From contig JAENWK010000013.1 of NCBI GenBank assembly GCA_016650045.1, forward strand, positions 1 to 35,906: a DNA stretch of 35,906 nt, given 5' to 3'. The stretch is from Eubacteriaceae bacterium. Its GTDB lineage: Bacteria; Bacillota; Clostridia; Eubacteriales; Eubacteriaceae. Under the pieces are notes generated by a model. The model was not told the origin of the DNA. It ran no database searches and was given only the letters and a program-made list of their open reading frames with translations. The position numbers and the translations under genes are program-made. Positions 1 to 35,906 of the stretch are shown here, one piece after another. How positions within the stretch are numbered: the first letter of the stretch is position 1; every line of letters starts with the position of its first letter.

Positions 1-1
1 A

Positions 2-160
2 TTACCAGAAGGCGTAGAAATGGTAATGCCAGGGGATAATGTTCAAATGGAAATTACCCTGATCACACCAATCGCTATTGAAGAAGGCTTACGTTTTGCT
101 ATCCGTGAAGGTGGTAGAACTGTTGGGTCTGGAGTTGTCGCAAAGATTATCTTAGACTGA
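2..160 (+). CDS. tuf: Elongation factor Tu, C-terminal end (partial)
   Basis: Only the last 52 codons are in the window; the gene begins upstream of base 1. The reading frame from base 2 gives the end of EF-Tu domain 3, including the MPGDNV segment, the [15 protein letters not shown] stretch and the usual VVAKIILD-type C-terminus, followed by TGA at 158-160. EF-Tu is the cytoplasmic GTPase that delivers aminoacyl-tRNA to the ribosomal A site. Its position just ahead of the S10 cluster matches the fusA-tuf-rpsJ order of many Firmicutes, although here two other genes and about 1.8 kb separate it from rpsJ. Identification is secure despite truncation because this C-terminus is highly conserved. 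Confidence 0.97.
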
Positions 161-298
161 AGCTGAGTCCAATTTTTGAAAAAAATTGGTAGCGAGTAGG
201 AGCGTTAGCGGACGAGTGATAACGAAGCAAATATAGATTTTGAAAGAAATATCCAGGTAGATATAGAATTTCTGAAAAATCTGGAAGCTGAGTCCAAT
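160..298. repeat. Compact spacer element with 14-bp terminal direct repeats and two hairpins
   Basis: The 14-mer AAGCTGAGTCCAAT occurs at 160-173 and again at 285-298. Between the copies lie a 9-bp perfect hairpin (CCAATTTTT 169-177 with AAAAATTGG 181-189), a GC-richer purine-biased block with recurring GCGAG/GCGGACGAG units (about 190-228), and a long imperfect hairpin (AGATTTT near 235 pairing with AAAATCT near 276, continuing through AGAAAT and ATATC). No reading frame fits. It looks like a dispersed intergenic repeat that entered the tuf 3' flank, but only one copy is in this window, so mobility is inference. Confidence 0.5.
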
Positions 299-323
299 AT
301 AAGTTAAATATCTATTAATAATT

Positions 324-353
324 AAACCGTCCCTTACCGAGGGACGGTTTTTT
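324..353 (+). terminator. Rho-independent terminator after tuf
   Basis: AAACCGTCCC (324-333) and GGGACGGTTT (341-350) form a perfect 10-bp stem with a 7-base loop, followed by a run of six T residues. It is the only strong terminator between tuf and the next gene, so the tuf transcript probably carries the repeat element at 160-298 in its 3' untranslated region. Confidence 0.93.
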
Positions 354-451
354 AATAGAAAAAATTATCAAAAATAATATTTAACAGAAAAAGAGCTATT
401 ATTTGTGGTATTATTTATTAAAATATCAATTAACTAGGAAGTGAAGATAAA

Positions 452-829
452 ATGTTTCAAAAAGATTTCATAATACGAGAAATTGAAAACTTTTCAAAAT
501 TTGCCATTGGAATTTTTCGAAAAGAAAAAGTTAAGTATGAAATTCAGGAAGAACAAGGGGAGTTTATTGAAGATGATTATTTGTATTTTCGTTTTCAGGA
601 AATGATTTATGATGAAAAAATAAATGAAGCCGAAAATGCTTTATTTGATATCATTGAAAAAGATCCTAAACTTGAACATTTAAAATTAGCGGAAAAATTC
701 TATTCAGAAGTCATTAAAATGAGCGATGACTATTTACAGAAACAAAATTATTCCCGAGAAGAAATATTTGAAAGTTTGGATCAGATAAAAGAGATATACG
801 AGAAAAAATATAATGATTCTAACAAATAG
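452..829 (+). CDS. Hypothetical protein, DUF6483-like
   Basis: A 125-residue acidic, helix-rich, soluble protein with no signal peptide or membrane segment. It begins MFQKDFIIREIE and is dominated by E, K and I, with a tetratricopeptide-like middle (about residues 55-95). Size and the opening pattern recall short clostridial proteins grouped as DUF6483, which have no established function; this assignment is from memory of the family and is moderate only. The start is supported by AGGAAGTGA nine bases before the ATG. It lies 19 bases before degV on the same strand, so the two are probably co-transcribed. No catalytic motif is visible. Confidence 0.72.
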   Translation: MFQKDFIIREIENFSKFAIGIFRKEKVKYEIQEEQGEFIEDDYLYFRFQEMIYDEKINEAENALFDIIEKDPKLEHLKLAEKFYSEVIKMSDDYLQKQNYSREEIFESLDQIKEIYEKKYNDSNK

Positions 830-848
830 AATTGGAAAGAAGTATTAA

Positions 849-1715
849 ATGGTAAAACTTTTAGTTGATAGTATGTGTGATTTACCAAAAGACTATATAA
901 ATCATCCCAGTTTGGATATGGTTTCGCTAAATGTTATTATAGAAGGAAAAGTATATCGGGACAAACGAGAAATTGATTTGGATGGAATGAATAAATTTAT
1001 GGAACAAGGGATTATACCAACCACTTCTCAGGTAAATCCTGGAGATTTTCTTGAATATTTTGAAGAATGTGCAAAGAATAATGTTGAGTGTCTTTACCTG
1101 GCGTTCACATCAAAGCTGTCAGGCAGTTATGAAACAGCCCGTCTGGTTATGAAGGATATTCAGGAAAGATATCCTGACTTTAAATGCAAAATTGTTGATA
1201 GTCTTCAAAGTGGCGGCGGTATTGCCCTCATTGCAGTAGAATTGTTGAAACTCATTGATCAGGGAAAAGACCTTGACTATTTATTTGAAGTAACAATAAA
1301 ATTAATTCCCCACACCCATTTTTATTTCAGTATTGAAGATTTAAACTGGTTGTATCGAGGTGGGCGGGTTTCTCGAGGAACCGCAGTGGTCGGAGGATTC
1401 CTGAAAATTCATCCCATTGTATCGGTTGAGGAAGGGGAACTTAAAATCATTGGAAAAGTTAGAGGAAATAAAAAAGCTCAAAATACGATTATTGAAAAGG
1501 TGTCTAAAAATATTGGCCAATATCTTAATCAAACCGTTGGTATCGCCTATACAGGTTCAATGAAACCAGTTGAGGAATATGAAAATGCCCTAAGACTGAT
1601 GGGGATTGAAAAAATTGAACCAGTACCGATTGGCTGTGTTTTAGCAGCGCATTTAGGGCTCCAGGGAACAGGAATTTATTTTTTAGACTTGGTACCAGAA
1701 AAAATATTAAAATAA
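849..1715 (+). CDS. DegV family (EDD-fold) fatty-acid-binding protein
   Basis: A 288-residue protein of the usual DegV length. Family signatures are in order: VDSMCDLP near residues 6-13, PTTSQVNP at 57-64, KLSGSYETAR near 93, VDSLQSGGG near 116 and the LNWLYRGGRVS segment near 160, which corresponds to the usual L..L.kGGRI motif. DegV (FakB-type) proteins hold a fatty acid in a deep pocket, and some present it to the FakA kinase for phosphorylation; no fakA is in this window, so the partner is unknown. GGAAAGAAG lies before the ATG. The gene is followed directly by a hairpin terminator. Confidence 0.92.
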   Translation: MVKLLVDSMCDLPKDYINHPSLDMVSLNVIIEGKVYRDKREIDLDGMNKFMEQGIIPTTSQVNPGDFLEYFEECAKNNVECLYLAFTSKLSGSYETARLVMKDIQERYPDFKCKIVDSLQSGGGIALIAVELLKLIDQGKDLDYLFEVTIKLIPHTHFYFSIEDLNWLYRGGRVSRGTAVVGGFLKIHPIVSVEEGELKIIGKVRGNKKAQNTIIEKVSKNIGQYLNQTVGIAYTGSMKPVEEYENALRLMGIEKIEPVPIGCVLAAHLGLQGTGIYFLDLVPEKILK

Positions 1716-1730
1716 AGTAAAAAAACTTGA

Positions 1731-1757
1731 AAAAACGCTTGCTAAAGGCGTTTTTTT
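1731..1757 (+). terminator. Terminator after degV
   Basis: AAAAACGCTT (1731-1740) pairs with AGGCGTTTTT (1746-1755) over a 5-base loop with one G-T wobble, and the T run continues to 1757. The distal part of this hairpin also holds the -35 box of the next promoter. Confidence 0.88.
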
Positions 1758-1767
1758 CTTGTATAAT
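1739..1767 (+). promoter_or_regulatory. Promoter of the S10 ribosomal operon
   Basis: TTGCTA (1739-1744) and TATAAT (1762-1767) are separated by exactly 17 bases, a sigma-A-type arrangement with a perfect -10. Transcription would start near 1774, giving a leader of about 230 bases before rpsJ. The -35 box lies in the loop and adjoining bases of the degV terminator hairpin. Confidence 0.82.
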
Positions 1768-1773
1768 GTGAAA

Positions 1774-2005
1774 GGTTAACACTCTGCGATGAAGTGAGAG
1801 GTTGCTGTCACCTTAGACAGGTTAATTCCCACGGAGTACGTCTCGATCTTAGAATCGGACGACAATCACGAAAATTCATAGAATAATCACAAAATGACGG
1901 TGTTCATTTTGAAAAAAATTATGATGAAACACCCGGATGGGTTGACAAGTGATTGGAGTACCTAAATTAGTTTGAAAAAAATCAAAAAGGAGGTAAAATT
2001 TAGGT
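1774..2005 (+). ncRNA. Structured untranslated leader of the S10 operon
   Basis: This 230-base leader has no convincing ORF but several local stems: CTGTC (1805-1809) with GACAG (1816-1820); CGTC-t-CGAT (1839-1847) with ATCGGACG (1854-1861); and GGTGTT (1899-1904) with AACACC (1928-1933). The heptamer GGAGTAC occurs at 1833-1839 and 1955-1961. The GAAGTGAGAGGTTGC block near 1791 resembles what I recall of other Firmicute S10 leaders. In several bacteria S10-operon leaders are feedback targets of a ribosomal protein (L4 in E. coli); whether that holds here cannot be told from sequence alone. Confidence 0.6.
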
Positions 2006-2314
2006 ATGGCAAAACAAAAGATTAGAATCAGGTTAAAAGCGTTTGATCATAAAATATTAGATCAATCAGCTGAACGAATTGTTGAAACAGCAAAGAGAAC
2101 AGGTGCAACTGTCTCTGGTCCAATACCACTGCCAACAGACAGAGAAATCATTACAATTCTGCGAGCAGTTCATAAGTACAAGGATTCCAGAGAGCAATTT
2201 GAAATGCGTACACACAAACGATTGATTGACATTTTAAATCCAACACCAAAAACCGTAGACGCATTAATGAGATTGAACTTACCAGCAGGCGTTGATATAG
2301 AAATTAAACTATAG
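2006..2314 (+). CDS. rpsJ: Small ribosomal subunit protein S10
   Basis: At 102 residues this is the standard S10 length. Diagnostic segments are [10 protein letters not shown] at the N-terminus, SGPIPLPT near residue 37 and the terminal [11 protein letters not shown]10 sits in the 30S head near the A site and, as NusE, also takes part in transcription antitermination. It is the first gene of the long ribosomal operon. AAAGGAGGT precedes the ATG, with a somewhat long gap of about 10 bases. A 53-base spacer separates it from rplC. Confidence 0.98.
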
Positions 2315-2367
2315 ACCCCAATGGTATTATGATTGCCCGGCAATCCAATGATATTTAGGAGGAAAGT

Positions 2368-2997
2368 ATGAAAAAAGCAATTATCGGAAGAAAAGTTGGA
2401 ATGACCCAGATTTTCACAGAAAATGGTACAGTCATTCCAGTTACCGTTGTAGAAGCAGGACCTTGTGTTGTGCTTCAAAAGAAAACCATCGAAGTTGATG
2501 GTTATGAAGCGCTTCAATTGGCTTTTGGTCAAGTGAAAGAACGACGAATGACAAAACCTTTAAAAGGTCATTATGACAAACACAGTATTGAATATAAAAA
2601 AGTGATCCGTGAGTTTAAGCTTGATGATTATGCAAGCTATGCAACTGGACAACTAATTCAGGCTGATATGTTTGAAGCTGGAGATCGTGTTGATATTTCA
2701 GGTAAATCAAAGGGTAAGGGATTCCAGGGGGTTATTAAACGACATAACCAATCCAGAGGACCGATGGCTCATGGTTCCAAATATCATCGAAGACCAGGTT
2801 CCATGGGGGCATCATCTTCACCTTCAAGAGTATTTAAAGGTAAAAAACTTCCAGGTCAAATGGGGAACAAAAATGTATCCGCAATTAATTTGGAAGTGGT
2901 TAAAGTTGATGTTGAAAACAATGTACTTTTAATAAGAGGTGCGGTACCAGGAATCAGAGGAGCGCTCGTCACTATTAAAACCAGCGTTAAAGCATAG
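2368..2997 (+). CDS. rplC: Large ribosomal subunit protein L3
   Basis: A 209-residue protein that opens with [15 protein letters not shown], the L3 hallmark, and contains the central loop region with [18 protein letters not shown] near residues 130-148, which reaches toward the peptidyl transferase centre. The glutamine of GQMGN near residue 171 is the residue methylated by PrmB in some bacteria. L3 is one of the earliest assembly proteins of the 50S subunit. The start follows AGGAGG by 6 bases. A 29-base gap leads to rplD. Confidence 0.98.
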
Positions 2998-3026
2998 AAA
3001 AATCAAGCCTGAAAGGAGGAATTCAA

Positions 3027-3647
3027 ATGCCTAAAATTGACATATTAGATGTAAAAGGAAATGTTGTTGGTGACGTCGAATTAAGCGAAGGAATCTTCGG
3101 AATCGAACCCAACGAATATGTAGTACATGAAGTAGTGGTTGCACTGCTTGCAAATAGACGACAGGGAACACGTTCTGCCAAAACTCGTTCAGAAGTTCGC
3201 GGCGGCGGTCGTAAACCCTGGAAACAAAAAGGAACAGGCCGGGCTCGTGCCGGTACTATCAGATCTCCATTGTGGAAGGGTGGCGGTGTGATTTTCGCAC
3301 CAAAATCAAGAGACTACAGCAAAAAAGTTAACAAAAAGGTTAAAGCCTTAGCCATGAAATCAGTATTTTCAGCAAAAGCTCAAGAAAATGAAATTCGAGT
3401 TTTGAATCAATTGGTTATGGATGTTCCAAAAACAAAAGAAATGATTGCGGTATTAAAAAATATTAATGCTGAAAAAGCGTTGATTGTACTTCCTGAAAAC
3501 AATAATAGTATTTTTAAGTCAGCAAATAATATTCCTAAAATCGCTACCACCACAGTCAATGAACTTAACGTGTATGACATGTTAAAATACGATGTGTTGA
3601 TAATGACTCAGGAAGCACTAGAAAAGATTGAGGAGGTATACGCATAA
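3027..3647 (+). CDS. rplD: Large ribosomal subunit protein L4
   Basis: A 206-residue protein with the internal basic loop ([20 protein letters not shown], near residues 52-71) that lines the peptide exit tunnel, followed by the [13 protein letters not shown] segment. In E. coli L4 is also the feedback repressor of its own S10 operon, which is relevant to the structured leader at 1774-2005. AAAGGAGG stands 8 bases before the ATG. The stop codon TAA overlaps the next gene's ATG by one base, so rplD and rplW are translationally coupled. Confidence 0.98.
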
Positions 3648-3937
3648 TGAAAAATCCTCGCGATATTATCATGAAGCCAATTATTACAGAACGTAGTATG
3701 GCTGATGCAGAAGTAAAAAAATTCACTTTTAAAGTGGATAAAAGAGCTAATAAAATTGAAATAAAAAATGCTGTTGAAGTAATATTCGGTGTAAAAGTTG
3801 AAAAAGTAAGCACCATGAATATGAAAGGCAAGCTAAAAAGAACCGGACGTTTCGTTGGTCGAAGATCCGATTGGAAAAAAGCCATTGTTAAGCTAACACC
3901 AAGCAGCAAAGGCATCCAATTCTTCGAAGGTGTGTAA
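3647..3937 (+). CDS. rplW: Large ribosomal subunit protein L23
   Basis: A 96-residue L23 with the [13 protein letters not shown] opening, the [17 protein letters not shown] stretch and the [11 protein letters not shown] segment near residue 75. L23 sits at the exit of the peptide tunnel and forms the docking site for trigger factor and the signal recognition particle. The ATG overlaps the stop of rplD, and its GAGGAGGT ribosome site lies within the last codons of rplD. Length and sequence are ordinary. Confidence 0.97.
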
Positions 3938-3991
3938 AAACATCTGCGAAATGACAACCCGAGAAGCATACAAAAAAGGAGGTTGCGAATA

Positions 3992-4825
3992 ATGGGTATT
4001 AGAAAGTATAAACCGACGTCCCCAGGACGTAGAAATATGAGTGTTAATACATTCGAAGAAGTCACCAAGTTTGAGCCTGAAAAAGCACTGCTTGAACCAG
4101 TTAAAAAGCATGGTGGCCGTAATAATTACGGTCGTATCACCGTTAGACATCAAGGTGGTGGGGCTAAAAGAAAATACAGAATCATTGATTTCAAAAGAAA
4201 TAAAGATGATATCCCCGGAAAAGTTGCTGGTATTGAGTATGATCCAAACAGAAGCTCAAATATTGCACTGATTCACTATCTTGATGGTGAAAAACGATAT
4301 ATCATTGCTCCACTTAAACTAAAGGTTGGAGATGTTATTTTCTCTGGACCTGAATCAGATATCACTATTGGGAACTGTTTACCACTGAAAAACATTCCAG
4401 TTGGTTCAACCGTTCACAATATTGAGTTAAAAGCTGGTAAGGGTGCACAAATGGTTCGTTCAGCAGGCGGAAGCGCTCAGCTAATGGCCAAAGAAGGTAA
4501 TTATGCAACACTGCGTTTACCCTCTGGCGAAATGAGAATGGTGCGAATTGAATGTCGTGCTACCATTGGCCAGGTTGGAAACTTGGATCATCAACATGTT
4601 CGTATTGGTAAAGCCGGTCGTAAAAGACATATGGGCATCCGACCAACAGTTCGTGGTTCAGTTATGAATCCTAATGATCATCCACACGGTGGTGGTGAAG
4701 GAAAAGCTCCAATTGGGCGATCCGGACCGGTAACACCTTGGGGTAAACCAACAATGGGTTATAAAACACGTAAGAAAAACAAACCTTCCGATAAATATAT
4801 CGTAAGATCAAGAAATAAGAAATAA
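3992..4825 (+). CDS. rplB: Large ribosomal subunit protein L2
   Basis: Starting at ATG 3992 gives 277 residues beginning [14 protein letters not shown], the normal L2 start. An in-frame TTG at 3983 would add three residues but lies inside the AAGGAGGTTG ribosome site, so it was not used. The C-terminal region carries [17 protein letters not shown] near residue 225, which includes the conserved histidine important for peptidyl transferase function. L2 binds 23S rRNA and helps join the subunits. The gene follows rplW by 54 bases and precedes rpsS by 41. Confidence 0.98.
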
Positions 4826-4866
4826 TCATTCAATCATAAGCTAAATAATCGAGAGGAGGTTGAATT

Positions 4867-5145
4867 ATGGGTAGATCATTAAAAAAAGGACCTTTTGTTG
4901 ACGCTAAGTTACTTAAACGAATAGAAGCCATGAACGAAAAAGGTGAAAAAAACGTGCTAAAGACTTGGTCTAGAAGCTCCACACTTTTCCCACAAATGGT
5001 AGGACACACTATTGCAGTTCACGATGGTAGAAAACATGTACCAGTGTATGTTACCGAGGATATGGTAGGACACAAACTCGGAGAGTTTGCGCCAACCAGA
5101 ACCTTTAGAGGTCATGCTGGAGAAAAGAAATCTAAATTAAGATAG
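4867..5145 (+). CDS. rpsS: Small ribosomal subunit protein S19
   Basis: At 92 residues it matches the family length. It opens with [11 protein letters not shown], has the [20 protein letters not shown] core near residue 33, and ends with [15 protein letters not shown]19 forms a complex with S13 in the 30S head and contacts the A-site tRNA region. The start is fixed by GAGAGGAGGT 8 bases upstream. The next gene, rplV, follows after 18 bases. Confidence 0.98.
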
Positions 5146-5163
5146 CCAAAAGGAGGTAAACCA

Positions 5164-5499
5164 ATGGAAGCAAGAGCGACAGCCAAATATGTACGTGTTT
5201 CATCCAGAAAAGCTAAATTAGTAGCTGATTTAATTCGAGGAAAAAGCATGGGCGAAGCATTAAGCATTTTAGCATTAACCCCTAACAAGGCAGCAAAGAT
5301 TATTGACAAAGTTGTTAAATCTGCTTTGGCAAATGCTGAAAATAATTTTAATTTGAATCCTGAAAACTTGTATGTCGATCAGATATTTGCAAATCAGGGA
5401 CCAACATTAAAAAGATTTAGAGCGGGTGCACAGGGACGTGCAACAGTTATTAGAAAAAGATCGTCTCATATTACAGCCGTATTAAAAGAAAAAGAGTAG
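5164..5499 (+). CDS. rplV: Large ribosomal subunit protein L22
   Basis: A 111-residue L22 containing [20 protein letters not shown] near the start and the beta-hairpin region near residues 80-95 ([15 protein letters not shown]) that reaches into the exit tunnel near the macrolide-binding area. It ends [10 protein letters not shown]. Length is typical (about 110-115). AAAGGAGGT is 6 bases from the ATG, and 16 bases separate it from rpsC. Confidence 0.98.
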
Positions 5500-5515
5500 T
5501 AAGGAGGAAATATAT

Positions 5516-6238
5516 TTGGGCCAAAAAGTCAATCCTCATGGATTAAGAGTTGGGATTATTAAGGACTGGAATGCAAAATGGTTTGCAAATGATAAAGATT
5601 TTGCAGATTGTTTGATTGAAGATCATGATATTCGTAAATATATTAAAGTAAATCAGTACCAGGCAGGTATTTCTAAAATTGTCATTGAGCGTTTTGGTAG
5701 CAAGGTAAAGATTCATATCTATACCGCAAAACCAGGAATGATCATAGGTCGAGGTGGTGCGGGTATTGATGCATTACGTCTGGAACTTGAGAAAATGACT
5801 AAGAAAACTGTGTTCATCAACATCGTAGAAGTTAAAAATGTTGATACTGATGCACAGCTTATTGCAGAAAATATCGCTGCGCAATTAGAACGACGGATTT
5901 CTTTCCGACGTGCCATGAAACAAACAATGCAACGTACTATGCGTGCTGGTGCCAAAGGTATCAAAACTGCAGTTGCAGGTCGATTGAATGGTGCTGAAAT
6001 GGCGAGAAATGAACATTATTCCCAAGGCAATGTACCATTGCAAACATTACGAGCTGATATCAACTATGGTTTTGCGGAAGCAGATACCACCTATGGTAAA
6101 TTAGGGGTTAAGGTTTGGGTTAATAAAGGTGAAATTTTAACTGGACGTGAAGATGTTCTTGCTATTGCAGCCGAAGACGATGCTAAAGCTAAAAAGCAAA
6201 CTCATCGAAAAGCTCCTACTAAAAGGACAGAAAACTAA
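5516..6238 (+). CDS. rpsC: Small ribosomal subunit protein S3
   Basis: The start is TTG at 5516, set by AAGGAGG 7 bases upstream; no ATG lies at the conserved [10 protein letters not shown] opening. The protein has 240 residues, with the KH domain near 50-110 (motif [12 protein letters not shown] near 75) and the conserved RMAR-type region near 155. S3 lines the mRNA entry channel. The tail (about residues 222-240) is a lysine-rich extension beyond the roughly 218 residues of the B. subtilis protein. Rare-start use here may set its expression relative to neighbours. Confidence 0.97.
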
Positions 6239-6256
6239 GAGAGGAGGATAACGCAT

Positions 6257-6697
6257 ATGTTAATGCCTAAACGTGTAAAGCGTAGAAAACAACATAGAGG
6301 TCGCATGAAGGGAAAAGCACTTCGCGGTAACAAAATTACTTACGGAGATTATGCTATACAAGCCCTTGAGCCAGCATGGATCACTGCTAACCAAATTGAA
6401 GCAGCCCGTGTTGCCATGACCAGATATATTAAAAGGGGTGGTAAGGTTTGGATCAAAATCTTCCCAGACAAGCCTGTTACACAAAAACCAGCAGAAACTC
6501 GTATGGGTTCCGGTAAAGGTTCTCCAGAGTTTTGGGTTGCAGTGGTAAAACCAGGCAGAGTTATGTTTGAGATTGCAGGAATTCCTGAGGATATCGCCCG
6601 GGAAGCCATGCGTCTTGCCCAGCATAAACTGCCAATTAAAACAAAATTTATCACTCGTAAAGATCAAGAAGAACTAGAAGTGGGTGATGAGTCATGA
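6257..6697 (+). CDS. rplP: Large ribosomal subunit protein L16
   Basis: A 146-residue L16 beginning [15 protein letters not shown], the usual Firmicute form, with GAGAGGAGG about 10 bases before the ATG. Conserved segments include [18 protein letters not shown] near residue 82, by the A-tRNA site of the 50S subunit. The second methionine at 6263 is possible but is farther from the ribosome site. The stop overlaps the rpmC start by four bases (ATGA), suggesting coupled translation. Confidence 0.97.
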
Positions 6698-6897
6698 AAC
6701 CAAGTGAATTAAGAGAATTAACGACTTTAGAATTAGAAACAAAATTGGGAGATCTCAAGGAAGAATTATTCAACTTGAGATTCCAACATGCCACCGGCCA
6801 GTTGGAAAACCCAATGCGCATCAAAGAGGTTAAAAAGACTTACGCACGGATTAAGACAATTATGCAAGAACGTGCAATGCAGTCTGCTGAAGCATAG
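6694..6897 (+). CDS. rpmC: Large ribosomal subunit protein L29
   Basis: A 67-residue helical-hairpin protein with the family pattern [10 protein letters not shown], then [20 protein letters not shown] near residues 22-41 and a [14 protein letters not shown] helix. L29 sits beside L23 at the tunnel exit. Its start lies inside the end of rplP (ATGA overlap). Twenty-eight bases separate it from rpsQ. Confidence 0.97.
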
Positions 6898-6925
6898 TAA
6901 ACCAATAGATAAGGAGGTTTAGCTT

Positions 6926-7183
6926 ATGGAAGAAAGAAGTTACAGAAAAACTCGAGTCGGTAAGGTTGTCAGTGACAAAATGGATAAAACCATTGTGGTT
7001 GCTGTTGAGTCTTTTGTCAAACATCCGTTATATCAAAAGCGAGTAAAAAAGACTGTAAAGTTCAAAGCCCATGACGAACAAAACGCATGTAACGAAGGGG
7101 ATACCGTTAAAATAATGGAAACAAGACCCCTCAGCAAAGATAAACGCTGGAGATTAATAGAAATTATAGAGAAAGCACTATAA
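6926..7183 (+). CDS. rpsQ: Small ribosomal subunit protein S17
   Basis: An 85-residue OB-fold protein with [19 protein letters not shown] near residues 7-25, [11 protein letters not shown] near 33 and the [13 protein letters not shown] motif near 67, all diagnostic of S17. It is a primary 16S rRNA binder in the 30S body. AAGGAGGT lies 8 bases before the ATG, and 27 bases lead on to rplN. Confidence 0.97.
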
Positions 7184-7210
7184 GCAAGTGCACAAAAGGA
7201 GGTATTTCGG

Positions 7211-7579
7211 ATGATTCAACAGGAAACTAGACTAAAAGTAGCTGATAATACCGGTGCAAAGGAATTACTATGCATCCGAGTTCTTGGTGGTTCCGGTCGT
7301 CGATATGCAAATATTGGTGATGTTATCGTGTGCGCTGTTAAAAGTGCAGCACCAGGTGGCGAAGTTAAAAAGGGCGATGTCGTAAAAGCTGTTGTCGTTA
7401 GAACAAAAAGTGGAATCCGAAGGGATGATGGAAGTTACATCAAGTTCGACCAAAATGCAGCGGTTCTTATAAAGGATGATAAAAACCCAAAAGGTACACG
7501 AATTTTTGGACCTGTCGCAAGAGAGCTAAGGGACAAGAAATACATGAAAATCGTATCTTTGGCTCCTGAAGTACTTTAA
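7211..7579 (+). CDS. rplN: Large ribosomal subunit protein L14
   Basis: At 122 residues this is the invariant length for L14. It opens [23 protein letters not shown] and has the RKD-type segment [14 protein letters not shown] and [13 protein letters not shown] near 97-109. L14 lies at the subunit interface, contacts 16S rRNA helix 14 and is the docking site for the silencing factor RsfS. AAAGGAGGT precedes the ATG. Confidence 0.98.
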
Positions 7580-7596
7580 TTAGGAGGAAATGAAAG

Positions 7597-7911
7597 ATGC
7601 ATATTAAAAAAGATGATATCGTAATGGTTATTTCCGGTAAGGACAAAGGCAAAAAAGGAAAAGTAATTCAAGCTTATCCTAAAGATGCAAAAGTCCTTGT
7701 GGAAAATGTAAATATGGTCACTAAACATCAAAAACCAACACAACAAATGCAACAGGGTGGTATTACACAACAAGAAGGCAAATTGGAAGCTTCTAACGTG
7801 TTAATATACTGTGCTAAATGTGAAAAAGGTGTGAGAACTGGTCATAAATTTTTAAATGATGGAAAAAAAGTTAGATTTTGTAAAAAATGTAACGAAACAT
7901 TTAGCAATTAA
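7597..7911 (+). CDS. rplX: Large ribosomal subunit protein L24, zinc-type
   Basis: A 104-residue L24 with the N-terminal KOW motif ([18 protein letters not shown], residues 7-24) that binds 23S rRNA early in assembly. The C-terminal half carries CAKC (72-75) and CKKC (95-98), a four-cysteine pattern able to bind zinc, as in many clostridial L24 proteins. AGGAGG lies 8 bases before the ATG. It follows rplN by 17 bases. Confidence 0.97.
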
Positions 7912-7931
7912 TTTCGGGAAGGAGGACAAAT

Positions 7932-8474
7932 ATGCCCAGATTAAAAGATAAATACCTTACTGAAGTAGTTCCAGCGATGATGGAAAAATTTCAATATAAA
8001 AATATCATGGAAGTTCCTAAACTTGAAAAAGTTGTTCTCAACATGGGTTTAGGAGATTGCAAAGAAAACTCTAAAGCTTTGGAAGCTGCTGTGATAGACC
8101 TTGGTATTATTGCGGGTCAACGACCAGTGATCACTAAGGCAAAGAAATCAGTTGCCAACTTTAAAGTCCGAGAAGGCATGAACATTGGAGCGAAAGTAAC
8201 TTTAAGAAGTGTCCGGATGTATGAATTTACTGATAAGTTATTCAATGTTGCCCTTCCTAGAGTCCGTGACTTCAGAGGCTTGTCAAATAAATCATTTGAT
8301 GGCCGAGGGAATTATGCCTTTGGGATTAAAGAACAACTCATTTTCCCTGAAATTGACTACGATAAAGTAGAACAAGTCAGAGGAATGGACATTATGTTTG
8401 TCACAACGGCAAAAACAGATGAAGAAGCTCACGAACTGTTAAGACTGCTTGGCATTCCATTCAGTAGAGCATAA
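7932..8474 (+). CDS. rplE: Large ribosomal subunit protein L5
   Basis: A 180-residue L5 with [15 protein letters not shown] near residue 28, [19 protein letters not shown] near 59-77 and [21 protein letters not shown] near 117, all conserved. L5 binds 5S rRNA and the P-site tRNA elbow in the central protuberance. The start follows GGAAGGAGG. The end lies 13 bases before the GTG start of rpsN, with that gene's ribosome site directly after the L5 stop. Confidence 0.98.
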
Positions 8475-8487
8475 GGAGGATCGTATA

Positions 8488-8673
8488 GTGGCAAAAAAAT
8501 CGATGAAAGAAAAACAACAGAAGAAACAAAAATATTCAACACAAGAATATACCCGATGCCGAATATGTGGACGACCACATTCTGTTTTAAAAAAATTTGG
8601 TGTTTGTCGTATTTGTTTCAGAGAATTAGCATATAAAGGGGAAATCCCCGGAGTAAGAAAAGCAAGCTGGTAA
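8488..8673 (+). CDS. rpsN: Small ribosomal subunit protein S14, zinc-type
   Basis: The start is GTG at 8488, preceded by AAGGAGG, giving the standard 61-residue type-Z protein. An in-frame ATG at 8449 lies inside rplE and would add 13 non-homologous residues, so it was rejected. Zinc ligands are C24, C27, C40 and C43 (CRIC and CRIC). The C-terminus [11 protein letters not shown] is the family hallmark. S14 belongs to the 30S head and is a late assembly protein. No zinc-independent paralogue is seen in this window. Confidence 0.97.
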
Positions 8674-8708
8674 AAACAAACTAGCAAAGAGAAAAGGAGG
8701 TACTGAGT

Positions 8709-9107
8709 ATGGTCATGACTGATCCCATTGCGGATATGTTAACACGCATCAGAAATGCAAATGATGCAGGTCATAAAGTTGTTGAAATGCCAGCTTCTAA
8801 AGAAAAGAAAGCAATTGCTCAAATTCTATTAGAAGAAGGATATATAAATAAAGTAGATTACATCAGCGATGAAAAACAGGGGATGATTAAAATCACTCTG
8901 AAATACGGAGAAAATAAAAGCCGTGTCGTTGCAGGGATAAAGAGAATTTCTAAACCTGGTCTTCGCGTTTATGCAGGAAAAGAAGAAGTGCCTAAGGTCT
9001 TAAATGGTCTGGGTATTGCGATTGTTTCTACATCAAAAGGCGTAATGACAGATAAAAAAGCAAGAAAAGCCGGCGTTGGCGGCGAAGTGATATGTTACGT
9101 TTGGTAA
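8709..9107 (+). CDS. rpsH: Small ribosomal subunit protein S8
   Basis: A 132-residue S8 beginning [17 protein letters not shown]. The first ATG (8709) is 8 bases from AAAAGGAGG, the second (8715) is too far, so the first was kept. The end [26 protein letters not shown] matches the family in sequence and length. S8 binds the central domain of 16S rRNA and, in E. coli, represses the spc operon by binding near the L5 start. Confidence 0.97.
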
Positions 9108-9131
9108 CAATTTAAGACAGGAGGTAGAAAG

Positions 9132-9668
9132 ATGTCAAGAATAGGGAAAGCACCTGTTGTGATCCTCCAGGGCGTAGACGTTAAAAAGGATGGTCATACC
9201 CTAACTGTTAAAGGTCCTCTGGGACAACTGGTTAGAACATTTCATCCTGATATGATCATCGATGTCCAAGAAAAAGAAGTTATTGTCACGCGACCATCCG
9301 AAAGTAAGCTGCATAAATCATTACATGGTTTAACACGTGCTTTGATTAATAATATGGTTACTGGCGTAAATACTGGCTTTGAAAAAAGATTGGAAATCAG
9401 TGGCGTAGGTTATAGAGCAGAGAAAAAAGGGAATAAATTGGTTATGAACCTCGGTTTTTCACATTCAGTAGAAATGGAAGATCCAGAAGGCATTGAAACC
9501 ATTCCTTTAACAAATACCAAAGTACTTGTTAAAGGAATCAGCAAGGAAGCGGTTGGAGCTCATGCTGCCAATATCCGTGCAAAACGTCCACCAGAACCTT
9601 ACAAGGGTCATGGCGTACGTTATTCCGATGAAATCGTCAGACGTAAAGAAGGTAAAACAGGGAAATAA
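9132..9668 (+). CDS. rplF: Large ribosomal subunit protein L6
   Basis: A 178-residue L6 made of two similar domains. It opens [16 protein letters not shown], has the [18 protein letters not shown] helix near 62-79 and ends with the [16 protein letters not shown] motif near 151-166, which contacts the sarcin-ricin region and the GTPase-factor site. The ATG follows ACAGGAGGT. A 42-base spacer precedes rplR. Confidence 0.98.
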
Positions 9669-9710
9669 AACCTGTTAGCCAGACAAAGATAACGAAGGGA
9701 GTGAAATTCG

Positions 9711-10079
9711 ATGATTAAAAAACCAATTAAAAATAAATTGCGTATTGCACGTCATTATCGGGTCAGAAATAAGATTTCTGGTACTGAAGTTAGACCGCGC
9801 TTAAACGTATTTAGAAGTAATAAAAATATTTATGCTCAAATTGTTGATGATACTAAAGGTATCACATTGGTTTCAGCTTCTTCCATTGATGCGGATCTTA
9901 AGGGTCAGGTAACAAACGGAGGAGATAAAGCAGCTGCTAAAGCTGTAGGTCAGGCAGTTGCGAAAAGAGCCCTTGAAAAAGGGATTGAAGCCGTTGTTTT
10001 CGATAGAGGCGGTTATGTTTACCATGGTAGAGTAAAAGAATTGGCTGACGGCGCTCGTGAAGCCGGCCTGAAATTCTAA
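9711..10079 (+). CDS. rplR: Large ribosomal subunit protein L18
   Basis: A 122-residue 5S-rRNA-binding protein with [18 protein letters not shown] near residues 29-46, the [19 protein letters not shown] helix and the terminal [24 protein letters not shown] motif. It joins L5 and 5S rRNA in the central protuberance. Its ribosome site, GAAGGGAGTGA, is a little weaker than those of its neighbours. rpsE follows within 17 bases. Confidence 0.97.
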
Positions 10080-10096
10080 GTAAAGGAGGTCATTTG

Positions 10097-10603
10097 ATGC
10101 AAAACAAAAAAATCGATCCAAGTACATTAGATTTGAAGGAAAAAGTTGTCTCCATTAACCGAGTTACAAAGGTTGTTAAGGGCGGTCGTAACTTCAGATT
10201 CAGTTGTCTTGTGATTGTTGGAGACGAAAATGGTCATGTTGGCGTTGGTAAAGGAAAAGCAATGGAAATTCCAGATGCAATCCGTAAAGGTATTGACGCA
10301 GCAAAGAAAGCATTAATTAAAGTGCCAATGGTTGGAACAACGATACCACATTTAATTAACGGTGAATCCGGCGCAGGTCATGTACTACTTAAACCTGCTG
10401 GAAAAGGTACTGGCGTTATTGCTGGTGGTCCGGTTCGTGCTGTACTTGAATTAGCTGGTATCAGAGATATACGTACAAAATCTTTGGGATCAAACAATGC
10501 CCGTAATATGGTCAATGCTACAATGGCAGGACTTGCTGGACTAACAACCCTTGAAGAGGTTGCAGCTAAACGTGGTAAAAAGCCTGAAGAAATCTTAGGT
10601 TAG
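10097..10603 (+). CDS. rpsE: Small ribosomal subunit protein S5
   Basis: The ATG at 10097 is 6 bases from AAAGGAGGT and gives 168 residues; an in-frame TTG at 10094 is immediately before it and is less likely. The protein has the [19 protein letters not shown] segment near 17-35, the site of mutations affecting fidelity and spectinomycin response, and the [16 protein letters not shown] motif near 134. S5 helps form the mRNA entry channel with S3 and S4. The length is typical. Confidence 0.97.
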
Positions 10604-10614
10604 GAGGAATCATT

Positions 10615-10797
10615 ATGGCTAAGAAATTAGAAATTACATTGATAAAAAGCCTTATTGGTCGCAATAAAAAACAACGTGCGAACATTGAAGCTTTAGGCCT
10701 TAAAAAAATTAGACAGACTGTGATACATAATGATACTCCACAAATTCGTGGCATGATTCATTTAACAGATTTCATGCTCACAGTTAAAGAAGTATAG
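10615..10797 (+). CDS. rpmD: Large ribosomal subunit protein L30
   Basis: A 60-residue L30 of the short bacterial type, with [18 protein letters not shown] at the start and the [21 protein letters not shown] segment near 28-48. It sits between rpsE and rplO with 11-base gaps on both sides, the canonical spc-cluster position. TAGGAGG precedes the ATG. Confidence 0.96.
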
Positions 10798-10808
10798 GAG
10801 GTGTCAAT

Positions 10809-11252
10809 ATGAAGTTACATACTTTAAGTCCAGCACCCGGTTCTAAAAAGACACCAAAACGTAAGGGACGCGGTACTGGTTCTGGTCTTGGAAAAACTGC
10901 TGGTCGTGGACAAGATGGTCAAAAATCTCGTTCAGGCGGGGGAGTAAGACCTGGTTTTGAAGGAGGGCAAATGCCCTTAGCCAGACGTTTACCAAAACGT
11001 GGTTTTTCAAATGCACGATTTAAGAAAACATTTTCCATCGTCAATGTTGGAGAGTTAAATGCGTTTGATGCTGACACAGTGATTACACCTGAATTATTAC
11101 TTGAATATGGTTTCATCCGTAAATTACGTGATGGATTGAAAATCCTTGGTAACGGGGAAGTTGAGAAAGCTTTTACCATAAAAGCACATAAAATCAGCAA
11201 ATCAGCTGAGGCTAAGATTCTCGCTGGAGGAGGAAAGGTAGAGGTGATCTAA
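10809..11252 (+). CDS. rplO: Large ribosomal subunit protein L15
   Basis: A 147-residue protein with the long basic, glycine-rich N-terminal extension typical of L15 ([19 protein letters not shown], then [19 protein letters not shown]) that threads into 23S rRNA, followed by a small globular C-terminal domain ending GGGKVEVI. The ribosome site AGGAGGTG sits at the end of rpmD. Its stop is one base from the secY start, and the GGAGG inside its final codons serves secY. Confidence 0.97.
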
Positions 11253-11253
11253 T

Positions 11254-12513
11254 ATGATCTCTACCTTGAGGGATGCTTGGAAAATTCCAGATCTTAGACG
11301 AAAGATTGCTATAACACTGGCATTACTGTTTATTTATCGATTGGGAGCCTATATACCGGTTCCTTTCATTGATACTGCTCAGTTAAGTCAGCTCGTCAAC
11401 AGCGGTGGAATTTTTGGCCTGTTTGATATTATTTCTGGAGGGAACTTTGGTAATTTCACCATTTTCGCCATGAGTATCACTCCCTATATTAACGCATCGA
11501 TTATTATGAATCTTTTGGCCTTTGCCATTCCAGCTCTGGAAAGACTGCAAAAAGAAGGGGAAGAAGGTCGTAAGAAACTTGCACAGTATACGAGATATCT
11601 AACCATCTTTTTAGCTTTAATCCAGGCTCTGGGCATGAGCCTATCCTTCGGTGACCTTTTACTTCAAAAGACACCGTTCACCATATTTGTTGTTGTCTTA
11701 AGTATCACGGCAGGAACGGCGTTCCTGATGTATTTAGGAGAACAAATTACTGAAAATGGCATTGGAAATGGCATTTCACTGATTATTTTCGTTAGTATTA
11801 TTTCACGTATTCCAAGTGGAATTTTGCAAATGTACAAATATGTGACTGTTGGCACCCTATCAATTATCAGCTTGTTCATATTCATTGTTTTCATTGTTGT
11901 GGTTGTATTCGCTGTGGTGGCAGTTCAAGAAGGTCAACGAAAAATTCCAGTTCAATATGCAAAACGTGTTGTTGGCAGAAAAATGTATGGTGGTCAAAGT
12001 ACGCATATTCCAATGCGTGTGAACATGGCTGGGGTAATTCCTATTATCTTTGCCAGCTCGCTAACATTATTTCCTGCAACGCTTGCAAGCTTTTTTCAAG
12101 GTTCTGATTTTGCAAATTGGGTTGGAACCAATTTTGCCTGGGGATCTTGGATGACAAATATCATTTATGTTATATTAATTATTGCATTTACGTATTTTTA
12201 TACGGCAGTAACGTTTAATCCCTATGATGTTGCAGAAAACATTAAAAAACAGGGCGGTTACGTTCCAGGGATTAGACCGGGAAAACCCACTGTTGAATAT
12301 TTTACAAGAATTATGAACCGATTAACTTTATTCGGTGGGACATTTTTAGCAGTCATTGCTGTTATTCCTATTTTTATAGGAAATATCATGGGTGTAAATC
12401 TTCAATTTGGTGGTACAAGTCTTTTGATTATTGTTGGGGTAGCTTTGGAAACAGTAAAACAAATTGAGTCTGAAATGATGATGAGACACCATCAGGGATT
12501 TTTAAAATCATAA
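11254..12513 (+). CDS. secY: Protein translocase subunit SecY
   Basis: A 419-residue integral membrane protein with about ten hydrophobic segments. Recognisable parts are DLRRKIAITLALLFIYRLGAY-type first helix near residues 13-33, the plug region with GGIFGLFDIISGGNFGNFT near 52-70, SITPYINASIIM near 74-85, and the cytoplasmic loop with IPVQYAKRVVGRKMYGGQ near 231 used in SecA and ribosome contact. SecY forms the protein-conducting channel with SecE and SecG. It sits in its usual place between rplO and adk. Length is normal for Firmicutes (about 420-430). Confidence 0.98.
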   Translation: MISTLRDAWKIPDLRRKIAITLALLFIYRLGAYIPVPFIDTAQLSQLVNSGGIFGLFDIISGGNFGNFTIFAMSITPYINASIIMNLLAFAIPALERLQKEGEEGRKKLAQYTRYLTIFLALIQALGMSLSFGDLLLQKTPFTIFVVVLSITAGTAFLMYLGEQITENGIGNGISLIIFVSIISRIPSGILQMYKYVTVGTLSIISLFIFIVFIVVVVFAVVAVQEGQRKIPVQYAKRVVGRKMYGGQSTHIPMRVNMAGVIPIIFASSLTLFPATLASFFQGSDFANWVGTNFAWGSWMTNIIYVILIIAFTYFYTAVTFNPYDVAENIKKQGGYVPGIRPGKPTVEYFTRIMNRLTLFGGTFLAVIAVIPIFIGNIMGVNLQFGGTSLLIIVGVALETVKQIESEMMMRHHQGFLKS

Positions 12514-12537
12514 AAATGAACTGGAGAAAAATGAGAA

Positions 12538-13197
12538 ATGAGAATTGTATTATTAGGACCTCCGGGTGCAGGTAAAGGGACACAGGCAAAACGCATTTGC
12601 GAAACCTACAATATCCCCCATATTTCAACCGGAGATATTTTCAGAGAAAACATGAAAAATGATACTCCCCTTGGTCAAAAAGCTAAAGAGTACATGCACA
12701 AAGGACTTCTTGTTCCAGATGAACTCGTCGTTGAAATGGTTGAAGAGCGCCTCACCTATGAGGATGTCTTAAGTACCGGCTATGGCTATTTATTGGATGG
12801 ATTTCCGCGGACTGTATTTCAGGCAGGGGCACTTTGTGACATTAATGCAAAAAAAGATTGTGAATTGACTTTGGCGATTAATCTTGAGGTTCCTTTGGAT
12901 ATTTTGATTGAACGTGTTACCAATCGTAGAATTTGCCCTAAATGCCATGAAACCTATCATTTAAAATACAATAAACCAAAGATTGAGGGAATTTGTGATT
13001 TTGATGGTACGGCTTTATATCAACGTGACGATGATAAAATCGAAACGGTACAAAAGCGGATTCAAATCTATCAAGATGAAACAATGCCTTTGATTGAATT
13101 TTATGAAGATAAACAAAAGATTATTAATATTAATGGACTGCAGCATATGAGTGATGTCTTCAAAGACATCAAGAAAGTCCTGAGTGGAGTTAACTAA
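12538..13197 (+). CDS. adk: Adenylate kinase, zinc-type
   Basis: A 219-residue long-form adenylate kinase, which interconverts ATP + AMP and 2 ADP in the cytoplasm. The P-loop is GPPGAGKGT (7-15); the AMP-binding region has STGDIFR (30-36) and DGFPRT (87-92). The LID holds C133, C136, C153 and D156, the CxxC...CxxD version of the structural zinc site. The ribosome site is weak (TGGAGAAA, about 10 bases away). An out-of-frame ATG at 12531 was ignored. map begins two bases after its stop. Confidence 0.98.
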   Translation: MRIVLLGPPGAGKGTQAKRICETYNIPHISTGDIFRENMKNDTPLGQKAKEYMHKGLLVPDELVVEMVEERLTYEDVLSTGYGYLLDGFPRTVFQAGALCDINAKKDCELTLAINLEVPLDILIERVTNRRICPKCHETYHLKYNKPKIEGICDFDGTALYQRDDDKIETVQKRIQIYQDETMPLIEFYEDKQKIININGLQHMSDVFKDIKKVLSGVN

Positions 13198-13199
13198 GC

Positions 13200-13961
13200 A
13201 TGATAACCATAAAATCCCATAAGGAAGTTGATCTCATGAGACAAGCCGGCGGCATTGTTGCCGGCGCTCACGCCCTTGTGGGTAAAATGATCAAACCTGG
13301 GGTAACTACCCAAGAATTGGACCAAGCTGTCGAAAAATATATTCGAGATGCTGGCGCATTACCAACGTTTAAGGGCTATGATGGATTTCCAAATTCCATT
13401 TGTGCTTCTGTGAACGAACAAGTTGTTCATGGGATACCACAAAAGCGAAGACTTCTTGAAGGAGATATTATCAGCATCGATATTGGTGCTACCTTCAAGG
13501 GTTATGTAGGTGATGCGGCAGTTACTCATGGTGTTGGCACTATCTCAGAAGAAGCCCAAAGACTCATTGATGTCACCAGGGAATCTTTTTATAGAGGTAT
13601 TGCTTTTGCCAGGGATGGGTATCGATTGTCGGATATTTCCAATGCCATTCAGACTTATGTTGAAGATAATGGATTTTCCGTTGTTCGCGACTTTGTCGGA
13701 CATGGTGTTGGCAGTAAAATGCATGAAGATCCGCCTATTCCAAATTATGGAGCAAAAGGTCGGGGTCCACGACTGAGATCAGGGATGACATTAGCCATTG
13801 AACCAATGGTGAACGTTGGAACATATGATGTTATAATGCTGGATGATGATTGGACCGTTGTCACAACGGATGGTAAGCTTTCTTCCCATTTTGAGCACAC
13901 ACTGCTTATTACCGGAACCGGTGAACCTGAACTTCTGACAGTACTTCAGGTTGGTGAGTAA
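13200..13961 (+). CDS. map: Methionine aminopeptidase, type I
   Basis: A 253-residue enzyme that removes the initiator methionine from nascent proteins. The pita-bread fold signature is complete: H77, metal ligands D94, D105, H168, E201 and E232, with segments IDIGATFKGYVGDAA, GHGVGSKMHEDP and AIEPMV. It lacks the N-terminal zinc-finger extension of some type I enzymes. It begins two bases after adk and abuts the following KOW gene with no gap, so the three are probably translated as a coupled set. Confidence 0.98.
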   Translation: MITIKSHKEVDLMRQAGGIVAGAHALVGKMIKPGVTTQELDQAVEKYIRDAGALPTFKGYDGFPNSICASVNEQVVHGIPQKRRLLEGDIISIDIGATFKGYVGDAAVTHGVGTISEEAQRLIDVTRESFYRGIAFARDGYRLSDISNAIQTYVEDNGFSVVRDFVGHGVGSKMHEDPPIPNYGAKGRGPRLRSGMTLAIEPMVNVGTYDVIMLDDDWTVVTTDGKLSSHFEHTLLITGTGEPELLTVLQVGE

Positions 13962-14264
13962 ATGAATGATTTTAAAATCGGACAGGTGGTCCGCTCTACT
14001 GCTGGCCGTGATAAGGGTCAGTTTATGGTGGTTGTACAAGTGGTGGATGAAAATTTTATCCTTGTATGTAATGGTAAGCTTCGTAAAGTGAATAATCCGA
14101 AGAAAAAAAAGATTAAACACCTAGCGAAGACCAATCACATTGTCAAAGAACTTCAAGAAAAAATATTAAATGGAAACAAGATAACAAACGCTGAGATAAG
14201 AAAAATACTCGAGTCCTATCACACACCAGATGGTGTAGGGAATGAGAATCGTGAGGAGGTTTGA
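13962..14264 (+). CDS. KOW-domain RNA-binding protein (L14e/YbzG-like)
   Basis: A 100-residue basic protein whose first half is a KOW/SH3-like barrel (GQVVRSTAGRDKGQFMVV near residues 7-24, then a lysine-rich NPKKKKIKHL segment near 47). The second half is helical (about 56-90) and not conserved in any family I can name. Firmicutes carry such a gene between map and infA (ybzG in B. subtilis); relatives are annotated as L14e-type RNA-binding proteins. A role near the ribosome is inferred from fold and position. The ATG directly follows the map stop codon. Confidence 0.85.
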   Translation: MNDFKIGQVVRSTAGRDKGQFMVVVQVVDENFILVCNGKLRKVNNPKKKKIKHLAKTNHIVKELQEKILNGNKITNAEIRKILESYHTPDGVGNENREEV

Positions 14265-14267
14265 TCA

Positions 14268-14495
14268 ATGGCCAAGAAAGATGTTATCGAGGTTGAAGGA
14301 TCTGTTATTGAGTCCTTGCCCAATACTATTTTTATAGTGGAATTGGAAAATGGACATCAGATAACCGCTCATATTTCAGGTAAGCTACGTATGAACTATA
14401 TTCGAATTTTACCTGGAGATAAGGTAGTTGTTGAATTATCCCCATATGATTTGACCCGTGGGCGTATCGTATGGCGTGGAAAAGGGAAATCATAA
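14268..14495 (+). CDS. infA: Translation initiation factor IF-1
   Basis: A 75-residue OB-fold protein beginning [18 protein letters not shown], with [19 protein letters not shown] near 34-52 and the terminal [13 protein letters not shown] motif. IF-1 occupies the 30S A site during initiation. The usual length is 72, so it has a short extra basic tail (GKGKS). GAGGAGGT lies 8 bases before the ATG, overlapping the end of the preceding gene. rpmJ follows after 15 bases. Confidence 0.98.
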
Positions 14496-14510
14496 AGGAG
14501 GATATTACAA

Positions 14511-14624
14511 ATGAAAGTTAGAGCATCAGTAAAACCGATTTGTGAAAAATGTAAAGTTATTAAGAGAAATGGTCGTGTTATGGTGATTTGTGAAAATCCT
14601 AAGCACAAACAAAGACAAGGTTAA
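14511..14624 (+). CDS. rpmJ: Large ribosomal subunit protein L36, zinc-type
   Basis: A 37-residue protein encoded between infA and rpsM. It begins [14 protein letters not shown] and ends NPKHKQRQG. The zinc ribbon ligands are all present: C11, C14, C27 and H32, so this is the zinc-dependent form. AAAGGAGG stands 7 bases before the ATG. L36 stabilises domain VI of 23S rRNA late in 50S assembly. Length and sequence match the family exactly. Confidence 0.97.
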
Positions 14625-14738
14625 AATCGTCAAAAACAGAAAAAAAGAACATGGTCGCGGCAATTTCAGCCATGTTCATCACATAAAGCGAAATGCTTCA
14701 CTGGAAATAAAATGGGGTTACATCACTAACACGATTTT
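14623..14738 (+). ncRNA. Candidate structured RNA between rpmJ and rpsM
   Basis: The 155-base gap is far larger than any other within the operon and is strongly self-complementary. AAAATCGT (14623-14630, starting in the rpmJ stop) pairs perfectly with ACGATTTT (14731-14738), closing a domain. Inside are an 8-bp perfect hairpin (GAACATGG 14647-14654 with CCATGTTC 14670-14677) and a short AGC/GCT hairpin near 14687-14697. GGGT (14715-14718) can pair with ACCC (14741-14744), crossing the closing stem like a pseudoknot. No T run follows, so it is not a terminator. It precedes rpsM-rpsK-rpsD, the position of the S4-binding alpha leader in E. coli. Confidence 0.5.
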
Positions 14739-14779
14739 ACACCCAGTATTTGAAAACTAATTTAGGAGGTATACAACCT

Positions 14780-15145
14780 ATGGCAAGAATTGCCGGAGTC
14801 GATTTGCCCCGAGATAAGCGGGTAGAAATTGGATTAACTTATATTTATGGTATTGGACATTCAAGGTCACTTACGATCTTAAAAGCCTTGAATATCAACC
14901 CAGATACCAGAATAAAGGATCTGACTGAAACAGAAATCAATGATTTAAGAAATATTCTTGATGAAAAATACACTGTTGAAGGTGATCTTCGTAGAGAAGT
15001 AAACCTAAACATTAAGCGACTTATTGAAATTGGATCCTATCGAGGGATACGTCATCGTCGAGGTCTTCCTGTAAGAGGGCAAAAGACAAAAACGAATGCT
15101 AGAACCCGTAAAGGTCCTAAACGAACCGTTGGAAGAAAGAAATAG
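14780..15145 (+). CDS. rpsM: Small ribosomal subunit protein S13
   Basis: The ATG at 14780, with TTAGGAGGT upstream, gives 121 residues beginning [19 protein letters not shown]. An upstream in-frame ATG at 14750 would add ten unrelated residues from the structured spacer and was rejected. The helix-two-turns-helix region and the basic tail ([17 protein letters not shown], then [10 protein letters not shown]) are typical. S13 in the 30S head contacts S19 and the P-site tRNA. First gene of the alpha cluster. Confidence 0.98.
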
Positions 15146-15158
15146 GAGGGCTTAAAAA

Positions 15159-15551
15159 ATGGCAGTAAAAAAAGCAAGAAGAAAAGTAAAAAAAGTTAAA
15201 AAGAACATAGAACGTGGCCAAGCCCATATTCAATCTTCTTTCAATAACACCATAGTTACCATTACTGATATGGCAGGTAACGCAATAACCTGGGCAAGCT
15301 CAGGCGGTTTAGGTTTCAAGGGTTCTCGAAAAAGTACTCCTTTTGCGTCACAAATGGCAGCAGAAGAAGCAGCTAAAGCGGCCATGGAACACGGTATGAA
15401 AAGCGTTGAAGTTTTAGTTAGAGGTCCAGGTTCTGGACGTGAAGCTGCTATTCGAGCTTTACAGGCAGCTGGATTGGAAATCACATTAATCCGTGATGTA
15501 ACACCAATTCCACATAACGGTTGTCGACCACCTAAGCGACGACGAGTATAA
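15159..15551 (+). CDS. rpsK: Small ribosomal subunit protein S11
   Basis: A 130-residue S11 with [18 protein letters not shown] near residues 21-38, the [18 protein letters not shown] segment and the terminal [19 protein letters not shown] hallmark. It lies on the 30S platform near the Shine-Dalgarno helix. AGGAGG is present before the ATG but about 10 bases away. It is 13 bases after rpsM and 16 before rpsD. Confidence 0.98.
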
Positions 15552-15567
15552 TGGGAGGGCGAATATA

Positions 15568-16197
15568 ATGTCAAGAAATATAGAAGCATCATGTAGACAA
15601 TGTCGAAGAGAAGGCACAAAACTGTACCTAAAAGGCGAACGTTGCTACTCAACCAATAAATGTGCGTTCGAAAGACGTCCAACACCACCAGGTCAACATG
15701 GTAAAAGAAGAACAAAAATATCAGAATATGGTCTCCAATTACGTGAAAAGCAAAAAGCAAAACGTATTTATGGGGTTCTTGAAAAACAATTCAGAGGCTA
15801 TTTTGAAATAGCTGAAAAGCAAAAAGGAATTACCGGACATAACTTATTAATCCATTTAGAATCGCGTTTGGATAATGTTGTTTATCGACTGGGTTTGGCA
15901 ACTTCACGTAAAGAAGCACGTCAATTAGTTGATCATGAACATTTCCTTGTTAATGGAAGAAAACTGAACATTCCATCATACATTATCAAAGAAGGTGATG
16001 TGATTGAAGTTCGACCCAAAAGTAAGAAATCTCAAAAATTCAAAGATATCCTTGAAGTCACTGAAAGCAGAACAATCGCACCATGGTTATCAAATGATTT
16101 AGAAACACTATCAGGAAAAATTATTGGCAGACCGGCAGTTGAAGACTTAGATATTGAAATTGCTGAACATCTTATTGTTGAATTATATTCTAAATAG
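15568..16197 (+). CDS. rpsD: Small ribosomal subunit protein S4, zinc-type
   Basis: A 209-residue S4, a primary 16S rRNA binder. Unlike the B. subtilis protein, its N-terminus keeps four cysteines (C9, C12, C26, C32) in a CxxC...C...C zinc-binding arrangement as in Thermus. The S4 RNA-binding domain is near residues 95-155 ([30 protein letters not shown]). In many bacteria S4 represses its own operon; here rpsD lies inside the alpha cluster, unlike the separate rpsD of B. subtilis. TGGGAGGG precedes the ATG. Confidence 0.97.
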
Positions 16198-16212
16198 ATA
16201 CATGTTCGGGAA

Positions 16213-16235
16213 CCAATTAACCCTCATGTTAATGG
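16213..16235 (+). other. Short hairpin between rpsD and rpoA
   Basis: In the 72-base gap, ATTAAC (16216-16221) pairs with GTTAAT (16228-16233) over a 6-base loop; flanking CC and GG extend the stem across a bulged A. There is no T run, so it does not look like a terminator. It could modulate relative rpsD and rpoA output, but nothing else supports that. Confidence 0.4.
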
Positions 16236-16269
16236 ATGGATTTAAAATAAGTAGGAGGGTCTTGAATAA

Positions 16270-17229
16270 ATGATCGAATTTGAAAAACCAATCATTGAAA
16301 TTATTGATAAAACAGATGATGAAACCTATGGACGTTTTGTAATTGAACCTTTGGAAAGAGGTTATGGTACAACACTTGGCAATAGTCTAAGAAGAATTAT
16401 GTTGTCATCCCTTCCAGGGGTCGCTGTAACATCTGTTAAAATCGAAGGCGTGTTACATGAGTTTTCCACCATTCCCGGAGTTAAAGAGGATGTCATCGAG
16501 ATCCTCTTGAACCTTAAAGGTCTGGCAGCTGCAATTTATGTGGATGAACCAAAAATCATCTATATTGAATCTTCAGAAGAAGGCGTCATCACAGCTGGTG
16601 ATATTCTTGCCGATTCTGATGTGGATATTCTCAATCCTGAAATGCACATTGCAACCTTAGCTAAGGGCGCAACTCTTAATATGGAAATGCGCATTGAAAA
16701 AGGAAGAGGATACGTTGCCGCAGATAAAAATAAATACCCGGGAATGCCCATTGGGACTATTCCTATGGATTCGATTTTTTCCCCGATTAAAAAGGTTATT
16801 TTCCTTGTGGAAAATACCCGTGTGGGACAAATCACAGATTTTGATAAACTGACATTGGACATCTGGACCGATGGTACAACGACTCCAGAAGAGGCATTAT
16901 CCCTAGCGGCTAAGGTTCTAAGCGAACATCTTAACCTGTTCATCAATTTGACTGAACATGCCTCCACTGTGGAAATCATGGTAGAAAAAGAAGAAAGTGA
17001 AAAGGAACGCATTCGAGAAATGTCGATTGAAGAATTAGAACTTTCAGTAAGATCCAGCAATTGTTTAAGACGTGCCAATATTGACACTGTTGAAAAATTA
17101 ACACAAAAAAGCGAAGAGGATATGATTAAAGTTCGTAACCTTGGACGTAAATCACTCAATGAAATCAAGCACAAACTAGCAGAAATTGGATTGTCCTTGA
17201 GTCAAGAAGAAGAAAAGGCAAAGGAGTAA
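16270..17229 (+). CDS. rpoA: DNA-directed RNA polymerase alpha subunit
   Basis: A 319-residue alpha subunit. The N-terminal dimerisation and assembly domain (about 1-230) has [22 protein letters not shown] at its front, and the C-terminal DNA-binding domain (about 255-319) has [15 protein letters not shown] and [15 protein letters not shown], the helix-hairpin-helix that contacts UP elements and activators. It is four or five residues longer than the common 314-315 form because of an acidic tail. GGAGGG lies 11 bases from the ATG. It is 7 bases before rplQ. Confidence 0.98.
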
Positions 17230-17236
17230 TAATACT

Positions 17237-17578
17237 ATGGCGGGATATCGAAAACTAGGCCGTCCCTCTGATCAACGTAGAGCATTATTGCGTAATCTTA
17301 CAACTGCCCTTTTAGAACACGGTAAGATTCAAACAACCGTAACTAGAGCAAAGGAAGTAAAAAGATTAGCTGATAAAATGGTCACACTTGGTAAAAGAGG
17401 CGACTTACATGCCAGACGACAAGCAATTGCTTATATTACACAAGAAGTTGTAGTAAAAAAATTGTTTGACGAAATAGCACCTAAATACAATGAACGACCC
17501 GGCGGTTACACACGAATTTATCGTGTTGGACCACGTCGCGGCGACGGCGCAGAAATGGCCATAATTGAATTAGTATAA
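17237..17578 (+). CDS. rplQ: Large ribosomal subunit protein L17
   Basis: A 113-residue L17 with [19 protein letters not shown] at the start, the [20 protein letters not shown] segment near 33-52 and the terminal [24 protein letters not shown] motif. L17 sits near the tunnel exit. Its ribosome site is AAAGGAG, inside the end of rpoA. It is the last ribosomal gene of the superoperon; an imperfect hairpin follows. Confidence 0.98.
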
Positions 17579-17585
17579 CTTAAAT

Positions 17586-17628
17586 GAGAAGGGGATTAAG
17601 ATGTTTTATTACGCTTAATCCTTTTCTT
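17586..17628 (+). terminator. Imperfect hairpin after rplQ, probable weak terminator
   Basis: GAGAAGGGGATTAAG (17586-17600) pairs with CTTAATCCTTTTCTT (17614-17628) through 15 positions that include several G-T wobbles, around a 13-base loop. The T-rich 3' arm (CTTTTCTTGTATTT) is broken, so termination may be partial and let transcription continue into ecfA1. Confidence 0.6.
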
Positions 17629-17674
17629 GTATTTAAAAATGCCAGTGATAAACACCAAAGTAGGTGAAAAGAAA

Positions 17675-18526
17675 GTGACAATGGAAACAGAAAAAAAAAT
17701 GATTGAGGTGCAAAATGTTCGTTTTGTATATCCTCATAACAATGAAGAAGAAAATGTCATCGCCCTTGACGGGGTCGATTTTCATATAAATAAGGGTGAA
17801 TTTGTGGGGATTATCGGCCATAATGGTTCTGGAAAATCAACCCTCGCTAAATTATTTAACGCCATTATTTTTCCTACCCAGGGGGATGTTTGGGTGAATG
17901 GTTTTAATACCAAAGATCAGGAACATCTATGGGATATACGCCAAACTGCTGGAATGGTTTTTCAAAACCCTGATAATCAATTAGTTGCCACCATTGTTGA
18001 AGATGATGTGGCATTTGGACCGGAAAATCTTGGGGTTCCACCTCTTGAAATAAGAACAAGGGTTGATCAGGCTTTGGCTATTGTTGAAATGCAAGCTTAT
18101 GCCCATCAAAAGCCCCACCAGCTATCCGGAGGACAAAAACAACGCATAGCTATTGCCGGGATTCTTGCAATGGAACCCGAATGCATTATTTTTGATGAAC
18201 CTACGGCAATGCTGGATCCTTCTGGACGACGTGAAGTCATGACAACCATTAGAAAATTAAATCAAGATAAGAACATGACCGTGATTCATATTACCCATTA
18301 TATGAGTGAAATTATTGGTGCTGATCGCATTATTGTTTTAGATAAAGGAAAGATTGTCATGGAAGGGACGCCCGAAACCATCTTTAAAAATGTTCAGGCA
18401 CTTAAAAAAATAGGTTTGGATGTACCGCCAATGACCGAGCTTGCCTATGAGCTTAGAAATGAAGGAATAAACATTCGGGATAATATTCTTAGTATTGATG
18501 AAATGGTGGAAGCGCTATGCCAGTAG
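17675..18526 (+). CDS. ecfA1: ECF transporter ATPase EcfA1
   Basis: An ABC ATPase of about 283 residues that powers uptake of vitamins or metals through exchangeable S components. Walker A is GHNGSGKST (near residue 48), the Q-loop is VFQNPDNQL, the signature is LSGGQKQR and Walker B is CIIFDEPT; the H-loop histidine follows in IHITH. The start is uncertain: GTG 17675 sits 8 bases from AGGTG, ATG 17681 is a close alternative, and further in-frame starts (17639, 17627) lack a ribosome site. Its end overlaps ecfA2 by 10 bases. Confidence 0.92.
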
Positions 18527-19371
18527 AAATAAAGAATTTAACACATATTTATTCTCAGGGATCTCCTTTTGAATTCCAGGCACTTGACGATATTAACATT
18601 ACCATTGAAGATGGAAGTTTTATAGGCATTATTGGTCATACGGGCTCCGGTAAATCAACATTGATCCAACATCTTAACGGATTATTAAACCCTACTTCCG
18701 GCACAGTGATCGTAGATGGCATGGATATTTTCGCTCAAAAAAAATCTGAATTGATTCAATTACGCCATCGCATTGGACTTGTGTTTCAGTATCCTGAGCA
18801 TCAACTCTTTGAAGAAACGGTTCATAAAGATGTTGCCTTTGGTCCGAAAAATCAAGGGCTGACAGAAGAAGAAGTGGATGACCGGGTCCGAAATTCCATT
18901 AAAATGGTAGGTTTAGACTATGATGAGGTTAAAGATAAATCTCCCTTTGAACTTTCAGGAGGACAAATGCGTCGTGTGGCCATAGCAGGTGTTTTAGCCA
19001 TGGAACCATCAGTGCTTATTCTTGATGAACCCACAGCGGGTCTTGATCCAAGAGGACGAGATGAGATTTTAGCCCAGATTAAAACCATGCATCAGAAAAA
19101 CAAGAATACAGTTATTCTGGTATCCCATAGTATGGAGGATATTGGAAAACTGGTGGAAAAGATTTTGGTTATGAACGAAGGAAAGATTGTTTATTTTGAT
19201 ACTCCGAATCGAGTATTTACTGAGATTGAAACTTTGGAAAAAATTGGATTGGCTGTGCCTGAGGTGACGTATCTCATGCGACGACTCAAAAAGAAATATC
19301 CAGAAATTAGAGAAGATATTTTTACAGTGGAAGCTGCTAAGAATGAAATTCTCAGGGTCATAAGAGGATAA
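18517..19371 (+). CDS. ecfA2: ECF transporter ATPase EcfA2
   Basis: The second, non-identical ATPase of the module, 284 residues. Walker A is GHTGSGKST (near residue 36), the Q-loop is [14 protein letters not shown], the signature LSGGQMRR and Walker [16 protein letters not shown]. The [10 protein letters not shown] version of the Q-loop is characteristic of EcfA2 rather than EcfA1. Its ATG overlaps the ecfA1 end and ecfT follows after 4 bases, so the three subunits are translationally linked. No substrate-binding S component is encoded nearby, as in a shared group II system. Confidence 0.95.
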
Positions 19372-19375
19372 ATAA

Positions 19376-20197
19376 ATGTTAAAAGATGTAACAATTGGAC
19401 AATTTTATCCAACTGGATCCATTATTCATAAATTGGATCCTCGGACAAAAATACTATTGACAACAGCTTTTGTTGTCATATTATTTTTCATTAATAATCT
19501 TTGGGGATATTTGGCCGCATTTCTTTTATTGGGAGTCATTATTCTTATGTCTAAAATCCCTGTGGGCTATATTCTCCGGGGGATAAAAGGTTTAGTGCTC
19601 ATTATATTATTGACGGTAATCTTAAATCTGTTTATGACACCTGGTGCAGTGATTGCTTCCTTTGGGCCCGTTAATATCACTCTGGAAGGAGTAAAAATAG
19701 CGGTTTTCATGGCACTGCGATTAATATTTCTGGTGATTGGAACAAGCATAATGACATTAACCACCGCACCCATTGATTTAACTGATGGTATGGAATGGTG
19801 TATGAAATTCATTCCTTTTGTGAGACGTTTTGCCCACGAATTGGCAATGATGATGTCCATCGCACTTCGTTTTATTCCAACATTAATGGAAGAAACCGAC
19901 CGAATTATGAAGGCGCAAAAAGCCAGAGGTGCAAATTTTGAAACCGGAAATATTATTTCACGGGCTAAAAATCTTATTCCAATTTTAGTACCATTATTTA
20001 TTTCAGCTTTTCGTCGAGCAGATGAACTCGCTACCGCAATGGAAGCACGCTGCTACCGTGGTGGGGAAAATAGAACACGGATGAAACAACTCATATTTGC
20101 TCGTCGTGATGTGGTTGCTTTTGTGGTGATGTTTCTTATGATTGCCGGTTTTCTGGCAACAACCATAATTAATATTCCACTGTTGTTTCCATTGTAA
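19376..20197 (+). CDS. ecfT: ECF transporter transmembrane subunit EcfT
   Basis: A 273-residue membrane protein with hydrophobic segments near residues 25-65, 70-90, 105-130 and 245-270. Two cytoplasmic coupling helices carry the family's Ala-Arg-Gly-type motifs: KAQKARGANFETG near residue 179 and AMEARCYRGG near 222, the second in the ARC variant. These contact EcfA1 and EcfA2. The GxIIHKLDPRTKI opening is typical. It is followed by a striking tandem repeat rather than a terminator. Confidence 0.94.
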   Translation: MLKDVTIGQFYPTGSIIHKLDPRTKILLTTAFVVILFFINNLWGYLAAFLLLGVIILMSKIPVGYILRGIKGLVLIILLTVILNLFMTPGAVIASFGPVNITLEGVKIAVFMALRLIFLVIGTSIMTLTTAPIDLTDGMEWCMKFIPFVRRFAHELAMMMSIALRFIPTLMEETDRIMKAQKARGANFETGNIISRAKNLIPILVPLFISAFRRADELATAMEARCYRGGENRTRMKQLIFARRDVVAFVVMFLMIAGFLATTIINIPLLFPL

Positions 20198-20198
20198 C

Positions 20199-20291
20199 GA
20201 AAACAAGAAAACAAGAAAACAAGAAAACAAGAAAACAAGAAAACAAGGAAAACAAGGAAAACAAGGAAAACATGAAAAACATGAAAAACAT
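20199..20291 (+). repeat. Octamer/nonamer tandem repeat running into the truA start
   Basis: Six exact copies of GAAAACAA (20199-20246) are followed by nonamers: GGAAAACAA twice (20247-20264), GGAAAACAT (20265-20273) and GAAAAACAT twice (20274-20291). The whole 74-base ecfT-truA spacer is made of these units. The last nonamers contain the truA ATG (20272) and a second in-frame ATG (20281), so the coding start is itself part of the array and yields the peptide MKNMKNI. The AAGG created at nonamer junctions serves as a ribosome site. Confidence 0.95.
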
Positions 20292-21015
20292 ACAGTTGAT
20301 TATTAGCTATCAAGGAACTGAGTATTGTGGTTGGCAAATTCAGCCTAACGGGATAACAGTTCAAGAAGTCATAACAACAGCTATTTCGGAATTAACAGGT
20401 GAAATAGTGAATCTCATAGGATCTGGTCGCACCGATGCCCGGGTACATGCTTTAGGGCAGTGCGCAAATTTTTTCACAGCATCATCTATTCCGCCAGAGC
20501 AATTTTTCAGAGCAATCAACACAAAGTTGCCAGTTGATATCCGTATTCTTTCAAGCAAAGAATGCGATATGGATTTTCACAGCCGTTATAATGCAAATGG
20601 AAAGTGTTACCTCTATAAAATCTATGAGTCCAATGTTGGCAGCCCTTTCAATTCAGATCTGGCCTTTCATGTAACCCAATCTTTAGATTGGGACGCCATG
20701 GAAGAAGCCGCAGGATATTTTATTGGGGAGCATGATTTTAAAGCTTTTATGGCCAGTGGAAGTTCAGTAAAAACAACGGTCAGAACAATCGAACGAATTT
20801 CCTTTGAAAAGAAAAATGATCTTTATGAAATGACCTTTAAAGGAAATGGTTTTTTATATAATATGGTACGAATTATGGTAGGGACACTTTATGAGGTGGG
20901 TTCTCATCGACTGCCTCCCAGGTCCATTTCAGGAATCATCCAGGGAATGGATCGGAGCAAAGCTGGGATTACCGCACCAGCCCAGGGGCTTTATTTAAAA
21001 GAAGTATTTTATTAG
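20272..21015 (+). CDS. truA: tRNA pseudouridine synthase A
   Basis: A 247-residue enzyme that isomerises uridines 38-40 in the tRNA anticodon arm. The catalytic aspartate is D55 in GSGRTDARVHA; other family segments are YQGTEYCGWQ near 13-22, the HDFKAFMASGS motif near 155 and the GNGFLYNMVRIMVGTL segment near 190. The start could be ATG 20272 or ATG 20281, both within the tandem repeat; 20272 has AAGG 5 bases upstream and is preferred. Position after ecfT and before rplM is the Firmicute norm. Confidence 0.96.
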   Translation: MKNMKNIQLIISYQGTEYCGWQIQPNGITVQEVITTAISELTGEIVNLIGSGRTDARVHALGQCANFFTASSIPPEQFFRAINTKLPVDIRILSSKECDMDFHSRYNANGKCYLYKIYESNVGSPFNSDLAFHVTQSLDWDAMEEAAGYFIGEHDFKAFMASGSSVKTTVRTIERISFEKKNDLYEMTFKGNGFLYNMVRIMVGTLYEVGSHRLPPRSISGIIQGMDRSKAGITAPAQGLYLKEVFY

Positions 21016-21045
21016 AAAAAATTATTAAAAAACACAACAAAAAAC

Positions 21046-21074
21046 TTGACACACCCGGTAAGATGCTATAGAAT
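21046..21074 (+). promoter_or_regulatory. Promoter of rplM-rpsI
   Basis: A perfect TTGACA (21046-21051) and TAGAAT (21069-21074) are separated by 17 bases, predicting a start near 21081. It gives the L13-S9 pair its own transcription after truA. Confidence 0.88.
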
Positions 21075-21080
21075 TAATGG

Positions 21081-21201
21081 TGGACGTTAATGTATCACTA
21101 GCCCCGATACATACGAATACGATTTCCGATGAATCCCACTTTGTCGGAAAAACCAAAATGAAATTATAAAGAATATTATTGAACTGAGGAGGACTTTTGA
21201 G
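21081..21201 (+). ncRNA. Structured leader of rplM, probable L13-type leader
   Basis: The roughly 120-base leader contains TGTATC (21091-21096) with GATACA (21106-21111) around a 9-base loop, then TTTCCGA (21123-21129) with TCGGAAA (21144-21150) around a 14-base loop. Firmicute rplM genes are known to carry an L13 leader (an Rfam family) with this kind of two-hairpin design for feedback by L13. I could not align it to the model, so membership is likely rather than shown. Confidence 0.6.
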
Positions 21202-21639
21202 ATGAATGCGAACGCCACAATTATGGCCAAGTCTCATGAAATAGACCGTAAATGGTATGTTATTGATGCAGAAGGTAAGGTTTTAGGACGATTAGCGACG
21301 GAAGTTGCTAATATTTTACGAGGGAAAAACAAACCAATGTTTTCCCCACACATGGACACCGGAGATTTTGTTATTATTATTAATGCAGAAAAGATTGTGT
21401 TAACAGGAAACAAGCTAGATCAGAAATTATATAAAACTTATTCTGGATATTGTGGTGGGTTAAAAGAAATGACCTACAGAAAATTCTTAGCTGAAAAACC
21501 AGAGCTTTTGATTTTTAAAGCAGTAAAGGGTATGATCCCACACAACAAGTTGGGTGACAAGGTTGCTACAAAACTTAAAGTTTATGCTGGTACCGAACAT
21601 CCACATGCTGCTCAATTGCCAGAAGTATACGAATTTTAA
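21202..21639 (+). CDS. rplM: Large ribosomal subunit protein L13
   Basis: A 145-residue L13 with [22 protein letters not shown] near residues 12-33, the [14 protein letters not shown] segment near 80 and the MIPHNKLG motif near 110. A short N-terminal lead ([10 protein letters not shown]) matches the roughly eight-residue lead of other Firmicute L13 proteins. GAGGAGG stands about 10 bases before the ATG. L13 is an early 50S assembly protein. rpsI follows after 23 bases. Confidence 0.97.
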
Positions 21640-21662
21640 CGCTGAGAAGGAGAAAATAGAGA

Positions 21663-22055
21663 ATGGCTAAAGTACAATATTTAGGAACTGGAAGAAGAAA
21701 AACCTCGGTTGCCCGAGTTCGTTTATTACCAGGAACTGGTAAATTCACCATTAACGGACGTGATATGGATGAATTTTTCGGTATGGAAACACTAAAGGTT
21801 ATTGCAAAACAACCATTAACATTAACAGACACACTAGACACATTCGATGTGATTGTCAATGTTCATGGCGGCGGATTTACAGGACAAGCCGGAGCGATCC
21901 GACATGGGATTTCCCGTGCATTGCTTGAAGTAGATATTAACCTGAGACCAGCACTTAAACGTGCCGGATACTTAACCCGTGACTCCAGAATGGTTGAAAG
22001 AAAAAAATACGGTCTTAAAAAAGCTCGTCGTGCTCCACAGTTTTCAAAACGTTAA
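21663..22055 (+). CDS. rpsI: Small ribosomal subunit protein S9
   Basis: A 130-residue S9 beginning [20 protein letters not shown], with [20 protein letters not shown] near 67-86 and the extended C-terminal tail ending [12 protein letters not shown], whose last arginine contacts the P-site tRNA anticodon. GAAGGAG precedes the ATG. It forms a two-gene unit with rplM and is followed by a hairpin terminator. Confidence 0.98.
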
Positions 22056-22069
22056 TATCAGACTTTTTC

Positions 22070-22105
22070 AAAGTCCTGCGACATTCAATGTTGCAGGACT
22101 TTTCA
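22070..22105 (+). terminator. Terminator after rpsI
   Basis: AAAGTCCTGC (22070-22079) pairs with GCAGGACTTT (22093-22102), and the stem continues inward (GACAT with ATGTT) to a 3-base loop, giving about 15 bp. The T run is short (TTTTC at 22100-22104), so read-through into typA is possible. The 3' arm overlaps the next promoter. Confidence 0.8.
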
Positions 22106-22120
22106 GTGTTACGCTATAAT
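22091..22120 (+). promoter_or_regulatory. Probable typA promoter
   Basis: TTGCAG (22091-22096) and a perfect TATAAT (22115-22120) are 18 bases apart. The -35 box is in the 3' arm of the rpsI terminator, the same arrangement as at the S10 promoter. The leader before typA would be only about 15 bases. Confidence 0.65.
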
Positions 22121-22141
22121 AAATTAAGAAAGCAGGAATTT

Positions 22142-23956
22142 ATGAATAACAAGCAATCCATTATCAACATTGCAGTCATCGCCCACGTCGATGCCGGAAA
22201 ATCTACCTTAGTAGATGCCCTTTTAGGACAAAGTAATGTTTTTAGAGAAAATCAGGAGGTCGTGGACTGCGTTATGGACAGCAATGATCTAGAACGTGAA
22301 CGTGGAATTACCATTTACTCCAAAAACTGTTCCATTATGTATAAGGATATTAAAATTAATATTGTTGATACCCCAGGACATGCCGACTTTTCATCAGAGG
22401 TTGAACGAATCCTAAAAACAGTCGATACGGTTGTTCTTTTAGTCGACTCCAGCGAAGGTCCTATGCCTCAAACCCGTTTTGTACTCAATAAATCATTGGA
22501 AAAGGGATTAAACCCAATTCTTTTTGTTAATAAAATCGACAAAAAGGATCAACGTGCGGAAGAAGTAGTTGATATGGTATTCGACCTTTTTGTTGAGCTT
22601 AAAGCTACTGATGAACAATTGGATTTTCCAGTTCTTTATGGAGTTGCTAAAGAAGGGACTGCCATCAGAGATATGGCTGATGAACAGAAGGACTTACAGC
22701 CACTTTTTGAAACCATTGTTGAGCATGTAGGTTTACAGGATGATACAAGCCTTGAGCCTTTGCAAATGCAGGTTTCAACCCTTGCCTATGATGATTACAT
22801 TGGACGTTTGGGGATTGGTAAAATCTATTCAGGAACCATTCATGCCGGTGATCAAATTGAAGTCGCTAAGCAGGATGGCACCTTTAAGAAAGAAAAAATA
22901 AATCAGGTCTTTGTTTACCGTGGTTTAGCCCGTGTGGAAGTTAAAGAAGCCAAATCAGGGGATATTGTTGTTATATCAGGAATCCCTGATATTTCTATTG
23001 GAGAAACCATTGGGGAAATCAATCAGGTTCAACCCATGGAACTCATCGAGATTGAACAGCCAACACTTTCAATGAACTTTCTTGTAAATAAATCTCCTTT
23101 TGCCGGTGAGTCTGGAAAATTTGTTACGACTCGACATATTCGCGCACGTCTTGCAAAAGAACTTGAAGTCAATGTTGGATTATTGGTTGAAGATTTAGAA
23201 GATACCACTGATGGCTTTAAGGTTTCAGGACGTGGAGAACTTCATTTGTCAATTCTTTTGGAAAACATGCGACGTGAAGGTTATGAAGTTGCTGTTTCCA
23301 AACCGGAAGTAATTATGCACCGTGATGAAAATGGAAAACTTCTAGAACCGATTGAAAGTGTCATTATAACAGTACCTGAAAAATATACAGGCACGGTCAT
23401 TTCCAAACTAAATGTCCGAAAAGGACGTATGGAGGGAATGTACAGTGATGAAGGTTGGTCCCGACTGGAGTTTTTAGTTCCAACTCGTGGTTTACTGGGT
23501 TATCAAAGTGAATTCATTAATGATACCCATGGTGAAGGAACGTTAGTTCGCCGTTTTGCAGCATTTGAAGACCATAAGGGTGATATTCCACAGCGTCAGA
23601 ATGGCGTGCTTATTTCCCAGTTTAATGGAGAAACCATGGCATATTCACTGTTTAATTTAAGTGATCGTGGTGAAATGATGGTTGGAGCAGGAACCAGAGT
23701 CTACGAAGGTATGGTTATTGGAATAAATAACCGAGCTGATGATATGACCGTTAATCCGACTAAAAATAAGAAAATGACCAATGTTCGTTCTTCCGGTACA
23801 GATGAGGCTTTAAAATTAATTGAGCCAAAAGTATTGACCTTGGAACAAGCTTTAGAATTTATTAACGATGATGAATTAGTGGAATTAACACCAACTGATA
23901 TTCGCATCCGAAAGAAATTGTTATCAGAATTGGATCGCAAAAGATACGGTCGATAA
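22142..23956 (+). CDS. typA: Ribosome-associated GTPase TypA/BipA
   Basis: The ATG at 22142, with AGCAGGAA upstream, gives 604 residues starting MNNKQSIINIAVIAHVD. An upstream in-frame ATG at 22088 lies in the rpsI terminator and was rejected. Motifs: G1 AHVDAGKST (14-22), switch II DTPGHADF (about 77-84), G4 NKID (about 131-134), then EF-G-like domains and the TypA-specific C-terminal domain containing PTRGLLGYQSEF. TypA is a translational GTPase of the 50S assembly and stress response, acting like EF4 at the ribosome. Confidence 0.97.
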   Translation: MNNKQSIINIAVIAHVDAGKSTLVDALLGQSNVFRENQEVVDCVMDSNDLERERGITIYSKNCSIMYKDIKINIVDTPGHADFSSEVERILKTVDTVVLLVDSSEGPMPQTRFVLNKSLEKGLNPILFVNKIDKKDQRAEEVVDMVFDLFVELKATDEQLDFPVLYGVAKEGTAIRDMADEQKDLQPLFETIVEHVGLQDDTSLEPLQMQVSTLAYDDYIGRLGIGKIYSGTIHAGDQIEVAKQDGTFKKEKINQVFVYRGLARVEVKEAKSGDIVVISGIPDISIGETIGEINQVQPMELIEIEQPTLSMNFLVNKSPFAGESGKFVTTRHIRARLAKELEVNVGLLVEDLEDTTDGFKVSGRGELHLSILLENMRREGYEVAVSKPEVIMHRDENGKLLEPIESVIITVPEKYTGTVISKLNVRKGRMEGMYSDEGWSRLEFLVPTRGLLGYQSEFINDTHGEGTLVRRFAAFEDHKGDIPQRQNGVLISQFNGETMAYSLFNLSDRGEMMVGAGTRVYEGMVIGINNRADDMTVNPTKNKKMTNVRSSGTDEALKLIEPKVLTLEQALEFINDDELVELTPTDIRIRKKLLSELDRKRYGR

Positions 23957-24064
23957 GGGATTATCAATGTTATGCAGCTTGAAACTAAACCCCTACCTAT
24001 TGCTGAGATAACCATAATTAAGCCATTATAAGTTTTGAAAATAAACCAGATTTAACTGAAAAAT

Positions 24065-24100
24065 AAAGCGCCGCTTTGATGTTAAAAAGCGGCGCTTTAT
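24065..24100 (+). terminator. Strong terminator after typA
   Basis: AAAGCGCCGCTTT (24065-24077) and AAAGCGGCGCTTT (24086-24098) form a perfect 13-bp stem with an 8-base loop. The flanking A and T runs could make it work on both strands. It lies 109 bases after the typA stop; nothing gene-like is seen in that interval. Confidence 0.88.
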
Positions 24101-24176
24101 TATGTGAAAAATTCATTTTCATTAAAAAACTAAGCTAAGTTGAAAATAATATTTTAAAGTTAAATAACTTCACCCA

Positions 24177-24185
24177 TGGTATAAT
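24177..24185 (+). promoter_or_regulatory. Extended -10 promoter of the AI-2E-type gene
   Basis: TGGTATAAT is an exact extended -10 element (TGnTATAAT). No good -35 box lies at the proper distance, which extended -10 promoters tolerate. Predicted start is near 24192, leaving a very short leader. Confidence 0.7.
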
Positions 24186-24213
24186 AGATAAATCTTAGAA
24201 AGGCGGTACATGA

Positions 24214-25389
24214 TTGGAGACTAATAATAAGCAACAGGATTCAGAGCACGAGATGAGCGAAAAAACATTTAGGAGTTATTTGCTGCTAATTATCATAGGC
24301 ATTTGCGTTTTTGTAGCACTTATCAATATTAGCCCTCTTTTGGGAGTGTTAGGTGTTTTTATTTCTATTATTACTCCGGTGTTTATTGGCGTGGGCGTGG
24401 CCTTTGTTCTTAATATACCGATGACATTTTTAGAAAAACATTTGTTCAAATTTTTGGATAACATCAAGAGTAAAAAAGGAAAAAACATGATAAAAGTCAA
24501 ACGCGTTTTGGCGATTACATGTACGTTTCTATTAATTCTGGGAGCAATCGCCGGTATTATGACCTTTATTATTCCCCAATTAAGCAGCAGTATGAATACC
24601 CTCTTTGAAAGACTTCCGGATTATATTGTTTCACTAAATAATTTGACGGATAATATACTTGCGTTTTTCAAAATACCTGACAATACATGGAATCAAATTG
24701 TTGAACAATGGAATGTTTTAATGGATCAATTGGTCACTACCATTATTAATCTGGTTCCTGAGATATTCGATGTCACTAAAACTGTAACCGTCGGAGTATT
24801 TAACAGCTTTTTAGGAATCATTATTTCCATTTATTTACTATCAGATAAAGAAAAACTTTGGGCCTTAAAAAATAAACTCATGCTTGCCTACGTCCCTAAA
24901 GATCGGGCAGATTTCATCGAAGACGTTAGCGTGACGGCCAATCGTATATTTCATGGTTTCATTGCCGGACAATTGACAGAGGCCCTGATATTAGGAACAA
25001 TGGTAACGATTGTGCTGGCTATTCTCCAAATACCATATGCATTGCTTATTGGTGTTCTCATAGGGATTACCAGTATTATCCCTGTGCTTGGAGCATTTTT
25101 GGGTGCAGTACCCAGCGCATTCATTCTATTGGTGGTAAACCCTTGGTATTGTTTAATATTCATCGTTGTTATCATCGTTTTACAACAAATCGATAACAAT
25201 TTCATTTATCCCAGGGTGGTTGGAAATTCAGTTGGCCTTTCCGGACTTTGGGTTCTCATTGGTATGTTTATCGGTGGAAGTCTGTTCGGGTTCCTGGGAA
25301 TTATTTTGGGAATCCCAACGTTTGCAGTATTCTATTCAGTATTTCGCAAGATTACAAATGAACGGCTTGGAAATCTGGCAGAAGAGTAA
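24214..25389 (+). CDS. AI-2E family transporter (PerM/YdiK-like)
   Basis: A 391-residue integral membrane protein with about eight hydrophobic segments: a closely spaced pair near residues 22-75, one near 100-125, one near 195-215, and a C-terminal group near 250-370. The order and the GVLIGITSIIPVLGAFLGAVP-type motif near 285-305 identify the AI-2E/PerM family (formerly UPF0118). Members have been linked to autoinducer-2 export or to sodium/proton exchange; the substrate here cannot be told. The start is TTG 24214, 7 bases after AAGGCGG; the next ATG (24254) is out of frame with the ribosome site spacing. Confidence 0.9.
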   Translation: METNNKQQDSEHEMSEKTFRSYLLLIIIGICVFVALINISPLLGVLGVFISIITPVFIGVGVAFVLNIPMTFLEKHLFKFLDNIKSKKGKNMIKVKRVLAITCTFLLILGAIAGIMTFIIPQLSSSMNTLFERLPDYIVSLNNLTDNILAFFKIPDNTWNQIVEQWNVLMDQLVTTIINLVPEIFDVTKTVTVGVFNSFLGIIISIYLLSDKEKLWALKNKLMLAYVPKDRADFIEDVSVTANRIFHGFIAGQLTEALILGTMVTIVLAILQIPYALLIGVLIGITSIIPVLGAFLGAVPSAFILLVVNPWYCLIFIVVIIVLQQIDNNFIYPRVVGNSVGLSGLWVLIGMFIGGSLFGFLGIILGIPTFAVFYSVFRKITNERLGNLAEE

Positions 25390-25401
25390 AAGGTAAAAAA
25401 A

Positions 25402-25429
25402 TAAAGGGTTTAACCCTTATTTTTTTTTG
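25402..25429. terminator. Convergent terminator between the AI-2E-type gene and the lipase-like gene
   Basis: AAGGGTT (25404-25410) and AACCCTT (25412-25418) form a short stem followed by a nine-T run on the plus strand. The A-rich left flank makes it usable from the other side too. The minus-strand gene's stop codon (25410-25412) sits in the loop, and its last codons are the T run read backwards. Confidence 0.75.
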
Positions 25430-26294
25430 TGTTATTATGTTCAGAATTGTTTTTTTCATTTCGATTCTTCTCCAGCTGCTGTTTTGCTTTAGAGGCCATT
25501 AAGGTGAGACTCATAGTAAGTCCCTGGAATCCCACATATAATGGATGGCGCTGATCCAGTTTTCGAATATCGCCGCTTTTATCTAAAAGACTATTGGGAG
25601 GATGATTATTCTGAGGAAGTTTGGATTCAGTGCCGACAACCACACGCTTGCCGGCAATGCTGTTTAGCAGAATATTCACTACATCCCAGGCAGATTCAAA
25701 GGCGACAATCTTAATTTTATTTTCTTTAATCTGAAGAGCGTATTTTCGAATGAATTCAGAAGAAAACCCCTGACTGTTGAACGTCACACAATCAGAAACC
25801 TTCGCCCCATCCACAATAGTAATATACTGCCCATTATTACCACCCTTGGAATGACCCGTCATGGTGTAATGGTCAAAATGAAAGGTCGTATCAACCAAAT
25901 GGTAATATTCTAAGGCCTTAAGCTGCTGCGGCGTATCACAAATAAAACCGCCTCTAATATTATCAATCCAGCCAATCCCTGTGGTGCCGCGAAAGGCAAC
26001 GATGCCGCTATCCGGGGTAAGATCAGAAAAGCAATAGCCCACCAGGCCGTTTTCTGGTTGATTGGTATAGGCAAGAACTTTTAAAGGGGTAAGCCGCGGA
26101 TTCTCTTTCATCAGGCGCAATGATGCTAACCACTCTTTTGAAGACATGGCGGCATCTCCGCCCAGGGTATCAACTTTTGCTAACAGTGCCTCCACCATTT
26201 GACCTAAAGTATAGTCAGGAAGTGTAGCAGGATCTGTTGGAAGATCCAAAGCAGCAAGTTGACTTATTAAATTGAGTTCGCTGTGGTATAACAT
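25410..26294 (-). CDS. Lipase-fold alpha/beta hydrolase (DUF2974/Mbeg1-like)
   Basis: A 294-residue protein with VAFRGTTGIGWIDNI (99-113) and the nucleophile elbow GHSKGG with Ser149, the arrangement of class-3-lipase-like folds grouped as DUF2974 (Mbeg1-like). A later acid/histidine pair is not obvious; D203-type and H-rich residues (NNHPPN near 229) are candidates. There is no signal peptide, so a cytoplasmic hydrolase is inferred; the substrate is unknown. CAAGGAGG lies before the ATG. Its C-terminus is a hydrophilic N/K-rich tail partly encoded by the terminator. Confidence 0.85.
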   Translation of the reverse strand: MLYHSELNLISQLAALDLPTDPATLPDYTLGQMVEALLAKVDTLGGDAAMSSKEWLASLRLMKENPRLTPLKVLAYTNQPENGLVGYCFSDLTPDSGIVAFRGTTGIGWIDNIRGGFICDTPQQLKALEYYHLVDTTFHFDHYTMTGHSKGGNNGQYITIVDGAKVSDCVTFNSQGFSSEFIRKYALQIKENKIKIVAFESAWDVVNILLNSIAGKRVVVGTESKLPQNNHPPNSLLDKSGDIRKLDQRHPLYVGFQGLTMSLTLMASKAKQQLEKNRNEKNNSEHNNTKKNKG

Positions 26295-26373
26295 AATTCA
26301 ACCCTCCTTGGGTATTTTTTTTAACAGAGGAGTTTATTATTTTCTTGGGAAGTACTAAGAATTATCATGGCGT

Positions 26374-27207
26374 TTATTTATCTTCCTCCAAAAAGACTTT
26401 GTATACTTCTAATGAATCAGGGTGTTTACGATGAGCCATATGTGGGAATGCATTAAGAATCCGTCGATGGGTGTAGCGATTAAATCGTTTATTGACTAGG
26501 ATTCGATTTCTAAGGTTTGTTATCACACTATGAGCAGAATCTTTGGCATCAGAAATTTTTTCATTGGCGCCCGAAAGGGTTTCGATTTTCAAATCCTTGA
26601 CTTTTACGCTGAGGTCATGGGCGGTGTTAATGCCTTTGTCTTTCAGGGCATTTTTAAATTCAGTGGTGGCTTCGTAAATAGTTCCCAGTTTTTTGTTGAA
26701 GTCCAAGGTTTCACGAGTAGATTCAACAACATCAGCTGTAAATAAAACGGCAGCAGCAGTGGCTATGATTACTAGCAAAAATTGTGAAATGTTTTGGATT
26801 AGTCCCTGCAGAAAAGGATGTAACAAGTACATCAGTACCAGAGACATTACACCAAAGAGGACAGAGTTTTTCAAACAGATCCGCCCGTTAATATTAAACT
26901 TATAGGTAGAATAGTCCCACCATTTAGCATGGAATGTTTTTTCCATTCCCCAACTGGTAGTATATTCCAGAACACTGGTGGTGATCATTCCAATTAAAAA
27001 TACTTCCACTGGATTATGAATATAGGGGCCTAGGAAAAACACAATAATAATGGCACCAACCCCATAAATTGGGCAATAGGGCCCATTTAAAAACCCCCGA
27101 TTAGTGAACTTTTTTTCGAGAATTGAACAATAGACAACCTCACAGCTCCAACCGATGATTGCATAAAGTAAAAAATAAGTAAAGAGGAGGCTAAAGTTAT
27201 AATACAT
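26374..27207 (-). CDS. CmpB-type putative ABC transporter permease (PF06541)
   Basis: A 277-residue membrane protein whose first half has about five hydrophobic segments (near 5-25, 45-65, 68-85, 110-130, 138-160). The opening YFLLYAIIGWSCEVVYCS, then RGFLNGPYCPIYGVGA near 37-52 and the WGMEKTFHAKWWDYS segment near 96-110, are diagnostic of the CmpB family, named as a permease but without shown transport. The second half is soluble and helical, probably cytoplasmic. AGAAAGGAA precedes the ATG. It is 79 bases upstream of the lipase-like gene on the same strand, likely an operon. Confidence 0.85.
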   Translation of the reverse strand: MYYNFSLLFTYFLLYAIIGWSCEVVYCSILEKKFTNRGFLNGPYCPIYGVGAIIIVFFLGPYIHNPVEVFLIGMITTSVLEYTTSWGMEKTFHAKWWDYSTYKFNINGRICLKNSVLFGVMSLVLMYLLHPFLQGLIQNISQFLLVIIATAAAVLFTADVVESTRETLDFNKKLGTIYEATTEFKNALKDKGINTAHDLSVKVKDLKIETLSGANEKISDAKDSAHSVITNLRNRILVNKRFNRYTHRRILNAFPHMAHRKHPDSLEVYKVFLEEDK

Positions 27208-27339
27208 AAATAATTCCTTTCTAAGTTTAAGTTTATGAATTATTCTATCATAACATTATAATATCTCATAGATAAATACGTCATATTTATTATATTTTTG
27301 TGAAAGACAAATATTTATAGAGGTTGGATGGATATGTTT

Positions 27340-27368
27340 TTGTTTTTTTTAAACTTATGGTTTATAAT
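27340..27368 (+). promoter_or_regulatory. Candidate promoter of the YjbQ-like gene
   Basis: TTGTTT (27340-27345) and a perfect TATAAT (27363-27368) are 17 bases apart. The -35 box is poor, so the call rests on the -10 and spacing. Confidence 0.5.
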
Positions 27369-27454
27369 GAAAGGAATCGCTGGGATGACAAGGATTCCAA
27401 TATTATTTTTGCCCACGATAAAAGAAAAGCAATGAAATTTTGGAGGAAAATCGC

Positions 27455-28012
27455 ATGAAAATTATTGACATAGAAATCACCAGCAATGAACAACTGATTG
27501 ATATAACCGAACAGGTTAAAGATTATGTAAATGAAGTAAGACTAAAGGACGGCTTTATCCATATCCAAATTCCTGAACGAACTTCAGCCGTGACAATTTC
27601 CATAAATGATGACTGGCGATTGGAAAAGGAATTTTTTAAAAAAATGAATCATTTGCTGCCTAAATATGATGGCATGAGCTTTACCGGATGGACAACATCG
27701 AATGTAAAAGCCTCTATTTTTGGTTTGACGATTCAGGTTATGGTTCAGAACGGAACATTGATTCTGGATAAAAACCAAAGCATTTATTTTGTTGAATTTC
27801 AGGGACCGGGACAACGACAATGTTATATGAGCACCATGGGAACCAACTTGGAAGTAGGAGAAGAACCAAAAATGCCCGAGTTTCTTAGAATTCTTCATGA
27901 GAACCGCAGCGATCTCAAAGCCGAACACGAACGAATTCAAGAAGAAATGCGAACTGAATGGCGATTAAAAGAAGAACTCCGACTGGAATCAGAAAAAAAT
28001 AAAAATAGCTAG
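27455..28012 (+). CDS. Diverged YjbQ/UPF0047-like protein with C-terminal extension
   Basis: The ATG at 27455, after TTGGAGGAAAA, gives 185 residues. Residues 1-130 follow the YjbQ (UPF0047) pattern: GFIHIQIPERTSAVTI near 33-48, VKASIFG near 84-90 and SIYFVEFQGPG near 110-120. Positions normally histidine in the family differ: the residue after P40 is E41, and the second site is N83. YjbQ proteins have been proposed as thiamine-phosphate synthases; this version may have lost that activity. Residues 135-185 add a strongly charged helix (probable coiled coil) absent from ordinary 130-140-residue members. Confidence 0.72.
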   Translation: MKIIDIEITSNEQLIDITEQVKDYVNEVRLKDGFIHIQIPERTSAVTISINDDWRLEKEFFKKMNHLLPKYDGMSFTGWTTSNVKASIFGLTIQVMVQNGTLILDKNQSIYFVEFQGPGQRQCYMSTMGTNLEVGEEPKMPEFLRILHENRSDLKAEHERIQEEMRTEWRLKEELRLESEKNKNS

Positions 28013-28114
28013 TTGATGAATTTAATAAATGCTGGTTGAAAAAATGAAAAAGACGTATGCATTCAAAGGTTTGCGGCATCATTTTCTATGAAATGTAATA
28101 AATGATGAAAATAG

Positions 28115-28306
28115 ATGAGGGATAGGAAGGTCAAAAAGGATGAAGAATTATTAAAGGCCCTAGGATTTTTCTGTATTGGGGATGAAATGAAAGAAATAGG
28201 TGCAATGGATTTTTGTATTGAGCTAAAAGCCCTGCTACAGGCTGAAGAGATCTGTTATCCCAGTAGTGGACAACAGATTTTCAATAGACTGAAAAAATTG
28301 ATTTGA
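28115..28306 (+). CDS. Doubtful small ORF, 63 residues
   Basis: A 63-residue frame opens right after an in-frame stop and ends at TGA 28304-28306. Composition is protein-like (an amphipathic stretch ELLKALGFFCIGDEMKEIGA, then a CIELKALLQAEEIC segment), but I do not recognise a family and no ribosome binding site is evident before the ATG. It could be a small protein translated after the YjbQ-like gene, the remnant of a larger one, or chance. The stop codon lies in the convergent hairpin shared with the CBS gene. Confidence 0.33.
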   Translation: MRDRKVKKDEELLKALGFFCIGDEMKEIGAMDFCIELKALLQAEEICYPSSGQQIFNRLKKLI

Positions 28307-28350
28307 GCAAAACAAGAGACTTTGGCCTCTTTTAAAGTGGCTCAATTTTG
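28303..28350. terminator. Bidirectional hairpin with stop codons in its arms
   Basis: TTGAGC (28303-28308) and GCTCAA (28340-28345) form an outer 6-bp stem; AAGAG (28314-28318) and CTCTT (28327-28331) form an inner stem. A TTTTG follows on the plus strand. The palindromic outer arms hold the TGA of the plus-strand ORF and, read backwards, the TGA of the minus-strand CBS gene. Confidence 0.6.
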
Positions 28351-28767
28351 TTCAGCAACTTTATTTGATAAAAAGCTAATGAGTTCCTTAATTAATTCCT
28401 GACGCCTTAAAATACCAATAAATACCCCTTGGTCATCAACTAAAGGAATGAAGTTTTGGCATACAGCAAGATCAACCAAATGTTCAAAGCTTTCATTCAC
28501 TCGGGCAACCTGAATTTTTGTTTTAAATTCAATGTCCTTAATTTCAAAAGTATCCAAATTAATTTTGGGGTGAGTAAGGCTTAATGACTGAACTCTTAAA
28601 AGGTCACCTTCACAAATGGTTCCAATATATTGTCCTTTTTTATTAATCACAGGCAGAGCCGCATAGTTTGTAAGGATAAAGAGATTATAGGCTTGATGAA
28701 AAGAATCAGTATTTGTTAAAAATACAGTATCGCTTTTAGGTAATAAATAGAATAAATGGTTTTTCAA
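28342..28767 (-). CDS. Stand-alone CBS-pair protein (CbpB/DarB-like)
   Basis: A 141-residue cytoplasmic protein made of two CBS motifs (about residues 8-62 and 75-135) and little else. The ALPVINKKGQYIGTI and IPLVDDQGVFIGILRRQELIKEL segments are typical CBS ends; the second resembles the end of B. subtilis DarB (CbpB/YkuL), a c-di-AMP receptor of similar size and layout. The start is TTG (28767-28765) with AAGGAG 7 bases upstream. It is divergent from cdaA. Binding of c-di-AMP or adenine nucleotides is an inference from architecture and position. Confidence 0.83.
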   Translation of the reverse strand: MKNHLFYLLPKSDTVFLTNTDSFHQAYNLFILTNYAALPVINKKGQYIGTICEGDLLRVQSLSLTHPKINLDTFEIKDIEFKTKIQVARVNESFEHLVDLAVCQNFIPLVDDQGVFIGILRRQELIKELISFLSNKVAEQN

Positions 28768-28904
28768 AAAATTGCTCCTTATTCTTCATTTAAGATTTGG
28801 TGGAGTTTTCATTTGCTTATAATTTTATCATGATATTCGAAAGACTCCCTTAAAGATTTTTCTTAATGACGACTGTAATAAAAATGAAAAAATCCATTTT
28901 CTAT

Positions 28905-28933
28905 TTCACTGTTAGGCATTGTTGGTGTATAAT
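28905..28933 (+). promoter_or_regulatory. Candidate cdaA promoter
   Basis: TTCACT (28905-28910) and a perfect TATAAT (28928-28933) are 17 bases apart, giving a start near 28940 and a short leader to cdaA. It lies in the 195-base divergent region shared with the CBS gene. Confidence 0.55.
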
Positions 28934-28962
28934 GTAGGAGAATTTAAAAAAAAGGATTGCAA

Positions 28963-29826
28963 ATGGAAGAGCTATTATTATATATACAATCAAGAATAAC
29001 CATTGGAAGTGTCATTGAGGTTTTTATTATTACCTATATTGTCTATCGTGTATTGTTATGGATACGAGGTACCCAGGCAGAACAGGTATTTAAGGGTCTT
29101 ATGCTTTTATTATTCCTTGCACCACTCAGTGCGTGGTTAGGTTTTACGACATTAAATTTAATGATTACCAGCGTATTCACCTGGGCCTTTATTTTTATTG
29201 TGGTTGTGTTCCAACCTGAATTCCGGTCAGCCCTTGAGCAGTTAGGAAACAATCAACTTTTTAGGGATATACTAAAAAGACCCTCAATCGATTCTTTGGA
29301 AAAGGATGCGGAAGAGCTTATTGAAGCCGTTGGCAACTTGGCGAAAGAAGAAATTGGAGCCCTTATTGTTCTCGAAAAGCATACAGGGCTTAAGAATATT
29401 GTCAACACCGGTATCCAATTAGATGCTGATATTAGTAATGAACTCATTGAGAATATTTTTACAACCAACCGTCCATTACATGATGGTGCAGTGATTCTTA
29501 AATTTGGAACCGGACGAATCCGTGCGGCTGGATGTTTGCTGCCTTTATCGGATAATCGGGATCTGGGCAGTGCATTAGGAACACGACATCGAGCCGGGCT
29601 TGGAATGACAGAAAAATCAGATGCCATTGTCATCATAGTGTCTGAAGAAACAGGTCAGGTTTCATATGCTGACAATGGAACGTTGTTTCAAGATGTGAAT
29701 CCAGAGGTGCTTAAACAAATGATTTTGGATAATTTCACAGTAAAAGATGATGGAAAAAATAATACCTGGCTACATAAATTTTGGGAGAAATTAGATGAAA
29801 ATAAAAAAGAAAGTACCGGTGCATGA
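28963..29826 (+). CDS. cdaA: Diadenylate cyclase CdaA
   Basis: A 287-residue membrane-bound enzyme that makes c-di-AMP from two ATP. Three hydrophobic helices occupy about residues 15-33, 40-58 and 62-85; the DAC domain follows with the catalytic DGA (174-176) in HDGAVI and RHR (208-210) in GTRHRAGLG. The ATG at 28963 is 6 bases from AAAGGA; a TTG two codons upstream is less well placed. It overlaps cdaR by 32 bases. In most Firmicutes cdaA-cdaR is followed by glmM, which is absent here. Confidence 0.96.
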   Translation: MEELLLYIQSRITIGSVIEVFIITYIVYRVLLWIRGTQAEQVFKGLMLLLFLAPLSAWLGFTTLNLMITSVFTWAFIFIVVVFQPEFRSALEQLGNNQLFRDILKRPSIDSLEKDAEELIEAVGNLAKEEIGALIVLEKHTGLKNIVNTGIQLDADISNELIENIFTTNRPLHDGAVILKFGTGRIRAAGCLLPLSDNRDLGSALGTRHRAGLGMTEKSDAIVIIVSEETGQVSYADNGTLFQDVNPEVLKQMILDNFTVKDDGKNNTWLHKFWEKLDENKKESTGA

Positions 29827-31006
29827 AAAGGTCATACGCATATTTCTGGCCTTGGGTATCGCTGTATTACTATGGTTCATGGTGAATGGCAATTCGAATG
29901 TCATTGTGAACCAGGATTTTAACAGTATTCCCATTACTTTAACCAATGAGGATGGGTTGGCTGCTAAAAAGCTCGTTTTAGCCGAAGATAAAAGTTATTA
30001 TCTTAATCTTCGAATAAAGGGAACCGATAAAAATCTCAGGAAAATTAATACCAAGGAAATCTCAGCAGAGGTTAATTTAGGCGATATCAATACCAAGGGA
30101 ACCTACGACTTGGAAATTGCAGTGAAGGGACTACCTAATTCAGTCATTATAGATAGTGTGAATCCGACATCCTTACAGATTGTGGTGGATAATATTATTA
30201 AAGAAAATCTTGAAGTTGGTGTAGTGGTAGAAGGTCAACCGGCAAATGATGCGGTCGTGATTTCTGCAAAATCTTTAGAAAAGGTTGAAGTCCAGGGCCC
30301 TGAAGAATCCATTGCAAGAATTGCTAAAACCACTGGAACAGCTAATGTTAGTAACCTGAAGTCAGATACCATTGAACATTTACAGGTTATGGCCTATGAT
30401 TCATCAGGAAACCGGATTAATGATGTTGAATTTTCACCAAGCGTAGTCACAGCAGAGATTATTCTCGGAAAAATGAAAGAAGTCGGTGTGATTACTGCAA
30501 CCTCTGGACAAACCGCCAATGGTTATGTCGTCTCACAAGTTTTGGTTGAGCCCTCAAAAGTCATGATTGGTGCAAAACAGGAAGTCCTTGATCAGATTGA
30601 TGCCATTACTATGAACGCCATTGACGTATCGGGGCAAGCCAAAACATTTTCAAAAGATGTTAGTTTGACTCCGCCAGAAGGCTGCTATCTTCAGAATGGC
30701 AATGATCAGGTAAAAGTGACCGTTAACATTGAAAACACTATAGAAAGAAGCTTTACTTTGGATAAAATAAGTGTTAAAAATCTGGGTGCTGGTTTAGTTG
30801 TTTCAAAAATGAAAGATTCCAAGGTGTTATTGAAATTGGAAGGGGCAAGCAGTGTTTTGAATGCTCTGAATCCTGCTCAAACTGAGGCCTATGTTGATTG
30901 TGCCAATTTGGGACCGGGTGAATACGAATTACCAATTCAGTCTAATTTAACCCCGGCATTGGTGAAGTCCATCACCTCGGCAAAAACCATTGTTACCATT
31001 GAGTGA
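29795..31006 (+). CDS. cdaR: CdaA regulator CdaR (YbbR-domain protein)
   Basis: A 403-residue protein with one N-terminal membrane anchor (IRIFLALGIAVLLWFMVNG near residues 14-32) and an extracytoplasmic part composed of several YbbR repeats of about 80-90 residues, marked by recurring patterns such as SVNPTSLQIVVDN near 124, VEVQGPEESIARIAKT near 167, VLVEPSKVMIGAKQEVLDQI near 248 and a final repeat ending near 400. CdaR binds CdaA at the membrane and modulates c-di-AMP output. Its ATG lies inside the end of cdaA, after GGGAG. Confidence 0.93.
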   Translation: MKIKKKVPVHEKVIRIFLALGIAVLLWFMVNGNSNVIVNQDFNSIPITLTNEDGLAAKKLVLAEDKSYYLNLRIKGTDKNLRKINTKEISAEVNLGDINTKGTYDLEIAVKGLPNSVIIDSVNPTSLQIVVDNIIKENLEVGVVVEGQPANDAVVISAKSLEKVEVQGPEESIARIAKTTGTANVSNLKSDTIEHLQVMAYDSSGNRINDVEFSPSVVTAEIILGKMKEVGVITATSGQTANGYVVSQVLVEPSKVMIGAKQEVLDQIDAITMNAIDVSGQAKTFSKDVSLTPPEGCYLQNGNDQVKVTVNIENTIERSFTLDKISVKNLGAGLVVSKMKDSKVLLKLEGASSVLNALNPAQTEAYVDCANLGPGEYELPIQSNLTPALVKSITSAKTIVTIE

Positions 31007-31057
31007 TGATAAGAAATTGACAAGTGCTGAAATTTACCTGAATTTTCATTCAAGATC

Positions 31058-31086
31058 TTGCAATTGTTAATATTTTAACATATAAT
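31058..31086 (+). promoter_or_regulatory. Promoter of serC
   Basis: TTGCAA (31058-31063) and a perfect TATAAT (31081-31086) are 17 bases apart, with a predicted start near 31093 and a leader of about 60 bases. No T-box or other recognised leader fits in that length. Confidence 0.78.
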
Positions 31087-31152
31087 ATCAGGAAGTAATT
31101 TTTTTAGAATTACAAATCACACCATAAAATTATTTTAAGGAGGAAATTAAAC

Positions 31153-32241
31153 GTGAAAAGAGTGTATAATTTTTCAGCAGGACCATCTGCCTTACCTATT
31201 GAGGTATTACAAAAGGCAGCTGATGAAATGGTATCATACGGAGATTCAGGAATGTCTGTTATGGAGATGAGTCATCGTTCGTCTTATTTTATTGATATTC
31301 TTCATGAGGCAAAAAGTTTATTTAAAGAACTGATGAATGTACCAGATAACTACGAAATCCTGTTTTTACAGGGTGGGGCCTCTACCCAATTTTCAATGGT
31401 TCCATTAAATCTCTTAGCTAAGAGTAATAAATGTGATTTTATGATTACCGGAAGCTGGGCAAAAAAAGCATATCAAGAATCGGCTCGTTATGGAGAAGCA
31501 AAGGTTATTGCGTCTTCTGAAGATAAAACCTTTTCCTATATTCCAAAAGTGGATTCCAAGGATTTCACACCGGATGCTGATTTTTTTCATATTTGCGTCA
31601 ACAATACCATTTTCGGAACACGCTTTAAACCAGAAAATTTACCAGAAACTGGTAATGTACCTTTGGTTGGAGATATGTCTTCCAATATATTATCCGAAGT
31701 ATATGATGTATCAAAATTTGGTTTGATTTATGCCGGGGCCCAAAAGAACATGGGACCAGCAGGTGTAACGGCTGTGATTATTCGTAAAGACTTATTAGGA
31801 CATGCCAAAGATTTCACACCAACCATGCTCAATTATAAAATCCATGCCGATAACGATTCAAGCTATAATACACCACCATGCTTTGCAATTTATGTCTGTA
31901 AACTAGTTTATGAATGGGTTAAGGCCAATGGCGGTGTTGCGGGTATGGAAAAAGCCAACAAAGAAAAAGCTCAATTGCTTTATGACTATATTGATAACAG
32001 CAAGCTTTATAAAGGAACCGTTGTTCCCGAAGATCGTTCATTAATGAATGTGACTTTTATTACAGGTTCAGATGAATTAGATGCGCTCTTTGTTAAAGAA
32101 AGCAAAAAAGTTGGTTTGGAAAACTTAAAGGGTCATCGAAGTGTTGGGGGAATGCGTGCCAGTATTTACAATGCCATGCCACTGGCAGGTGTTGAAACCC
32201 TTATTAACTTCATGAAAAAATTTGAAAGTGAAAATGCATAG
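31153..32241 (+). CDS. serC: Phosphoserine aminotransferase
   Basis: A 362-residue class V PLP enzyme that makes O-phosphoserine from 3-phosphohydroxypyruvate and glutamate, the second step of serine synthesis. It begins KRVYNFSAGPSALPIEVL, and the PLP lysine is in YAGAQKNMGPAGVT near residue 198. The C-terminal GHRSVGGMRASIYNAMPL segment completes the active site. Length equals the family norm (about 360). TAAGGAGG lies about 10 bases before the ATG start (GTGAAA at the same codon is GTG; the codon at 31153 is GTG). serA follows within 30 bases. Confidence 0.96.
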   Translation: MKRVYNFSAGPSALPIEVLQKAADEMVSYGDSGMSVMEMSHRSSYFIDILHEAKSLFKELMNVPDNYEILFLQGGASTQFSMVPLNLLAKSNKCDFMITGSWAKKAYQESARYGEAKVIASSEDKTFSYIPKVDSKDFTPDADFFHICVNNTIFGTRFKPENLPETGNVPLVGDMSSNILSEVYDVSKFGLIYAGAQKNMGPAGVTAVIIRKDLLGHAKDFTPTMLNYKIHADNDSSYNTPPCFAIYVCKLVYEWVKANGGVAGMEKANKEKAQLLYDYIDNSKLYKGTVVPEDRSLMNVTFITGSDELDALFVKESKKVGLENLKGHRSVGGMRASIYNAMPLAGVETLINFMKKFESENA

Positions 32242-32270
32242 ACATTTTCCATGTGAAAGGAAATATTACA

Positions 32271-33440
32271 TTGAATTATAAAGTACAAACTCTCAATAAT
32301 ATATCTAAAAAGGGCCTGAAATTATTAGGCGAAAATTATACTGTTCTGGATCAGCCTGAGAACTCTGATGCTATTTTATTAAGAAGTTATAAAATGCATG
32401 ATATGGATATTCCAGCCAGTGTTAAATTTGTTGGTCGTGCCGGAGCCGGTGTGAACAATATTCCACTGGATAAATGTTCAAAACAAGGAATTGTTGTCTG
32501 TAATTCTCCAGGAGCCAATGCCAATGCGGTAAAAGAATTGGTCATTGCAGGAATGCTCATTTCTTCACGTAAAGTCGTTGATGGCATCGCTTGGGCAAAA
32601 ACTCTGGAAGATAAAGGTGATGATGTTCCCGCCTTAGTTGAAAAAGGCAAAAGCGCTTTTGGCGGACCAGAGCTTTACGGCAAAAAAATGGGAGTTATTG
32701 GTTTAGGTGCCATTGGTGTTCTTGTTGCAAATATGGCCATCGATTTTGGCATGAAGGTTTATGGTTTTGATCCTTTTATTTCCATTGACAACGCCTGGGG
32801 CTTGAGCAGAAAAGTAAGACGCGCAGTGAGTAAAGAAGAAATTTTTAAAAATTGCGATTATATTTCACTGCATATTCCTTTTATGGATGAAACCAAAGAC
32901 TATGTCAATGCCGGTTTATTAAAAGAAACAAAGGAAGGCTTACGTCTTCTGAACTTTGCAAGAGGCGGACTTGTGAATTATGAAGCATTAGAGAATGCTA
33001 TAGAAGAAGGCATTGTGGCAACATATATCACTGATTTTCCAAATGAACGTCTTCTTAAAATGAAGAATGTTATTAACATTCCTCATTTAGGTGCATCTAC
33101 ACCAGAAAGCGAAGAAAACTGTGCTGAAATGGCTATTCATTCCCTAAAAGAATACTTGGAAAATGGGAATATTATTAACTCTGTTAATTATCCGGATTGC
33201 AATATGGGCGTTTGTGAGAGTATTAATCGTCTTACCGTTAATCATGCAAATGTTACTAATATGCTGGGTCAGATTACAAAGATTTTGGCTGATAACAACA
33301 TTAATATATCAGTTATGACCAATAAAAATCGCGGATCATGGGCTTATACTATGATGGATGTTGACAGTAATGTTGGCGAAGAAGTAAAAATAGCCCTGAA
33401 AAACATTGAAGGTGTTACCCGGGTTCGTATTATTAAATAA
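32271..33440 (+). CDS. serA: D-3-phosphoglycerate dehydrogenase
   Basis: The likely start is TTG 32271, 8 bases after AAAGGAAA, giving 389 residues; GTG 32253 would add six residues but overlaps that site. It oxidises 3-phosphoglycerate in the first step of serine synthesis. The NAD-binding motif is GLGAIGVLVA near residue 144; the catalytic Arg, Glu and His are in NFARGG, DFPNER and IPHLGAS. The last 70 residues (HANVTNMLGQITKILADNNINI) form a short ACT regulatory domain. This is the compact ACT form, about 390 residues, common in Clostridia and Bacteroidetes. Confidence 0.92.
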   Translation: MNYKVQTLNNISKKGLKLLGENYTVLDQPENSDAILLRSYKMHDMDIPASVKFVGRAGAGVNNIPLDKCSKQGIVVCNSPGANANAVKELVIAGMLISSRKVVDGIAWAKTLEDKGDDVPALVEKGKSAFGGPELYGKKMGVIGLGAIGVLVANMAIDFGMKVYGFDPFISIDNAWGLSRKVRRAVSKEEIFKNCDYISLHIPFMDETKDYVNAGLLKETKEGLRLLNFARGGLVNYEALENAIEEGIVATYITDFPNERLLKMKNVINIPHLGASTPESEENCAEMAIHSLKEYLENGNIINSVNYPDCNMGVCESINRLTVNHANVTNMLGQITKILADNNINISVMTNKNRGSWAYTMMDVDSNVGEEVKIALKNIEGVTRVRIIK

Positions 33441-33513
33441 ACTAACACTATAAAAGAAGTGGCTGTTAAAAAAATCTGACTAAGTGTCTGTTATTGCTGT
33501 TATCATTATCATT

Positions 33514-33599
33514 CCTGAGTTCCCACACCCTTTGGGTGTGGGAACTCAGGGTCCACCCATTGGTATTTTGCAACAGGGCACACTTGATTTTGCAACAGG
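33514..33599 (+). repeat. 17-bp perfect inverted repeat and adjacent 22-bp-period tandem repeat
   Basis: CCTGAGTTCCCACACCC (33514-33530) and GGGTGTGGGAACTCAGG (33534-33550) are perfect 17-bp arms around TTT. No T run follows. Immediately after, ATTTTGCAACAGG occurs at 33565-33577 and 33587-33599, with a shared CAC-TT continuation. Both lie in the 190-base gap between serA and the DUF1015 gene. Confidence 0.85.
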
Positions 33600-33630
33600 C
33601 ACTTCTTTATTTAAAAATTTGGAGGAAAAA

Positions 33631-34875
33631 ATGTCAACAATTAAACCTTTTAAAGCTGTTCGGCCCTTTCCCGAAAAAGCAGCAGATGTTGCCGCACTAC
33701 CCTATGATGTTTACAATCGAGCAGAAGCCAATGCAGCAGTTCGAGGAAAGCTTGATTCTTTTTTACGGGTAGATCGCCCCGAAACAACCTTGGATGATCG
33801 AATGAAAATGGATGACCCCCTAGTTTATGAAACAGCTAGAAAAAATTTAGAAAAGCTTTTCTACCGGAATGTCATAACCCAGGACACCCAGGATTGCTTT
33901 TACATTTATGAATTGGTAATGGATGGCAGAAGCCAGGTTGGTTTAGTGGTTTGTACCTCCATTGATGAATATGTTGATAACACCATCAAAAAACATGAAC
34001 TCACCCGGGCAGATAAAGAAGAAGATCGGATTAAGCATGTGGATGCCACTAATGCCAATACAGGGCCTATTTTTCTGACTTATCGTGGACAGGTCCCTAT
34101 TAATACCCTTGTGGATACCTGGCGAGAAGCCCATACCCCGGTGTATGATTTTGTATCGGAAGAGGGGATTACCCATCGGGCCTGGGTTGTTGATGATGAG
34201 GCTGTAATCAGTGGTTTAGTCGAAAATTTTAAAGGTGTAAAGAATCTGTACATCGCTGATGGACACCACCGTTCTGCCTCTGCTGTAAAGGTAGGCCTTA
34301 TGCGCCGAGAAGCAAACCCTGACTATACAGGAAAAGAAGAATTCAATTATTTTCTTTCAGTATTATTCCCAGATGAACAGCTCCAGATAATGGATTATAA
34401 CCGTGTGGTGAAAGATCTCAATGGTTTAAGGGTTGAAGAATTTTTAGAAAAGCTATCTGAAAAATTTGACATTGAAGAAAAAGGGTCAGAACCGGTAAAA
34501 CCACCTCAAAAAGGGTCTTTTGGTCTCTATGTTGAAGGAAAATGGTATTTACTCACAGTCAAGGAAGGGGTTTATGATCCTGATAATCTTGTGGAGTCAT
34601 TGGATGTAGCCATTCTCCAGGATAATGTACTGATTCCCATTTTAGGTATTGGGGATATTCGTACTGACAAACGTATCGATTTTGTTGGTGGTATACGTGG
34701 TTTAAAAGAGCTGGAACGTCGTGCCAACGAAGATATGGCATTGGCATTTTCCATGTATCCAACCTCCATTGAAGAACTCATGAACATCGCCGATGCCGAT
34801 TTACTTATGCCGCCAAAATCCACTTGGTTTGAACCAAAGTTAAGAAGTGGATTATTTATACATAAACTTAGATGA
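33631..34875 (+). CDS. DUF1015 family protein, serine-cluster associated
   Basis: The ATG at 33631, 6 bases after TTTGGAGGAAA, gives 414 residues. Longer in-frame starts back to 33484 run through the inverted repeat and were rejected. Family landmarks: KPFKAVRPFPEKAADVAALP (5-24), a KHELTRADKEEDR segment near 124-136 and YIADGHHRSASAVK near 207-220. D210-G-H-H-R214 resembles the ligand motif of ParB/sulfiredoxin-fold proteins, which include serine kinases SerK and SbnI. DUF1015 genes often travel with serA and serC; the function is unestablished. A phosphoserine-related role is inference. Confidence 0.88.
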   Translation: MSTIKPFKAVRPFPEKAADVAALPYDVYNRAEANAAVRGKLDSFLRVDRPETTLDDRMKMDDPLVYETARKNLEKLFYRNVITQDTQDCFYIYELVMDGRSQVGLVVCTSIDEYVDNTIKKHELTRADKEEDRIKHVDATNANTGPIFLTYRGQVPINTLVDTWREAHTPVYDFVSEEGITHRAWVVDDEAVISGLVENFKGVKNLYIADGHHRSASAVKVGLMRREANPDYTGKEEFNYFLSVLFPDEQLQIMDYNRVVKDLNGLRVEEFLEKLSEKFDIEEKGSEPVKPPQKGSFGLYVEGKWYLLTVKEGVYDPDNLVESLDVAILQDNVLIPILGIGDIRTDKRIDFVGGIRGLKELERRANEDMALAFSMYPTSIEELMNIADADLLMPPKSTWFEPKLRSGLFIHKLR

Positions 34876-35115
34876 AAATCATAAACATAAAAAAACTTGC
34901 ATCTTAATTTATGATGTGATATCCATTACAACATTCAGTGAGTTAAAAGATTGGGTTTACTCAAATCTCATAACAAACTGCAAAGAAAAACGAATACAAC
35001 AAAGTTATCGTACTGATGCCATGAGGGTTTGTCCCCAGTGGAAAGGCGAGAGAATCATGTGAATTTAACCTAAATACATTGTGGTGAGCAATGGGTTCGG
35101 GCTTTAACGTGTTTT
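34876..35115 (+). other. Gene-free stretch before the hydrogenase genes, candidate leader RNA
   Basis: Together with the terminator this leaves 314 bases without a credible gene. Small hairpins are visible: CCA/TGG with inner GGG/CCC (35019-35041), and CATTG (35077-35081) with CAATG (35089-35093). A weak promoter may lie at its left end (TTGCAT 34897-34902, 17-base gap, then TGaTATCCA at 34917-34925). I do not recognise a known riboswitch consensus. Overlapping short frames on both strands have no ribosome site or family resemblance. Confidence 0.45.
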
Positions 35116-35145
35116 CCCTGTACCATTGGTACAGGGATTTTTTTT
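35116..35145 (+). terminator. Strong terminator 45 bases before the hydrogenase regulator gene
   Basis: CCCTGTACC (35116-35124) and GGTACAGGG (35128-35136) form a perfect 9-bp stem with a 3-base loop, then A and eight T residues. Between it and the next ribosome site there is no room for an obvious promoter, so it may be a regulated attenuator as well as the end of the serine operon. Confidence 0.92.
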
Positions 35146-35189
35146 GCTTGTTTAAAGAACAAAAAAATTCAAAAAAGGGAGGGCAAGAA

Positions 35190-35471
35190 ATGGAAAAAAG
35201 AATAGGACTCATAGGCATTGTGGTTGAGAATGAAGAGGCTGTGGAAAAATTAAACAATATTTTACACGATTATGGCAAGTATATCGTGGGACGGATGGGA
35301 ATTCCATACCGTGAAAGAAATATTTCTGTGATTAGTGTGGTCATTGATGCGCCAACGGATGTAATCAGTTCCCTTGCAGGAAAATTAGGAATGATTACCG
35401 GGATCAGTATTAAAACCGTGTATTCCAAACTTCCGAAATTTTCAGAAAACCTGGAAGAAGCCAGTGAATAA
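35190..35471 (+). CDS. TM1266-type iron-only hydrogenase system regulator
   Basis: The ATG at 35190 follows GGGAGGG by 7 bases and gives 93 residues. An in-frame extension to 35091 would run through the terminator and was rejected. The protein has an ACT/ferredoxin-like pattern: KRIGLIGIVVENEEAVEKLN at the start, GRMGIPYRERNISVISVVID near 34-53 and GKLGMITGISIKTVYSK near 64-80. Such small proteins are annotated as putative regulators of the [FeFe]-hydrogenase system because they sit beside its maturation genes; mechanism unknown. The end overlaps hydE by 8 bases. Confidence 0.88.
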   Translation: MEKRIGLIGIVVENEEAVEKLNNILHDYGKYIVGRMGIPYRERNISVISVVIDAPTDVISSLAGKLGMITGISIKTVYSKLPKFSENLEEASE

Positions 35472-35906
35472 ACTTGTTGAAAAGCTTGCCCGGGAACAAA
35501 CCCTTGAGGCAAAGGAGATTCTGTGGCTTCTGGAAAATAATACGGTTGAACTGAGGCAGGATCTCGCTCAAAAAGCCAGTGAGGTTGCCAAAAACACCTT
35601 TGATAATGGGATCTATACACGAGGACTCATTGAATTTAGTAATTATTGTAAAAATGATTGCTATTATTGTGGGATTCGAAAAAGTAATGATCAGGTTCAT
35701 CGGTATCGCCTTACAGAAGACCAGATCTTTAACTGTTGTAAAACTGGTTATGCTTTAGGATTTCGAACATTTGTCCTTCAGGGAGGAGAAGATCCTTACT
35801 TTGATGACGATCGAGTGGTTGCCATTATCCAGGAAATTAAGAAAAATTTTGCTGATTGTGCCATCACCTTGTCCATGGGGGAAAAATCAAAAAAAAGTTA
35901 TGAACG
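35464..35906 (+). CDS. hydE: [FeFe]-hydrogenase maturation radical SAM protein HydE (partial, 3' end missing)
   Basis: The frame opens at GTG 35464, inside the end of the regulator gene after GGAAGAAG, and is still open at the window edge with about 147 codons seen of the usual roughly 350. The radical SAM cluster motif CxxxCxxC is C62, C66, C69 (YCKNDCYYCGIR), followed by GYALGFRTFVLQGGEDPYF near residues 91-109, typical of HydE in the biotin-synthase-like branch. HydE helps build the organometallic H-cluster together with HydG and HydF. BioB was considered, but the start pattern and TM1266 neighbour favour HydE. Confidence 0.9.
   Translation, partial: MNKLVEKLAREQTLEAKEILWLLENNTVELRQDLAQKASEVAKNTFDNGIYTRGLIEFSNYCKNDCYYCGIRKSNDQVHRYRLTEDQIFNCCKTGYALGFRTFVLQGGEDPYFDDDRVVAIIQEIKKNFADCAITLSMGEKSKKSYE

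Follow-up and report, generated by a model that had tools for sequence, protein, structure and literature searches.

The window, a stretch of DNA of 35,906 nt, encodes a protein of domain family DUF1015 as the third gene of a forward-strand cluster that runs serC, serA-like gene, DUF1015. We propose that this protein is probably the third enzyme of the phosphorylated serine pathway, both in this bacterium and in numerous SerB-less relatives, and that it converts phosphoserine to serine by means of a site of the SerK/SbnI type. The reading rests on the fold of a structural model, residue conservation, gene order, co-occurrence, SerB absence and the presence of T-boxes in some relatives; from these we infer the substrate, the direction of reaction, the acceptor and what the individual residues do. 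Hundreds of anaerobes, from the gut and elsewhere, owe their serine prototrophy to a step without a known gene. One named candidate family, with a fold, residues and simple tests, makes the question of this missing step directly answerable. If the proposal is true, serine auxotrophies predicted in models of microbial communities would be corrected.

The operon and its third gene

The original prediction placed serC and serA upstream of the DUF1015 gene. The serC assignment stands, as the product scores over the cut-off of its model (Table 1). Both domains of a 2-hydroxyacid dehydrogenase are present in the serA-like product. Its score on the PGDH model TIGR01327 is 235.6 bits, under the cut-off of 454, so the serA name rests on domains and context. 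The third gene encodes a DUF1015 protein with the DGHHR motif, as predicted. Its match to PF06245 lies far over the Pfam cut-off of 25.8 bits, spans model positions 1–324 of 325 and is the sole Pfam domain in the 414-aa protein. No NCBIfam model was matched by the protein, and neither a HAD domain nor TIGR00338 was identified in it. The longest open frame, from a GTG at 33484, would encode 463 aa, and the conserved protein begins at the ATG at 33631, with GGAGG immediately 5' of it. A single DUF1015 gene is present in the genome from which the window derives (98.9% complete). The terminator-like pattern that probably marks the operon end occurs at 5 sites in the window, compared with a mean of 3.4 in shuffled sequence.

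Table 1. Positions in the window of the serine operon, its features and selected residues of the DUF1015 protein.
Feature	Position	Strand	Evidence or comment
serC, phosphoserine aminotransferase	31153..32241	+	TIGR01364 515.2 bits, cut-off 443.6
serA-like gene for 3-phosphoglycerate dehydrogenase (395 aa)	32253..33440	+	PF02826 and PF00389; weak ACT domain
serA/DUF1015 spacer	33441..33630	+	perfect 17-bp hairpin 33514-33550 within imperfect inverted repeats 33453-33473 and 33588-33608
DUF1015 (subfamily A) gene, 414 aa	33631..34875	+	PF06245 386.6 bits; proposed serine-forming enzyme acting on phosphoserine
E123	33997..33999	+	sole Glu kept in every one of the three subfamilies; may correspond to SerK E30
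DGHHR, residues 210-214	34258..34272	+	identical in 81/81 aligned sequences; D210, G211 and H213 also kept in B and C
K396 in C-terminal MPPKSTWFEPKLRSG motif	34816..34818	+	kept in all three subfamilies
Terminator-like hairpin with T tail	35115..35137	+	pattern match alone; probable operon end

Within the spacer, the imperfect inverted repeats (21 nt each, spanning 33453–33608) that enclose the perfect hairpin have an RNA fold z of -7.35. The distance between serC and DUF1015 exceeds that in three congeneric genomes by 111–123 nt, so the spacer may represent a small palindromic insertion. The window's genome yielded no second copy, and the idea of a repeated element was rejected. Directly upstream of serC are genes for CdaA (diadenylate cyclase) and a YbbR protein (28957–31006). 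Downstream, at 35091–35904, are a gene for an iron-only hydrogenase regulator of the TM1266 family and the first part of a hydE-like gene, which is truncated at the window's end.

Predicted fold and conserved residues

An AlphaFold2 model was built from the window protein and 80 relatives (53–62% identical), which are the top 80 among 589 confirmed stretches and also supplied the loci compared below. The model has a pLDDT of 96.2 and a pTM of 0.91. In a Foldseek search of the PDB, all nine chains with E ≤ 1e-3 are SerK (5x0e, 5x0j, 5x0g, 5x0b, 5x0k and the Pyrococcus protein 1vk1) or SbnI (6nr6, 5uje and 5ujd), with a best E value of 4.1e-9; the next chain, at 0.057, is unrelated. VIA-align gave Z 13.1 (rmsd 4.7) over 216 of the 240 residues of SerK 5x0k and Z 12.3 for SbnI 5uje, after which scores fall to 4.8. 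The TM-scores are modest (0.34–0.36 by query length), as expected where 414 residues are laid on about 240. The predicted structure argues strongly that DUF1015 shares the free serine kinase fold of SerK and SbnI, a link that had been put forward from a motif. The match to SerK and SbnI speaks for a core like that of ParB and sulfiredoxin, but the matches to sulfiredoxin (3cyi, Z 4.8 over 99 residues) and to a ParB domain proper (5k5d, Z 3.3 over 81 residues) are weak. Pfam ParBc_2 gave weak matches in nine of the 81 members (best E 0.018) and none in the window protein.

Homology to SerK or SbnI at the sequence level was rejected. Searches of PDB sequences up to E 10 recovered neither protein, whether with phmmer (a single weak match, unrelated, at E 0.39) or by profile (weak histone matches, best E 0.21).

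SerK and SbnI have a DGH-type loop with a catalytic Asp. Three DUF1015 subfamilies can be distinguished by motif: A, which includes the window protein (ADGHHR ... MPPKSTWFEPKLRSG), B (ADGHHRYET ... MPQKSTYFYPKL) and C (GDGNHS ... LPRKTFSMGEA). Eleven residues are >95% conserved in each subfamily (counted over 89 A, 6 B and 9 C sequences, with one degenerate member left out): D26, E123, T125, R133, D210, G211, H213, A218, R258, P394 and K396. The original prediction had named E15 as a conserved N-terminal glutamate. We rejected E15 as the catalytic residue, as Glu occurs there in 31 of 81 relatives; the acidic residues conserved in the front part of the 81 type-A sequences (the window protein and its 80 relatives) are D26 and E32. 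We propose that E123 may instead be the counterpart of SerK E30, a residue mutated in PDB entries whose titles name E30A and E30Q, in complexes with phosphoserine and AMP.

One degenerate DUF1015 member (locus L147, 2729–4105) has TDGQTR in place of DGHHR. Its genome has a second DUF1015 match, and the degenerate protein is possibly a pseudoenzyme or a regulator.

Gene neighbourhood and the missing phosphatase

Neighbourhoods were parsed for 71 of the best 80 loci, with neighbour families named from one representative each. A serA-like gene occurs no more than five genes away in 36 loci, directly upstream and on the same strand in 27 of them, and none occurs within five genes in the other 35. 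serC is found within the same distance in 23 of the 71 loci and a second class-V aminotransferase in nine. Also present near DUF1015, upstream of serC, are genes for a TPP enzyme resembling acetolactate synthase (12/71) and for IlvD (8/71). For 293 genomes of the class, 150 DUF1015 and 150 serC matches were listed. Thirty of the 150 DUF1015 matches listed lie within 6 kb of serC_1. When only those of at least 370 bits are considered (n = 49), the two genes are within 6 kb in 22 of the 30 genomes having serC_1, among the matches listed. The second aminotransferase is on the same strand and less than 6 kb from DUF1015 in at least 24 of the 39 genomes that have it.

The other subfamilies show comparable arrangements. 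Subfamily B is convergent to serC-serA in L141, and matches with B-like scores are within 6 kb of serC in three further genomes of the same family. Subfamily C heads a dufC-serC-serA cluster in L139 and L140; in L033–L036 neither serC nor serA is near it in the stretches fetched. Because A (in the window), B (in L141) and C (in L139 and L140) each adjoin serC-serA, different subfamilies take the same place in different lineages. Two loci (L049 and L050) encode serC-serA without DUF1015. An apparent DUF1015 fusion, in a 604-aa open frame of one genome, was rejected, as serA overlaps it in another frame. In passages of PMC11316588, serC, a gene for an NAD(P)-binding protein and DUF1015 are side by side in two Porphyromonas species.

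The original prediction noted the lack of serB beside serC and serA, and this extends to the whole genome, where no protein scores over the SerB cut-off (TIGR00338). The same is true of all 41 close relatives and of all 293 genomes of the class (up to nine candidates scored per genome); SerB was found over cut-off in seven of 14 control genomes. ThrH (TIGR02137) is over cut-off in 30 of the 293 genomes (up to ten candidates scored per genome) and in none of the 14 controls, so that this model had no positive control among them.

As a marker of the pathway we used either serC_1 or the second aminotransferase, the latter only where it matched strongly (39 genomes counted out of 73 with a match); 209 of the 293 genomes have the marker. 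DUF1015 is encoded in 195 of these 209 and in 36 of the 84 without it (odds ratio 18.6, Fisher P 6e-20, kinship ignored). Of the 179 marker genomes with neither SerB nor ThrH, 168 have DUF1015. The 11 that lack it, and the 36 genomes that have it without a recognized aminotransferase, are points against a serine-forming role. Inclusion of the 34 weaker aminotransferase matches (27–35% identical), which were dropped from the main count, gives DUF1015 in 218 of 240 genomes versus 13 of 53, and in 191 of the 210 without ThrH. A clear serB in every genome with serA, serC and DUF1015 was thus not seen in the class (0/293). In two controls, Bacteroides ihuae and Methanosarcina acetivorans, DUF1015 occurs together with SerB, and DUF1015 is present in 27 of the 30 ThrH genomes; a general rule of DUF1015 instead of SerB was therefore rejected. 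In Thermotoga maritima DUF1015 is present and SerB is not over cut-off. One genome of the same family (locus L052) encodes a ThrH-type phosphatase (285 bits on NF010109) beside serC and DUF1015, a possible redundancy. A search of the open-licence literature for fitness data on the Bacteroides DUF1015 gene found none.

The gap itself has been described by others. Passages of PMC9026213 report 450 gut genomes, from diverse Firmicutes, that have SerA and SerC and none of four SerB types. Those of PMC7478625 describe Roseburia with serA and serC and apparently no serB, where only two of the named genomes or species lack an annotated putative ThrH; why genomes lacking serB retain serA and serC is there deemed unclear. 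Clostridium perfringens grows without serine and, in the relevant part of PMC7311316, has low-confidence SerB candidates only. Five Dehalobacter genomes are said in PMC4751268, in the part that deals with serine, to have no phosphoserine phosphatase gene, yet D. restrictus grows when serine is absent, and an "alternative or unrecognized" route is inferred there. For the gap in the gut genomes, Roseburia and Dehalobacter, DUF1015 is the best candidate. Gene order, co-occurrence, SerB absence and the serine T-boxes of some relatives all bear out the link to the pathway.

Reaction direction, alternatives and known systems

RNA families were scanned in 59 sources (L063 twice): the window, 38 of the best 80 loci and 20 further loci picked by hand. 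Four sources, not including the window, have an Rfam T-box at gathering score, which precedes aminotransferase-serA-DUF1015 in L066, L068 and L089 and serA-DUF1015 in L072. These T-boxes are 151–332 nt ahead of the first long gene, and the specifier triplet, read from alignments, is in all four UCC (serine) followed by a purine. A serine T-box switches genes on under serine shortage. Such an operon should rise when serine is short, and should therefore make serine rather than burn it; this is the main point against a kinase direction such as has been proposed for SerK of archaea. A second antiterminator-like motif, at 4659 in L068 (4275–4680), follows the first leader and may indicate a tandem T-box. 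An S10-Clostridia leader was identified in the window and, together with relatives that are mostly Clostridia, points to a clostridial host.

The kinase direction would make DUF1015 an enzyme of serine assimilation that phosphorylates serine and feeds phosphoserine back to 3-phosphoglycerate by way of SerC and SerA, the role put forward for SerK of Thermococcus and the Desulfurococcales. All solved relatives of the fold are kinases, and passages of PMC5120207 interpret as assimilation the dehydrogenase and aminotransferase genes found close to serK in three species of Desulfurococcales. Induction by glycine would also suit catabolism: PMC2211319 reports, in the part concerned, a single-aptamer glycine riboswitch ahead of COG4198 genes in Firmicutes, and PMC3766115 likewise places serC and serA of one Clostridium species under a glycine riboswitch. 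We rejected such an upstream element for these loci, as no glycine riboswitch was found in the 59 sources. Against assimilation are also the T-boxes, the biosynthetic setting indicated by the TPP-enzyme and IlvD genes, and the growth of D. restrictus without serine where no phosphatase gene was found (PMC4751268, serine passages). We consider assimilation unlikely.

Another phosphatase, a generic HAD or histidine phosphatase, could instead make serine, leaving DUF1015 to bind phosphoserine or a nucleotide as a regulator or scaffold of SerA and SerC. SbnI is reported to be a regulator besides being a kinase, which favors such a role. Proteins of the ParB fold can act as switches or scaffolds and not as enzymes, according to passages of PMC12704722. 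The window's genome encodes candidates for the phosphatase (ten PF12710 matches and one PF00300 protein), but the four PF12710 matches scanned resemble phosphoglycolate phosphatases or weak HAD-IB members, as judged from the matched stretches only. The matched stretch of the sole PF00300 protein fits CobC (100.7 bits, cut-off 162.9) better than PspA (65.3 bits, cut-off 350). The conservation in A, B and C of charged residues typical of phosphoryl-transfer sites also argues against a purely regulatory protein, and this account seems to us improbable.

That DUF1015 makes phosphoserine as a precursor of cysteine or a siderophore, in the manner of SbnI, is very unlikely despite the fold match to that protein (Z 12.3), as the adjoining serC and serA already provide phosphoserine and no siderophore gene was recognized among ten recurrent neighbour families scanned by one representative each.

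In the serine-forming reading that we prefer, SerA and SerC would supply phosphoserine and DUF1015 would convert it to serine. Phosphoserine and Mg2+ may be bound by E123, by the DGHHR loop (D210 and H213) and by three basic residues (R133, R258 and K396), which would then transfer the phosphoryl group. Reversal of SerK onto AMP is about 20 kJ/mol uphill, and water would therefore be the likeliest acceptor, making the protein a phosphatase built on the fold of a kinase. Bolder possibilities are inorganic phosphate and a bound nucleotide. SerK takes ADP and neither ATP nor pyrophosphate, according to passages of PMC5120207. A broader version of the proposal is that the three subfamilies together constitute a novel class of serine-forming enzymes, one outside the HAD proteins, that replaced SerB across Clostridia, with the phosphoryl group passed to Pi (giving pyrophosphate) or to a nucleotide rather than to water, saving part of the bond energy. 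We regard this extension as doubtful.

The window protein is a full-length member of DUF1015 (COG4198, PF06245), a family to which Pfam gives no function. In the open-licence literature, preprints excluded, we found no paper that links the family to phosphoserine dephosphorylation. "DU1015" (apparently DUF1015) is listed among fusion domains of the ParB-CTPase fold in passages of PMC12704722 that make no link to serine. A cysteine-based database places DUF1015 in the electron transport chain (PMC12828279, in the part concerned), an assignment not followed here.

Among characterized proteins, the closest in fold is SerK, the ADP-dependent free serine kinase of Thermococcus kodakarensis. The gene settings are also alike, given the dehydrogenase and aminotransferase genes near serK in some archaea (passages of PMC5120207, in which the SerK authors report no clear-cut bacterial homologues). 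The two differ in that SerK has about 240 aa, whereas the DUF1015 protein has 414 aa with some 88 extra N-terminal residues, and in that SerK acts on free serine as a kinase toward phosphoserine, whereas DUF1015 is proposed to form serine. The Staphylococcus free serine kinase SbnI has the same fold; it serves siderophore synthesis and works toward phosphoserine. SerB and ThrH, which are HAD proteins of an unrelated family, catalyze the same step as that proposed for DUF1015. PspA and SerB2, histidine phosphatases (PF00300) that are likewise unrelated, offer a further way to close this gap without a HAD protein (PMC9026213, in part).
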